From Spirochaetales bacterium (GTDB lineage: Bacteria > Spirochaetota > Spirochaetia > Sphaerochaetales > Sphaerochaetaceae): a DNA stretch of 53,880 bases. This document shows positions 1 through 53,880 of the stretch, piece by piece. The notes below the pieces were generated by a model. It worked only from the letters and a program-made list of their open reading frames with translations. It had not been told where the DNA came from and made no database searches. The position numbers and the translations under genes are program-made. Where the stretch lies: the NCBI GenBank assembly GCA_017614375.1, contig JAGABZ010000010.1:1-53880 (forward strand), written 5' to 3'. Position 1 is the stretch's first letter, and each line of letters opens with the position of its first letter.

Positions 1-139
1 TGTAATTTTTCTTTGCAAATTCTTCCGCTATTGTGGATTTCCCCACACGGCGCGGTCCCTCAAGAAGGGCTGCATATTTGCCGTTCCAAGTATTTTTCCA
101 TTCAGTCAACAAATCTGTGACTTTTCTTCTGAATATCAT
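1..139 (-). CDS. AAA-type ATPase (AAA_14/DUF4143-like), N-terminus only
   Basis: Only the first 46 codons are in the window; the gene runs off the left edge. Translation begins MIFRRKVTDLLTEWKNTW and reaches a Walker A motif, GPRRVGKST, around residues 30-38. This N-terminal arrangement is typical of the bacterial AAA_14 + DUF4143 ATPases, a widespread accessory family of unproven function. The start at 139 is chosen because GGAG lies 8 nt upstream; an ATG 8 nt further upstream hits an early stop. The region is clearly AT-richer than the rest of the window, which suggests horizontal acquisition. A 33-bp tandem repeat lies directly upstream. The C-terminal half cannot be seen, so the family call is moderate. 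Confidence 0.7.
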   Translation of the reverse strand, partial: MIFRRKVTDLLTEWKNTWNGKYAALLEGPRRVGKSTIAEEFAKKNY

Positions 140-174
140 ATTTCATACTCCATAAAGAAATAAATAATAACATG

Positions 175-260
175 TGTCCATTCTTCAAGATAATATTAGC
201 CAAAAAGCGTCCATCCTTCAAGATAATTATTGCCAAAAAATGTCCATTCTTCAAGATAAT
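175..260. repeat. 33-bp tandem repeat, about 2.6 copies
   Basis: Copies begin at 175, 208 and 241, exactly 33 bp apart, and share a core reading CTTCAAGATAAT on the plus strand. The third copy stops after about 20 bp. The array lies 36 bp upstream of the ATPase start. On the minus strand the unit is a multiple of three and reads through as IILK(N/D)G(H/R)FLA repeats, but that frame ends at a stop inside the start region of the ATPase gene. It may be a promoter/operator array or a slippage-prone leader. Confidence 0.85.
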
Positions 261-295
261 TGGTACTTTTGTATTCAATTTTGAGTATCATCATC

Positions 296-363
296 CAGGC
301 TGTAGCTCACCTGGCTATAGCGATTGAATGGCATTCAATAGGTAGTCGGCCCGATCACCTCCA
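296..363 (+). pseudogene. degenerate tRNA-Ala(GGC)-like remnant
   Basis: The segment follows a bacterial tRNA-Ala(GGC) from the D arm (TGTAGCTCA, CTGG, TAGC) through a perfect 5-bp anticodon stem, ATTGA/TCAAT, enclosing the loop ATGGCAT (anticodon GGC), the variable loop, GTCGG/CCCGATC, and a terminal CCTCCA. The 3' half of the T stem and most of the acceptor strand are missing, roughly 8-9 nt, and the 7-bp acceptor stem cannot form. A terminator follows at once, as after a real tRNA gene. I call it a broken tRNA rather than a functional one. It may mark the edge of the AT-rich accessory segment. Confidence 0.5.
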
Positions 364-366
364 AAA

Positions 367-398
367 CAAAAACCGGTCACGATGTGGCCGGTTTTTTG
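367..398. terminator. bidirectional intrinsic terminator
   Basis: The hairpin CAAAAACCGG ... CCGGTTTTTTG has a T-run on both strands. On the plus strand it follows the tRNA-like remnant, and on the minus strand it lies just past the stop of the acyltransferase-like gene. Confidence 0.75.
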
Positions 399-421
399 TT
401 TATGTTCTGCGATTTCCAAGC

Positions 422-1291
422 TTACTGCGCCGAGGCTTCCTCCGGCTCAGGGGAGGCGTTCTGCTCCTCGGAAAAGGTCTTTTCCAGAAGCCGCGGATCA
501 TCCATGTACTTCTTCATCAGCTTGAACGCGTCGGCGAAGTAATGCCCGCTGCAGATCCGCTCATCCATCACGACCCCCAGCGGAATGCAGGTCTTGAAAT
601 CCACCCCGTCCTTTGTCCTGAACGGCACTTCCCTGGGGTTCCCCATGGCGATAAATACGCTGGTCGTCCCGAATTCATAGATGTGGTGGTAGATGTAGTT
701 CGTCCTCAGGCTGGCCAGGTTGGTGATGGTGAAACTGGTGTGGAACGGGCTGGCATTTATCACCGAACGCGGCAGAATCCCGTACTTGTCCATGAACTTG
801 AACACCCACACCCCGAACCTTGCCAGACCGGGGAACGCCAGCAGTTTCTTGATCAGCTTATCTGTGGCGTTCTTGTTCTTCGCCTCGCGGTTCTTCTCGA
901 TGTAGCTGTTCATCTTTTCATTTACATCGAAAATCGTGTCCTCCAACTCGAGCCGGACCTTGCTCATCGTCCCTTCCATGTCGCCGTCCTCATCCTTGAG
1001 CACGACCATCGCGCAGTCCACGTCATTGCGGTCATAGATCCTGCAGTTGGAGATGAACCTGTTCAGCAACGGAAAATGCGCCATCGTCCTAAGGTGCGAT
1101 GCGATGATGACCGACATGTGACTGACATACCTGCCTTCGGCGCGCTTGGCCTTGATATACTCCCGGATCGGAGATACGGGCACATCGAGGTTGATCATGT
1201 TCATCGCGTCATAGCGCTTGTTCATGATGAACGGTACAATCTGATACATCGGGTCGGCGTTCTTGACCCGCTTTCCGTCTTTTCTTGCCAT
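422..1291 (-). CDS. 2-oxoacid dehydrogenase E2 / CAT-like acyltransferase-fold protein, catalytic motif altered
   Basis: About 289 residues from MARKDGKRVK. The protein resembles the catalytic domain of dihydrolipoyl acyltransferases (chloramphenicol-acetyltransferase fold), with no lipoyl or subunit-binding domain. Near the C-terminus the usual HRxxDG active-site motif reads ERICSG (in VMDERICSGHYFADAF), so the catalytic His is Glu and the Asp is Ser. Classical acyl transfer is therefore doubtful, and the fold may bind another ligand. The C-tail is Glu/Pro/Ala-rich. The start at 1291 is preferred over an upstream in-frame ATG at 1354. The reason is that a promoter (ATGACG-18-TATTCT) lies between them with its -10 only 6 nt before 1291, and there is no Shine-Dalgarno. 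It is divergent from the next gene. Confidence 0.7.
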   Translation of the reverse strand: MARKDGKRVKNADPMYQIVPFIMNKRYDAMNMINLDVPVSPIREYIKAKRAEGRYVSHMSVIIASHLRTMAHFPLLNRFISNCRIYDRNDVDCAMVVLKDEDGDMEGTMSKVRLELEDTIFDVNEKMNSYIEKNREAKNKNATDKLIKKLLAFPGLARFGVWVFKFMDKYGILPRSVINASPFHTSFTITNLASLRTNYIYHHIYEFGTTSVFIAMGNPREVPFRTKDGVDFKTCIPLGVVMDERICSGHYFADAFKLMKKYMDDPRLLEKTFSEEQNASPEPEEASAQ

Positions 1292-1297
1292 GGGCGG

Positions 1298-1327
1298 AGA
1301 ATACCACAAACCCCTCCCCCGCGTCAT
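1298..1327 (-). promoter_or_regulatory. sigma70-like promoter, leaderless type
   Basis: ATGACG, an 18-bp spacer and TATTCT, with six bases between the -10 and the ATG at 1291. The predicted transcription start is at or next to the start codon. Confidence 0.5.
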
Positions 1328-1355
1328 CCGTCCCACCTGTTCCCCGTCCCCCATC

Positions 1356-1384
1356 TTTAAACGCCACTTCCACCCTGCTATAAT
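1356..1384 (+). promoter_or_regulatory. sigma70-like promoter, leaderless type
   Basis: TTTAAA, a 17-bp spacer and a perfect TATAAT. Six bases separate the -10 from the ATG at 1391, so the A of the start codon falls at the expected +1. There is no ribosome binding site. Confidence 0.65.
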
Positions 1385-1390
1385 GGCGCC

Positions 1391-1792
1391 ATGGATTACT
1401 TGAAGGAAAAGCAGGAAGCCATAGAAGCGGGCGAACGGGCGTTGGATTCCCTCCGCGAAGCCCGCCGCCAGATTTCAGGAGCCAAGGGCTTCGGCATCTG
1501 GGACATCTTCGGCGGCGGCAGCCTCGTTTCCATCGCCAAACACTTTAAAATCAGCAACGCCCGGCGCGCTCTGGATTGTGCCAGAAATGACCTGAGGTCC
1601 TTCAGCAAGGAACTTAGGGACGTGAGCATGAACATCGACATCGAAATCGGGGACTTTCTCACACTCTTTGACATCTTCGACAGTTTCCTCGCCGATGTCA
1701 TTGTCCAGTCCCGCCTCTCCGATGCCGGACGGCGCATAGACGAAGCCATCTCAAAGGTCAGCGACTGTCTCAACAGACTCCGCCTGTCCTGA
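1391..1792 (+). CDS. conserved hypothetical helical protein, 133 aa
   Basis: I do not recognise a named function. The protein is soluble and mostly helical. It has a Gly-rich segment (GIWDIFGGGSLVS, about residues 35-47) between two long amphipathic helices, and charged pairs such as RNDLRSFSKELRDV. Similar small proteins with a GIxDxxGGG segment occur in Firmicutes, from memory. There is no signal peptide or membrane segment. The start at 1391 fits a promoter whose TATAAT ends 6 nt upstream, and nothing resembling a Shine-Dalgarno is present. It is transcribed alone, convergent with the coiled-coil gene downstream. Confidence 0.75.
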   Translation: MDYLKEKQEAIEAGERALDSLREARRQISGAKGFGIWDIFGGGSLVSIAKHFKISNARRALDCARNDLRSFSKELRDVSMNIDIEIGDFLTLFDIFDSFLADVIVQSRLSDAGRRIDEAISKVSDCLNRLRLS

Positions 1793-1868
1793 TCCGGATC
1801 CCGAGCCTGCCCGCGGGCCGTTTTTTGACCTCGCTCCGCTCATTTTTGCTCAAACGAGGCCAGTCTCT

Positions 1869-1901
1869 CAAAAAGAAACCGCCGGGCAGGACGTCCGGCG
1901 G
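1869..1901 (-). terminator. intrinsic terminator of the coiled-coil gene
   Basis: CCGCCGG/CCGGCGG stem at 1879-1901, followed on the minus strand by a T-rich tract (1869-1878). Another small inverted repeat (CCTCG...CGAGG, 1829-1859) lies beyond it. Confidence 0.6.
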
Positions 1902-1927
1902 CGGCAAAAAACAAGTTGTAGTCTGAG

Positions 1928-2833
1928 TTACAGGCGCTCGAACAGAGGCAGTGCCTTTTCGCGGAGGTCCGGATCGACCGGCTGCAGACGCTCGGTCTTG
2001 CGGAAGGACAAATCCTCCTCCCCTGTGATGTAGCGGGCAACGAGGGTGTACTCGTCTCCGACCTTTTCAAGGGAGAGGGCACGGGCACTGGCAATAACGC
2101 GCTCACGCTCGCACTTCTCGCGCTCCTTTCTCAGAGCGGCGCGCTTTGCGTTGAACTCGGCACGGACGGCCTCATCCGCGTCCTTCGGGGTCTTGGCCGC
2201 CTTGATTTCGGCGTTGAGGTCCTCGATCTTCTTTTCCATTTCCTTGAATGTGGTGATAGCCTCGTCAGCTCCCTTTCCGGCAATCTTGCACTGGCGGATG
2301 ACTTCGGCCTTTGTGAGCTTTCTCAGTCTCTTGTAGACTTCGACGGCGGCCTGAGCCTGTGCCTCGGTCTCCGCTGCCTTGCGGGCGGCCTCTTCCTCGG
2401 CAGCCTTCCTGGCGGCCTCTTCCTCGGCGGCCTTCTTGGCGGCTTCTTCCTCGGCGGCCTTCTTGGCGGCTTCTTCCTCGGCGGCCTTCTTGGCAGCAGT
2501 TTCCTCGGCGGCCTTTGCCTGGGCCTGGGCGTGGCGCTCCTCCCTCTCCCTGCGCTTGGCGGCCTTTTCTTCCTCGGCCTTCTGGCGGGCGAGCTTCTTG
2601 GCCTCTTCCATCTCAAGCCTGCGGGCCTCGCGGGCCTCGGCCTCGGCGGCTGCCTTCTTCTGGCGGGCGAGCTTCTTGGCGTCGATGCGCTCCTTGCTCG
2701 TGGCATGCGACTGCTCCCTCATTGCAATCTGCTTTTCGATTGCCAACGACTTGGCCTCCTCACGGGTCAGACCTTTGTTCTGCTGGGAGAATTTGCGCTC
2801 CTTCGAGCGGAGCTTCACATACTTGTTCGCCAT
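1928..2833 (-). CDS. Ala/Glu/Lys-rich coiled-coil protein with 9-residue repeats
   Basis: This 301-residue protein has no signal peptide or membrane segment. Residues 1-60 are basic and resemble a nucleic-acid or ribosome contact region (MANKYVKLRSKERKFSQQ). Residues 60-165 form a continuous charged helix that includes five near-perfect 9-residue repeats of the EAAKKAAEE type (112-156). Residues 165-301 form a separate domain with a further coiled coil around 205-250 and a predicted beta-rich end. The repeats superficially resemble TolA domain II, but TolA's N-terminal membrane anchor is absent. I assign no function. The start is supported by GGAGG 7 nt upstream. It is monocistronic, with its own terminator. 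Confidence 0.75.
   Translation of the reverse strand: MANKYVKLRSKERKFSQQNKGLTREEAKSLAIEKQIAMREQSHATSKERIDAKKLARQKKAAAEAEAREARRLEMEEAKKLARQKAEEEKAAKRREREERHAQAQAKAAEETAAKKAAEEEAAKKAAEEEAAKKAAEEEAARKAAEEEAARKAAETEAQAQAAVEVYKRLRKLTKAEVIRQCKIAGKGADEAITTFKEMEKKIEDLNAEIKAAKTPKDADEAVRAEFNAKRAALRKEREKCERERVIASARALSLEKVGDEYTLVARYITGEEDLSFRKTERLQPVDPDLREKALPLFERL
2366..2500 (-). repeat. 27-bp in-frame tandem repeats, five copies
   Basis: Within the coiled-coil gene, units encoding (E/T)AA(K/R)KAAE(E/T) repeat every 27 bp and are nearly identical at the DNA level. Copy number could change by slippage without a frameshift, altering the length of the helix. Confidence 0.85.
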
Positions 2834-2962
2834 AAATACGCCTCCGGTTCCGCCGCTGAGGCGGAATACTGATTATTTTATGGAAACATTATGCCTTGAT
2901 TTCCGCCTTTTAACAAGCAAAATTCTCATCAAGAATGAATTGCAGGCACGGCGGACGCCGGT

Positions 2963-4258
2963 TTACGGCCAGAGAGGAAAAACAACCGTCGCCCAGGCGG
3001 AGGAAATCAGCCAGATTGCCAGTCCGGGGAGAATGCCCTGTTTGAGCATCGAGCGCATATCATAGCCGCCCAGCCCCATGATCATCGGAGCGGTCGCGGT
3101 GGCCATCGGGGTCATGAACGCGCACAGGGCAGCCGCCTGCACCAGCAGACAGAGACCCAGCGGGCTGGCACCCAGAGCCTTGGCCGTCATTATCGAAACA
3201 GGGGTAAAAATGTTCAGCAGGGCCAGATTGTTCATGAACTGGGTCAGGACAAACGGAACCAGGAAGAACAGGGCGTAGAACACAAAGTCGTTTCCGATTG
3301 CCGTCCCGATGCCCGCCAAAGCGTTTCCGATCAGGTCTCCCGCGCCAGTGGCCGTCAGGGCTGCCCCGGTGGCCAGCGATCCCGCATAGAGGACGAGCAT
3401 CCCCGCCGGAATTGCCCGATAGGCCTCGGACTCATCCAGAACCCCGCAGACAACCATGAGAACAGCACCGCCCATGCACACAGCCCATTGGGGAAGGTTC
3501 ACCGCCTCCGAAACAAGCAGGCCCACGGAAACCAGAGCGAAAATCACGACAGCGGAAGCTTCTTTGAAAGGAGAAAGCGCCTCGGTCCTGTCCCGGGGCC
3601 CGGCTGAGATTTGCTGCAGGGGTATCAGCGGCTCGGACGGCGCGAGTTTCCCGGCGGCGAAGATACACCAGAAAAGGACGAAGACCATCGCCGGGAAACG
3701 GGCCAGGGCAACGTCCCAGACAGCAAATCTGTAGACTGTATAATCGAACATCTCCAGATAGCCGTTGAGGGTGGCGAAGTTCGTGGCGCTGGTGCCGATG
3801 GGCAGAACCCCGCAGGTTGCAATGGCCACCAGACCTATTGGGAACACCGCCTTTGAAGGGCTGACGCCCATCTTGGAGCACGAGGCCAGGACAACCGGGG
3901 AAACAATGACAAAAGCCGCTGAAGGGCTCTGGATGAACTGGCTGAGCAGGGCTGTCAGCAGGCAGTAACCCGCCATTGCCGCGGTCCATGAACCCGCGCT
4001 GAGCCTGGCGACCATATCCGCGACCGAGTCCAGAAAGTGTGTACGGCGGAAACCCGCGGCGACGATGAACATGCAGGCGATCATCACCGTGTTTGAGTTT
4101 GCGAAACCGCTGAGGGCAGTCTTTGCGTCGATGCAGCCGCAGAGGTAGTAGAGAACCATTCCCGCCACAGCCGTGATCGCCATTGGAATCTTTCTCCAGA
4201 TGAACAGGACAACGGTGGCGGTGAAGATAGCCAGACAGGCAACAAGGTGGAAGTCCAT
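2963..4258 (-). CDS. SLC13/DASS-family (sodium:anion symporter-like) permease
   Basis: A 431-residue integral membrane protein with about 11-12 hydrophobic segments. The two family repeats are visible. An N-terminal half carries LPIGTSATNFATLNGY in the position of the SNT/PxxTPPN motif. A C-terminal half carries MTPMATATAPMIMGLGGYD, as in the second SNT motif of divalent anion:Na+ symporters (compare MTPxGTPPNxxVFGPGGY). The substrate could be a di- or tricarboxylate or sulfate and cannot be assigned. The start at 4258 is chosen because GGAGGG precedes it and its ATG overlaps the stop of the upstream HAD gene as TGATG, implying translational coupling. A 16-residue upstream extension lies wholly inside the HAD gene and is rejected. 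Confidence 0.8.
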   Translation of the reverse strand: MDFHLVACLAIFTATVVLFIWRKIPMAITAVAGMVLYYLCGCIDAKTALSGFANSNTVMIACMFIVAAGFRRTHFLDSVADMVARLSAGSWTAAMAGYCLLTALLSQFIQSPSAAFVIVSPVVLASCSKMGVSPSKAVFPIGLVAIATCGVLPIGTSATNFATLNGYLEMFDYTVYRFAVWDVALARFPAMVFVLFWCIFAAGKLAPSEPLIPLQQISAGPRDRTEALSPFKEASAVVIFALVSVGLLVSEAVNLPQWAVCMGGAVLMVVCGVLDESEAYRAIPAGMLVLYAGSLATGAALTATGAGDLIGNALAGIGTAIGNDFVFYALFFLVPFVLTQFMNNLALLNIFTPVSIMTAKALGASPLGLCLLVQAAALCAFMTPMATATAPMIMGLGGYDMRSMLKQGILPGLAIWLISSAWATVVFPLWP

Positions 4259-5085
4259 CAGCCCTCCCCGAATACAAAACGCCCCAGGGCGACGCTGATT
4301 CCGCATTCCTCGTTCGAAAGCGTCACATAGTCCGCCGCGGAGATTGCCTCGGGCACGCCGTTACCCATGCACACCCCGATTCCGGCACGCCTGAGCATCA
4401 GGACATCGTTGTAATAGTCACCGAAGGCGATGACGTTCTCCATTGCGACGCCGAAATGCGCCGCCAGGACATCCAGCGTATCTGCCTTGTCCCCTCCGTT
4501 GGGGATGAATTCGATGATATTCGGCCCGGAAGAGACCACAATCAGGTCCCCCAGCCTGCCTTCGGATTTCATCTTTTCCAGTCGCGGCACCAGAGCGGTG
4601 ACCAGTCGGGGATCCCGGTTCTTGATCACAATCTTGTAGACTTCCGGGGCAGACGGCCCGCACAGCAGGGTCTGCAGGTCGCCCAGGTGACCCTCACGGC
4701 CGCAGATTGCCCTCTGCATGTCATACCAGTAGCCCGGATCCTCCATGTACCACTCCTCGAGGCCGAACACAACCGGGACGAATCCCTCAGTGCGGATCAG
4801 GGGAAGCAGGCTGCCCAGCAGCACCGGATCGGCGGGTTTGTTCAGCAGAACTTCGCCGCCGCTTTCGACGTAAAGTCCGTTGAACGAGGAGAACGAAGTC
4901 TCGAAATCAAGCTGGCATCTGATGGTGGACAGGGCGGATTTGCTCCTGCCCGAGACAATTGCCACGGGGATGCCCAGGTCGTCGACAGCCCTTTTCAGGG
5001 CAAGACGATCGGCCTCTCCGACAAGCCCGCGGGAGTTGATTAAGGTTCCGTCGACATCGATACAGATTAGCTTCACCCGGTTCAT
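4258..5085 (-). CDS. HAD-superfamily phosphatase, Cof type (IIB)
   Basis: A 275-residue HAD hydrolase likely to dephosphorylate a small sugar phosphate or cofactor. Motif I is DVDGTLIN near residue 10, motif II is the VSGRS segment near 45, and motif IV is GDYYNDVLML near residue 225. The cap inserted between motifs II and III places it in the Cof/IIB class. It is coupled to the downstream permease by a TGATG overlap, so the permease substrate may be linked to this phosphatase. No Shine-Dalgarno is seen. A TATCAT hexamer ends 7 nt before the ATG, suggesting a leaderless transcript. It is divergent from the two-component system. Confidence 0.85.
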   Translation of the reverse strand: MNRVKLICIDVDGTLINSRGLVGEADRLALKRAVDDLGIPVAIVSGRSKSALSTIRCQLDFETSFSSFNGLYVESGGEVLLNKPADPVLLGSLLPLIRTEGFVPVVFGLEEWYMEDPGYWYDMQRAICGREGHLGDLQTLLCGPSAPEVYKIVIKNRDPRLVTALVPRLEKMKSEGRLGDLIVVSSGPNIIEFIPNGGDKADTLDVLAAHFGVAMENVIAFGDYYNDVLMLRRAGIGVCMGNGVPEAISAADYVTLSNEECGISVALGRFVFGEG

Positions 5086-5092
5086 TTCGGTA

Positions 5093-5120
5093 ATGATACC
5101 AAAAACAGCGGCAGTTTAAC
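5093..5120 (-). promoter_or_regulatory. candidate promoter of the HAD-permease operon, leaderless type
   Basis: GTTAAA, 16-bp spacer, TATCAT. The -10 ends 7 nt before the ATG at 5085. The -35 is weak. Confidence 0.45.
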
Positions 5121-5130
5121 AGTACGGCGT

Positions 5131-5159
5131 TTGACGCGGCGGCCTCCATGAAATATCAT
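5131..5159 (+). promoter_or_regulatory. sigma70-like promoter of the two-component operon
   Basis: TTGACG, 17-bp spacer, TATCAT. The roughly 65-nt leader holds an inverted repeat, CCGCCG (5174-5179) and CGGCGG (5202-5207), before GGAGGG and the ATG at 5232. Confidence 0.65.
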
Positions 5160-5231
5160 TTTCACGTCGACACCCGCCGTTTTTTATTTTCGTTTTAGTT
5201 TCGGCGGATACGATTCCGACGGAGGGAAAAC

Positions 5232-5903
5232 ATGAGACTTCTTCTGGCCGAGGACGAAAAGGAACTGTCCAACGCGCTCTGCGCGATTCTCGAGCACAAC
5301 AACTACTCGGTGGACGCCGTATACAACGGCCTGGACGCACTCGAGTACCTCACCGGTTCGGACAAATACGACGCGGCGATTCTTGATATCATGATGCCCG
5401 GGATGGATGGAATCACCGCCCTGAAAAAGGCCCGCGCCCAGGGCTGCTCGATTCCTGTTATCATGCTCACCGCCAGAACCGAAGTCGACGACAGGGTCGA
5501 AGGTCTGGACAGCGGTGCAGACGACTATATGCCCAAACCCTTCTCTACAAAGGAACTGCTGGCCCGGATCCGTGCCCTGACCAGACGCCGCGAGGAGATT
5601 ACCGGCAACACCCTTACCGTGGGCAACCTGTCGCTGGACAGACTCTCCTCCAACCTTTCCACCCCCAACGGCAGTATCAAACTTGCCAACAAGGAATTCC
5701 AGATGATGGAGATGTTCATGAACAACCCGGGGCGGATAATCCCGGTTGATGAGTTCATGGACCGGATCTGGGGCTGGGACGCCGAGGCGGAGACCAATGT
5801 CGTCTGGGTAAATATCTCCTATCTGAGAAAGAAACTGACCTCCCTCGGTAGCACCGCCTCAATCCGCGTCTCCAGAGGCGTCGGTTACAGTCTGGAGGTC
5901 TGA
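5232..5903 (+). CDS. OmpR/PhoB-family response regulator
   Basis: This 223-residue cytoplasmic DNA-binding regulator has a receiver domain at residues 1-118, with acidic pocket E7/D8, phosphoacceptor D52 (LDIMMPGMDG), T80 and K102. A winged-helix Trans_reg_C domain spans about 126-223 (DRIWGWDAEAETNVVWV, YLRKKL, RGVGYSLEV). GGAGGG lies 6-7 nt before the ATG. One base separates its stop from the histidine kinase start, so the pair is certainly co-transcribed. The signal and target genes are not evident; no transporter or other obvious target adjoins. Confidence 0.93.
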   Translation: MRLLLAEDEKELSNALCAILEHNNYSVDAVYNGLDALEYLTGSDKYDAAILDIMMPGMDGITALKKARAQGCSIPVIMLTARTEVDDRVEGLDSGADDYMPKPFSTKELLARIRALTRRREEITGNTLTVGNLSLDRLSSNLSTPNGSIKLANKEFQMMEMFMNNPGRIIPVDEFMDRIWGWDAEAETNVVWVNISYLRKKLTSLGSTASIRVSRGVGYSLEV

Positions 5904-5904
5904 G

Positions 5905-7203
5905 ATGGCTAACAGACTCAAACGCAAGTTCGTCCTGGTGACGATGCTCTCGGTAAGCATCGTGCTGATTCTTATATTGACGGCCATCAACCTGACCGAC
6001 TACATCCGCATCCTCAACCAGGAGGACAGCACCCTGAAGTTCCTCCTCGGAAACGGCGGAGGGTTTCCTAACAACTTCATGGAGTACTTCGACAGCTTCG
6101 ACGGGGAAATCCGTGGCCCGGACGACCTGCCCTTCAGGGACCAGCCGCGGGATATCGGCACACCTCAGGGGGATTTCGAGCGCGAACGCCGCGGCGGCAT
6201 GATGAGCGTGGAAACCCCGTTCGAGACCCGCTATTTCTCAGTCACCTTTGCTTCCGACGGCAGCGTCACCGGTTCCGACACCAGTTCAATCGTAGCCGTC
6301 ACCGAGGCACAGGCCCGCGCTCTGGCCGCTGAAGTCATCGCAAAAGGCTCGACATCAGGCTGGAGCGGCAACTACCGATACATCTCCGACGGCAGCCTGG
6401 TAATCTTCCTCGACTGCACCAAAGACCTGCGGGCCGTGCGCAGCTTCCTGCTGTATTCCCTGGCCGCATCCACGGTGGGTCTGTTGCTGGTCTTCGGCAT
6501 CTCCGTCTTTTTGGCGGGGCTGATTGTCAAACCGATCGACGAAAGCAACGAGAAGCAGAGGCGGTTCATCACCGACGCGTCCCACGAAATCCGCACCCCT
6601 CTGACAATCATCGACGCCAACACCGAAGTTCTGGAAATGACCGGCGGCGAAAACGACTGGACCCGCAGCACCCGCAACCAGATCAAACGCCTCTCCGAGC
6701 TGACCGCCTCTCTGGTCGCCCTGAGCAGGATGGACGAGGTCTCTCCGACAACCGAAGCGGTGGATTTCAGCCTGTCCGACGCTGTCGGTGAGACAATCAG
6801 CGGATTTGAGTCGATGGCAATCACCTCCGGTCGCACACTGGAAACAGACATCCGCCCCGGTATCCAGCTGCACGGGGATGAGCAGAAGATACGTCAACTC
6901 TGCTCAATCCTGATGGACAACGCCATGAAGTACACCTCCGCCGGAGGGTGGATCAGGGCAAGTCTGGACCGAACCGGCAAAAAGGCGGTCCTTAGTGTAT
7001 CCAACTCGGTCGACTCCATGGAAAAGGGACCGCACGAGGAGGTCTTTGACCGTTTCACCCGGATTGACAGATCCAGATCCTCCGAGATTCCGGGATACGG
7101 ACTGGGGCTGTCCCTGGCCCGCTCGATAGTGAATCTGCACCACGGCAGAATCCAGGCCTGTTCCGAAGACGGCAAGAGTTTTACCGTAACGGCGGTCCTC
7201 TGA
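5905..7203 (+). CDS. membrane sensor histidine kinase
   Basis: A 432-residue partner of the preceding regulator. TM1 is about residues 8-29 and TM2 about 183-207. Between them is a 150-residue extracytoplasmic sensor region with an acidic, Gly-rich first part and a PepSY-like small fold near 125-170 (ITEAQARALAAEVI-type helix). No clear HAMP domain follows TM2. HisKA carries the phosphoaccepting H227 in SHEIRTPLT. The HATPase_c domain has an N box around N339 (DNAMKYT) and a G box GYGLGLSLARS near residue 400. GGAGG overlaps the end of the regulator gene. The sensed ligand is unknown. Confidence 0.92.
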   Translation: MANRLKRKFVLVTMLSVSIVLILILTAINLTDYIRILNQEDSTLKFLLGNGGGFPNNFMEYFDSFDGEIRGPDDLPFRDQPRDIGTPQGDFERERRGGMMSVETPFETRYFSVTFASDGSVTGSDTSSIVAVTEAQARALAAEVIAKGSTSGWSGNYRYISDGSLVIFLDCTKDLRAVRSFLLYSLAASTVGLLLVFGISVFLAGLIVKPIDESNEKQRRFITDASHEIRTPLTIIDANTEVLEMTGGENDWTRSTRNQIKRLSELTASLVALSRMDEVSPTTEAVDFSLSDAVGETISGFESMAITSGRTLETDIRPGIQLHGDEQKIRQLCSILMDNAMKYTSAGGWIRASLDRTGKKAVLSVSNSVDSMEKGPHEEVFDRFTRIDRSRSSEIPGYGLGLSLARSIVNLHHGRIQACSEDGKSFTVTAVL

Positions 7204-7206
7204 CAC

Positions 7207-7235
7207 AAAAAAAGCGCGGTTCAACCGCGCTTCTG
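7207..7235. terminator. terminator of tRNA-Asn (minus) and possibly of the kinase operon (plus)
   Basis: AAGCGCGGTT/AACCGCGCTT hairpin. On the minus strand it is followed by a run of seven T, so it best serves the tRNA-Asn transcript. The plus-strand tail is weaker. Confidence 0.7.
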
Positions 7236-7240
7236 ATTTG

Positions 7241-7313
<73 letters not shown>

Positions 7314-7344
7314 ATGCGGGGCTCACGCCCCGACAACAAACGGC

Positions 7345-7373
7345 ATTATAGCAACTCCGTGCTTATTTGCCAA
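7345..7373 (-). promoter_or_regulatory. promoter of tRNA-Asn
   Basis: TTGGCA, 17-bp spacer, perfect TATAAT. The -35 lies inside the last codons of the upstream lipoprotein gene. A GGGGC-GTGA-GCCCC hairpin separates it from the tRNA. Confidence 0.7.
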
Positions 7374-8424
7374 GTCCTTCGAGATAATCCACAACGAGGG
7401 TGGTGATGTTGTTCAGGCCGAAAGCCTGAGCCGAAACGGTCACCATCGTCCATGCGCTCTCGTCCCTGGCGATCTTCTGTCCGTCGAGGTAGACGGCCAG
7501 AACACGCTTGCCCTGCTCTGCCCTGGGGTTGTAGACAACCAGGAGATCGGTGACTTCATCCGTGCCGTATCCCTGCTCGAGAAGGGCATAGACCTGCTCA
7601 CCGGTGACGGTCTGAACGACAATACCGTCAAAGGTGGGAAGTGCATTGACAACGTCGGCGACGGTGATGTCGCCCTTCTGGATCGGGGCCTGGATTTCAG
7701 AGGTGCTCAGGAGGGCGAAATCCGCTCCGGATTTGTCGGTCATGCCGTTGAGGACCAGGGCAGCCAGGCTGTTCTTTCCGGCGAAAGAGGCATCCAGCTT
7801 GACGGGGGTCTGGGCGATGACTTCGGAGGCACGGTCCTCGAGAGTCCAGATTGTGGTCAGCCTGTCGATGTAGTATCCCAGTCCGGCCTGAAGAACCGCG
7901 ATACCGTAGTCCAGATCATCCTTTGCCAGTTCCACAGGGAGAGTCAGGACGACTTCACCCGGTTCGGTAAAGGTATAGTACACTCCGGCGAACCAATCCG
8001 GGTAGACCGTAAGCGCGGCATATGCGGCGTCGGCGAACTCGGCCTGAGTTACGAATGACGGATAGGAGATGACTGCCTGCTTTCCGTCGATTTCAATGGT
8101 GGCGGTGTAACCGGTAACTTCAATTTCGTAGGTATAGACACCTTCCTCGGGAATCACGGCGGTGATTTCGGCAACGACGGATTCGTCAGCTTCAGGCGCA
8201 GCGGCAGTCTCGGGTGCGGGCTCCTGAGCCGGGGCGGTTTCAGTCACTGCGGGAGCTTCGGCGGGTGCCGGAGCCTCTGTCGCGGGAGCCTGTTCGGATA
8301 CGGCGGGGGGCTCCTGAACCACCGGGGTCTGGGTTTCGGTTTTCGGGGTCGTGGCACATCCGGCCAGGGCGAAAACGGACAGGATAACGGCAATCAGAAG
8401 AATTGTCCGTGATGATGCTTTCAT
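7363..8424 (-). CDS. lipoprotein with one alpha/beta repeat module and a 5'-nucleotidase C-terminal-like domain, no catalytic domain
   Basis: About 353 residues. The signal peptide ends in a lipobox, ALAGC, so the mature protein is a lipoprotein. A low-complexity Pro/Ala/Glu/Thr linker covers residues 25-75. One roughly 90-residue module follows (GYTATIEIDGK...SYPSFVT...YPDWFAGVYYTFTEPGEVVL...DYGIAVLQ), homologous to the two modules of the neighbouring nucleotidase. The C-terminal half matches the NucC domain of 5'-nucleotidases (NSLAALVLNGM...GADFALLSTSEI...GDITVADVVNALP). The metallophosphatase domain that should precede NucC is missing, so enzymatic activity is unlikely and substrate binding is possible. 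The start at 8424 is chosen because GGAGG is 5 nt upstream, better than the ATG at 8436. Confidence 0.75.
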   Translation of the reverse strand: MKASSRTILLIAVILSVFALAGCATTPKTETQTPVVQEPPAVSEQAPATEAPAPAEAPAVTETAPAQEPAPETAAAPEADESVVAEITAVIPEEGVYTYEIEVTGYTATIEIDGKQAVISYPSFVTQAEFADAAYAALTVYPDWFAGVYYTFTEPGEVVLTLPVELAKDDLDYGIAVLQAGLGYYIDRLTTIWTLEDRASEVIAQTPVKLDASFAGKNSLAALVLNGMTDKSGADFALLSTSEIQAPIQKGDITVADVVNALPTFDGIVVQTVTGEQVYALLEQGYGTDEVTDLLVVYNPRAEQGKRVLAVYLDGQKIARDESAWTMVTVSAQAFGLNNITTLVVDYLEGLGK

Positions 8425-8504
8425 TGTTTCCTCCATGCTCCGTTCGGAGCAACCAGTCCCATATACTAGAGATTTGGCGAGGAAAAGTAAAGTAGCCTGA
8501 AAAG

Positions 8505-8535
8505 AACAAGGCCGCCCTCACGGACGGCCTTTGTT
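8505..8535 (-). terminator. terminator of the 5'-nucleotidase gene
   Basis: Near-perfect palindrome AACAA-GGCCG ... CGGCC-TTTGTT, with a T-rich minus-strand tail, 19 nt beyond the stop codon at 8554. Confidence 0.7.
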
Positions 8536-8553
8536 CAAAGCTGCGAAGCGCTC

Positions 8554-10965
8554 TTACTTGGCTACGGGGAAGTGCTCCTTCATGTAGTCGATGAGAACTT
8601 CGTTGAGCATCCTGCCAACCTGGACGATGGCACCCATCATGGTGTAACCGTCTCCGCCGGCGGCGAGGAAGTCGTTGGTGGCGCAGTGATAGACTGTGTC
8701 ATCCTTTTCGATTGCGACACCGTTGAGGTAGACGCGGACGATTCTGTGTCCGGCCTCGGCCTTCGGGTTGAAGACAACCTGCAGGTCAGTCTGGGCAAAT
8801 CCGCCGTTCTGCTCCGGATACATCCTGTAGCCGTACTCGAGAGCTTCGTAGATGCCCTTTCCGGTCAGTTCGACGACTGCGATGGTGTTGGTGAACGGCA
8901 GGACGCTGTTGATGTCTCCGATGGTCACGTCACCCTGAGCGAGGGAAGCTCTGATTCCGCCGCCGTTGGTGATGGTGAAGTCGGCTCCGGTCTCTGCGGT
9001 GATTGCCTGGCAGACCAGTCTGGACAGGTCGGTCTGTCTGGTCCTGACGTAGGCTCTGGCACCCTCGAGCTTGTACGGGATGGTCGCCACGACTTCGGCG
9101 TAGACCTCGTCGATAGCGGCGTTCACACTGCCGACGTAGGCAAGAATCTCGGCGTCGGCCGGAACCTCGGTGATTCCGAGAGCCTGGGCCAGCGGGGATT
9201 CTGCCGGCTTGAGCACATCGTCGGCGGTGATGTTGAGCGAGTAGAGTCCTACGGCCTCGTCGTTCTTGACGACGATCTCGACCAGACCGATCTGGTTGAG
9301 GTACTGGTCAGCCTGGACAATCAGGGCACCGTTGACAACCTTGCCCGGGTTCGGGGTGTGGCTGTGTCCGTCAATGAACAGGTCGATGCCGTTGATGTTC
9401 TGGCAGATAAGGTCGGAGGTCAGTCCGGTACTGCCGTCGGCGGTGTCGCCGATGTGGCCGAGGACGATGACGAAGTCGGCATACTCATGAGCCAGGTCGA
9501 CGGCGGCCTGTCCCTTTTCCAAGATTTCTTTGCCGAGGAAGGTCAGACCCTTGGTGTACTTCGGATGGGCCTTTTCCACGGTGTCCGGGGTGGTCAGACC
9601 GATGACCGCGATGGTGAATCCGTTGAAGTCGAAGGTCTGATACGGCTGGAAGAGAAGCTCGCCGTCCTCACCGAGGATGTTGGCGTTGAGGACCTTGATG
9701 TCCGAATAGGCATCTGCCATGGCAGCGGCCTCAACCAGAGTCTGGTAACCGTAGTTGAAGTCGTGGTTGCCCGGGGCAACGGCGTCGTATCCGAGCATGT
9801 CGAGAATCGTCATGATCGAAGCGCCCTGGAGGAGGTTGGCGAAGTTGGTTCCGTGGATGACATCGCCGGCATCGAGCAGGAGGATGTCATCGGTGAAGTT
9901 GTGGGCCATCTTGAGCAGGGTGGCGAACTTGGCGTATCCGATGCTGCCGTCGGTGCCCTCCTCGACTCTGGCGTGGACATCGTTGGTGTGGATGACGTAG
10001 ATGCTGAATTCAGACTCGCCGCTGTCGTCCTTGACGATGGTGGTCACGCCGAACGGGAGAGTTCCGTCGGTTGCGGCCTGGGCGGTCTGGGTGGCGATGA
10101 CCTCCTCAAAGGTCGGGGCGGCCGGTCCGTTGATCCAGAGGTCGGCAAGCTGCCCGACATACCACTCGAGGTCGTCAGAAAGGACGCCTACGATGTAGTC
10201 GATGTCAGCCTCGGTCAGGCCGGACTGGAAGGTGATTTCGGCCTCTCCGTCTCCGGTGATGGCGTAGGTGACGCCCTCAAGGAGCTGAGGATGGGCAGCC
10301 AGTGCGGCGTAAGCGGCGGCGGCAACCTCCTCATCGGTGACGAGCATCGGATAGAGGATGACGGCCTTTCCGTCCTCGACTGTGACGTCGATATTAACTC
10401 CGTAGGTGGTGACGGTGTAGTGCTTGTTCAGCGGGGGGTTCTTCCAGGACTCGACCAGCTGGGCGACGTACCACTCGAGGTCGGAGGAAAGAACGCCGAC
10501 GATGTAGTCGACATCGGACTTGGCAAGTCCCTTGTCGAAGGAGATCTCAAGCGTGCCCGGCTCGGTCTTCCAGTAAATGACTCCGGCGAGCATCTCGGGA
10601 TGGGCGGCCATTGCGGCGGCTGCGGCATCGGCGATCTCCTCATCGGTGATGAAAACAGGATAGGTCGCGACGGCGTGTCCGTCGGTGACCGCGATGTCGA
10701 TTTCGTAACCGAAAACGGCTACCTTGTAGTCAAGCGCGAGTTCTGCGGGCTCTTCGGGTTTTTCTTCCACAGCGGGGGTCGCGGCCGTTTCAGCGGCGGA
10801 CGGGACCTCGGCGGGGGCCTGGGTTTCAGTTACCGGGGCAGAGGCTTCCGGTGCCTTAGCTTCTGCGCTGACCTCGGCCTGCGGCTTTGTGGCGCAGCCG
10901 ACCAGACTGAAGGTGATGGCCAGAACCAGGAAGAACAATGAAATACTCTTCGAAAAACGCTTCAC
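8554..10965 (-). CDS. surface lipoprotein 5'-nucleotidase / 2',3'-cyclic phosphodiesterase (UshA/CpdB-like)
   Basis: An 803-residue lipoprotein whose signal peptide ends at LVGC. After a Pro/Ala/Glu linker come two tandem modules of about 95 residues (about 79-172 and 183-280). Each holds a YPxxxTDEE segment and a DxDYIVGVLSxDLEWYV segment. The calcineurin-like phosphatase domain is complete: TNDVHAR, DAGDVIHG, GNHDFNYG, GHIGD and DGHSHT supply the two-metal ligands. The NucC substrate-binding domain (TNGGGIRAS, NSVLPFTN, FLAAGGDGYTM) ends the protein. It probably dephosphorylates extracytoplasmic nucleotides for salvage. Translation starts at GTG 10965 with GGAGGA 5 nt upstream. The N-terminal modules are not part of UshA and recur in the adjacent lipoprotein. 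Confidence 0.88.
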   Translation of the reverse strand: MKRFSKSISLFFLVLAITFSLVGCATKPQAEVSAEAKAPEASAPVTETQAPAEVPSAAETAATPAVEEKPEEPAELALDYKVAVFGYEIDIAVTDGHAVATYPVFITDEEIADAAAAAMAAHPEMLAGVIYWKTEPGTLEISFDKGLAKSDVDYIVGVLSSDLEWYVAQLVESWKNPPLNKHYTVTTYGVNIDVTVEDGKAVILYPMLVTDEEVAAAAYAALAAHPQLLEGVTYAITGDGEAEITFQSGLTEADIDYIVGVLSDDLEWYVGQLADLWINGPAAPTFEEVIATQTAQAATDGTLPFGVTTIVKDDSGESEFSIYVIHTNDVHARVEEGTDGSIGYAKFATLLKMAHNFTDDILLLDAGDVIHGTNFANLLQGASIMTILDMLGYDAVAPGNHDFNYGYQTLVEAAAMADAYSDIKVLNANILGEDGELLFQPYQTFDFNGFTIAVIGLTTPDTVEKAHPKYTKGLTFLGKEILEKGQAAVDLAHEYADFVIVLGHIGDTADGSTGLTSDLICQNINGIDLFIDGHSHTPNPGKVVNGALIVQADQYLNQIGLVEIVVKNDEAVGLYSLNITADDVLKPAESPLAQALGITEVPADAEILAYVGSVNAAIDEVYAEVVATIPYKLEGARAYVRTRQTDLSRLVCQAITAETGADFTITNGGGIRASLAQGDVTIGDINSVLPFTNTIAVVELTGKGIYEALEYGYRMYPEQNGGFAQTDLQVVFNPKAEAGHRIVRVYLNGVAIEKDDTVYHCATNDFLAAGGDGYTMMGAIVQVGRMLNEVLIDYMKEHFPVAK

Positions 10966-10979
10966 GAGTTTCCTCCTCA

Positions 10980-10994
10980 GACGACATGGTCGTC
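10980..10994. promoter_or_regulatory. perfect 6-bp inverted repeat in the nucleotidase leader
   Basis: GACGAC-ATG-GTCGTC lies directly upstream of the Shine-Dalgarno (10971-10976) of the nucleotidase gene. It could be an operator or a translation-control hairpin. The upstream minus-strand sequence holds TATAAG and TATATT candidate -10s without a convincing -35. Confidence 0.35.
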
Positions 10995-11121
10995 GAAATT
11001 ACTTATAGTCTCTCTCAATATAACACAAGGGCTTGAAGATTGGTACAGTTTTTTTCCCGAAAAATGGAAAAAACGGCGTTTCCGGCCGTCGGGAACCGCT
11101 TTTCCCTGCCCTCCGGAAACG

Positions 11122-11145
11122 AAAAAACCCGCATGGATATGCGGG
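11122..11145 (-). terminator. terminator of the small basic protein gene
   Basis: Stem CCCGCAT/ATGCGGG with a minus-strand run of six T (11122-11127), 25 bp past the stop at 11170. Confidence 0.75.
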
Positions 11146-11169
11146 CTTTCAGGGCTCATCAGGCGGGAA

Positions 11170-11340
11170 TCACATCAGATCCTTTGCCTTGCGGGCGGTG
11201 TTTCCGGTCTTTTCGCAGTAAGCGACATGACGGAGCTTGCCGTTCTCAAAAACGGACTTCATCTTGATTGCCCCACCCCAGCGGCTGAGCAGAACCTTCT
11301 CTCCTTCGCGGTGGGCGTTCTTTGAAACGGGACCTGCCAT
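11170..11340 (-). CDS. small basic conserved protein, 56 aa
   Basis: MAGPVSKNAHREGEKVLLSR continues into WGGAIKMKSVFENGKLRHVAYCEKTG. It is highly basic and short, with alternating beta strands, consistent with an RNA- or ribosome-associated protein. I do not recognise a named family and assign no function. The ATG at 11340 has GGAGG 6 nt upstream. A 32-residue upstream extension in the same frame has no ribosome binding site and overlaps the yidD promoter, so it is rejected. The gene is divergent from yidD and has its own terminator. Confidence 0.75.
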   Translation of the reverse strand: MAGPVSKNAHREGEKVLLSRWGGAIKMKSVFENGKLRHVAYCEKTGNTARKAKDLM

Positions 11341-11409
11341 ATGTTTCCTCCAAACAGAAATTTCCGAAGCCCAATATACCAAACCGACCCGAGTTTGGTA
11401 AACCCCACT

Positions 11410-11437
11410 TGATGGGCTTTGTGAGCGATTATACAAT
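11410..11437 (+). promoter_or_regulatory. promoter of yidD, leaderless type
   Basis: TTGATG, 16-bp spacer, TACAAT; seven bases then the ATG at 11445. No Shine-Dalgarno. Confidence 0.55.
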
Positions 11438-11444
11438 CTTCTGT

Positions 11445-11837
11445 ATGAAAAGACAATGGCGTCAGGTGCTGAGGACAGTTTATCTTGCCCCTGTTTTCTT
11501 CTACCGGCGCTTTGTAAGCCCGCTTACCGGGCCGAACTGCAAGTACTGGCCCACCTGCAGCCGGTACATGGTCGACGCCGTCAGAACCCACGGGGTTTTC
11601 CGCGGCACCGTCCTCGGGACGGCCAGGATTCTCAGGTGCAACGGCCTGTACACCGGCGGTTACGACCCGGTGCCGTCGCGCTTTTCACTGAAACTGATGC
11701 GCCAGACGGGCTCGTATTTCCGGGTAGGCAGGAATACCGCGGTTCCTGATGACCCGGCTTTTACGGCAGACAAGGACTTGCCCGGAAAGGAATTGAAAGA
11801 ATCAGAGCAACAGCTCAGCCCCTGGACAGTTCGTTGA
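11445..11837 (+). CDS. yidD: membrane protein insertion efficiency factor YidD
   Basis: A 130-residue member of the UPF0161/DUF37 family, which assists YidC-dependent membrane insertion at the inner membrane. The signature is complete: an N-terminal amphipathic helix (VYLAPVFFYRRFVSPLTGPNC), YWPTCSRYMVDAV with the conserved CxxxPxCSxY, then ILRCNGLYTGGYDPVP. The tail beyond residue 85 is longer than the usual 70-85-residue protein and is hydrophilic. The start at 11445 fits the family N-terminus and the promoter, although no ribosome binding site exists. Its 3' end overlaps that of udk by 23 bp on the opposite strand. The usual yidD neighbours (rpmH, rnpA, yidC) are absent. Confidence 0.9.
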   Translation: MKRQWRQVLRTVYLAPVFFYRRFVSPLTGPNCKYWPTCSRYMVDAVRTHGVFRGTVLGTARILRCNGLYTGGYDPVPSRFSLKLMRQTGSYFRVGRNTAVPDDPAFTADKDLPGKELKESEQQLSPWTVR

Positions 11838-12429
11838 CGAAGGTCTGCAGGACGTTTATCGCGCCCTCGTTGTAACCGCCCTCGGGGATGATCAGGTCGG
11901 CGTATTCCTTGGTCGGCTCGATGAAGTTGAAGTGTCCCGGGCGGACCACCTCCAGGTATTGTTTGATGACGCTCTCGGTTGTGCGGCCGCGCTCGATGAT
12001 GTCACGCTGCAGGCGGCGGATGAACCGGATGTCGTCCGGCGTGTCGACGTAGATTTTCAGGTCCATCAGGTCGCGCAGGCGCTTGTCGTAGAGAATCATC
12101 AGGCCCTCGATTATGACCAGGTGCTTGGGCTGGACGGTGACGGTCTCCTCCCGGCGGCGGTGGCGCACGAAGTCGTACTGGGGCATCTTAATCGGCCTGC
12201 GGTCCTTGAGGGCCTCGATGTGCGATATGAGCAGGTCGGTGTCGAAAGCCTGGGGCTGGTCAAAGTTGAAGGCGGTGATGTTGTCGTTGTTGACGAACTC
12301 TGCACTCCTGTAGTAGTTGTCCTCGGCGATGAAGACGAAATCCGTGTTTACCTCGGAGATTTTGCGGACAATCGTTGTTTTCCCGCTGCCGCTGCCTCCG
12401 GTGATTCCGATTACCTTGACGTCTTTCAT
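11815..12429 (-). CDS. udk: uridine/cytidine kinase
   Basis: A 204-residue cytoplasmic kinase of pyrimidine-nucleoside salvage: ATP or GTP + uridine to UMP. The P-loop is GITGGSGSGKTT at residues 7-18. The DNYYR segment, FNFDQPQAFDTDLL, MPQYDFVRHRR, VIIEGLMILYD and the lid RRLQRDIIERGRT all follow Udk. The start at 12429 gives the normal length. A promoter TTGAAA-17-TATGAT ends 7 nt before this codon, and the upstream in-frame ATGs overlap its -10. It is divergent from recQ. Together with the surface nucleotidase it suggests nucleoside scavenging. Confidence 0.92.
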   Translation of the reverse strand: MKDVKVIGITGGSGSGKTTIVRKISEVNTDFVFIAEDNYYRSAEFVNNDNITAFNFDQPQAFDTDLLISHIEALKDRRPIKMPQYDFVRHRRREETVTVQPKHLVIIEGLMILYDKRLRDLMDLKIYVDTPDDIRFIRRLQRDIIERGRTTESVIKQYLEVVRPGHFNFIEPTKEYADLIIPEGGYNEGAINVLQTFVNELSRG

Positions 12430-12436
12430 GACCTGA

Positions 12437-12465
12437 ATCATATGCCCGGCGGAAAGGTTTTTCAA
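12437..12465 (-). promoter_or_regulatory. promoter of udk, leaderless type
   Basis: TTGAAA, 17-bp spacer, TATGAT; seven bases then the ATG at 12429. Confidence 0.6.
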
Positions 12466-12506
12466 CAGGAACTCAGCGAAACGGCTTTCGGCGCGGATAT
12501 AGGGGC

Positions 12507-14036
12507 ATGGATACAATTCAGCAAAAGATACGCTCCACGGCCGCCGAGGTTTTCGGAATCATGGCCGTCAAGCCGCAGCAGAACCTCGTCATGCACACCA
12601 TACTCGAAAACTCCCTGGCAGGCAGAACGGGACGGGGGCTTCTGGCTGTTTTCCCCACGGGATCCGGCAAGAGCCTGTGCTTTCTTCTGCCAGCGGTCCT
12701 GCTGCCCGGCGTCAGTGTGATCATCTACCCCCTGCTTGGTCTGATGAACGACCAGTCACGCCGGCTTGGTGCCATGGGGATACCCCACGTCGTGCTCTGC
12801 GGCGGCCAGAGCGCCCAGGTCAGGAAAAAGATCTTCGCCCGTCTGGAGGGTTCCGGGGTGAGAATCGTCCTGACCAACCCCGAGACCCTGGCCTCCCCCG
12901 GGGTCCTGGGGCCGCTTTCCCGGATCGGGGTCTCGCTGGCGGTGATAGACGAGGTACACGTCGTCCCGGGCTGGGGAGGTTCGTTCAGGCACTCATACAG
13001 GGCGCTCGGGTTCGTCCTCCCGATTCTCAGGCCCTCATTCACCGCCGCCTTTACGGCAACGGCCACGGAAGAAACCGTGAGGGACCTGACCTGGTCGGTC
13101 TTCGGCGGACGCCGGCCGCTTGTGATCCGCGCGGATCCCGACCGTACCAACATCCTCTACAGGAGGGAACTGACCCTCTCAAAGACCCGGACAGTTACCG
13201 GAATCCTGCGCAGCTGCCCTCGCCCCGCCCTGGTGTTCTGTCGGACGAGAATCGGGACGGAGGAACTTTTCTACAGTATCCGCAGGGCCCTGCCCGACAT
13301 CCCGGTCAGGTTCTACCACGCCGGGATGGACGCCGGAACCCGGAAAAGGACTGAAGGTTGGTTCCTCGGCAGAAACGACGGAGTGCTGATCTGCACATGC
13401 GCCTTCGGAATGGGTATGGACAAGCCGGACATCCGCACGGTCATCCACCGCGACCTGCCCGGAGGAATCGAAGCATTTTTCCAGGAGTCGGGACGGGCCG
13501 GACGGGACGGTCTTCAATCCGTGTCGTACACCTTGCTCGACCCGGACGACATAGTCCGTTCACGCCAGAATCCGCAGTCGGGCCAGTCCGGCATCGTGCG
13601 TGTTTTCGCGCAGAACCGCTCCTGTTACAGGGCAGGTCTGCTCTCTCTGATGGGCTTTGAGTCCGGGGGCTGCAGCGGATGCGACGTTTGTCTGGGCAGT
13701 ACCGGATCGCAGGTCCCCCGGGAGATGAAATTCATAATCCGCTCGGTACGCAGGGCCCCGCTCCAGCTCAATCAGCGCCGGCTCTGCCTGGGTCTGACCG
13801 GAATCGGAACCGCAGCCGATGCGCTGGGACCGGTATACGGGGTCCTGGACGGCTGGACCAGGGAAAATGTCGAGGAGGCTCTGGGAAACCTCAGACGCTC
13901 AGGATGGATCAAGGTCTCGTTCAGAGGGAACCTTCTGGCCCGGCCTTTTGCGAAAATTCAATTCGGCCCCGCTGTGGCTCCGGGCGGAGAATCTGTGGTA
14001 TCATCCGTTCATGGAGGTTCGGATGGGAACGGTTGA
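12507..14036 (+). CDS. recQ: RecQ-family ATP-dependent DNA helicase
   Basis: A 509-residue SF2 3'-5' helicase. Motif I is FPTGSGKS (K55), motif II is a DEVH box (VIDEVHVVPGWG), motif III is FTATAT, and motif VI is QESGRAGRDG. The RecQ-specific zinc-binding site follows as a Cys quartet (C...CSGCDVC, about residues 373-395), then a winged-helix-like RQC region. No HRDC domain is visible and the protein is shorter than E. coli RecQ. A GGGG lies only 1-2 nt before the ATG, so initiation signals are poor. The 3' end overlaps galK by 14 bp. Assignment to RecQ rather than another RecQ-like helicase is likely but not certain. Confidence 0.82.
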   Translation: MDTIQQKIRSTAAEVFGIMAVKPQQNLVMHTILENSLAGRTGRGLLAVFPTGSGKSLCFLLPAVLLPGVSVIIYPLLGLMNDQSRRLGAMGIPHVVLCGGQSAQVRKKIFARLEGSGVRIVLTNPETLASPGVLGPLSRIGVSLAVIDEVHVVPGWGGSFRHSYRALGFVLPILRPSFTAAFTATATEETVRDLTWSVFGGRRPLVIRADPDRTNILYRRELTLSKTRTVTGILRSCPRPALVFCRTRIGTEELFYSIRRALPDIPVRFYHAGMDAGTRKRTEGWFLGRNDGVLICTCAFGMGMDKPDIRTVIHRDLPGGIEAFFQESGRAGRDGLQSVSYTLLDPDDIVRSRQNPQSGQSGIVRVFAQNRSCYRAGLLSLMGFESGGCSGCDVCLGSTGSQVPREMKFIIRSVRRAPLQLNQRRLCLGLTGIGTAADALGPVYGVLDGWTRENVEEALGNLRRSGWIKVSFRGNLLARPFAKIQFGPAVAPGGESVVSSVHGGSDGNG

Positions 14037-15303
14037 GGATATTGAAAGAGGGCTTTACGACGGGGTTTTCGCCACCATGTACCGCGCCGGCGGTTCCTTT
14101 GACGCCTGCCAACGGGGCAGATGGCTCTCGCTTCTGCTCCGGCACGCGGATGAGGATGCCCTGCTTTTCTCCGCCGCCGGACGGACCGAACTGGGCGGAA
14201 ACCACACCGACCACAACGGAGGCTGCGTCCTTTGTGCCCCGGTGAATCTGGACACGATTGCCGCGGCAAGCCTGTCGGAGGACGGTCTGATTACCGTATC
14301 CAGCGAAGGTTACCCGGATTTCAGCATCGACCCTCACGATCTTGAAGTGCATGAGGACGAAAAAGGAACTTCGGCCTCCCTGGTCAGGGGGATGGCCGCC
14401 GGTTTCGCCGGAAAAGGTTTCAGGGTCGGTGGGCTTTCGATCACGGTTTCAGGTGCCGTTCCACCCGGGTCGGGACTGAGCAGTTCGGCCTCTTTCGAGA
14501 TCCTCATCGGCACGGTTTTCAACCGCTTCTTCGCCTCGGATACTCTTTGTCCGACCGACCTCGCCCTGATGGCGCAGAGGGCGGAGAACACCTATTTCTG
14601 CAAGCCCTGCGGGCTGATGGACCAGCTGTCCTGCGCATCGGCGGGAGTCTGCTTCACGGATTTCTCACAGGATGGGCATCCGTCGGTCCGGACGGTCCGG
14701 CTTCCCGTGGAACTTGAAGACAACTACGTCCTGACGGTGGTGGACACCGGGTCGGACCACAGTGCCCTGGGCGCCGACTATGCCGCCGTCCCGGCGGAGA
14801 TGAAGGCCGTCGCCGCGTATTTCGGCGCCGGCAGGCTCTGCGAGGTCGCACCCGGACAGTTCCGGTCCGGGATACCCTCACTCAGGGCGGCGCTGGGAAA
14901 CGACCGGGCCGTTTTGAGGGCGATGCACTTCTTTGCCGAGACAGACCGGGCACGGGAGATGTTCAGAGCCTTGCGCAGAAAGGACATAGCGGCGTATCTG
15001 CATCTGGTATGTGAGAGCGGCCGGTCCTCGTTCGAGTACCTGCAGAACATCTACAGTCCGGCCGACCCGAAGCGTCAGGCCGTAGCCCTGGCCCTGTCGC
15101 TTTGCGACCGGGTACTGGACGGTCAGGGCGCGTTCAGAGTCCACGGAGGCGGATTCGCCGGCACTGTCCAGGCGTATGTTCCCGTCGGTAAATACAGGCA
15201 GTTCGTAAAGATAATGGAATCCGTCTTCGGAAAGGGCTGCTGTACCCCGATCTCGGTCAGGAACACCCCGCCGGGCTGTATCAGTCTTCCTGTCTGCTCT
15301 TGA
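14023..15303 (+). CDS. galK: galactokinase
   Basis: A 426-residue GHMP kinase that phosphorylates galactose to galactose-1-phosphate (Leloir pathway). Motif 1 is GRTELGGNHTDHNGG, motif 2 is PPGSGLSSSASFE, and motif 3 is VHGGGFAGTVQAYV. It is longer than the 380-residue E. coli enzyme, as in other treponeme-like GalK. The start at 14023 has GGAGGT 4 nt upstream, inside the end of recQ; an ATG 12 nt further up lacks a ribosome binding site. Its stop overlaps the lepA 3' end by 23 bp on the opposite strand. No galT or galE adjoins. Confidence 0.9.
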   Translation: MGTVEDIERGLYDGVFATMYRAGGSFDACQRGRWLSLLLRHADEDALLFSAAGRTELGGNHTDHNGGCVLCAPVNLDTIAAASLSEDGLITVSSEGYPDFSIDPHDLEVHEDEKGTSASLVRGMAAGFAGKGFRVGGLSITVSGAVPPGSGLSSSASFEILIGTVFNRFFASDTLCPTDLALMAQRAENTYFCKPCGLMDQLSCASAGVCFTDFSQDGHPSVRTVRLPVELEDNYVLTVVDTGSDHSALGADYAAVPAEMKAVAAYFGAGRLCEVAPGQFRSGIPSLRAALGNDRAVLRAMHFFAETDRAREMFRALRRKDIAAYLHLVCESGRSSFEYLQNIYSPADPKRQAVALALSLCDRVLDGQGAFRVHGGGFAGTVQAYVPVGKYRQFVKIMESVFGKGCCTPISVRNTPPGCISLPVCS

Positions 15304-17092
15304 GTACCGCAAGAAATGCCGTCTGGGGGATTTCGACGTTTCCGGCCAGTCTGAGTCGTTTCTTGCCTTCTTTCTGCTTCTCCAGCAGTTTGCGCTTTCT
15401 GGTGATGTCGCCGCCGTAGCACTTTGCGATGACGTCTTTCCTAAACGGGCTGATCGTCTCGCGGGCGATGATGTTTCCGCCGATGGCCGCCTGGATGGGA
15501 ATCTTGAACTGGTGACGGGGAATCTCGTCCTTGAGCCTTTCGCACGCCTGACGTCCGCGGGATGCCGCCTCGCCCTTGAACACCAGCTGGCTGAGAGCGT
15601 CGACCGGGTCTCCGTTGACCAGGATGTCCATTTTGACCAGATCGGTGCGGCGGTAGTCGGTCAGCTGGTAGTCGAATGAGGCATAGCCGCGGCTGATCGA
15701 CTTGAGCCTGTCGTAGAAGTCGAACAGCACCTCCGACAGAGGCATGTCATAGGTCAGCTGGACGCGCTTGGAGTCGATGTAGTCCATCCTGGTCTGCACC
15801 CCGCGCTTTTCCAGGCAGAGGCTGATGACAGGTCCGACGTACTGGGTCGGGGTCATGATTTCGGCGCTGATGTACGGCTCCTCCGAATAGTCGATTCTGG
15901 CCGGGTCCGGGTAGTCCAGCGGGTTGTCTATGTTGAGCATCTCGCCGCCCTTCATGTAGACCTTGTAGTTCACCGACGGGCTGGTCAGGACTATGGAGAG
16001 GTCGAACTCGCGCTCGATACGCTCCTGGAAGACCTCCAGGTGGAGCATGCCGAGAAATCCGCAGCGGAAGCCCTGTCCGAGGGCGGCGGAGGAATCTTTT
16101 TCGTAAATCAGCGAGGCGTCGTTGAGCTTGAGCTTTTCGATGGCGGCCAGCAGTTCCTCGTAGTCGTTCGAGTCGACCGGAAAGATTGAGCTGAAGACGA
16201 CAGGTTTTGCTTCCTTGAATCCGTCCAGCGGGGATTGCGCCGGTCTGTCGGCATCGGTCACGGTGTCTCCTACGCTGACTTCGCTTACCGTCTTGACCCC
16301 GCAGATCATGTATCCGACATCCCCCTCCTGGAGGATACGGGTACGCTGGAGATTCAGCTGGAAGATGCCCAGTTCGTCGACCTTGTACCTGGCCCCGGAG
16401 TGCATGAAGCGGATCGTATCCCCTTCTCTGATTGTCCCGTCAAAGACCCGGAAATGCACGATTACCCCGCGGTACGGGTCGTAGTGGCAGTCGAAGATCA
16501 GTGCCTTCAGCGGGTCCTGAGGGTTCCCCGACGGAGGCGGGATCATCCGCACGATGGCTTCCATCAGGTCCTCAAGTCCCTGGCCGGTCTTTGCCGAAAC
16601 GAGCACCGCGTCGGAGCTGTCCAGCCCCAGATCGGAGTCGATCTGTCTCAGCGTCTCGTCGATGTCGGCGCTGGCCAGGTCGATCTTGTTCACCACCGGG
16701 ATGACCTCGAGGTTGTGCTCCATCGCCATGTACAGGTTGGCAAGCGTCTGGGCCTCGACCCCCTGGGTGGCGTCGACCAGCAGGATGGCTCCCTCACAGG
16801 AGCTGATCGCACGGGAAACCTCATAGGAAAAGTCCACGTGGCCCGGGGTGTCGACCAGATTAAGTTCGTAGTGGTTCCCGTCCGCGGCATCATACGGGAT
16901 GGTGACCGCCTGGCTTTTGATCGTGATTCCCCTCTCGCGCTCGATGTCCATGTTGTCCAGAACCTGAGACTGCATCTGGGCGTGGGGATCCCCCAGCCGG
17001 GCCTTTTCGATGAAGCGGTCGGCCAGGGTGCTCTTGCCGTGGTCGATGTGGGCGATTATGCAGAAGTTGCGCTTGAAACGGGACTCTACCAT
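15281..17092 (-). CDS. lepA: elongation factor 4 (LepA)
   Basis: A 603-residue translational GTPase that back-translocates ribosomes and aids 30S maturation. The G1 motif AHIDHGKST is at residues 14-22, with DTPGHVDF, NKIDLASAD and SAKTG following, then EF-G-like domains II, III and V. The LepA-specific C-terminal domain contains ...GGDITRKRKLLEKQKEGKKR. Full length. The ATG follows the ftsH stop after two bases (TGAGCATG), so it is co-translated at the end of the housekeeping operon. Its 3' end overlaps galK on the other strand. Confidence 0.97.
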   Translation of the reverse strand: MVESRFKRNFCIIAHIDHGKSTLADRFIEKARLGDPHAQMQSQVLDNMDIERERGITIKSQAVTIPYDAADGNHYELNLVDTPGHVDFSYEVSRAISSCEGAILLVDATQGVEAQTLANLYMAMEHNLEVIPVVNKIDLASADIDETLRQIDSDLGLDSSDAVLVSAKTGQGLEDLMEAIVRMIPPPSGNPQDPLKALIFDCHYDPYRGVIVHFRVFDGTIREGDTIRFMHSGARYKVDELGIFQLNLQRTRILQEGDVGYMICGVKTVSEVSVGDTVTDADRPAQSPLDGFKEAKPVVFSSIFPVDSNDYEELLAAIEKLKLNDASLIYEKDSSAALGQGFRCGFLGMLHLEVFQERIEREFDLSIVLTSPSVNYKVYMKGGEMLNIDNPLDYPDPARIDYSEEPYISAEIMTPTQYVGPVISLCLEKRGVQTRMDYIDSKRVQLTYDMPLSEVLFDFYDRLKSISRGYASFDYQLTDYRRTDLVKMDILVNGDPVDALSQLVFKGEAASRGRQACERLKDEIPRHQFKIPIQAAIGGNIIARETISPFRKDVIAKCYGGDITRKRKLLEKQKEGKKRLRLAGNVEIPQTAFLAVLKSRQED

Positions 17093-17094
17093 GC

Positions 17095-19092
17095 TCAGAT
17101 CTTAAGCGGGTCGGTCTCGACCTGGGGGAAGCCGAGCAGCTGGCGGACTTCGGAGTCGTCCAGGGTCTCCCTGGCAACCAGTTCCCTGGTCAGCAGATCC
17201 AGCTGGTCACGGTGCTCGGTGAGAATCCGGCGCACCTCCTCCATCGAGGAAGTGATGATCTTGTTGATTGCCTCGTCAATCCTGCGGGCGGTTTCATCCG
17301 AGTAGTCCTTGTGCTGGGCAATCGAGCGGCCGAGGAACAGAGGCTCGTCCTCGTTTCCGAAGTTGATGAAACCGATGTCGCTCATTCCCCACTCGGTGAC
17401 CATCCGGCGGGCGATGTCGGTCGCCTGCTTGATGTCGTTGCTCGTGCCGGTGGTGGTCTCGCCGTATACGATCTCCTCGGCCACATAGCCGCCCATGCAG
17501 ACCTTTATGTGGTCCTCGAGCTTGCTTCTGGTGATTGTCATCTGGTCGTTCAGCGGCAGGCTCATCGTCATGCCCAGGGCGCGGCCGTGGGGGATGATCG
17601 TGACCTTATGCAGCGGGTCGAGGTGCTTGAGGTAGTAGTAGAGCAAGGTATGACCGGCCTCGTGATAGGCTGTGGCCGTCTTTTCCTCGGCGCTGAGAAC
17701 CCTCGATTTGCGGGCGACGCCGAAGGCCACCTTGTCCCGGGCCTCCTCGAAATTCGACATTGAGACGGTCTTTTTGCCGCTCCGCGCCGCGTAAAGGGCA
17801 GCCTCGTTGACTATGTTGGCCAGGTCTGCTCCGCTTGTGCCCGGTGTTGCGCGGGCTATGCGGGCCAGGTCCACATCGGAGTCCAGACGGACCTTCCGGG
17901 CGTGGATCTTGAGGATATCCTCACGTTCCTTGATGTCGGGAAGATCGACGGTGACCTGTCTGTCGAAGCGTCCCGGCCGAAGCAGCGCCGGGTCGAGAAC
18001 GTCCGGCCTGTTGGTGGCGGCCATGACTATGACGCCCTGGTCGGTCGAGAACCCGTCCATCTCCACCAGAAGCTGGTTGAGAGTCTGCTCCCTTTCATCG
18101 TGCCCGCCGCCCAGTCCGCTTCCGCGGCTGCGTCCGACGGCGTCGATTTCATCTATGAACAGAATGCACGGAGCGTGCTTGCGTCCCTGCTCGAACAGGT
18201 CCCTGACCCTGGCGGCTCCCATTCCGACGAACATCTCCACGAAATCCGAGCCGCTGGTGTGGAAGAATGAAACCTTGGATTCCCCCGCCACGGCCTTTGC
18301 CAGCAGGGTCTTTCCCGTTCCCGGAGGACCTACGAGCAGCACTCCGCGGGGAATCCTGGCTCCGATTTCCTTGAACTTGCCCGGGTTGCGGAGGAAGTCG
18401 ACGATTTCCTGAAGCTCGTACTTGGCTTCCTTCTGTCCGGCCACGTCGTTGAACGTGATTTTCACGTCGGTATTGCCGTATTCCTTTGCGGTGGACTTGC
18501 CGTAACCCATCAGTTTGCTGCCGCCGTTGGCCTGGCGGAGCATCGAGACCATCAGGACGATGAAGATTATCCACGGCAGGAACTCGAGAACCAGGCTGAG
18601 AATCGAGATGTCGGCTGCCGCTCCGGTAATGTCCACCCCCTTGGCCTCCAGTCTGGAAAGGAGGGTCGTATCCTGATAGGGGATCCGCGTCGAACACCGC
18701 ACCAACGCGTTGCCGTAGTTTGATGTGGCGGTAACGTAGAACTCTATGTTCAGCTGGTTTTTGATGACGGCCCGGGTTATCCTCCCCTCTTCAAGCATCT
18801 GGTTGAACTGGGTGTAGGAAACCTCGGTCGTGCTCCCGCCGGAGCTGACCAGGGTGATTATCATAAAGATGATCAGGGCGGCGAAAATCACCAGCGCGAT
18901 GCTGTTTCTCCGCTTTCCAGGCCTGAAGACGCCCGAACCGGACGAGAATCCGTGGAAATAGCCGTCGTCCCTGCCCCTGTCATCGTCACCGGAATCGTTG
19001 CCGTTGTTATCCGGACGGGGTTCCTGATCCTTTTTCACATCATCATCCGGAGTATTTCCGGGGTTGTTTTTATCGAGGTTTTCGTCGCTCAC
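17095..19092 (-). CDS. ftsH: ATP-dependent zinc metalloprotease FtsH
   Basis: A 665-residue membrane-anchored AAA+ protease for quality control of membrane proteins. A highly acidic, Asn/Asp-rich cytoplasmic N-tail of about 55 residues precedes TM1 ([19 protein letters not shown]), a periplasmic domain and TM2 ([17 protein letters not shown]). The AAA module has [19 protein letters not shown] and RPGRFDRQ. The zinc site is HEAGH with a downstream Asp-containing segment. The start is GTG at 19092: AAGGA lies 7 nt upstream, and the family's tail then begins directly after the tilS stop. A longer reading to 19218 lies inside tilS. Confidence 0.95.
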
Positions 19093-19102
19093 AATGTATT
19101 CC

Positions 19103-20455
19103 TTAAACAACAATATATGAACATAACCCGTTTCGGGCAAGTGCGGACCGGCACTTTCTGCACAGCCGGTCGGTCCCACCCCAGGCCCTTCCCAGGACGG
19201 CGACCACCCCGTCGTCATCCCTCAGAACCGGAACCAGGGCACGGTAACCAGTCGGCACTCCCGTCTCCTTAAGCAAATCGGAGACCTTCACCGTCCTGCG
19301 GTCCAACTGTATGGTATCCGAGGCTTTAGCCTGGGTCACGAGCAGATTGCCCGAAACCGTTTCCGGGTCGATGAACAGCGTCTTTGCATCGGGCTTCACA
19401 CCGCAAAGCCGCGCGCTCTGCGGTCCGCGCAACAGTCTCCGGTCTCCCGGAAGCCCGATTGTTTCTTCAGATTTCTCCTTGTTAATCCGCCGCTCCCAGT
19501 ACGGGACCTCGATATCCCTGGTAATGAAAAGCCTGCCGCGGATGATGCTCGCCGTCACCCCCGAGGCGCTGATATTCACACTTCTGCGGCCGAGAACCGC
19601 CTGTGAGATCCGGTCGTACATGCTCCGGCTCAGCGGCACGAAATCCGCCCCGAGCGCCCTGTCCCAGAACCGGTAGATCGACGCCATCACGGCAGCCGTA
19701 TCCGGACCTCCGAGTTCATCCAGGGATATTCCCAGGCGGCAGTCACCTTCGGACCCCGGCCCCTTCAGAGGAAACAGGTCCTGCATCCGGGATGCGAAAT
19801 CCAGAACGGCGCTTTCATACGAGCCGAACGACGCCGATATGGCGGGAATCACAGAGTTGCGCACCGCGTTTCTCAGATAGTCGGAGCGGGAATTGGTCGA
19901 GTCCTCGGACCACTTCAGGCCGAAGGATCTGCATACATCCCTCAACTGCTCATGGGAAAAGCCCAGAACGGGACGGATGATGTTGCCGCAATCCCTCCTG
20001 ATGCCGGCCAGCGAAGGAAGGGCCTTTCCGCTGAACAAACGCATCAGCACCGTCTCGATCTGGTCCTCCCGGGTGTGGGCCGTGGCTATGTATCTGAAGG
20101 AGTGCATCTGCCTCTGCTGCTCCAGAACCCTGTAGCGGAGGATCCGCGCCGCGGCCTCGGTCCCGAAGTCCTTTTCGTATTGTGCCATCTGCTCGGGATA
20201 GAGCCGGACAATCGTGTACTCCACCCCCAGGGCCTTGCAGTTCTTTCTGTTCAGGGCGATCTCCGCCTCGAGTTCCTCTCTCGGCCTCAGGTCATGGTCG
20301 ACGTACACCGCGTGAAGATTAATCGGGGCGACGTACCCGGAGAGCAGACACAACAGCCCGAGCGAATCGCTTCCGCCGGAAAAGGCGCAGATGACCCCGC
20401 CCTCGGAGAGTTCAGTGGAAAAATCAAGTTTCGGAATTTCTGCGGTTGAATTCAA
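19103..20455 (-). CDS. tilS: tRNA(Ile)-lysidine synthase
   Basis: A 450-residue ATP-pyrophosphatase that converts C34 of tRNA-Ile(CAU) to lysidine, making the AUA-reading tRNA. The PP-loop SGGSDSLGLL is at residues 26-35, followed by HTREDQIETVLMR and FSGKALPSLAGIRRDCGNIIRPVLGF. The substrate-binding C-terminal region covers about 330-450. Translation starts with TTG at 20455, preceded by GAGGAG 8 nt upstream, and overlaps pth by 32 bp. No other start is available before the PP-loop. It is followed by ftsH, a common bacterial pairing. Confidence 0.9.
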   Translation of the reverse strand: MNSTAEIPKLDFSTELSEGGVICAFSGGSDSLGLLCLLSGYVAPINLHAVYVDHDLRPREELEAEIALNRKNCKALGVEYTIVRLYPEQMAQYEKDFGTEAAARILRYRVLEQQRQMHSFRYIATAHTREDQIETVLMRLFSGKALPSLAGIRRDCGNIIRPVLGFSHEQLRDVCRSFGLKWSEDSTNSRSDYLRNAVRNSVIPAISASFGSYESAVLDFASRMQDLFPLKGPGSEGDCRLGISLDELGGPDTAAVMASIYRFWDRALGADFVPLSRSMYDRISQAVLGRRSVNISASGVTASIIRGRLFITRDIEVPYWERRINKEKSEETIGLPGDRRLLRGPQSARLCGVKPDAKTLFIDPETVSGNLLVTQAKASDTIQLDRRTVKVSDLLKETGVPTGYRALVPVLRDDDGVVAVLGRAWGGTDRLCRKCRSALARNGLCSYIVV

Positions 20456-21020
20456 GCTGGATCTCCTCGACGGGGACTCCCGCGGCCCTTTTCAGTACCG
20501 CGCGGGCAGCGTCATCAAGGCTTCGTTCAAACAGCCCGGAGGCGGGACGGTCAGGCCTTGACAGGACATACTCCGGAACGGACATTCCCTCGGGCGGGCG
20601 GCCGATTCCGACGTAGATTGCCGTGAACTGCACCCCGGGGAGAGCTTCCTGAAGGGATCTCAGGCCCTTGTGGGTGCTCAGGCTGTGGACCCGGCGGATT
20701 CTGATGGTGCCCGGGGGCAGATCGAGGTTGTCAAAGATGACAAAGGCCTCGGAGCCGGTCAGGTCGAAAAAGCGGGCTATGTCCCCGCTTCGGTTCATGT
20801 AGGTCAGAGGCTGGATTACAAGCAGTTCCGTTGCGGTCGGGCCCTCCGGCGAGGCGGTTCCGGCAACGATGCGCAGGGCCATATAACGGCGGAGGCAGCG
20901 CCTGACGGGTTTGCCGCCGAGTAACGCTGCCAGCCTTTTTGCAACCTCAAAACCTGCGTTGTGAAGAGTGCCTTCGTATTTTCTTCCGGGATTGCCCAGA
21001 GCGAAGACGGTCAGACCCAT
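20424..21020 (-). CDS. pth: peptidyl-tRNA hydrolase
   Basis: A 198-residue enzyme that recycles peptidyl-tRNA. The N-terminal LGNPGRKYEGTLHNAGF holds the substrate Asn and the catalytic His. QPLTYMNRSG and FDNLDLPPGTIRIR (Asp corresponding to D93) follow. The usual GGHxGL loop is altered to STHKGL, keeping the His. The ATG at 21020 overlaps the rplY stop as TGATG, so it is translationally coupled. It is slightly shorter at the C-terminus than E. coli Pth. Confidence 0.93.
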   Translation of the reverse strand: MGLTVFALGNPGRKYEGTLHNAGFEVAKRLAALLGGKPVRRCLRRYMALRIVAGTASPEGPTATELLVIQPLTYMNRSGDIARFFDLTGSEAFVIFDNLDLPPGTIRIRRVHSLSTHKGLRSLQEALPGVQFTAIYVGIGRPPEGMSVPEYVLSRPDRPASGLFERSLDDAARAVLKRAAGVPVEEIQLEFNRRNSET

Positions 21021-21307
21021 CAGAGCTCTTTGAAGTCCACGTGAAGAATCTTGCCCCTGATCAGGTCTTCCTGGAATTCCATGATCTGGCACTTGAGCTC
21101 GGCTGTGCCGATCTTGACAGTGACCTTGCTGCCTTTGCCGATTCCGCGGGTCGCCATTTCAAAGGCGTGGGCCTCGAAACTGACGTGCTGGTGGTTTCCC
21201 TTGCCGTAGATGACGGCGGGGATTCTGCCTGCTCTGCGAAGTCTGCCGGCTCCGGCGCTTCCGAAATCCTCAAGCCTGGGGGTAGCTTCCAATACGATGT
21301 CTGCCAT
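21020..21307 (-). CDS. rplY: 50S ribosomal protein L25 (short form)
   Basis: A 95-residue 5S-rRNA-binding protein: AGRIPAVIYGKGNHQHVSF is the diagnostic segment, ending ILHVDFKEL. The C-terminal TL5/CTC domain is absent, as in the E. coli form. GGAG lies 7 nt before the ATG. It is the first protein gene after a strong promoter at 21381-21409. Confidence 0.95.
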   Translation of the reverse strand: MADIVLEATPRLEDFGSAGAGRLRRAGRIPAVIYGKGNHQHVSFEAHAFEMATRGIGKGSKVTVKIGTAELKCQIMEFQEDLIRGKILHVDFKEL

Positions 21308-21380
21308 GTTTTACTCCTACTCTCATCGGCGGTCTTTGCTGCCGATTACCATGTTGAATACGGCCACAGGGCCGTGGAAC

Positions 21381-21409
21381 ACTATACCTGCACCCGTTTA
21401 GGATGTCAA
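21381..21409 (-). promoter_or_regulatory. strong sigma70 promoter for rplY-pth-tilS-ftsH-lepA
   Basis: Perfect TTGACA, 17-bp spacer, TATAGT. A GC-rich hairpin (ACGGCC...GGCCGT) follows in the leader, 60-70 nt before the rplY start. Confidence 0.8.
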
Positions 21410-21415
21410 TGTATA

Positions 21416-21487
21416 CAGGGCAGGCAGGATTCGAACCTACGAATGCCGGCACCAAAAGCCGGAGCCTTACCGCTTGGCGACTGCCCT
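21416..21487 (-). tRNA. tRNA-Gln(TTG)
   Basis: A 72-nt cloverleaf with acceptor AGGGCAG/CTGCCCT, anticodon stem CCGGC/GCCGG enclosing TTTTGGT (anticodon TTG), T arm GTAGG-TTCGAAT-CCTGC and discriminator G. CCA is not encoded. It lies between ispE and the rplY promoter. Confidence 0.96.
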
Positions 21488-21498
21488 AAAAGCGCTTC

Positions 21499-21528
21499 AA
21501 TATAACTTGCAAAACCCCGCTCTGTCCA
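21499..21528 (-). promoter_or_regulatory. promoter of tRNA-Gln
   Basis: TGGACA, 18-bp spacer, TATATT, ending 11 nt before the tRNA. Confidence 0.55.
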
Positions 21529-21548
21529 TACGAAGAGCGCCTGTGAAC

Positions 21549-22376
21549 CTAGGCGAAACGCACCGGGAAAGCCTGACCGGAGAACTCCTGCGGAACGGTA
21601 ATCTCCCCCTCCCCGACCAGCACACTCGCGCTTCCGCTTCCGGTCAGGGTATAGAAACAGCCCCGCGGAACAGTAATCCGCGGCGGGGGAACCACCCGGG
21701 AGAAGTCGTTTGTGAATCTCCATCTGTCCGGAGCGAGGGAGTACATCCTTTCAACCTCCGGCGCCTCGGGTCCGGCGGGGCCCAGACCGGCTTCGTCCAG
21801 CCTGCGGTAGGCACCGGCAGTGGGACTTGCCAGATCCGGAACCAGCACAAGCGCCGACAGGGTCCGGGAGGAAACCGGCCTGACGATCTCCCCTATCCCG
21901 CCGACAACCGCCGCGCCGCAGCCGGTAACGAAAAACGGCACGTCCGCCCCGACGCTGTGGGCACATGCGGTCAGGAAATCCCGGTCGGGCTGCCTGCCGA
22001 ACAGACCGCACAGGGATTTCAGCAGGGCTCCGGCATCGGCCGAGCCGCCGCCCAGCCCGGCCCCGGCGGGGATGCTCTTTTTCACGTTCAGCCTAACTCT
22101 GAGCGGGATGCCGGTGTAACCGCACCAGAAACCGACGGCCCTGGTCAGACTGTCGCTTCCCGGGGTGCAGAGGTCCTCAAGCCCGTGGACCGAAACCTGG
22201 GCCCCGGAGATCTCCGGGTCGTCCCACCAGATATCGACGGAAATCAGATCGTGCAGCGAAATCCGCTGGAAAAGCGAAAGAATCTCATGGTAACCGTCCT
22301 CTCGGCGGGAAAGCACGTTCAAATGGAGGTTGACCTTGGCCGGAGCGCTCAGTTCAAGCGGACAGTGCTTCATCAT
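21549..22376 (-). CDS. ispE: 4-diphosphocytidyl-2-C-methyl-D-erythritol kinase
   Basis: A 275-residue GHMP kinase of the MEP isoprenoid pathway. SAPAKVNLHLNVLSRREDGYHE is the N-terminal signature, IPAGAGLGGGSADA is the ATP loop, and GSGSASVLVGEG is motif 3. The start is at 22376 (ATGA overlap with the upstream stop) or 22373 (TGATG overlap); a GGGGGG run precedes both. The overlap couples it to the glycosylase gene. Confidence 0.92.
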   Translation of the reverse strand: MMKHCPLELSAPAKVNLHLNVLSRREDGYHEILSLFQRISLHDLISVDIWWDDPEISGAQVSVHGLEDLCTPGSDSLTRAVGFWCGYTGIPLRVRLNVKKSIPAGAGLGGGSADAGALLKSLCGLFGRQPDRDFLTACAHSVGADVPFFVTGCGAAVVGGIGEIVRPVSSRTLSALVLVPDLASPTAGAYRRLDEAGLGPAGPEAPEVERMYSLAPDRWRFTNDFSRVVPPPRITVPRGCFYTLTGSGSASVLVGEGEITVPQEFSGQAFPVRFA

Positions 22377-23098
22377 GCCCCCCAGATGCCCAGGGCCCTC
22401 AACTGGGCCGAAGCCTGGGCCGCCCAGCCCCTGTTGGCCGCAGGTGAAGCGGGGCTGGGATGCAGGACGGTGCCGACCCTGACCCCCTTGGGCGCGACGG
22501 CGGAAAGCTTCTTTGTCGCGAACCCGCCGATTCCCACCAGAACGGTGCTCCCGACCATGGAAATCACCTCGGCCAGGTAAGCGTCGCACAGGGCGTAGAG
22601 CTTTTTCTGCAGCGCTGAGGGCAGTTTGTCCGGAGTGACGTTCTTCGCCGTCGGTCCGGCATCGAGAAATCCCAGCGGGCAGTAGTTCATCACGCAGAAA
22701 TCCCTGAAAAAATCATCCGGATCGGGGAACTTCTCACTTATCATCCCCCACAGCCGTGTCCCGCTGACCTCCTCGCGCGGGCAGTCGAGTCCCTGCACCG
22801 GACGCGCCGGATGCAGCACTTTCGGACGTCCGACCGGGTTCCCTATTTTCAGGTAAGACTTCACCGGTCCCACCGCGCCGAAGGGAACCCCCGTCTGAAG
22901 CATGCCGAACGGACCGGGGTTCATCCCCAGAAACAGGGTCTTCGCCCCCTTTCTCACATAACGGCAAAGGTATTCCTCGTGGTTGTCCCGGGCGTAATCA
23001 AGCGGGTTATACACGACCAGAGCCGGGCCGAAATCCAGTCCGTCCAGATTCCCGGCCAGGGCGCGGGTGATGTGAATCAGTCCGGCGGTGAAGTCCAT
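22373..23098 (-). CDS. SMUG1-type uracil-DNA glycosylase
   Basis: A 241-residue base-excision-repair enzyme. Motif 1, GMNPGPFGM, supplies the catalytic Asn (about N60) and matches SMUG1 rather than family-1 UDG (GQDPYH). The following QTGVPFG is also SMUG1-like. Motif 2 is HPSPASPAANRGW, with the His near 213 as in SMUG1 (HPSP-NP-AN). MNYCPLGFLD aligns with the SMUG1 core. It probably removes uracil and oxidised pyrimidines from DNA. AGGAG lies 5 nt before the second of two adjacent ATGs, which I choose. It is the first gene of the ispE transcript and divergent from the PLP enzyme. SMUG1 is mainly known from animals, with a scattered bacterial distribution. Confidence 0.9.
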   Translation of the reverse strand: MDFTAGLIHITRALAGNLDGLDFGPALVVYNPLDYARDNHEEYLCRYVRKGAKTLFLGMNPGPFGMLQTGVPFGAVGPVKSYLKIGNPVGRPKVLHPARPVQGLDCPREEVSGTRLWGMISEKFPDPDDFFRDFCVMNYCPLGFLDAGPTAKNVTPDKLPSALQKKLYALCDAYLAEVISMVGSTVLVGIGGFATKKLSAVAPKGVRVGTVLHPSPASPAANRGWAAQASAQLRALGIWGA

Positions 23099-23151
23099 CA
23101 TCTCTCCTGTTCAATCCAATTCTGAACCGGGCGTGAGTGTTTGTCCAGTAG

Positions 23152-23179
23152 TTTACAATCGGTGCGCGCATGTTATAAT
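23152..23179 (+). promoter_or_regulatory. promoter of the PLP-enzyme pair
   Basis: TTTACA, 16-bp spacer, perfect TATAAT; GAGGAG and the ATG at 23216 follow. Confidence 0.75.
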
Positions 23180-23215
23180 CACGCATGGTACAACAGCCGC
23201 AGAGAGGAGTCTCAA

Positions 23216-24682
23216 ATGCTTATCAACCTTAACGTAAACGAGCAGGTGCGTCAGCACAACATCAAGCGCTGCAGGGAAAAGGGAATCATTCTCCCCACTT
23301 TCGCCCAGATGGCGCATCCGGACACGATTCCCGAAAGCATCAGGAAGAAGCTTACAGAGGTCGGGCTCTGGGACGTCAACCCGCTGAACCTGTTCAGGAT
23401 TACCTGGCACAACGAGCCCAAGGAAAAGGGCGGCCGTTTCGGGGGTGTCAACTACATCGAGATTCCCAGGCAGATCACAGGAACGAGAGCGCGGATCTTC
23501 GCCCTGGTCGGTAAATACTTCCCCACCGGAGCACACAAGGTCGGAGCCACCTACGGCTGCCTGGCCCCGGCACTGGCCACGGGAAACTTCGACGCCGAGC
23601 ACCAGCAGGCTGTCTGGCCCTCGACGGGCAACTACTGCCGCGGCGGCGCGTACAACAGCGCCCTTCTGGGATGTGACAGCATCGCCATCCTCCCGGCCGA
23701 GATGAGTCAGGAGAGGTTCAACTGGCTCAAGTCGGTCGCCGGTGAAGTCATCGCCACCCCGGGCTGTGAGTCGAACGTCAAGGAAATCTTCGACAAGTGC
23801 CACGAGCTCGACCGCGAGCGGGGCACCCACATCGTCATTTTCAACCAGTTCGAAAAGTTCGAGAACTACCTCTGGCACTACGCCATTACCGCCGAGGCCA
23901 TCCTAGAGGTCCTCAGATCCCGGGGAATCAAGCCGGAGAACGTCCGCGGCTACGCCTCGTCCACCGGAAGCGGCGGAACCCTGGCCGCCGGCGACAGGCT
24001 CAAGGAAGTCTACCCCGGCCTGAAGATAGCCGCAGGTGAGGCCCTCCAGTGCCCGACCCTGCTCAGAAACGGCTTCGGAGGCCACAGGATCGAGGGTATC
24101 GGAGACAAGCACGTGCCATGGATCCACAACGTGAAGAACACCGACATGATCTGCTCGATCGACGACGAGGACTGCCTGAGAATCTACAGACTGTTCAACG
24201 AGCCGGCGGGACTGGAGTACCTGAAAAAGGCCGGCGTCGCCCAGGCTGACATAGACAACCTCAAGCTGTTCGGTATCAGCGGAATCGGCAACATGCTTTC
24301 GGCAATCAAGATGGCCAAGTACTATGAGATGGAGGAGGATGACGTCGTCTTTACGATCCTCACCGACAGCAGCGTGATGTACACCTCCCGCCTGGCCGAG
24401 CAGACAGCGATGCACGGTGAGTTCACCCCGGCCGACGCCGCCATGGCCCACTCCGCCTGCCTGATGCACCAGGGAATCGACAACGCTCTGGAGCTGACCT
24501 ACTACGAGCGCCTGAGGGTCCACAACCTCAAGTACTACACCTGGGTCGAGCAGCAGGGAAAGACCTACGAGGAGCTCAACCGCCAGTGGTACGACCGCGA
24601 CTACTGGAAGGAAATCCCCGCCGACCTGGGCAGAATCGACACTCTTATCGAGGACTTCAACAAAGAGGTCGGGCTGGTCTGA
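23216..24682 (+). CDS. fold-type-II PLP-dependent enzyme (TrpB/cysteine-synthase-like)
   Basis: A 488-residue protein of the tryptophan-synthase-beta superfamily. The probable Schiff-base lysine is K108 in PTGAHKVGATYG. A phosphate-binding Gly-rich turn, STGSGGTLAAGDRL, is near residue 250. It is not TrpB itself (no TrpB substrate motif EHSGAG) and not a standard CysK. Its extended N-terminus and C-terminal region with DSSVMYTSR place it in a less studied branch found in anaerobes. AGAGGAG lies 6 nt before the ATG. Two bases separate it from a second fold-type-II enzyme, so the two probably act in one pathway or as a complex. The reaction is unknown; a lyase or synthase acting on an amino acid is likely. 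Confidence 0.75.
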   Translation: MLINLNVNEQVRQHNIKRCREKGIILPTFAQMAHPDTIPESIRKKLTEVGLWDVNPLNLFRITWHNEPKEKGGRFGGVNYIEIPRQITGTRARIFALVGKYFPTGAHKVGATYGCLAPALATGNFDAEHQQAVWPSTGNYCRGGAYNSALLGCDSIAILPAEMSQERFNWLKSVAGEVIATPGCESNVKEIFDKCHELDRERGTHIVIFNQFEKFENYLWHYAITAEAILEVLRSRGIKPENVRGYASSTGSGGTLAAGDRLKEVYPGLKIAAGEALQCPTLLRNGFGGHRIEGIGDKHVPWIHNVKNTDMICSIDDEDCLRIYRLFNEPAGLEYLKKAGVAQADIDNLKLFGISGIGNMLSAIKMAKYYEMEEDDVVFTILTDSSVMYTSRLAEQTAMHGEFTPADAAMAHSACLMHQGIDNALELTYYERLRVHNLKYYTWVEQQGKTYEELNRQWYDRDYWKEIPADLGRIDTLIEDFNKEVGLV

Positions 24683-24684
24683 GC

Positions 24685-25911
24685 ATGCGTTTCAAGTACG
24701 TCTGCAGCGACTGCGGCCATGAGTTCACGAGTCCGGACATAGTCTATCAGTGCCCGGTCTGCGCCGGCACGAATCCCCCGGGAACCTTCGCCCGGGGGAA
24801 CCTGTCCGTAATCTATGACCCGGATGATCTCAAATCTGCCGCTCAGCGCGAGGTCGTGGATTTCAGGGACTTCTTCCCCTATCCGGTCGTTCAGGCCGAG
24901 GCCTATCCCGTCGGCAACACCCCGCTGGTCCGGCCAGCGGCCCTGAGCAGGAAGTACGGGGCGCGGAACCTTTGGCTGAAGCTCGACAGTGCCCTGCCCT
25001 CCGGGTCGTTCAAGGACAGGGCCAGCCAGCTGGTCGCGGCCCAGGCTGTCTTTTTCGGTGAGAAGAGAATCGCCCTCGCCTCGACCGGTAACGCCGGAGC
25101 GGCGATGAGCTGCGCCGGAGCGGCCTACGGCCTGGACATCATCCTCTTCGTGCCTCAGTCCGCCCCTGTCAACAAGCTGATGCAGAGCGTCCTCTACGGT
25201 GCCACGGTCGTGCCGGTGAAGGGCACCTATGATGACGCCTTTGCCCTTTCAATCGAATACACCAGGCGTTTCGGCGGAATCAACCGCAACACTGCATACA
25301 ACCCGATGACGATCGAGGGCAAAAAAAGCGTCTCGATCGAGCTTTTCGCCCAGATGGGCAGAAAGGTCCCGGACATCGTCTACGTCCCTGTCGGCGACGG
25401 CTGCATCATCGCCGGTGTCTACAAGGGCTTCTACGACCTTTACAGCGCCGGGGTGATTGACCGCATCCCCGCCTTGGTCTGCTGCCAGTCATCCGGCAGT
25501 GACGCCATCAGCCGGGCCTTTGAATCGGGCAGTTTCGACGATATTCCCGCCGCGACGACCAGGGCCGACTCAATCAGCGTCGAAAGCCCTGCCAACGGAC
25601 GCATGGCGGTGCGCTGCATCAGAGAATCCGGCGGTCATACCTGCGTCGTCACCGACGAGGAGATCTTCGCCGCGCAGCTTGAACTGGCCTCCGAGGCCGG
25701 AGTCTTCGTCGAGCCGGCAGCCGCCTGCGCCTGGGCGGGCTTCGTCAAGGACAGAACTTGCACAAGTGTGACCCCACCAGGACCTGAACCTAGTGCGTGT
25801 GTTCTTCTGACCGGTACGGGCTTCAAAGACATGAAGGCATTCGACGGCAGAATCTCAATCCCCCCGGCCATCGACAACTCTGTCCAGGCCATGATCCGCC
25901 GGTTCAGCTAG
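24685..25911 (+). CDS. threonine-synthase-like PLP enzyme with zinc ribbon and a tRNA-derived insert
   Basis: A 408-residue protein. An N-terminal zinc ribbon, C7-x2-C10 and C23-x2-C26, precedes a ThrC-like fold with K110 in SGSFKDR, ALASTGNAGAAMS and LTGTGFKDMKAF. This layout occurs in threonine synthase and its cysteate-synthase-like relatives, so the product could be either or another beta/gamma-replacement product. Residues 357-371 are encoded by a 45-bp copy of the antisense of the nearby tRNA-Leu. They replace a surface loop just before the C-terminal LLTGTG strand, and the frame is kept. The start directly follows the upstream stop (TGAGCATG), with no strong ribosome binding site, so it is probably translated by coupling. 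Confidence 0.8.
   Translation: MRFKYVCSDCGHEFTSPDIVYQCPVCAGTNPPGTFARGNLSVIYDPDDLKSAAQREVVDFRDFFPYPVVQAEAYPVGNTPLVRPAALSRKYGARNLWLKLDSALPSGSFKDRASQLVAAQAVFFGEKRIALASTGNAGAAMSCAGAAYGLDIILFVPQSAPVNKLMQSVLYGATVVPVKGTYDDAFALSIEYTRRFGGINRNTAYNPMTIEGKKSVSIELFAQMGRKVPDIVYVPVGDGCIIAGVYKGFYDLYSAGVIDRIPALVCCQSSGSDAISRAFESGSFDDIPAATTRADSISVESPANGRMAVRCIRESGGHTCVVTDEEIFAAQLELASEAGVFVEPAAACAWAGFVKDRTCTSVTPPGPEPSACVLLTGTGFKDMKAFDGRISIPPAIDNSVQAMIRRFS
25754..25798. repeat. 45-bp tRNA-Leu(CAG) fragment embedded in the PLP-enzyme gene
   Basis: 42 of 45 bases match 26066-26110, the D-arm-to-T-arm part of tRNA-Leu(CAG), in the same relative orientation. Mismatches are at three positions only. The identity ends abruptly on both sides. 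Confidence 0.92.
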
Positions 25912-26010
25912 TACCGCGCATCGATTTCCGTTTTTCATCTCATCATTTTTGCAGGAAACGGGTTGCCCGGTTTGACGACGGAACCGCCCTGCTCTGACGC
26001 TGTCCGGAAA

Positions 26011-26044
26011 AAGAAAAAGCCCTTACCGAAGTAAAGGCTTTTGT
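26011..26044 (-). terminator. terminator of tRNA-Leu
   Basis: AAAAGCCTTTAC-TTCG-GTAAGGGCTTTT on the minus strand with a UUCG-type loop and a TTTTTCTTTTT tail. Confidence 0.85.
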
Positions 26045-26048
26045 CGCT

Positions 26049-26132
26049 TGCCCGGAACAAGACTCGAACTTGCACAGGTGTGACCCCACTAGGACCTGAA
26101 CCTAGCGCGTCTACCAATTCCGCCATCCGGGC
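26049..26132 (-). tRNA. tRNA-Leu(CAG)
   Basis: An 84-nt class II tRNA with acceptor GCCCGGA/TCCGGGC, anticodon stem CTAGG/CCTAG enclosing TTCAGGT (anticodon CAG), a long variable arm (TGGGGTCACACCTG region), T arm CAAGTTCGAGTCTTG and discriminator A. CCA is not encoded. Confidence 0.95.
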
Positions 26133-26143
26133 AGGTAAGAGCC

Positions 26144-26172
26144 ATACTAACGAAAAAGGCTTTTTATATCAA
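26144..26172 (-). promoter_or_regulatory. promoter of tRNA-Leu
   Basis: TTGATA, 17-bp spacer, TAGTAT, ending 11 nt before the tRNA. It lies just past the stop of the secreted-protein gene. Confidence 0.6.
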
Positions 26173-26175
26173 GTA

Positions 26176-27069
26176 TCACCTGGCGAAACCGGAGACAAGA
26201 GTCCTTAGAAGCCTGAACTCCTCGTCGGTCAGGTTGTAGAGCACGCTCTGCAGGCCGCCGGAAGGGAGCTTGTAGGAATCTGTGTCCTCGTCGTAGTAAT
26301 CCTCCAGATTGTACCAGTCGACGTAGGAAAGGGCATCCATGGCGTCGGCGAACTTCTGAGCCTGCGCGTTGTTCAGGCCCAGAGCCTTGCCCAAAGCGGC
26401 ATAGTGCGCTTCGTCCTCAAAATCCAGCCAGTCCCAGTCACCCCAGTCGGAACTGTCATCGGAGGAGAACCAGTCCCCCATCGAACTGAGATCGGTGACT
26501 TCATAACCGGAGGGAATCTCGAACAGGGACGCCGGTGCACCGGAGACGAACGAGTCAATGAACATGACAGACTTCATTACGATTCCCGATTCGGTTTCTT
26601 CGGATTCGATGGCATAGAGCGTGTTGCCCGAATACCAGAAGGTGTTCACTTCCCCGTCAACCGAGGCCTTTTCGAAGTAGAGGCTTTTCCCGTTCAACGT
26701 CCCGTTGCCGCTTGAGATGACATCAAGTGTTGCCGGATAGGAGGGCATCTCATCATCCATCGAATCGACCGGGAGCATCAGAATCGACTTCGAACTGTCC
26801 TCAATCATGTAGTAACCGCCGTCGCGGATGATTACCGTGTAGGTCTCGCTCCCGGAATAGGACATATAGGTCATTCCGGAGTGCTGGGCCATGGTTACTC
26901 CGGACGTGTCGGTCTCATAGCCCGATGTATACTGACGGACGGTTCCCTCCAGCGTGTACTCGCCCGACTGGAACATGCGCCCGTAGGGAGCCCAGCGGGT
27001 CGAGGTGGCCGCAAAGACAGCACAAAGCGCCAGAAGCGCAACAGTTAACACAGCAACAAACTTTTTCAT
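26176..27069 (-). CDS. secreted protein, unknown function
   Basis: 297 residues with a clear type I signal peptide (MKKFVAVLTVALLALCAVFA, cleavage near AFA/AT). No lipobox. The mature part has about 170 residues of alternating beta strands (YTVIIRDGGYYMIEDSS, LYFEKASVDGEVNTFWYSGNTLYAIE), like the half-barrel periplasmic folds of LolA/DUF4412 proteins. A highly acidic Asp/Trp stretch (about 195-215, SSDWGDWDWLDFED) follows, then a helical C-terminus. The family call is only by feel. GGAGG precedes the ATG by 6 nt, with a strong promoter upstream. Monocistronic. Confidence 0.7.
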   Translation of the reverse strand: MKKFVAVLTVALLALCAVFAATSTRWAPYGRMFQSGEYTLEGTVRQYTSGYETDTSGVTMAQHSGMTYMSYSGSETYTVIIRDGGYYMIEDSSKSILMLPVDSMDDEMPSYPATLDVISSGNGTLNGKSLYFEKASVDGEVNTFWYSGNTLYAIESEETESGIVMKSVMFIDSFVSGAPASLFEIPSGYEVTDLSSMGDWFSSDDSSDWGDWDWLDFEDEAHYAALGKALGLNNAQAQKFADAMDALSYVDWYNLEDYYDEDTDSYKLPSGGLQSVLYNLTDEEFRLLRTLVSGFAR

Positions 27070-27101
27070 TATTTTCCTCCGGCTGAAAAAACACCTCGGA
27101 A

Positions 27102-27130
27102 ATAGTAGAACTATGTAACTGTACCGTCAA
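27102..27130 (-). promoter_or_regulatory. promoter of the secreted-protein gene
   Basis: TTGACG, 17-bp spacer, TACTAT. It begins directly after the arcC stop region. Confidence 0.7.
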
Positions 27131-27138
27131 GTTGGAAC

Positions 27139-28083
27139 TCAGGGGGTAATCCTGGTTCCGCGTCCGTTGTACAGGGCGTCGTAGAGGTTCTGCGGATCGG
27201 TGATAATCCCGGTATTGCCCGTCGTGCGGACGAAATCGGACAGGGCCCTGACCTTGGGAAGCATGCTGCCAGGGGCAAACTGCCCCTCGGCGATGTAACG
27301 CGCCGCCTCATCAAGGCTCATCGAGGAAACAGGGCGCTGGGTGGGCTTTCCGAAGTCCAGACAGACCTCCGGGACGGCCGTCGAGATTACAAACAGATCC
27401 GCGCCGAGTTTCTTGGCCAGAAGGGCGGCGGCGTAATCCTTGTCTATGACGGCCTCCAGCCCCTTGTAACTCCCGTCAGGCTGCCTGCAGACCGGGATTC
27501 CTCCACCGCCGGCGGCAATGACCGTCACTCCGGCAGCGGACAGGGTTCTGATCGACCCGAACTCAACTATGTCAACCGGAAGCGGACTGGGTACAACCCT
27601 TCTCCAGCCCCGGCCGGCATCCTCGACGACGCTCCAGCCCTGCTGCTCGGCACGTCTGAGGGCTTCCTCACGGTTCATGAACGAACCGATGGGCTTTGTG
27701 GGATTTGAGAATGACGGGTCATCCTCAGAAACCTCGACCAGGGTGACCACCGTGGCGACTTCCCCGTCCACCCCGGCTTTTCTCAGTTCGTTGCGCAGCG
27801 CCATCTGGAGCTGGTAGCCGATAGCCCCCTGGGTGTCGGCGACGCAGGAATCCAGCGGAACGGGATGGAGGATGTTGAGGCTGTTCTCCGCCCTCAGCAG
27901 GATGTATCCGACCTGGGGACCGTTTCCATGGGCAATGACAACCCTGTGGCCTTCCTTGATCAGGCGGGCTATGTGGGCCGCCGTCTTTCGCGCGGCCTCG
28001 TACTGGGAATTGACGGTGACGTGCTTGGGATTCTCGATGAGCGAGTTCCCGCCGATGGCTATTACTATAAGTTTACTGTCCAC
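27139..28083 (-). CDS. arcC: carbamate kinase
   Basis: A 314-residue amino-acid-kinase-fold enzyme: carbamoyl phosphate + ADP to carbamate + ATP, the energy-yielding last step of arginine or agmatine breakdown. Signatures are VIAIGGNSL, AHGNGPQVGY, DKDYAAALLAKKLGAD and the C-terminal FAPGSMLPKVRA. The GTG at 28083 is chosen as start: GGAG lies 9 nt upstream, and the alternative ATG at 28116 overlaps the -10 box of the promoter and would not be transcribed. No arcA or arcB adjoins. Confidence 0.92.
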   Translation of the reverse strand: MDSKLIVIAIGGNSLIENPKHVTVNSQYEAARKTAAHIARLIKEGHRVVIAHGNGPQVGYILLRAENSLNILHPVPLDSCVADTQGAIGYQLQMALRNELRKAGVDGEVATVVTLVEVSEDDPSFSNPTKPIGSFMNREEALRRAEQQGWSVVEDAGRGWRRVVPSPLPVDIVEFGSIRTLSAAGVTVIAAGGGGIPVCRQPDGSYKGLEAVIDKDYAAALLAKKLGADLFVISTAVPEVCLDFGKPTQRPVSSMSLDEAARYIAEGQFAPGSMLPKVRALSDFVRTTGNTGIITDPQNLYDALYNGRGTRITP

Positions 28084-28111
28084 TTCAGGGGTCTCCGTAA
28101 GGGCAGAAACA

Positions 28112-28139
28112 ATCATACCACACCGGGGCGGGAATGCAA
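28112..28139 (-). promoter_or_regulatory. promoter of arcC
   Basis: TTGCAT, 16-bp spacer, TATGAT. Its position excludes the ATG at 28116 as start codon. Confidence 0.6.
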
Positions 28140-28163
28140 CAAATTCATCGCTTCCGGACTCCC

Positions 28164-28192
28164 TTGACTAATACGGCAAAAGCGTGCATGAT
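28164..28192 (+). promoter_or_regulatory. promoter of rpsU
   Basis: TTGACT, 17-bp spacer, CATGAT, 28 nt before the extended Shine-Dalgarno. Confidence 0.55.
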
Positions 28193-28219
28193 TTGCAGGC
28201 AGTCTGAGCCGGTAGAGGC

Positions 28220-28231
28220 AAAGGAGGTGAT
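28220..28231 (+). promoter_or_regulatory. 12-nt extended Shine-Dalgarno of rpsU
   Basis: AAAGGAGGTGAT is fully complementary to the standard 16S rRNA 3' end (ATCACCTCCTTT). Eight bases separate it from the ATG at 28240; GGAGG itself is 12 nt away, an unusually long spacing. No other gene in the window has such a match. Confidence 0.8.
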
Positions 28232-28239
28232 TAAGTAGT

Positions 28240-28449
28240 ATGGCATATGTAAAAGTCGAAGAAGGCGAACCGCTGGAGAAATCCATCAAGAAGTTCAAGA
28301 GGATGGTCGAAAAAGAAGGCATCATCCGCGAATGGAAACTCCGTGAGTACTACGAAAAGCCGTCCACCATCCGCAACCGCGTCAACAAGGCCAATGCCCG
28401 CAAGCAGATGAAGAAGGTGCGCAAGATGCACGCCTCAAAGGCCTACTGA
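28240..28449 (+). CDS. rpsU: 30S ribosomal protein S21
   Basis: A 69-residue basic protein: [42 protein letters not shown] and KKVRKM. S21 binds near the 16S 3' end and anti-Shine-Dalgarno and promotes initiation. It is monocistronic, with its own promoter and a strong terminator. The very long Shine-Dalgarno suggests S21-sensitive translation, that is autoregulation, as proposed for rpsU in Bacteroidota; here it is an inference. Confidence 0.95.
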
Positions 28450-28471
28450 TTGCAGCAATCTCAAACACTTA

Positions 28472-28495
28472 CTGCCCGCAAGGGCAGTTTTTTTT
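28472..28495 (+). terminator. terminator of rpsU
   Basis: CTGCCC-GCAA-GGGCAG followed by eight T. Confidence 0.9.
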
Positions 28496-28514
28496 GCCCT
28501 GCATTCTGCCCAGA

Positions 28515-28566
28515 CCGGCCTCGGGATTGAAATAACGACAGAGCGAGGCCGGAAATGACCTCGCTC
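28515..28566 (-). terminator. overlapping inverted repeats, probable terminator of the sphingolipid-type operon
   Basis: GAGCGAGG/CCTCGCTC (28541-28566) followed on the minus strand by TGTCGTTATTT overlaps a second stem, CCGGCCTCG/CGAGGCCGG (28515-28552). Only one can form at a time. The region lies 46 nt past the stop at 28612. Confidence 0.45.
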
Positions 28567-28611
28567 GATCAAAAACAGTCACACCGAGGACAGTGGCCCG
28601 GGTGTACTGTG

Positions 28612-29790
28612 TCAGATGTTGTTCTTCTTCAGGACCGCGGCGATCTTGTCGGCGGCTTCGGCGCAGAGGGCGGGGCTGATGTTGGCCATCAGGCTTGTAC
28701 GGATCAGGCACTCGTTCTCCGGAGTGGCCGGGGGCAGGACTGCGTTGACGAAAACACCCTCGTTGTACAGTTCCATGACGATCTTCATGGTGGTCTGTCT
28801 GTCGGTGGTGTAAATCGGGATGATCGGAGTGCTGGTTTCCTTGAACCTCACGCCGCGCTCGCGCAGACAGTTGCGCAGGCAGTCGGAAACGGCAGCCAGC
28901 TGGTCCTTGAGCTCCGGATGGGCAACCACATGGCGCAGGGCGGCCAGGGTGGTTGCGGCGTTTGCCGGCGGAATGCTGGCGGAGAAGATGAAGGGCCTGG
29001 AGTTGTGGCGCATATAGTCGATGACGACCTCGTCTCCGGCGGCGAATCCTCCGAGGCTGGCAAAGGACTTGGAGAAGGTTCCCATGATGATGTCGACCTG
29101 GTCTTCCATATGGAAATAGGAGGCGGTTCCCCTTCCCCCCTCGCCGATGGTTCCCAGTCCGTGGGAGTCATCGACCATGACGCGGGCGTTGTATTTGCGG
29201 GCCAGGTCGACGATGTCGGGAAGGTTTGCGATGTCGCCGCTCATGCTGAACACGCCGTCGGTGACGATCAGCTTCGGGGCGTCCGGTCCTACCTTTTCCA
29301 GGACCCTCTTGAGGGAGTCCATGTCGTTGTGGAAGAAACGGACCATCTCGCCGTAGGAGAGCTTGGCGCCGTCATAGATGCTGGCGTGGTTCTCGCGGTC
29401 GCAGATGATGTAGTCGCCTTTGGTGCAGAGGGCGCTGATGATTCCGAGGTTTGTCTGGAAACCGGTGGAGAAGGTCATCGCAGACTGCTTGCCGATGAAA
29501 TCGCAGAGTTCCTTTTCCAACTGGAGATGAAGATCCAGGGTGCCGTTCAGAAAGCGTGAACCGGAGCAGCCGGTGCCGTACTTCTGCATGGCGGCCAGTC
29601 CGGCGTCGATGACTTCCTGGCAGGCGGTGAGCCCGAGGTAGTTGTTCGAGCCGAGCATGATCCGGCGCTTGCCTTCCATGATGACTTCCGGGGCCTGACG
29701 GCTCTCCAGACAGTGGAAATAGGGATAGATGCCGGCCTTTCTGGCTTCGGCAGCCATGGTGTATTTAGCGCATTTTTCGAAGATGTCCAT
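28612..29790 (-). CDS. serine palmitoyltransferase-like alpha-oxoamine synthase
   Basis: A 392-residue PLP enzyme of the alpha-oxoamine synthase family. K241 (TFSKSFASLGGF) is the Schiff-base lysine and D208/H210 (VDDSHGLG) contact the cofactor. Several segments match the Bacteroides-type serine palmitoyltransferase as I remember it: GIYPYF, GSNNYLGLT, YGTGCSGSRFLNGTLDLH, FHNDMDSL and RPFIFSASIPPA. 2-amino-3-ketobutyrate CoA ligase, the main alternative, lacks the SRFLNGTLDLH form. It would condense serine with an acyl-CoA to 3-ketosphinganine, the first step of sphingolipid synthesis. An acyl-CoA synthetase lies upstream in the same operon. AAGGA lies 6 nt before the ATG. Substrate remains unproven; glycine is possible. 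Confidence 0.75.
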   Translation of the reverse strand: MDIFEKCAKYTMAAEARKAGIYPYFHCLESRQAPEVIMEGKRRIMLGSNNYLGLTACQEVIDAGLAAMQKYGTGCSGSRFLNGTLDLHLQLEKELCDFIGKQSAMTFSTGFQTNLGIISALCTKGDYIICDRENHASIYDGAKLSYGEMVRFFHNDMDSLKRVLEKVGPDAPKLIVTDGVFSMSGDIANLPDIVDLARKYNARVMVDDSHGLGTIGEGGRGTASYFHMEDQVDIIMGTFSKSFASLGGFAAGDEVVIDYMRHNSRPFIFSASIPPANAATTLAALRHVVAHPELKDQLAAVSDCLRNCLRERGVRFKETSTPIIPIYTTDRQTTMKIVMELYNEGVFVNAVLPPATPENECLIRTSLMANISPALCAEAADKIAAVLKKNNI

Positions 29791-29832
29791 AGTGTTTCCT
29801 TATGTTCACAAGGGTTTTACATCATCAGGCGC

Positions 29833-30156
29833 TTATGCGTCAACTGCGGTCCTGCGCACGGTCTGCGACGGGAGACGGATCTGTCTGCGGGAAGGGTCCT
29901 TGGCAGGTCGGAAAAACACCGCTGTAAACCCAGTAGTCGCAACCAGTTGCGCGCCTGTGGTCTCTGCCAGGGAGAGGGCGATTTCGCGCGTCCTCTCCTT
30001 TTGGTTCTGGAACCGGAGTTTGACAAGTTCCCTGATGTTCAGCTCTGAATCCAGCGCGTCGGCAACCGCCCGGGTCTCGCCCGCCTTTCCCACCATTACG
30101 GTGCAGTCAAGCTTCTGGGCCAGGGACCTGAGGTAACTGCGGTCCTTGCTATTCAT
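29833..30156 (-). CDS. yhbY: YhbY-family (CRS1/CRM domain) RNA-binding protein
   Basis: 107 residues. The CRM fold is visible: LRSLAQKLDCTVMVGKAGET (the GxxG-like loop), a helix with LVKLRF, then TGAQLVATTGFTAVFFRP. YhbY associates with pre-50S particles. The C-terminal tail of about 20 residues is basic and extra. Its ATG overlaps the stop of the acyl-CoA synthetase gene by 8 bp, and it is followed 42 nt later by the serine-palmitoyltransferase-like gene. The functional link to lipid genes is unclear and may be only an operon of convenience. Confidence 0.85.
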   Translation of the reverse strand: MNSKDRSYLRSLAQKLDCTVMVGKAGETRAVADALDSELNIRELVKLRFQNQKERTREIALSLAETTGAQLVATTGFTAVFFRPAKDPSRRQIRLPSQTVRRTAVDA

Positions 30157-31879
30157 TGATCTGATCCTTGTACTGCTTCATGACGACGAACCTCTTGAGC
30201 TTCTTGGTGGAGGACATCTCCATCGGCTCGTCGACGATGATCAGCTTGCGGATTCTCTGGTAGGGCTGCAGAGTCTTGTTGACCGTGTCGATGATTTCCT
30301 GGATGTGGGCTTTCAGCTCGGCCGGGTCGGAAATCTTTTTGCGGCATTCGTCGGACGGATGGACGAGGGCACACACGGCCTCGGCTTTGAGGGCCTTGTC
30401 GGTGATGAAGCCCACGCAGCAGATCTGGTCGATGTCGTAGTACAGCTGGAACGAATCCTCGATTTCCTCGGGGAAGACGTTCTTTCCGCCCTCGGTGACG
30501 ATGATGTTCTTGGCCCTTCCGGTGAGGTAGACGAAGTTCCTCGCCCCGATGTGGCCTACGTCGCCGGTGTTGATCCAGCCGTCGGCGTCAAGCACTTCGG
30601 CGGTGGCCTCCGGGTTCTTGTAGTAGCCCATCATCACGTTCTCGCCACGGAAGTAAAGGACTCCGTTCCCGTCCTCGTCCGGGTCGACGACCTTGCATTC
30701 TATTCCGGGCAGCGGCTTTCCGATGCTGTCTTCCTGATAGTCGAAAATCGGGTTGAGGGTGAGAATCGGGGCGGTCTCGGTCAGGCCGTAGCCCTGGACG
30801 AAGTCGATACCGAGCTGGTTGAACATCTTGAACGTGGAGGAAGGAAGCGGACCGCCTCCGCTGATGCAGATGCGGTTGTCCTTGAGGGAAACCTTGTCCA
30901 GCAGGAAGCCGAACATCTTCTTTCCCGGATTGAAATGGAGGAACTTCTTGCAGAATCCGCTGATGCCCATCATGAAATGGATCAGTCCGTTCACAATCGG
31001 CCCCTTTTCCTTTACGCCGTTCATCAGGGCGCTGATCAGCTTGTTGTACAGCATCGGTACGGCGAGGAACATCGTAACGTGGGCTTCCTTGAGTTCGCGG
31101 AATATCGCGCTGACGACCAGTTTCTTTCCGAAGACCAGATTGGCTCCGACGCTCATGGCCTCGATGAACACAGCCAACATTGTGTAGGCATGGTGAATCG
31201 GAAGGATGGCGTAGAAAACATCGGTGCTGTAGATGTTCATATGGCCCTGCGCGCGGTAACAGTCGGCGACCAGGTTCCTGTGGCTGAGCATGACGCCCTT
31301 GGGAGTGCCGGTGGTTCCGCTGGTAAAGAGGATGGCCGCCATCTCCTCGCAGGTCGCGCTCTGGATTTCCTGTTCCTCCTCGCACTGCAGATCCAGGATA
31401 TAGGGCAGTTCCCCGCCCTTTTCCAGACTGTAGGGCTGGGCGCCGGCGACGGTGAGCTTCTTGAGCTTGTCGTTGTCGGCGAAGAACACCTTGACTTCGG
31501 CAAACTCCATCAGGTGCTGGATTTCGTTGATCGGAAGGGCGCTGTCGACCGGAACGATTACCGCACCGGCATAAAGGGCGGCGAAGTATGCGAACGCCCA
31601 TTCCGGGCTGTTCTTGCCGGTCACTCCTACCCTGTCACCGTGCCTGACTCCGCTCTTGGCGAGGAAGTTGGCCAGTTTCCTGAGGATGGACTGAGCCTCT
31701 TTGTAGGTGAATACCACGTGCTCCGGCTGGAAGCACTCGAAACATCTGTTGTCGGGATAACGCTCCGTGGTGATATCGAACATCTCTGTCAGCGAGGGCC
31801 ACTCGCCGTTGAAAAACTTTCCTTTGTAAGCTGCAAGGAAATCCCAGGGAATGGGATTGTGCTTGAGTTTCTTTGCCAT
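30149..31879 (-). CDS. long-chain acyl-CoA/acyl-ACP synthetase (AMP-forming)
   Basis: A 576-residue ANL-superfamily ligase. The AMP-binding P-loop is LFTSGTTGTPKG (about residues 186-197), with QGYGLTETAPI and INTGDVGHI following. The hinge and C-terminal domain carry LTGRAKNIIVTEGGKNVFPEEIE, and the catalytic lysine is in MSSTKKLKR. The length and the cytoplasmic helical insert near 270-320 (MNGVKEKGPIVNGLIHFMMG) fit long-chain FadD-type enzymes. GGAGGC lies 5 nt before the ATG, with a strong promoter upstream. It probably supplies acyl-CoA to the downstream serine-palmitoyltransferase-like enzyme or activates scavenged fatty acids. Confidence 0.88.
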   Translation of the reverse strand: MAKKLKHNPIPWDFLAAYKGKFFNGEWPSLTEMFDITTERYPDNRCFECFQPEHVVFTYKEAQSILRKLANFLAKSGVRHGDRVGVTGKNSPEWAFAYFAALYAGAVIVPVDSALPINEIQHLMEFAEVKVFFADNDKLKKLTVAGAQPYSLEKGGELPYILDLQCEEEQEIQSATCEEMAAILFTSGTTGTPKGVMLSHRNLVADCYRAQGHMNIYSTDVFYAILPIHHAYTMLAVFIEAMSVGANLVFGKKLVVSAIFRELKEAHVTMFLAVPMLYNKLISALMNGVKEKGPIVNGLIHFMMGISGFCKKFLHFNPGKKMFGFLLDKVSLKDNRICISGGGPLPSSTFKMFNQLGIDFVQGYGLTETAPILTLNPIFDYQEDSIGKPLPGIECKVVDPDEDGNGVLYFRGENVMMGYYKNPEATAEVLDADGWINTGDVGHIGARNFVYLTGRAKNIIVTEGGKNVFPEEIEDSFQLYYDIDQICCVGFITDKALKAEAVCALVHPSDECRKKISDPAELKAHIQEIIDTVNKTLQPYQRIRKLIIVDEPMEMSSTKKLKRFVVMKQYKDQINE

Positions 31880-31953
31880 CTATAGCCTCCATGCGGGTTA
31901 ATTCCCGGCGGAAACACGCTTTTCTGCCGCCGGCCCGCGCTTGATCTCGTTTT

Positions 31954-31981
31954 ATTCTAACAATACCCGGGAAAATGTCAA
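31954..31981 (-). promoter_or_regulatory. promoter of the acyl-CoA synthetase/yhbY/SPT-like operon
   Basis: Perfect TTGACA, 16-bp spacer, TAGAAT. Confidence 0.7.
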
Positions 31982-32004
31982 TAACGGGCCCCGTAGGGGC
32001 CTTG

Positions 32005-32033
32005 TGGACAAAGGGCCTGTTTGGCGTTAACGT
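32005..32033 (+). promoter_or_regulatory. candidate promoter of folC, leaderless type
   Basis: TGGACA, 17-bp spacer, TAACGT; six bases then the ATG at 32040. The -10 is weak, but no Shine-Dalgarno is present. Confidence 0.4.
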
Positions 32034-32039
32034 AGCATC

Positions 32040-33434
32040 ATGGACGGCAGAGGTTTCTCCACGGTTGAACAGGTCAGGGACTTTTTTGAGAGCCACACGA
32101 ATCTGGCCGGCTCCGCCGTTTCGCTGCCCGGAGTCAGCTCCGCCCGCCGGACCTACCGCCTGGATCGGATGCGTGCCCTTCTGGAGCGTTTCGGGAATCC
32201 CCAGGACAGTTTTCGCTGCGTCCATCTGGCGGGGAGCAAGGGCAAGGGCTCGACGGCCTCGTACATCGCCGCCGGATTGCGCGCCGCTGGAATGCGCACC
32301 GGGCTTTATCTCTCCCCTCATGTGTCCGACTTCCGCGAGCGCTTCACCGTCGACGGCTCCTTTTTGCCGGATGATGTGCTCTTTGAAATCGCCGACGGGA
32401 TAAAATCCGGCCTGGAAGGCTTTTGTTTCTGCGCCGAATACGGAGAGAACGTCCCGACAACCTTTGAACTCTACACACTTTTCGCCTTTCTGGCCTTCAG
32501 GAGGATGAGGTGCGCCTGGGCGGTAATCGAGACCGGTCTGGGAGGCCGGCAGGATGCAACGAACATCATCATGCCCGAGGCGGTGGTCCTGACTCCGGTC
32601 GAACTGGAACACACGGACCTGCTCGGAAACACGATAGCGGAAATCGCCGCCGAGAAATCAAAGATAATCAAGCCCGGGGTACCGGTCTTTGTATCCCGCC
32701 AGCATCCGGATGCCAGCGCGGTGTTCGAGGCGGAGGCATGCCGGAACAATGCACCCATTTTCTTTCTGCAGGATATGTTGCAGGAAATCGAAAGCCGGAC
32801 GGTCCTCAGGGAGGGTCGGGCCGTGCAGCAGACCCGGATCACTTTCCGTGATGAAGCGGTGTCCGACCTGGAACTGGAAATGCCCGGAGAGATACAGGTC
32901 CGAAACTGTGCACTTGCCCTGGCGGTGCTCAGGCATCTGGGGCTGTACCGGCATGAGTTGACTGAAAAAGCGTTGGAGAAGAACGTCCTTCCGGGAAGGA
33001 TGGAGAGGCTTGACGGGCCTGTGCCGCTTTATATCGACGGGGCCCACACCCCGGCCTCGGTCCGCTCTGCAATCGGAACCTTCCGGTCCCTCTACCCCGG
33101 GCCGGGTCCGGTCGCGCTTTTCGGCTGCGTCAGCGGGAAAAAGCACGAGGAAATCTGCGCGGAAATCCTGGACGGCTTTGAAACAATAATCGTCACAACT
33201 CCCGGCACATTCAAGAAAAGCGACCCGCAGGCCCTGTATGATATGTTGCGGTCCTCAGCAACAGCTTCGGGTCTGAAAAGGACCATCCTGCTGGAACCCG
33301 TACCTCAGAGGGCACTTGAGCTGGCCTTCGGTTCCTGCGCCGTTTCAGGGGCTGTCCTTTGTCTGGGTTCATTCTATCTGGCAGGCGAAATCAAGGAGGC
33401 ATTATGCCGCTCAACTGGAAAGAAACCGAACTGA
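32040..33434 (+). CDS. folC: folylpolyglutamate synthase / dihydrofolate synthase
   Basis: A 464-residue Mur-ligase-superfamily enzyme that adds glutamate to folates. AGSKGKGSTASYIAAGL (P-loop, about residues 63-79), YLSPHVSDFRERF, ETGLGGRQDATNI and VELEHTDLLG are FolC signatures. YIDGAHTPASVRS is the C-terminal domain motif. It lacks a ribosome binding site. It is the first of four overlapping plus-strand genes: the NFACT gene starts 31 bp before its stop. Confidence 0.92.
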   Translation: MDGRGFSTVEQVRDFFESHTNLAGSAVSLPGVSSARRTYRLDRMRALLERFGNPQDSFRCVHLAGSKGKGSTASYIAAGLRAAGMRTGLYLSPHVSDFRERFTVDGSFLPDDVLFEIADGIKSGLEGFCFCAEYGENVPTTFELYTLFAFLAFRRMRCAWAVIETGLGGRQDATNIIMPEAVVLTPVELEHTDLLGNTIAEIAAEKSKIIKPGVPVFVSRQHPDASAVFEAEACRNNAPIFFLQDMLQEIESRTVLREGRAVQQTRITFRDEAVSDLELEMPGEIQVRNCALALAVLRHLGLYRHELTEKALEKNVLPGRMERLDGPVPLYIDGAHTPASVRSAIGTFRSLYPGPGPVALFGCVSGKKHEEICAEILDGFETIIVTTPGTFKKSDPQALYDMLRSSATASGLKRTILLEPVPQRALELAFGSCAVSGAVLCLGSFYLAGEIKEALCRSTGKKPN

Positions 33435-34843
33435 TTCTCTCCGAACTGGACCTTAGCGGGGCCCTGATTCAAAAGGTCGTGCAGAACAACTTCCACGCAG
33501 TAACCTGGATGCTCTACTCTCCCCAAAAAGGGAGCTTTGCCCTGTACACCGAGGTCGGAACGCCTCAAAGCAGAATCTGCCTTACAACCCCGGACTCGGC
33601 AAAGAACAAAACGGCAAAGCTCCAGCGCTTCGTGCAGTTCGCACGGGCGAATATCGAGGGTGCCAGAATCTGCTCAGCAGTTCAGACACCGGGCGAAAGA
33701 GAGGTTGATTTCACCCTGCAGCGCGGCGGACAGACGATGCACATCATAGTGCGTCTGTTCAGCGGACCGGGTGCGAACATCATCGTCACCGACGCCGATT
33801 ACAAAATCCTCGACCTCCTTTTACGACGTCCGGGACGTGACGAAGTCTCCGGCTCAACGTTCAGGCTTTCCGAACCGCGCGTTAATCCACCCGACCTACC
33901 AATCCGGGATAGGATTGTTGGCATGAGTTTTAATGAGCAGATTGACTCACAAAGCCGCGAGGAATCCCAGGATTCCCTGCTCGAGTCATTGCGAAAGACC
34001 GTCGAATCCCAGCGTGACCGGCAGCTGGCCCGGGCAATGGCAAGCGTCAGGACCCATGAAAAGACGATGGAGGCCAACGCAGGATATGAAGAGCTTCAGC
34101 ATATTGGTGACCTGTTAAGCGCCTCAGTGCACCTCATCGGGCCCAGGCAGACCTCGATCGAGCTTGAGGATTATCAGACCGGTCAGACCAGGCTGATTGC
34201 CCTGGATCCTTCGCTGAAAGGCTCACAGCACGTCTCGGCATACTATGAAAAGGCAAAAAAAGCCCGCGGCACATATGAGAATGCCGAAAACGAACTCGCC
34301 ACCGCGAAAAAGACCATTGAAAAGCTCAACGCATACTATGCGCAGTTGCTTACGCCTTCAGGCTCCGAGGAAAACGACATCCGCCGCCTCAAGGCCGCCG
34401 TCTCGGCCGCGGAGAATTCCTCGGGACAGCAGAACCGCCAGAGCGTCGGAGTTACATGCCGCAGCGGTATGTTCGAAATCGTAATCGGAAGAACGGCAAA
34501 GGAAAACGACCAGCTTCTCAGGCATGGCTTCAAGGGAAGCGACTACTGGTTCCACACACGCGACTGCCCCGGGGCCTACGTTTTCGTACGTTGTCCGAAA
34601 ACCAAGACGATACCGCTTGAGGTGATGCTCGACGCGGGGAACCTGGCGGCTCTTTACTCAAAGGAAAGGAACAACTCCTCGGTCAATCTCTACTACACCA
34701 GAGTCAAGTACCTGCGCAGGGTAAAGGACGGCCCCTTGGGCCTGGTCATTCCTTCGCAGGAAAAGAACCTGACAATCAGGCCTGACCGGGCCAGGGCTCA
34801 GGAACTGCTCGGGCACGGTGACTTCACCTACGGGAAGGACTGA
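33404..34843 (+). CDS. NFACT-family (RqcH/Tae2-like) ribosome quality-control protein, short form
   Basis: 479 residues. An N-terminal NFACT-N domain ends near residue 170 (GPGANIIVTDADYKILDLLLRRP). A long coiled coil covers about 180-370. NFACT-R covers about 360-479 (FEIVIGRTAKENDQLLRHG, DYWFHTRDCPGAYVFVR, VNLYYTRVKYLRR). RqcH binds stalled 50S-peptidyl-tRNA complexes and adds Ala tails. Here the Asp-Arg pair needed for tailing appears as Glu-Arg (GEREVDF), and the protein is about 90 residues shorter than B. subtilis RqcH, so tailing is uncertain. The start at 33404 has AAGGAGG 5-6 nt upstream. TGATG overlap with the next gene. Confidence 0.85.
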   Translation: MPLNWKETELILSELDLSGALIQKVVQNNFHAVTWMLYSPQKGSFALYTEVGTPQSRICLTTPDSAKNKTAKLQRFVQFARANIEGARICSAVQTPGEREVDFTLQRGGQTMHIIVRLFSGPGANIIVTDADYKILDLLLRRPGRDEVSGSTFRLSEPRVNPPDLPIRDRIVGMSFNEQIDSQSREESQDSLLESLRKTVESQRDRQLARAMASVRTHEKTMEANAGYEELQHIGDLLSASVHLIGPRQTSIELEDYQTGQTRLIALDPSLKGSQHVSAYYEKAKKARGTYENAENELATAKKTIEKLNAYYAQLLTPSGSEENDIRRLKAAVSAAENSSGQQNRQSVGVTCRSGMFEIVIGRTAKENDQLLRHGFKGSDYWFHTRDCPGAYVFVRCPKTKTIPLEVMLDAGNLAALYSKERNNSSVNLYYTRVKYLRRVKDGPLGLVIPSQEKNLTIRPDRARAQELLGHGDFTYGKD

Positions 34844-35541
34844 TGAAAAACCGACCCGATCTGCTTCATGAAGGCGTCTTTTACACGCTCTCCGACATCA
34901 TGTCTTTCAGAGCCTCAGAGCCGGACACTGACCGTGCACCGGGGGCAGTTCTGATTCCGCATGCGCGGTTTTGTCTGATCAGACCCCAACTGGAGTGGGC
35001 CCTGGGACAGGTGCGGTCGTTCAGGCCGGAGCTGGTTGCCGTTCTGCAGACTCTTCACCGCCCGGCGCTCGCTCAGGACAGGGTTTTCGATGCCTTCTGC
35101 CCACCGGCCCGGAAAGCTTGTCAGGGCGGTCTTGAAATGAATCTGGTCAGTTTCGACCATCCGTCCGTGGCAAAGAGACAGTGTTACTTCGACGAGGAAC
35201 CGGGCCCGGAGCTGGCCGCCGCGCTTTGCTCGCGGGTATTCGGCGGAGTTCCGGTACTTGAACTGCTCTCAAATCCCGCCCCGGCCTGTCCGCGGAACCT
35301 CAGCGGAATCATCGGCTCGATTCTGAAAGCCCATCCGCGCACACTGTTCGTCGTCAGCTCGAACTCCACGGACCCGGACTGCGCAGTGCATATGGAGAAA
35401 CACGAATTCACCGGGATGTGCGCCCGTTTTTGGCTTGACGCCCTTGCTTGCAGATGGGAAACTGGTCAGGTCGGAGGCGACGGGCCGTATTGGCCGTGCG
35501 CCGTCAGTTCGGAGGCTCAATGTTCAGCAGAGACAACGTAA
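34843..35541 (+). CDS. MEMO/AmmeMemoRadiSam-B-like protein, divergent
   Basis: 232 residues, weakly reminiscent of the MEMO family. The segment AVLIPHARFCLIRPQL stands where MEMO has VPHAGYxxSG, DHPSVAK resembles the DHSxE region, and VVSSNSTDPD resembles the VSSDLSHY segment. Several putative metal-site residues are changed, so it is either a remote or a degenerate homologue. There is no signal peptide or membrane segment. Translation is coupled to the NFACT gene by TGATG, and its end overlaps the next gene by 22 bp. Function unknown. Confidence 0.5.
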   Translation: MKNRPDLLHEGVFYTLSDIMSFRASEPDTDRAPGAVLIPHARFCLIRPQLEWALGQVRSFRPELVAVLQTLHRPALAQDRVFDAFCPPARKACQGGLEMNLVSFDHPSVAKRQCYFDEEPGPELAAALCSRVFGGVPVLELLSNPAPACPRNLSGIIGSILKAHPRTLFVVSSNSTDPDCAVHMEKHEFTGMCARFWLDALACRWETGQVGGDGPYWPCAVSSEAQCSAETT

Positions 35542-36941
35542 GAAAAGGACCGGGCGGCTATGAGCTCGTCATCGGAACCTACAGCGCCAAAGCCCTGGCG
35601 AATCCTCTGGCCGGGATGCAGCAGGACATCGAGCCTGGATTCATCTGCAAAGACGGCTTTGTCCGACAGATTCCCCTGCCGCTGCGCGGGCGCGAGGGCA
35701 AGATCACGATCAACTTCGGGGAAATCGAGCCTCTGCCGGCCGGCGAACTGTGCACCTCCCTGAGAGGCGAAGCTCTTTCATACGTAAAATCCCTGTGGCA
35801 GGCCATCAGCCTGATGAGGAAGGACGACCTTCCCCTGCAGGACGGAATGCTCCCGCTGTATTCGTTCTTCTTCACCACCGAGGGCTCGGTAATCTTTCTG
35901 AGCAGGCAACTTACCGACCAGGTTCACTTCTGTCTGTCCGAGGATGACGGTTTCAGCCAGTCCTTTTCCTTCAGCTGGCCGGCATACAGTACCGATTCGA
36001 AGATAAAGGTCCAGATGGCCATGCTCCTGTACTTCGCACAGACAGGTTTCATGCCGTTCTCCGATGAGCGCATCAGGTACACGGGTCAGGCGAATCTGCT
36101 CAAACTCTCGATGACCGGTGCCGAACCCGCCCTGGCCGGGGCAATCGATCAGGCCCTGGAAATAAGGCCCGCAACGGATTTCGACCCTGAATCCTGGCTG
36201 AAATCCCTGCACTGGTCCGTTTCGGACGGTATCCTCGACACCCCGGCTGTGAAGCAGTGGAATGAAAAAATCGACAGAAAGCTCAAGCACCTGACCTTCT
36301 GGCGCAAAAAGGGCTGGATTGTCTTTCTGATTACCGGGATTGTCCTGGCCGTGCTTGCCTTCGGAATGAACTACATAGCAAAGCAGTTCGGCCCGCCGCA
36401 GAGCGCCGGACTGAGCCAGGAGGAAGTAGTCCTGTATTACTTCACCGCCCAGAACAACCTGGATGTCGAGTGTCTCACCGACACCCTCAGCTGGGGTGTA
36501 AAGAGCCCGGTTTACGACGAAGTTGCCCGGCTTTTCGTCTCGAGCATGGCCCGCAGGGCCTATGAACAGTACGGCGACACGGTCATGTCCGCCTCGGATT
36601 TCGTCGCCTCGGGCATTACCGAAATGCCGCAGGACAGCTATGTCTACGGAGTGGAACAGGTGTCGATTGAGAGAATCGGCCCGGACACCCTGAGAACCAC
36701 TTCAATTCTCTACAGCCCGTATGATTACGACTCAATCTCGGACGAGGTGGATGAAATCCCGACAGAGTGTGACATATACGTCTACCGGCAGGTGCAGACC
36801 TTCACCTTTACCGAGGCCTCCTGGCTGTTCTCCTCCGGAACCTGGCAGGAAATCAGCTCGATCACCGTCGAAAGCGTGAAGATGATTGACCACATCGTCA
36901 TCCCGTACGTCCCGCGCACAGGTACGCTGCTGATTTACTGA
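35520..36941 (+). CDS. single-pass membrane protein of unknown function
   Basis: 473 residues. A cytoplasmic-looking alpha/beta region (1-255) contains a repeated pattern of strands and helices reminiscent of a kinase-like fold without recognisable catalytic motifs. One transmembrane segment (GWIVFLITGIVLAVLAFGMNYI) lies near 264-285. An extracytoplasmic domain (290-473) looks NTF2-like, beginning LSQEEVVLYYFTAQNNLDVECL and ending in beta strands. Not recognised. GGAGG lies 4-5 nt before the ATG at 35520. It is the last gene of the folC-NFACT-MEMO-like operon and ends 5 bp from the convergent oxidoreductase operon, with no terminator between. Confidence 0.7.
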   Translation: MFSRDNVRKGPGGYELVIGTYSAKALANPLAGMQQDIEPGFICKDGFVRQIPLPLRGREGKITINFGEIEPLPAGELCTSLRGEALSYVKSLWQAISLMRKDDLPLQDGMLPLYSFFFTTEGSVIFLSRQLTDQVHFCLSEDDGFSQSFSFSWPAYSTDSKIKVQMAMLLYFAQTGFMPFSDERIRYTGQANLLKLSMTGAEPALAGAIDQALEIRPATDFDPESWLKSLHWSVSDGILDTPAVKQWNEKIDRKLKHLTFWRKKGWIVFLITGIVLAVLAFGMNYIAKQFGPPQSAGLSQEEVVLYYFTAQNNLDVECLTDTLSWGVKSPVYDEVARLFVSSMARRAYEQYGDTVMSASDFVASGITEMPQDSYVYGVEQVSIERIGPDTLRTTSILYSPYDYDSISDEVDEIPTECDIYVYRQVQTFTFTEASWLFSSGTWQEISSITVESVKMIDHIVIPYVPRTGTLLIY

Positions 36942-36946
36942 GTCTT

Positions 36947-37480
36947 TTACAGTCCGAATCCTGTCTTGATTGCCCTGAGGTTGACTTCGGCCATCTCCGG
37001 ATGCTTTGCCGAAACCACCTTTGCCAGAGCCTCGCCGACGTTTTCGTACGGGACCAGATCGGGGCACTGCTTCATCAGGTTGCCCAGGATGATCATGTTG
37101 GCCAGATTCGGCGCACCCATCTCTACAGCCATTCTCGTGGCCGGGACGGCAAAGGCCTTCACATCGGTCCGGGCAACAGGCCTTTCAATCAGGCTGGAGT
37201 CGGTGAAAATCATTCCGCCGGGTTTGACACTGCCCTCATAGCGGTCCAGCGAAGGGAGGTTCATCGCAATCAGGATATCCGGGTTGGTGATGATCGGGGA
37301 GCCCACCGGCTCGGTACTGATCGTCACGCTGCACGAGGCCGTCCCGCCGCGCATCTCCGGCCCGTAGGACGGAAGCCAGCTCAGCTCGCGTCCCTCGATC
37401 AGGGCCTTGTAGGCCAGCAACTTGCCCAGAAAGAGGATCCCCTGCCCTCCGAATCCGGCAATCAGAATCTGTACGGTCAT
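36947..37480 (-). CDS. 2-oxoacid:ferredoxin oxidoreductase gamma subunit
   Basis: A 177-residue POR/KOR/VOR gamma subunit. [19 protein letters not shown] at the N-terminus is the family signature, followed by [17 protein letters not shown] and [10 protein letters not shown]. It joins the alpha and beta subunits downstream of CoA-dependent 2-oxoacid oxidation or the reverse carboxylation. ATGA overlap with the beta-subunit gene. Last gene of the T-box operon; the convergent neighbour ends 5 bp away. Confidence 0.93.
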
Positions 37481-38232
37481 GCCCTGTCCTCCTTTTCATC
37501 GGCGTCCTTGAACACCCCGAGCGGATAGTAGGGAATCATCCTCTCCGACACCCATGCCAGAGCCTTGGACGGAGTCATTCCCCAGTTTGTCGGGCAAGCC
37601 GAGACCACCTCGACCAGCGAGAAGCCTTTGCCTTCCACCTGGTTTCTGAATGCCTTTTCGATTGTCTTGGCGGCCTGATTCACGTTTTTCACGTTGTTCA
37701 CCGCCACCCGGGCAATGAAATGCGGGCCGTCGAGCGACGAGAGCAGTTCGCAGATCCTAATCGGATAGCCCTGAGTCGCAACATCCCTGCCGTACGGTGA
37801 GGTCTGGGTTACCTGTCCCGGAAGCGAGGTCGGAGCCATTTGCCCGCCGGTCATGCCGTAGATGGCGTTGTTGACGAAGATTATCGTGATATTCTCCCCG
37901 CGGGCGGCGCTGTGGACAGTCTCGGCCATACCGATCGAGGCCAGATCCCCGTCACCCTGGTAGGTGAACACGATTCTGTCGGGAAGGGCCCTCTTGATTC
38001 CGGTGGCCACCGCCGGAGCCCTTCCGTGGGCCGCTTCGACCATGTCGCAGGCGAAATAGTCATAGGCCATCACCGCGCAGCCGACCGGGGCGATACCTAT
38101 CGTCCGGCCCTCGATTCCGAGGTTGTCGATGGCCTGGGCCACCAGCCTGTGGATGATTCCGTGGGGACAGCCGGGACAGTAGTGGAATTCCCTGTCGGTC
38201 AGGCTCTTAGGTTTACTGAAAACAACAGCCAT
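37477..38232 (-). CDS. 2-oxoacid:ferredoxin oxidoreductase beta (TPP) subunit
   Basis: 251 residues. [18 protein letters not shown] carries the Fe-S/TPP-region cysteines. [14 protein letters not shown] followed by [18 protein letters not shown] forms the thiamine-diphosphate/Mg site (GDGD...NN). The late HFIARVAV and [13 protein letters not shown] complete the family pattern. One base separates it from the alpha-subunit stop. The substrate is best inferred from the VorB-like alpha subunit and the aminotransferase in the operon: branched-chain 2-oxoacids. Confidence 0.93.
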
Positions 38233-38233
38233 C

Positions 38234-39298
38234 TTACTTTCCCCCCTTTGCCAGTCTCTCGACGCAGGCGATTATCTGCTGCGGTTCGGGAATCATTCCG
38301 CCGCTTCTGGAACAGAGTGTCACAGGACAGCGCCCCTCGGCGGCCAGCCTGACATCCTCGATCATCTGGCCCATGGAAAGCTCCACGCTCACCATAGCCC
38401 TGACCCGTGCACAAGCCCCGGTCACGGCCGAGGTCGGGAACGGCCAGACGGTAATCGGGCGGATAAGCCCGGCCTTTATTCCGTTCTGCCTGAGATGGGT
38501 CACGGCGTTCTTGGCCACCCTGGCGGCGATTCCGAACGCGACAATCCCGTACTCGGCATCGTCCATCATCCAGCTCTCCCAGCGGGCTTCCTTCGCCTGG
38601 ATTTCCGCGTAACGGGCATAGCGCTCGTCGTTGGTCTTTTCCAGAACATCCGGAGCCAGATAGAGGGAGTTGATGATATTGTGTGGGCGTTTGTTCTCAG
38701 TGCCGGTGACCGCCCAGGGCTTGTCCGCCACGGCGGCGTCCCTCTCCGGAGGAAGCACGACCGGCTCCATCATCTGCCCCATGGTCCCGTCGGCGAGAAT
38801 CATCGCGGGGACTCTGTAGCGGTCGGCCAGGTCAAAGGCCAGGCCGGTCAGGTCAGCCATCTCCTGAACCGAATCCGGGGTCAGGACTATCAGATGGTAA
38901 TCCCCGTGTCCGCCGCCCTTTGTAGCCTGAAAGTAGTCCGACTGCGAAGGCTGGATTCCTCCCAGTCCCGGACCGCCGCGCTGGACGTTGACAATCACCG
39001 CCGGCAGATCCGCCCCGGCCAGATAGGAAATGCCCTCCTGCTTGAGCGATACTCCTGGGGATGACGAGGAGGTCATCACCCGTTTGCCGGTGCCGGCGAC
39101 GCCATAGACCATGTTTATCGCGGCTATCTCGCTTTCGGCCTGGAGAAAAACACCGCCGATCTTGGGCATCCGGCGGGCCATGTAGGCCGCCAGCTCGGTC
39201 TGCGGAGTAATGGGATAACCGAAATAGAACCTGCAACCGGAGCGGATGGCCGCCTCGGCTATGGCTTCGTTGCCCTTCATCAAGACTTTCTCACTCAT
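38234..39298 (-). CDS. vorB: 2-oxoacid:ferredoxin oxidoreductase alpha subunit, VorB-like
   Basis: 354 residues. [65 protein letters not shown] and [30 protein letters not shown] follow proteins usually named 3-methyl-2-oxobutanoate dehydrogenase subunit VorB. The enzyme interconverts branched-chain 2-oxoacid + CoA with acyl-CoA + CO2, using ferredoxin. Direction depends on redox state; the T-box upstream favours a biosynthetic role. Ordered delta-alpha-beta-gamma in the operon, three bases after the ferredoxin gene. Confidence 0.92.
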
Positions 39299-39301
39299 GA
39301 C

Positions 39302-39508
39302 TCACTTCTCCACCGTAATCACACAATCGGGGCACATCGTCGCGCAGAAGGCGCATCCGATGCACTTGTCCATCTCCCGGACAGTCGCGGGATTGTGTCC
39401 CTTGCGGTTGATTCTGTCCCTGTCGATTACCACGATCTTTTTCGGACAGGCTTCGACACACAATCCGCAGCCCTTGCATCTGTCCTCGTTGAAAGTGACC
39501 TTTGCCAT
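39302..39508 (-). CDS. ferredoxin-type delta subunit (2x[4Fe-4S])
   Basis: 68 residues with two CxxCxxCxxxCP clusters: CKGCGLCVEACP and CIGCAFCATMCP. It transfers electrons between the oxidoreductase and free ferredoxin. The start at 39508 has AGGAG about 8 nt upstream; longer readings extend into the upstream ATPase gene. Confidence 0.93.
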   Translation of the reverse strand: MAKVTFNEDRCKGCGLCVEACPKKIVVIDRDRINRKGHNPATVREMDKCIGCAFCATMCPDCVITVEK

Positions 39509-39518
39509 ATACGGTCTC

Positions 39519-40160
39519 CTATTCGTAAACCCTTTTCTGCAGTCTAAGGGGAAACATCCCCCCGGCGGCAATCCTTTCATCGGCCGAAGTGAAAGCCAGA
39601 GGGAGCCCGGACAGCTCCTGCAGCCTCAGCATCTCACCCTGCGCGTCCTCTATCGTCCTGAGCGTGGTCTGCGCCCCGAGGTTGGAGTTGTGGACCAGGC
39701 CGGTGAACCTCAGTCCGCAGGCCTCCTCGATCTCGGCCATCACCCCGAGCACTTCCTCGGCGGTTCCGGTCAGCGGGCGGTAGAAATTGACCACACAGAG
39801 CATCTCATAGTCGTTCTCCTCCCTGATGGCGTCGGAAAACCGCCCCAGGGCCAGAGCCCCCCTCTCGTCACCTCCGATGTCCAGCACGGCGTATCTGCTT
39901 CTGTCCTCGGTCAGCGAATACGCCTCCGAGGGGATGGCGATCAGATCGACGTTGGAGTTGGCAAACGGGGATGAGATCACCCTGATGCCCGCCTCCTCCA
40001 ACTGTGCCTGACTGTCCTTCGTGCGGAAGTAGGGATTGACGATATCCAGATCGGCCACCGTCACCTCCAGCCCCATCGAGCGCAGGTGCATGGCGTAGTT
40101 GACGCAGACGTTCGTCTTTCCGCTGCCGTAGTGACCGCAGAAGAGGGTCAGACGCTTCAT
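39519..40160 (-). CDS. P-loop ATPase (MinD/CobW-like) of the VOR operon
   Basis: 213 residues with a Walker A near the N-terminus (FCGHYGSGKTN, about residues 7-17), switch-like DLDIVNPYFRTKD and a Walker-B-like YAVLDIGGDERG. SIMIBI-class fold, length fits a single domain. Its role is unknown. The context suggests a maturation factor or activator for the oxidoreductase, for example Fe-S loading. The start overlaps the ilvE stop by 4 bp (ATGA) and korD-type ferredoxin follows 10 bp later. Confidence 0.8.
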   Translation of the reverse strand: MKRLTLFCGHYGSGKTNVCVNYAMHLRSMGLEVTVADLDIVNPYFRTKDSQAQLEEAGIRVISSPFANSNVDLIAIPSEAYSLTEDRSRYAVLDIGGDERGALALGRFSDAIREENDYEMLCVVNFYRPLTGTAEEVLGVMAEIEEACGLRFTGLVHNSNLGAQTTLRTIEDAQGEMLRLQELSGLPLAFTSADERIAAGGMFPLRLQKRVYE

Positions 40161-41251
40161 GCCTTCAGTCCGAGTTTGTACACCCAGCCCATGTAGTCCT
40201 CGATCTTGCCCGTCTGCATACCATAGAGGTTGTCATACAGCTTCTGGGCGACAGGTCCGACCTTTCCGTCGGCGACCAGGTAGTCCTTTCCGTTGTAGTT
40301 GAGCGTTCCGATCGGGGAGATCACCGCGGCAGTCCCGCTGGCGAAGATTTCCTGCAGCGTTCCGTCTTCGCTGGCCTTGGTGATTTCATCGATTGAGAGC
40401 TTGCGCTCGGAAATCTTCACACCCCATCTCCTGAGGAGCTGGATGACCGAATCACGGGTGATTCCGGGAAGGATTGTTCCCGAGTCGAGCGGAGCGGTGA
40501 TAACCTCGTCGTTGATTCTGAAAAAGGCGTTGGAGGTTCCGATTTCCTCGACGTACTTGTGCTCGGCCGCGTCCAGCCAGAGGACATCCTTGCAGTCGTA
40601 CTTCATCGCGTCCTGCGAGGCCCTCATTCCTCCGCCGTAGTTTCCTCCGACCTTGGCGTATCCCGTACCGCCCTTGGCGGCGCGGATGTACTTGTCCTGG
40701 ACGTAGATGCGGGTGCAGTGTAGACCGCCGTCATTGGCCGCGTAGTAGCTGCCGGTCGGGCTGAGGATGATGAGGAAGCGGTAGTGCTTGGCCGGAAGGA
40801 CGGAGAATGACACCTCGTCCCCGAAGATGAACGGCCTGATGTAGAGGGCTGTTCCGGGAGCGGTCGGCACCCAGTCGATGTCCTCCTTGATGACGGCCTT
40901 GATTCCGGCCAGGAGAATTTCTCCGGGCAGTTCGGGGATGCACATCCTCTCGTTGGTCCGGGCCATCCTCTTGATGTTCATGTCGGGGCGGAAGATCTGA
41001 ATCTCCCCGTCGGCGGTGCGGTAGGCCTTCATGCCCTCGAACATCATCTGGGCGTAGTGAAGGACGCAGGAAGCCGGCTCAATCAGAAGCGGGGCGTGCG
41101 GCACAACCCTGCCGTCATGCCAGCCGATACCCTCGTCCCAATCCATGCAGAACATGTGGTCGGTGAAATACCTGGCGAACCCCAGCTTGGTCTCGTCCTC
41201 GGGACGGGGCTTGGGATTTGTCGTTCTTGTAACAGGGAAGTTGTACTCCAT
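40157..41251 (-). CDS. ilvE: branched-chain amino acid aminotransferase
   Basis: A 364-residue fold-type-IV PLP aminotransferase of the long class II type. K200 is in GYAKVGGNYGG, with FEGMKAYR, IFRPDMNIKRMARTNERMC, TALYIRPFIFG and GTAAVISPIG also visible. It interconverts Ile, Leu and Val with their 2-oxoacids and glutamate. GGAGG lies 10 nt before the ATG. Sitting between a nitrilase-like gene and a VOR oxidoreductase, it provides the link between amino acids and branched-chain acyl-CoA. Confidence 0.95.
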   Translation of the reverse strand: MEYNFPVTRTTNPKPRPEDETKLGFARYFTDHMFCMDWDEGIGWHDGRVVPHAPLLIEPASCVLHYAQMMFEGMKAYRTADGEIQIFRPDMNIKRMARTNERMCIPELPGEILLAGIKAVIKEDIDWVPTAPGTALYIRPFIFGDEVSFSVLPAKHYRFLIILSPTGSYYAANDGGLHCTRIYVQDKYIRAAKGGTGYAKVGGNYGGGMRASQDAMKYDCKDVLWLDAAEHKYVEEIGTSNAFFRINDEVITAPLDSGTILPGITRDSVIQLLRRWGVKISERKLSIDEITKASEDGTLQEIFASGTAAVISPIGTLNYNGKDYLVADGKVGPVAQKLYDNLYGMQTGKIEDYMGWVYKLGLKA

Positions 41252-41270
41252 AGGTCATTCCTCCTCGAAT

Positions 41271-42059
41271 TCACTTGATATCATACAGGCCGCTTCTGCG
41301 GTCCCGGAATACGTTGATGCTGTTTCTGATGCCCTCGATTACGGAGAAATCGCAGTCAGCGGTGATTGTCTCCTCTTTCTCCCCCGCCAGGGCCAGGCAT
41401 CGGCCCCACGGATCGAAGACAACGGACCCGCCCCCGTAGACAGTCTCCCCCGCCGTACCGCAGGAGTTGCACACGGCCACGAACATCTGGTTCTCTATGG
41501 CCCGCGCCCTGCACAGGGTGTGCAGATGCTCCATCCGCACCGCCGGCCACTGGCTGACGATGAACAGGCAGTCCAGAGTCCCCAGAGCGAGTGTCCTGGT
41601 CAGTTCCGGAAAGCGCACGTCGTAGCAGATGATCACCGAGCACGCCCTGCCGTCGAGCTCGAAATGGACGAGGTTCTCTCCGGGGGTGAAAAACCCGTCC
41701 TCTCCCATCGGTGAGAACAGGTGGGTCTTGTCGTACTGCGCGACAGTGTTCCCAAAGCGGTCGAACACGAAGCAGGTGTTGTAGATCTTTTCTCCCCGCA
41801 GGTTGGCCACGCTGCCGGCAACTATATTCACTCCCAGTTCCCCCGCCAGGGCGCCGAAGGTCTCCTGAATCCTGACTCCGTCTCTGTCGCAGAGGGCCGG
41901 GAGGTTTTCTTTGGGATAAAAGCCCGTGGTCCACGTCTCGGGCAGGACGATTGTGTCCGCGCCGGTGGCGGCGGCTTTGCGGACAAGCGCCGTGGCCGAG
42001 GCATAGTTGCGCTCAACATCGGCCAGAACCATATCCATCTGTACGCAGGCAATCTTCAT
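41271..42059 (-). CDS. nitrilase-superfamily amidohydrolase (omega-amidase-like)
   Basis: 262 residues. The Glu-Lys-Cys triad is visible as LPETWTTGF, YDKTHLF and VIICYDVRFPE. The overall length and SQWPAVRMEHLHTL match the Nit2/YafV omega-amidase group, which hydrolyse 2-oxoacid amides such as alpha-ketoglutaramate left by glutamine-dependent transaminases. In this operon it could drive the aminotransferase step; that is inference. The start at 42059 has GAGG upstream and lies 7 bp after the fusion-gene stop. Confidence 0.85.
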   Translation of the reverse strand: MKIACVQMDMVLADVERNYASATALVRKAAATGADTIVLPETWTTGFYPKENLPALCDRDGVRIQETFGALAGELGVNIVAGSVANLRGEKIYNTCFVFDRFGNTVAQYDKTHLFSPMGEDGFFTPGENLVHFELDGRACSVIICYDVRFPELTRTLALGTLDCLFIVSQWPAVRMEHLHTLCRARAIENQMFVAVCNSCGTAGETVYGGGSVVFDPWGRCLALAGEKEETITADCDFSVIEGIRNSINVFRDRRSGLYDIK

Positions 42060-42066
42060 TCCGGCC

Positions 42067-44334
42067 TCACAGTTCGCTGCGGATAATCTTTCCGCTGATT
42101 GTCTTGGGCAGCTCGTCACGGAACACGACAAGTCTCGGGTACTTGTACGGGGCCGTGTGGGCCTTCACGTAATCCTGGATTTCCTTCTTCAGCGCCTCGG
42201 TGGGCTCCTTGCCCTTGACAAGGACGATGCTCGCCTTGACTATCTGGCCGCGGATCGGGTCAGGAGCGGCGGAAACACCGCATTCAAGTACATAGGGCAG
42301 TTCCATGATGACCGACTCGACTTCGAACGGGCCGATCCGGTAACCGGAGGATTTGATGATGTCATCAACCCTTCCGACGTAGTAGTAATACCCGTCCTCA
42401 TCCCGCCACGCGGTGTCGCCGGTGTGGTACCAGCCGTCCCGCACGGCCCGAAGATTGCTGTCCCCTTCGCCGACGTAGCGCGAAAAGAGTCCGACCTGAC
42501 GGCCCTCCTTGTAGTCGATGACAATCTCGCCGACCTCACCGTCGGCCACCGGATTACCGTCATGGTCGACCAGGGCGATGTTGTACTGCGGCGAAGGACG
42601 TCCCATGGAGCCGGTCTTGACCTTGTCACCGAGGAAATTGGCGATGGTCAGCGTGGTCTCGGTCTGGCCGAAGCCCTCCCGGACGGTAAGCCCTGTGGCC
42701 TTTCTGAACTGCAGGGCGACCTCGGGATTGAGGGCCTCGCCGGCGGTGGTCATATCGCGGACCGACGAGAAATCGTAGCCGGAGAGGTCTTCCTTGACCA
42801 TCATCCGCAGAATCGTCGGAGGGGCGCAGAACGAGGTGATTTTATACTTTGCAAACAACGGAAGGATGTCCGGTGCGCTGAAGCGGTCGAAATCGTAGAC
42901 GAACACCGCGCCCTCGCACATCCACTGGCCGTAGAGCTTGCCCCAGAGGGACTTGCCCCAGCCTGTGTCGGAAATCGTCAGATGCAGGGAATCCGGCCTG
43001 CAACCGTGCCAGAACCTGGCAGTCGGGAAATGTCCCAGCGGATAGGTGTGTCTGTGCTCGACCAGTTTGGGGTTGCCCGAAGTCCCGGAGCTGAAAAAGG
43101 CCAGGGCTATGTCATCGCCTCCCGGGGTCTGCTCGGTCCGGCGGAAAGAACTCTTGAAAAGCGGATACTCCGAATCGAAGTCCCTCCAGCCCTCGCGCCT
43201 GGCGCCGACGATTACCTTTGTTTTCACCGTCGGACATCGGTCCGTGACTCTGTCGACGATGTCGGCCGTGTCCCCGTCGGAAGTGCAGATGATTGCCGAC
43301 ACCCCGGCGGTGTTGAAACGGTAGATGAAATCGTGTTCCTTCAGCTGGTAGGTTGCCGGTATGGCGACAGCCCCTATCTTTGACAGGGCGAGGATCGAGA
43401 ACCAGAACTGGTAGTGGCGCTTGAGCACCAGCATGACCCTGTCGCCTTTTCTGATTCCCAGGGAGAGGAAGTAGTTCGCGACCCGCGCGCTGTTCTTCTT
43501 CATGTCCTCAAAAGTAAAGCGCCTTTCGTTTTTCTCCCTGTCCAGCCAGATTATCGCCAGCTTGTCCGGATGGCGGGTGGCCAGGGCGTCGACCACGTCA
43601 TAGGCGAAGTTGAAGTTCTCCGTGTTCTTGAAATCCACACCGCAGAATGCTCCGTTGCGGTCTGTTCTGAAGTCGGCGTATTTCTCGCACAAAAGCTTGC
43701 GCATGCCGGTCTGGGGAGGGGCGACGCTGCTTCGGACGTCGGACTCTTTGGTGTCCTCTCCGGGCATTACTACCGCGACAAACACACAGTCCCGGCCTTC
43801 TACGGCTATCATTCCGTGGGGAGTAGACGAATTGTAGTAGATGCTGTCACCTTCGTGCAGCACTTCCTTGTTCTTGCCTACCTGAACAAGCAGGGAACCT
43901 GAGAGAATCAGGTCGAACTCCTGCCCCGAGTGGGTCTGAAGGGCTATCGGCTGATCCTGGAGTTCCTCGGAGTATTCGTACCGGACCCAGTAAGGTTCGG
44001 CTATCTTGCTGCGGAACTTCGGCGCCAGGTTCTGGATGTTGATTCCATCTTCCTTTGCCGTCTGCTGGCCCTGTCCCTTGCGTGTGACGGTATAAAGCGA
44101 AAGCTTGGCCGAATCACCCTCGAGCAGGGTGGTCAGTTCCACCCCGAAGGCCACGGCGCATTTGTGGATGAAGGAGAACGGCAGGTCTGCGCTCCCGCTT
44201 TCATATGCCAGGTACTCGGACTCGGAAACCTCGGTCAGTTCGGCCATGCGGGAGACAGAAAACCCCATGATCTCCCTCATCTCCTTGATTCTAGAGGCCA
44301 CCTCCATCAGCTGGGTGGATGTTCCCTTAGTCAT
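42067..44334 (-). CDS. XRE-HTH / cupin / acyl-CoA synthetase (ACSM-type) fusion
   Basis: 755 residues in one continuous frame. Residues 12-68 form an XRE helix-turn-helix (RIKEMREIMGFSVSRMAELTEVSESEYLAYESG). Residues 114-190 form a cupin with H135 (QTHSGQEFDLILSG) and H173 (STPHGMIAVEG). Residues 240-755 form an AMP-forming acyl-CoA synthetase with SSGTSGNPK at 415-423, a TGWGKSLWGKLYGQW segment typical of medium/branched short-chain ACSM ligases, GFGQTETTL, HTGDTAWRD and catalytic K749 (TISGKIIRS). The first two parts form a known class of ligand-sensing repressors. Fused to an enzyme, the protein may sense its own substrate and bind DNA. GGAGGAGC precedes the ATG, directly after a T-box terminator. 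Confidence 0.92.
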   Translation of the reverse strand: MTKGTSTQLMEVASRIKEMREIMGFSVSRMAELTEVSESEYLAYESGSADLPFSFIHKCAVAFGVELTTLLEGDSAKLSLYTVTRKGQGQQTAKEDGINIQNLAPKFRSKIAEPYWVRYEYSEELQDQPIALQTHSGQEFDLILSGSLLVQVGKNKEVLHEGDSIYYNSSTPHGMIAVEGRDCVFVAVVMPGEDTKESDVRSSVAPPQTGMRKLLCEKYADFRTDRNGAFCGVDFKNTENFNFAYDVVDALATRHPDKLAIIWLDREKNERRFTFEDMKKNSARVANYFLSLGIRKGDRVMLVLKRHYQFWFSILALSKIGAVAIPATYQLKEHDFIYRFNTAGVSAIICTSDGDTADIVDRVTDRCPTVKTKVIVGARREGWRDFDSEYPLFKSSFRRTEQTPGGDDIALAFFSSGTSGNPKLVEHRHTYPLGHFPTARFWHGCRPDSLHLTISDTGWGKSLWGKLYGQWMCEGAVFVYDFDRFSAPDILPLFAKYKITSFCAPPTILRMMVKEDLSGYDFSSVRDMTTAGEALNPEVALQFRKATGLTVREGFGQTETTLTIANFLGDKVKTGSMGRPSPQYNIALVDHDGNPVADGEVGEIVIDYKEGRQVGLFSRYVGEGDSNLRAVRDGWYHTGDTAWRDEDGYYYYVGRVDDIIKSSGYRIGPFEVESVIMELPYVLECGVSAAPDPIRGQIVKASIVLVKGKEPTEALKKEIQDYVKAHTAPYKYPRLVVFRDELPKTISGKIIRSEL

Positions 44335-44340
44335 CGTCGC

Positions 44341-44630
44341 TCCTCCGGGCTAAAAAAAAAGCCCGCCCCAAAGTTTTTCTTTGAGACGAGTCTGTCCTTT
44401 CAGAACAGCACCCGCGGTACCACTCAAATTGCGCCTTTCGGCGCCCCTCAGGCTCCAACAAGCCGTATGCATTGACGCAGCAATCACGTAAGCATCTACT
44501 CATCCTGACGGACTTTCTTGCTTCGGCTCGGAAGTGATGGGCCCTGCGGGACTCCCCTGCCGGCTCACACCGTACCCGGCTCGCTGAAGCTTCATCCCGC
44601 GGCCGTCTTCGTCACAGCCTTTGGTTTGCT
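44341..44630 (-). ncRNA. T-box riboswitch leader, apparent Ile (AUC) specifier
   Basis: On the minus strand the leader runs toward the fusion gene. The T-box core TGGTACCGCG is at 44422-44413. TTTGAG (44428-44423) can pair with CTCAAA to form the antiterminator. The same CTCAAA belongs to the competing terminator at 44352-44390. Stem I is visible: a K-turn-like GTGACGAAGACGG at its base, an apical AGCCGG...GTGAGCCGG, and the 3' strand ATCACTTCCGAG. In that strand the codon AUC (44538-44536) stands six bases before GAG, exactly as in the Ile-specific ileS leader of Bacillus as I remember it. When tRNA-Ile is uncharged it stabilises the antiterminator and the operon is transcribed. Outer limits of the leader are approximate. 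Confidence 0.88.
44352..44390 (-). terminator. T-box-controlled terminator
   Basis: Twelve-pair stem CTCGTCTCAAAG/CTTTGGGGCGGG with G-U pairs, A-rich loop and a run of nine T. It ends 10 nt before the Shine-Dalgarno of the fusion gene. Confidence 0.88.
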
Positions 44631-44632
44631 AT

Positions 44633-44662
44633 GGTCTACCACAACATGCGCTCTAAAGTCAA
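44633..44662 (-). promoter_or_regulatory. candidate promoter of the T-box operon
   Basis: TTGACT, 18-bp spacer, TAGACC, with TG one base before the -10 (extended -10). It starts 31 bp past the stop of the upstream gene at 44693. Confidence 0.45.
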
Positions 44663-44692
44663 GGATACCGGGAATTCCAACCCTGGATGAGG

Positions 44693-47152
44693 TCAGTTCA
44701 ACCCCAGCCTGAGGGCGGAGTCTTCCTTCATCTTGTACTTGAGGATCTTGCCTGCGGCGTTCATCGGGAAGGAATCGACAAAGAGGAAGTACCGGGGAAC
44801 CTTGTGGCGGGCCATCGAACTCTGGCCGTAGGCGCGCATCTCCTGCTCGTCGGCGCTCTGGCCCTTGTGGAGGATGATCCAGGCACAGGCCTCCTCGCCG
44901 TAGACCTTGTCCGGGACTCCGACGACCTGTACGTCGCGGACCTTGGGATTTGTCAGGTAGAACTCCTCGATTTCGCGCGGATAGATATTCTCGCCTCCGC
45001 GGATGATCATGTCCTTGAGCCTGCCGGTGACCCGGTAGTAGCCCTCCGCAGTGCGGCAGCAGAGATCCCCGGTGTGGAGCCAGCCGTCGGCGTCGATTGT
45101 CTGGGCCGTGGCCTCGGGCATCTTGTAGTAGCCCTTCATCACGTTGTATCCGCGGGCTACGAACTCCCCGCTCTGGCCGTCGGGCAGGGCAGCTCCGGTT
45201 TCCGGGTCGATGATGCGGCACTCCACCCCCTCAAAGGCCGAGCCTACCGTCTCGGTGCGCAGGGCAAGGCTTTCGTTGACCTCCCCCATCGTGCACCCCG
45301 GCGAGGATTCGGTCTGGCCGTACACCGAGAGGATTTCGGTCATGTGCATCTCGATCGACGCCCGCTTCATCAGATCCGGCGGACAGTTGGAGCCTGCCAT
45401 GATTCCGGTCCGCATGTGGGAGAAATCCGTCGTGGCGAAGTCGGGGTGGTTGAACATCGCTATGAACATGGTCGGCACCCCGTTGAAGCAGGTGATCTTC
45501 TCCTGGTTTATGCAGGCCAGGGAAGATTTCGGCGAGAAGTACGGCATCGGGCAGAGCGTACCGCCGTGGGTCATCATGCTCGTCATCGACAGTACCATAC
45601 CGAAGCAGTGGAACATCGGGACCTGGATCATCATCCTGTCGGCGGTGGACATGTCCATCCTGTCGCCTATCGTCTTGCCGTTGTTGACTATGTTGCGATG
45701 GGTCAGCATCACCCCTTTCGGGAACCCGGTGGTTCCCGAAGTGTACTGCATGTTGCACACATCGTCGCAGCGTACCAGCGAGGCCCGCCTGCGGACTTCG
45801 CGCAGGGGCACTCTGTCGGCCAGGGCCAGCATCCGCTCCCAGCTCAGCGCTCCGTCCATCTCGAACCCGACGGTGATTACGTTGCGCAGAAAGGGCAGCC
45901 CGGCGGCATACAGCGGTGTTCCGGGGACATGTCCCTCCAGCTCCGGGCACAGTTCGCGGATAATCCCGCGGTAGTCCGAGTCCTTGACCGACTCGATCAT
46001 CACCAGGGTGTGGGTGTCGGACTGGCGGAGCAGATACTCGGCCTCGTGAACCTTGTAAGCGGTGTTCACAGTCACCAGGACCGCTCCGATCTTGACCGCC
46101 GCCCAGAAAGTAAGGAACCACTGGGGCACGTTTGTCGCCCAGATGGCCACATGGTGTCCGGGCCTGACCCCCAGGGCTATGAAGGCCGCGGCAACTCTGT
46201 CGACGTCGTCGCGGAACTGGCTGTAGGTGCGTGTGTAGTCCAGGGTGGTGTACTTGAAGGCATACTGGTCCGGATAGAGTTCGACCATCCTGTCCAGAAC
46301 TTCGGAAAAGGTAAGCTCGACCGGCTCGAACTTCTTCCAGGCGAATGTTCCGGTCCCCGCCCGGTTGGTCGGAAGGGCCGACCTCACCCCGGAGGCGGCT
46401 TTTCCGAAGGAGGATATGAAGCTGACGAAATGGGTCAGCACTATATCGGGATCGGTAATCTGGCTGTTCCAGAGGCAGGAGATGCAGCCCTCGTAGTTCA
46501 GTGATGCCAGGGCACGAAGGACCGGCTCCACCGGCAGTTCGCCCTCACCGAGCAGGACATCCTCATCACCGCTGCGGTCTCCCAGACGTACATGCATGAT
46601 GTAGGCACCCAGAGTCTTTACCGTAGTCTCGGCGCTTTCGCGGGCGCAGAAGAAGGTCTCCCTTGTGTTCCAGCAGATTCCGGTGCAGCCCCGGGCGAGG
46701 GTTCCGACCAGCTCGAGGGCCTTCGGGCTTGAGCTCAGGGTCCCGCTGGTCTCAAAGAGGATGTGGACATCCTTTTCAGTCGCCCGGTCAAAGGCCTGCT
46801 CATATGCTCTGCCCAACTCTCCCGCGCCCGTCTGACCGGCGAGGGTAACGATGACATTCTCAATCCCGGCATGGGCGGCCGAGTCGATCAGCCTGACCAG
46901 ATCGCCGCAGCCGGTGCCGTCGGCATCCAGAGGCTGCGGAAAAACGACGGCGGGCACAAAGAGCGAGCGGTCTGAGAGCATCGTCCGGGCCTGGGATTCG
47001 CGGTCCTGGCGGAGGATGCTGTCCGGATGGATTGCCCTCTCACGCTCCGGGTCGGAAATCTCGAATCCCCGCATCCCGTAGTCCGAGGCCAGACGGCAGA
47101 GCGCGGAAAACGAAGGCGCGTAGACATCGCCGCTTGAGAAACAGAGTTTCAT
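44693..47152 (-). CDS. TIM-barrel (AP-endonuclease-2/sugar isomerase-like) fused to AMP-forming acyl-CoA synthetase
   Basis: 819 residues. Residues 1-265 resemble the xylose-isomerase-like/AP_endonuc_2 TIM barrel (MRGFEISDPERE, VPAVVFPQP, ENVIVTLAGQTG, HVRLGDRSGDEDVLLGEGELPVEPVLRAL). Residues about 285-819 are a fatty-acyl-CoA-synthetase-type ligase with YTSGTTGFPKG, SVYGQTESSPG, HTGDLCCR, TGRLKDMIIRGGENIYPREIE and a C-terminal NAAGKILKYKMK lysine. The barrel's metal ligands are not all recognisable, so it may be regulatory. Substrate unknown. ATGA overlap with the isopropylmalate-synthase-like gene upstream shows they are co-translated. The Ile T-box operon follows. Confidence 0.82.
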   Translation of the reverse strand: MKLCFSSGDVYAPSFSALCRLASDYGMRGFEISDPERERAIHPDSILRQDRESQARTMLSDRSLFVPAVVFPQPLDADGTGCGDLVRLIDSAAHAGIENVIVTLAGQTGAGELGRAYEQAFDRATEKDVHILFETSGTLSSSPKALELVGTLARGCTGICWNTRETFFCARESAETTVKTLGAYIMHVRLGDRSGDEDVLLGEGELPVEPVLRALASLNYEGCISCLWNSQITDPDIVLTHFVSFISSFGKAASGVRSALPTNRAGTGTFAWKKFEPVELTFSEVLDRMVELYPDQYAFKYTTLDYTRTYSQFRDDVDRVAAAFIALGVRPGHHVAIWATNVPQWFLTFWAAVKIGAVLVTVNTAYKVHEAEYLLRQSDTHTLVMIESVKDSDYRGIIRELCPELEGHVPGTPLYAAGLPFLRNVITVGFEMDGALSWERMLALADRVPLREVRRRASLVRCDDVCNMQYTSGTTGFPKGVMLTHRNIVNNGKTIGDRMDMSTADRMMIQVPMFHCFGMVLSMTSMMTHGGTLCPMPYFSPKSSLACINQEKITCFNGVPTMFIAMFNHPDFATTDFSHMRTGIMAGSNCPPDLMKRASIEMHMTEILSVYGQTESSPGCTMGEVNESLALRTETVGSAFEGVECRIIDPETGAALPDGQSGEFVARGYNVMKGYYKMPEATAQTIDADGWLHTGDLCCRTAEGYYRVTGRLKDMIIRGGENIYPREIEEFYLTNPKVRDVQVVGVPDKVYGEEACAWIILHKGQSADEQEMRAYGQSSMARHKVPRYFLFVDSFPMNAAGKILKYKMKEDSALRLGLN

Positions 47153-48537
47153 CTGGCGCGCTCCTCGTAGACTATCTTGTTCAGGGCGTTGATATAGGCC
47201 CGGATCGAGGCACCGACGATGTCGGCCGAAAGTCCGTTGCCCGAATAGAGCTTTCCTCCGCTGCGGAGTCTGACCAGGGCCGAACCCAGAGCCTCGCGCC
47301 CCTCGGTGACTGCCTGGATCTGGAAGTCGTCGAGCTCATAGTGGTGTCCTATGCACTGCTCGACAGCCATAAAGGCGCTGTCGATCGGCCCGTCCCCGGA
47401 CGCGGCGCCGCTGATCTTCTCCCCGCCTTCCTCCAGCACGACGTTGGCAACGGCGGCGGAGAGGTTGGATGAGGTGCAGACGTAGCTTTTAAGGGTATAT
47501 GTGGCTGGAACCTGCATCGCCGAAGAGGCGATGATTGCCTCAAGTTCCCTGCTGGAAATGGTGCTTTTCTTCTCGCAGACACGCTTGAGAGCCTCGAACA
47601 CCCTGGCGTTGTCATCTTCGCTGAGGTCGTACCCCAGCACGCGCACGGCCCTGACAACCTGGTCGATTGTGCTCTGGGCATCGAGAAATACCCGGGCGTC
47701 CTCCCCCTCGGGCACAGTCGGCTGATCCGCGTGTCCGAGTCCCGACAGCAGAGAGGAAATCCCGCTGTGAACAGCGGTGAAATCAAGCCCCGTTTCAATT
47801 CCGAGGTCCTCTCCGCGGGTTCTCAGGGCACGGGCGAACTGATCCAGACCGAGCGTCTGTCCGGCCTCGATCGAAGTCTTGACCCCGTCGGCTCCCGCGC
47901 CCAGAGCAGCCAGGGCATCGGCCACGGCCATGTTCATCGCATCGGAAACCTTCACGGTAACCGGAACTCCGAGGGCTGCCCGTACCTTTTTTGTCAGATC
48001 GGCGAACTCACCGGGCAGGCAGACCCCGGCGTCATCACAGAGGGACACGAACCCGGCCCCGGCCTCAACGGCGGCCTTGCAGATTGAAATCAGCACATCC
48101 GCGTCAGCCCGGGTGGCGTCGAGAGCCTCGAACTCAACCTCCGCTCCGGTCCCGGCGGCGGACGCGCAGAGTTCCGATACCAGTCCGGTCACTGCCGGAG
48201 ACTTCATGTGGCAGACGTACTCCATCTGAACGGTGGAAACCGGAACGGACACTATCAGGCGCCTGACCTGAGCCAGTTCCAGGCAGGCCGCGGCTTGAGC
48301 GACGCTGTCCGGGGTCATGCCAGCCGGCATGGCCACGGTGCAGCTGCCGGCGGCCCGGCAGATGGCCATGGATACAATCCTGTCCTCCTTCGGAGAGGAC
48401 AGCGGGGGAAGCTCCAGAATATCTGCTCCGCAGCGGGCAATGCCGGTTGCCAGGGCGAGTTTCTCCCTGAAGAGAAGGTGCGAGGAACCGCCGCACAGCT
48501 GTCTGAGAGTGCAGTCCGATACGCTTATTCTTTTCAT
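47149..48537 (-). CDS. 2-isopropylmalate-synthase-like protein lacking metal-site residues
   Basis: 462 residues. Residues 1-275 are an HMGL-type TIM barrel; residues about 345-462 are a clear LeuA allosteric domain (GDGPIDSAFMAVEQ, TEGREALGSALVRL, GNGLSADIVGASIRAYINALNK). The active site is altered. The LRDG motif reads TLRQLCG (R12 kept, metal ligand D to Q13), and the HxHND motif reads KVSDA at 196-200, so both His and the Asn/Asp are lost. Acetyl-CoA-dependent Claisen condensation is therefore unlikely. The intact LeuA domain could make it a leucine or isoleucine sensor or a partner of the downstream ligase. GGAGGAAG lies about 4 nt before the ATG. Confidence 0.85.
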   Translation of the reverse strand: MKRISVSDCTLRQLCGGSSHLLFREKLALATGIARCGADILELPPLSSPKEDRIVSMAICRAAGSCTVAMPAGMTPDSVAQAAACLELAQVRRLIVSVPVSTVQMEYVCHMKSPAVTGLVSELCASAAGTGAEVEFEALDATRADADVLISICKAAVEAGAGFVSLCDDAGVCLPGEFADLTKKVRAALGVPVTVKVSDAMNMAVADALAALGAGADGVKTSIEAGQTLGLDQFARALRTRGEDLGIETGLDFTAVHSGISSLLSGLGHADQPTVPEGEDARVFLDAQSTIDQVVRAVRVLGYDLSEDDNARVFEALKRVCEKKSTISSRELEAIIASSAMQVPATYTLKSYVCTSSNLSAAVANVVLEEGGEKISGAASGDGPIDSAFMAVEQCIGHHYELDDFQIQAVTEGREALGSALVRLRSGGKLYSGNGLSADIVGASIRAYINALNKIVYEERAR

Positions 48538-48573
48538 GGCTTCCTCCGGAACAAACGGGTTTGTTTTCCCGCT

Positions 48574-48602
48574 ATTCTATTGGAATGACGGTGTTAAGGC
48601 AA
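48574..48602 (-). promoter_or_regulatory. candidate promoter of the IPMS-like/ligase pair
   Basis: TTGCCT, 17-bp spacer, TAGAAT. A CGGG...CCCG hairpin lies in the short leader. Confidence 0.5.
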
Positions 48603-48607
48603 CTGTC

Positions 48608-48817
48608 TCACTCAACCGAGAGGACCTTGTAGCCCTGGTCTTCAACCGCCTTTTTCAGGGTCTGGGCAGGCACCGCGGAGGACAGGCTCACTTCGGCCGT
48701 CCCGGTTTCATGGCTGACGACGGCCTCCCTTACCCCCTGTACAGCCTCGAGGGCCTTTTTCACCCTCATCTCGCAGTGCATGCACATCATCCCTTCAATC
48801 TTAAGAACGGTCTTCAT
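48608..48817 (-). CDS. possible separately initiated CopZ-like copper chaperone (C-terminus of copA)
   Basis: An in-frame ATG at 48817 is preceded by AGGAG at 9 nt and opens exactly at the N-terminus of the C-terminal HMA domain. The 69-residue product ([15 protein letters not shown]...) would be a complete CopZ. Whether it is translated separately is inference. E. coli also makes a free chaperone from copA, but by frameshifting and from the N-terminus. Confidence 0.45.
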
Positions 48818-51106
48818 ATCGTCTTTCTCCTCGTTTTTTGTTTTCTTCTTCAACGGCCGGTCCCGACCGGGGTCGTCGACCTTGACCAGATTCAGCCTGA
48901 GGGCGTTCATGCATACGCAGAAACTCGACAGGCTCATCGCCAGCGCCCCGTACATCGGTTTCATGCTCAGTCCGTACACTCCCATGGCCAGCGGGATGCA
49001 GACGGCGTTGTAGAAGAACGCCCAGAAAAGGTTCTGATGGATGTTGCGGATGGTGCGGCGGCTGATTCTGATCGCGGCGGGCACATCGCAGAGGTTGCTG
49101 TTGACCAGGACGATGTCCGCCGCGTCGATTGCCACATCGGTGCCGGCCCCTATGGCCATGCCGACGTCGGCGCGGACCAGGGACGGGGCGTCGTTGATTC
49201 CGTCGCCGACCATCGCGATTTTGCCCTTTTGCTTCAGCGCGCGGATTGCGGCCTCCTTGCCCTCGGGAAGGATGCCGGCCAGGACCCGGTCGACCCCGAC
49301 CTGGGAACCGATTGCCCCGGCAGTCCTGCTGTTGTCTCCGGTGAGCATCACGACCTCCAGACCCAGACCGTGCAGCTGTCTGACGGCTTCAACGGCGTCG
49401 TCTTTTATCGTATCGGCCACGGCAATCAGCCCGATAACCTTTCCTCCGTGCGCGAACACCAGAGGAGTACGTCCCTTCTCCGAAAGAGCGACGGCCCTTT
49501 GTCTGAGATCTTCAGGAATATCGCAGAGGCCGGCTATGTAATCCACGCTGCCGCCGACGAGGCTTTCACCCTCCAGGACAGTCATCAGGCCGTGGCCGGG
49601 CAGGGCCTGAAAATCCCCGGTCTCAAGAGTCGCAATCGACTCCGAGGCGGCGCGTTCGGTTACAGCCCGGGCCAGAGGATGCTCGCTGTGCTTCTCAAGC
49701 GATGCGGCCAACGCAAGCAATTCCGACTCTTTCACACCATCGGCGGGAATCAGGTCGGTGACCTCCGGCCTGCCCTTTGTGACGGTCCCGGTCTTGTCCA
49801 GGGCGACAACGGATACCCTTCCGGCCTCCTCAAGGGCTGCTGCAGTCTTGAACAGGATCCCGTGGCGTGCCCCCAGACCGTTTCCGACCATGATGGCAAC
49901 CGGGGTCGCAAGCCCCAGCGCGCAGGGGCAGCTGATGACCAGTACGGTCACCGCCCGGGCAAAGGCAAAGCTGAATTCCCGTCCGGCAATCAGCCACCCG
50001 GCCAGGGTCAGAACCGAGACAACGATGACCGCAGGAACGAAAACACCTGAAACTCTATCGGCGATTCTGCCGATCGGGGCCTTTGTTGCAGCCGCATCGG
50101 ACACCGTGCGGATTATCTGGGCCAGGGTTGTATCCTCACCCACACGGGTTGCACGGCAGGTGATGAAGCCGCCTGTGTTGATTGTAGCGGCACTGACCCT
50201 GTCACCCGGGGATTTGTCCACCGGGATGCTCTCCCCGGTGAGGGCGGCCTCGTTGACCGCGGTGTGTCCGCTTTCGACAACACCGTCTACGGGTATGCTT
50301 TCCCCAGGACGCACCGTAAACAGGTCACCAACGGCCACTTCTCCGATTTCCACTTCGGTCTCGGTGCCGTCGCGCAGGACCACGGCTGTCTGAGGAGTCA
50401 GCCTGATCAGGCTCTTAAGCGCGTCGGTGGTCCTGCCTTTTGACCGGGCCTCGAGAAGTTTGCCGATTGTAATCAGCGTAGGTATCATCGCGGCCGACTC
50501 GAAGTAAAGGCCCATCGACAGACGCTCCGCGCCCTGGATATCACCATCACCGATGGCGGCGACCATCATGAAGAGAACGGCCAGCGAATAGCAGAAACTC
50601 GCCGTCGAGCCCAGGGCCACCAGGCTGTCCATGTTCGGGCTGAGCCTGAACAGCGTCCTGAACCCGCTGACGAAGAAATGGCTGTTGATTATCATCACCG
50701 ATGCGGCCAGAATCATCTGGACCAGGGCGCAGAACACCGGATTGTCAAAGACCGGCGGCAACGGCCAGCCGAGCATCATGTGCCCCATGGTGATGTACAT
50801 CAGGCACAGCAGGATTCCGGCAGATGCAACCAAGCGCCTGAAAAGAACAGGCGAACGGGTGTCCTCCAGTTCCGGTTCCGGGGATCCGGGTCTGCCGGTT
50901 CCGCCCTGTCCGGCAACGGAGGCGCCGTAGCCGGCCTTTTTCACCGCGTCAATAATCGCGGCGTCAGAGGCGCTGCCCTCAATGCCCATCGAATTCGTCA
51001 GCAGGCTGACGCTGCAGGAACTCACACCCTCCACGGCGCCGACGGCCTTTTCGACCCTGGCGCTGCAGGCGGCGCAACTCATTCCCGTGACGTTGAACTT
51101 TCTCAT
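48608..51106 (-). CDS. copA: copper-translocating P1B-type ATPase with N- and C-terminal HMA domains
   Basis: An 832-residue Cu(+) exporter. N-terminal HMA with MSCAAC (residues 9-14); A-domain LTGES; CPC in [11 protein letters not shown] within TM6; DKTGT phosphorylation site; [19 protein letters not shown]. After the last TM pair and a Lys-rich linker comes an additional HMA domain at 764-832 with MMCMHC. C-terminal metal-binding domains are unusual in CopA. This one looks like a fused CopZ chaperone and begins with its own Met and Shine-Dalgarno. The ATG overlaps the stop of the outer-membrane protein gene as TGATG. Confidence 0.94.
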
Positions 51107-52821
51107 CAGTCCGCCAGTCTTTCGTACGCCAGCCGGAACACGTCGACTGTAAAGCCGATTGTAGCCTGGAGGCTGTCAAATACGGCACCCTGGCTGTTCC
51201 GGTAGTTCCAGGCGTGCTGCCAACGGACCTTGGCGACAAGGTCAACCGCGTCAAACAGCTTGGCGGAACCCTCCAGGGACAGGGTAAGCCTGTGCTCCGG
51301 CACATCGTCACCCAGACAGAACGGGCTCAGCGCGTTGAGATACGCTGCGCAGTCCTCCTGATAGGTCGGCGAGGAGGAGTCGAAGATGTCTTGCCCGAGA
51401 AGCAGATACTGCTGATTCCATGCGTTGTAGCTTCCCGTGGCACGGTACCTGCCCCAGAAACCGATTGTCCAGTCGGCGGCGCAGTACGAGGCACCCAGTT
51501 GCAGCGCGACGCTGTCGGGTCCGATTTCGTGCCCCATCCAGGCCATGTCGCTGATGTTCCAGTACGGGTTGCCCACCAGGAAATCCTGGTCGTAATAGTG
51601 CTCCGTATCCTCTCCGCTCCGGCCGTGGATTTCCTTGAGATAGCAGACCGGAGAAGTGTAGATTCCCTCCATGTAGGCTCCGAGAACACCGCCGCCGGCC
51701 ATCCAGTGCCCGCTGACCCCGGCCAGCATACCGTAGGCGTTCGGGGGTGAGGTCTCGGGATGGTCCCCGATTTCGCCTGTGAACTGGAACTGGTCGAGCA
51801 GGAACTGCAACGACAGCTGGATTCCTCCGCCCGTGGCGACGGTTACATCACCGCCGAAATAGTTGTTGCAGTTGTTGTCGAATGTGAACAGATTGTGCAG
51901 GATCATGAAGGGGCTGAGGGTTCTCGGGTCGGTCAGGACGCTGGTGCCGTACTGAAGCATGCCCTCATAGATCGAGACAGCCAGGAAGCTTGTCACCGCC
52001 AGTGAGAGCCGGTGGTTCACCACCATCTGCTCAGGCATTTTGAACGAATAGTCCCCGACCTCCTGCGGGTCGTCCCCTCTGTTCACCCCGAAGGCGATAA
52101 ATGTCATATCGTAGGCAATCGGGTACGTGACGGCGCTGAACTTCAGGTAGTCCTGGCTGATCAGGTTGTCGCTGATTCCGAGGTTCCCCGAGTTGCCGTT
52201 TCCCATGCTGAGCTTGTCCCGGCCGATCTGGAGGTTCAGGATCTTCCCGCCCAGCGAACCGTAGGTGAAGTACGGGCTGTGGACTTCCTTGTCACCGACA
52301 AACGGATGGCTGAGGGCGAGGTTTTTGTTTCTGAATTCATAGGAATCGTTTTCCATCCTGTCGAGTTGGAACATGGCGGTGAAGGACTCACCGAAGTACA
52401 CCTGTGAGCGGACCCCGTATACCGGAAGCCGGTCCTTGAGCGGCCATGCGTAGTCCCAACGCCCGGGGTTGCCGGTCGGATAGGAGTTGGCGTATCCCTG
52501 ACCTCCGGCGTAGACGGACAGGTCGATCCCGATTTCATCATAGGAGAAGTCCCTGCCCGTACTCTCCAGCGCCGCCACCAGACCCGAATACAGGGCCCGC
52601 GCATCGGAATCGAGCCGGCCGGTGTCGACCTTGGAAAGCAGGTTCAGAAGCTGGTCTCCGGTTACCGGATACATGGGATCCAGACCGGAGGTTCCCGCCA
52701 TGGCCCTCAGGGCCAGATAAAGCTGGACCTCGGGGCTGTTTTGGGCATATGTGGTCTGATTTGCCCAGAGGGCAAAAACGAGGACGGCCCAGAGGGCCAG
52801 AACTGTCAGAAAGCGTTTCAT
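51106..52821 (-). CDS. outer-membrane beta-barrel protein (Wzi/capsule-assembly-like)
   Basis: 571 residues. A signal peptide ([20 protein letters not shown]) precedes a helical N-terminal region (30-95) and a long series of amphipathic strands ending in aromatic-alternating segments, typical of an outer-membrane barrel. [21 protein letters not shown] and [19 protein letters not shown] recall the Wzi-family barrel. Substrate unknown. Its TGATG coupling to copA suggests a shared role in metal efflux or envelope stress. There is no close Shine-Dalgarno (AAGGA is 12 nt away). The -10 of a good promoter ends 6 nt before the ATG. Confidence 0.7.
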
Positions 52822-52827
52822 GGAACC

Positions 52828-52856
52828 ATTATCCTTTGCCCGCCGCGGCAGGTCAA
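52828..52856 (-). promoter_or_regulatory. promoter of the OMP-copA operon, leaderless type
   Basis: TTGACC, 17-bp spacer, GATAAT; six bases then the ATG at 52821. The GC-rich spacer CCGCGGCGGG could carry a metalloregulator site (compare the long-spacer CueR targets), but no clear palindrome is seen. Confidence 0.55.
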
Positions 52857-52928
52857 GGACTCACAAGGTCATGGACGTTGCAAGGCAGATTGTGAATCTG
52901 TAAAGGAATCCGGCATTGCAGAAAATTG

Positions 52929-52963
52929 TTTACATATTCGTCAAAATGGTTTATTTTTAAACC
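52929..52963 (+). promoter_or_regulatory. promoter and inverted-repeat operator of the abiE pair
   Basis: TTTACA, 17-bp spacer, TATTTT. The inverted repeat GGTTTA-TTTT-TAAACC (52948-52963) overlaps the -10. AbiEi antitoxins are known to autoregulate by binding inverted repeats in their promoter. Confidence 0.5.
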
Positions 52964-52982
52964 GTATTGGTGGAAATTTAAA

Positions 52983-53747
52983 ATGAATATCTACTTTGAA
53001 ATGATGAAACATCCTGTTTTCTCCATAGACGACCTTTCCGGGTATTACAGCAACCACGAGTCCGCACGTACTGCTGTAAAGGCCCTTGTGAAGAAAGGCT
53101 TGGCGGTCAAGATCCGGAGCAATATGTACACATGCATCAGCGGAGAGTCTGGTGCACCTGTGGCCAATCGTTTCCAGATTGCCAGCAGTATCACTCCGAC
53201 CTCATGCGTTTCGCATCATTCGGCCTTTGAGTACTACGGAATCATGAATCAGATTTATTACGATGTCTATGTCTCCTCTCTGTCTTCATTCCGAGATTTC
53301 TCCTTTGACGGATATTCATATCACTGCATTAAGACAGATTTTGTGGATGAGATAGATACACCTGAATACAGCGGAGGAATCCGGGTCACCTCTCTTGAAC
53401 GTACAGTCATAGACAGCATAAAGAGCATGGACAAGATAACAGGAACTGAGGAATTGATTGAAATCCTTCAGATCTGCCCGAAGCTTGATGAGGACAAGTT
53501 GAAGAAGTGCATCTCCCTCTACGGCAATCAGTTTCTCTGGCAGAAAACGGGCTTCTTTCTATCAATGTTCAAAGAACGCCTTGGCATTTCCGATGAATTC
53601 CTGAACATCTGCAAGCAACAGTCAGGAAAGAGCCATCGCTATATCTCCTCCGATATCTACAAAGGAAAGTATGATTCCGATTGGCAACTGGTGGTATCGG
53701 AAAAGACCTTTGACTACAAGCAGGAGGTGAAAGATGAGGACATTTGA
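52983..53747 (+). CDS. abiEi: AbiEi-type antitoxin of a type IV toxin-antitoxin system
   Basis: 254 residues. An N-terminal winged helix (FSIDDLSGYYSNHESARTAVKALVKKGLAVKIRSNMYTC) is followed by the AbiEi core (SSITPTSCVSHHSAFEYYGI, VTSLERTVIDSIK). The antitoxin represses its promoter and counteracts the toxin without binding it directly (type IV). The start at 52983 is where the family N-terminus begins; the ribosome binding site is weak (GGTGGA). AT-rich composition unlike the core genes suggests acquisition. Overlaps the toxin gene by 14 bp. Confidence 0.88.
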   Translation: MNIYFEMMKHPVFSIDDLSGYYSNHESARTAVKALVKKGLAVKIRSNMYTCISGESGAPVANRFQIASSITPTSCVSHHSAFEYYGIMNQIYYDVYVSSLSSFRDFSFDGYSYHCIKTDFVDEIDTPEYSGGIRVTSLERTVIDSIKSMDKITGTEELIEILQICPKLDEDKLKKCISLYGNQFLWQKTGFFLSMFKERLGISDEFLNICKQQSGKSHRYISSDIYKGKYDSDWQLVVSEKTFDYKQEVKDEDI

Positions 53748-53880
53748 CAAATCGGAGCTTGGCAGGATTGCAAGGCAATACGGATTTGTGCGCGACACAT
53801 TCGAGAAAGTGATCCGTCTGACTGACATTCTCAGATTCATCAACAAGGACGGTTATCTGAGCGAGCACCTGATACTCAAA
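53734..53880 (+). CDS. abiEii: AbiEii-type nucleotidyltransferase toxin, N-terminus only
   Basis: The first 49 codons (MRTFDKSELGRIARQYGFVRDTF...SEHLILK) match the helical N-terminus of AbiEii/AbiGii toxins, just before the GGTxLN nucleotide-binding motif expected beyond the right edge. CAGGAGGTG lies 4-5 nt before the ATG. AbiEii toxins are GTP-binding nucleotidyltransferases giving phage-abortive or bacteriostatic effects. Gene truncated by the window. Confidence 0.82.
   Translation, partial: MRTFDKSELGRIARQYGFVRDTFEKVIRLTDILRFINKDGYLSEHLILK

Follow-up and report, generated by a model that had tools for sequence, protein, structure and literature searches.

A neighbouring tRNA-Leu(CAG) gene as the likely source of an in-frame segment in a threonine-synthase-like gene of an uncultured spirochaete

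Template switching at microhomology during replication is a known class of mutation, and integrases duplicate attachment sites at tRNA genes. A further route by which short DNA segments move within a genome is short-patch double illegitimate recombination (SPDIR; Harms et al. 2016 PNAS, 10.1073/pnas.1615819114; name in PMC7192050, title in PMC6321871). In SPDIR, a short heterologous segment from the same genome is reported to take the place of a recipient sequence, with no long homology between the two, and to leave a cluster of polymorphisms; the process is described as involving a single-stranded DNA intermediate and as depending on exonucleases. A different kind of precedent is provided by the Rickettsia palindromic elements, families of 100-150 bp repeats inserted within open reading frames, through which noncoding-type DNA comes to encode an in-frame, solvent-exposed protein segment (PMC3767692). 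Literature searches brought up no direct precedent for tRNA fragments within bacterial open reading frames.

The locus described here belongs to an uncultured member of the Sphaerochaetaceae (Spirochaetales bacterium, assembly GCA_017614375.1) and lies in a stretch of 53,880 nucleotides of contig JAGABZ010000010.1, the whole of which is referred to as the window. It consists of a gene for a PLP-dependent enzyme, 45 bp of which match a neighbouring tRNA-Leu(CAG) gene. Like replication template switching, the case involves two breakpoints, a short copied tract, a nearby donor and a non-reciprocal change, but the copy lies in the same (direct) orientation as the tRNA at a distance of 312 bp, and the event itself is a reconstruction. 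It shares with SPDIR the replacement of a recipient stretch by a short intragenomic segment; SPDIR, however, comes from experiments in Acinetobacter baylyi, whereas the spirochaete case is deduced from one genome, has a tRNA gene as its donor and an in-frame protein segment as its product, and shows only putative microhomology at its junctions. Attachment-site duplication by integrases likewise leaves part of a tRNA gene duplicated close to a tRNA, yet the copy seen here is devoid of the tRNA 3' end, has no accompanying integrase and sits inside a gene. With the Rickettsia elements (PMC3767692) it has in common the conversion of noncoding-type DNA into protein sequence, but it is a single 45-bp replacement whose source is a functional tRNA gene.

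The recipient is an intact gene of 408 codons on the plus strand (24685-25911) that encodes a threonine-synthase-like, fold-type-II enzyme (PF00291, E = 1.2e-67). The protein carries an N-terminal Cys4 motif and the SGSFKDR lysine motif, and its closest likeness in the PDB, by sequence as well as by fold, is to threonine synthases. It scores below the cut-offs of both NCBIfam threonine synthase models, TIGR00260 (152.6 against 167.1) and PRK08197 (204 against 303). The gene family is conserved across Sphaerochaetaceae and related Spirochaetales, and no relative of the enzyme is encoded on the viral contigs. The gene is the second of two adjacent fold-type-II PLP enzyme genes (23219-25911), a pair kept in 76 of 80 fetched loci; both members score below the NCBIfam cut-offs.

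The tRNA-derived segment occupies positions 25754-25798 of the plus strand, near the 3' end of the gene, starting at the second base of codon 357 and ending with the first base of codon 372. It is identical at 42 of 45 bases to 26066-26110, read as the antisense of tRNA-Leu(CAG), so that the match with three mismatches reported in the first-pass annotation was recovered. The exact runs within the tract measure 11, 12, 15 and 4 bp, in that order, 15 bp being the longest run common to both copies, and all three differences are transitions. The gene copy was found with E = 2.8e-13 in a whole-genome search, and a pattern search of the 1.54-Mb genome that allowed three mismatches returned two sites only, the gene copy and the tRNA. 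By comparison, the best match to the tRNA reached 27-29 of 45 bases in five dinucleotide-shuffled windows and 28 of 45 in the window with the copy masked. Outside the tract, the flanks of the copy and of the tRNA are unrelated in the window comparison except for the four bases CAAG.

The reading frame remains open throughout 24685-25911, and when the copied segment is read in its three forward frames, only the frame used by the gene is free of stops. Both the preservation of the frame and the conversion of tRNA-gene sequence into protein-coding sequence, already pointed out from the DNA letters, are thereby upheld, and about 14 amino acids of the enzyme are now encoded by RNA-gene sequence. 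The last difference between the copies falls in AGTGCGT, the 3'-terminal seven bases of the copy. These bases may be native gene sequence that was never copied, since relatives (e.g., L071) encode S-A-C-V-L-L at the site. The certain copied core is therefore about 25756-25791, and the third difference may be native junction sequence, in which case the copy has changed at just two bases since it was made.

The donor stretch, located by pattern search and alignment, lies on the minus strand within an intact tRNA-Leu(CAG) gene (26048-26133; ARAGORN; Rfam RF00005, 53.2 bits), which is the sole CAG-leucine tRNA among the 44 tRNAs inventoried in the genome. The copied portion extends from the anticodon arm across the variable arm as far as the beginning of the T loop. 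Among the tRNA-Leu genes of 139 family genomes, the best match to the copy is the organism's own tRNA (42 of 45), followed by tRNAs from the same-genus genome G001 and from genus g3, with one base fewer (41 of 45). The copy and its own tRNA agree in having a T that follows the anticodon stem and a CAC within the variable arm, both of which are missing from the G001 tRNA; an A before the anticodon stem is shared by the copy and the G001 tRNA but not by its own tRNA. On these comparisons, the adjacent tRNA-Leu(CAG) is most likely the donor. In a plasmid similarity search, the matches returned start within the tRNA.

Between the copy and the tRNA lie just the end of the gene and a short intergenic stretch. 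The latter contains a terminator-like hairpin (AAAAGCCTTTAC TTCG GTAAGGGCTTTT, 26015-26042, no strand assigned) between the convergent gene and tRNA, recognised by consensus match only, in a search that found one such hairpin where shuffled sequence gives 0.8 on average. An ancestral position of the tRNA beside the gene was rejected on two grounds. Among the tRNA-Leu(CAG) loci examined, only that of the window has the gene nearby, and in 7 of 42 relatives (L063, at 3213-3298, L064, L085, L087, L090, L096 and L105) the gene is instead followed within 2 kb by a tRNA-Leu(TAA). It is possible that leucine tRNAs have been exchanged in this neighbourhood, the window having tRNA-Leu(CAG) where some relatives have tRNA-Leu(TAA).

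What the segment displaced is apparent from an alignment of the window protein with 46 relatives (47 sequences), none of which is closer to it than about 75% protein identity. A native stretch is present at the site in all 46 relatives, D356 and C372 usually being separated by 14 residues and the typical pattern being DxxxLxxxFGxDV.VC; the window protein has instead DRTCTSVTPPGPEPSAC, with 15 residues and a net gain of one codon. Alignment column 362 is a gap in every relative, and the 15-residue segment, whose uniqueness the first-pass annotation had proposed to check in close homologues, occurs in none of them. The alignment shows that the copy took the place of native codons and was not an addition to them. 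The same-genus genome G002 is fully native at the site (DRDHLAAKLGHDASVC). In G001, the native sequence begins (DSEHLA) and then the contig ends, and the rest of the gene was not found in the G001 assembly. This contig (C140; L005 1-19) ends inside the exact stretch overwritten in the window, which may be chance or the mark of a variable site.

When the copy and its gene flanks were used as a DNA query against the 139 family genomes, a match spanning the junctions was obtained in the window's genome only; in the others, the 45 bp and the gene flanks match separate places. Since no other genome matches across the junctions, the replacement most likely arose in this lineage. The loop initially described as captured is accordingly unique to this genome among the 139, but it is not extra sequence, the native stretch having been replaced.

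The explanation proposed, with good confidence, is a single ectopic short-patch event in which copied sequence from the adjacent tRNA-Leu(CAG) took the place of this stretch of the gene. The gene strand would have switched to the similarly oriented tRNA, roughly 0.3 kb distant, or been annealed by it, some 36-45 nt of tRNA would have been copied, and the strand would then have returned to the gene, with native codons (14 in most relatives) replaced by 15. The route could have been a template switch or an SPDIR-like double illegitimate recombination, and the patch would have been tolerated because the site is permissive. In keeping with a short patch, the donor is short and comes from elsewhere in the genome, the recipient sequence is replaced, and the junctions are without long homology. 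At the 3' junction, the relatives' genes offer AGYGCGT as candidate native sequence. The 6-mers GACTCG and CTTGCA occur in G001, and a 6-mer in common with G001 at the 5' junction arises in 28% of shuffles; at sequence level, junction microhomology is suggestive only.

The lack of homology in the flanks favours illegitimate over homologous exchange. Homologous (RecA-type) non-allelic gene conversion between gene and tRNA would fit the proximity of the donor, the direct orientation and the non-reciprocal tract, but the flanks offer no initiating homology, with only CAAG in common, and the relatives' genes are unlike the tRNA at the site, all of which makes it unlikely. Of the initial proposal of local duplication or gene conversion, the adjacent tRNA is retained as the likeliest donor, while classical conversion is improbable with flank homology of only four bases.

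Another origin to be considered is a mobile-element remnant, in which the copy would be an att duplication left by an integrase targeting tRNA-Leu. Integrase use of tRNA genes does occur in the same genome, at tRNA-Pro(CGG), but the copy in the enzyme gene stops at the start of the T loop and so has no tRNA 3' end, it lies inside a conserved gene with native codons replaced, and no recombinase gene was found among the open reading frames of the window between the copy and tRNA-Leu(CAG). This origin is considered highly unlikely. At the tRNA-Pro(CGG) locus (L197; G000:C5:50200-53900), the 3' part of the tRNA recurs 3.2 kb away as a 48-bp copy (98%), and between the two sits a tyrosine recombinase gene that adjoins the tRNA. 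It is a small integrative element with att-like repeats and contrasts with the tRNA-Leu copy.

An assembly or population chimera must also be weighed, as most of the relatives' records are metagenome-assembled genomes, the window's genome is in 17 contigs, and the G001 contig terminates exactly in the overwritten stretch. Short-read assemblers use k-mers longer than 15 bp. A short-read misjoin is unlikely because the exact runs common to the two copies do not exceed that length; moreover, a copy made by the assembler would be exact, whereas these copies differ at three bases, and a join at random would preserve the frame just by chance, whereas here the frame is open and the segment length is near native. 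A chimera is regarded as highly unlikely. The earlier argument that three differences speak against an artefact thus holds in its outcome, although one of the three may be native.

The least credible of these origins is a dispersed protein-coding repeat, similar to the Rickettsia palindromic elements, that resembles a tRNA by chance. Noncoding-type DNA in frame within an open reading frame, at a probably exposed site, is indeed what those elements present (PMC3767692), but the genome has no further copies at three mismatches, and the search with 44 tRNAs yields otherwise only partial copies of tRNA-Pro and tRNA-Ala elsewhere. These are four in number, one of tRNA-Pro and three degenerate ones of tRNA-Ala, and none was shown in that genome search to resemble the gene-embedded tRNA-Leu piece.

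The three degenerate tRNA-Ala copies adjoin an ATPase-like gene. Positions 1-363 of the window, at the left end of the contig, repeat the tail of contig C8, with the end of an ATPase-like gene and three 33-bp tandem repeats (169-267), followed by a degenerate tRNA-Ala(GGC) copy of 82% (298-363). On contig C8, an intact tRNA-Ala is followed after approximately 124 bp by a partial copy, and a further degenerate copy lies close to the end of the contig. The tRNA-Ala region looks like an element or a set of alternative structures. Elsewhere in the window (2342-2590), 27-bp periodic repeats (GCGGCCTCTTCCTCGGC...) probably encode an Ala/Glu-rich repeat on the minus strand.

The consequences for the enzyme appear to have been slight. 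Of all 14-residue windows of the protein, the one at residues 357-370 has the lowest conservation in the alignment, and several relatives have natural deletions there. Invariant positions flank the segment of tRNA origin on either side, 121 alignment columns being the same in all 47 sequences, the window's included. The AlphaFold model of the window protein has a mean pLDDT of 92.6 overall and of 66 for the block 361-370, and its helix 344-356 corresponds to a confidently predicted helix 344-364 in the G002 orthologue. According to the models, a proline-rich, low-confidence loop probably took the place of two helical turns and a turn, while the remaining fold was kept. The site had at first been read as a surface loop; the predicted models of the G002 orthologue and the window protein indicate instead that the ancestral element was probably a helix end. 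As the segment preserves the frame, contains no stops and lies where the protein is least conserved, it most likely left the fold of the enzyme intact and had little or no effect on fitness. From the intact frame and the conserved remainder, we infer that enzyme activity was retained.

The mRNA of the enzyme gene matches the complement of tRNA-Leu(CAG) at 42 of 45 nt, and the duplex, taken in isolation, should be highly stable, with a computed energy of -86.6 kcal/mol; this complementarity follows from the copying alone. That the captured stretch is used in regulation, either through pairing of the mRNA with the sole tRNA-Leu(CAG) or through the new proline-rich loop, is extremely doubtful.

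Most likely, this mutation belongs to a class already known and constitutes a single, apparently unique case rather than a new system. It is of moderate interest as a well-resolved conversion of tRNA to protein sequence in one uncultured spirochaete, and similar events could be searched for as tRNA pieces in open reading frames at variable sites. The locus provides a natural snapshot in which a structured-RNA gene supplies protein sequence in one step, with donor, recipient, frame and replaced segment all identifiable. Conserved enzymes, to judge from this case, may have secondary-structure elements exchanged through short ectopic patches.
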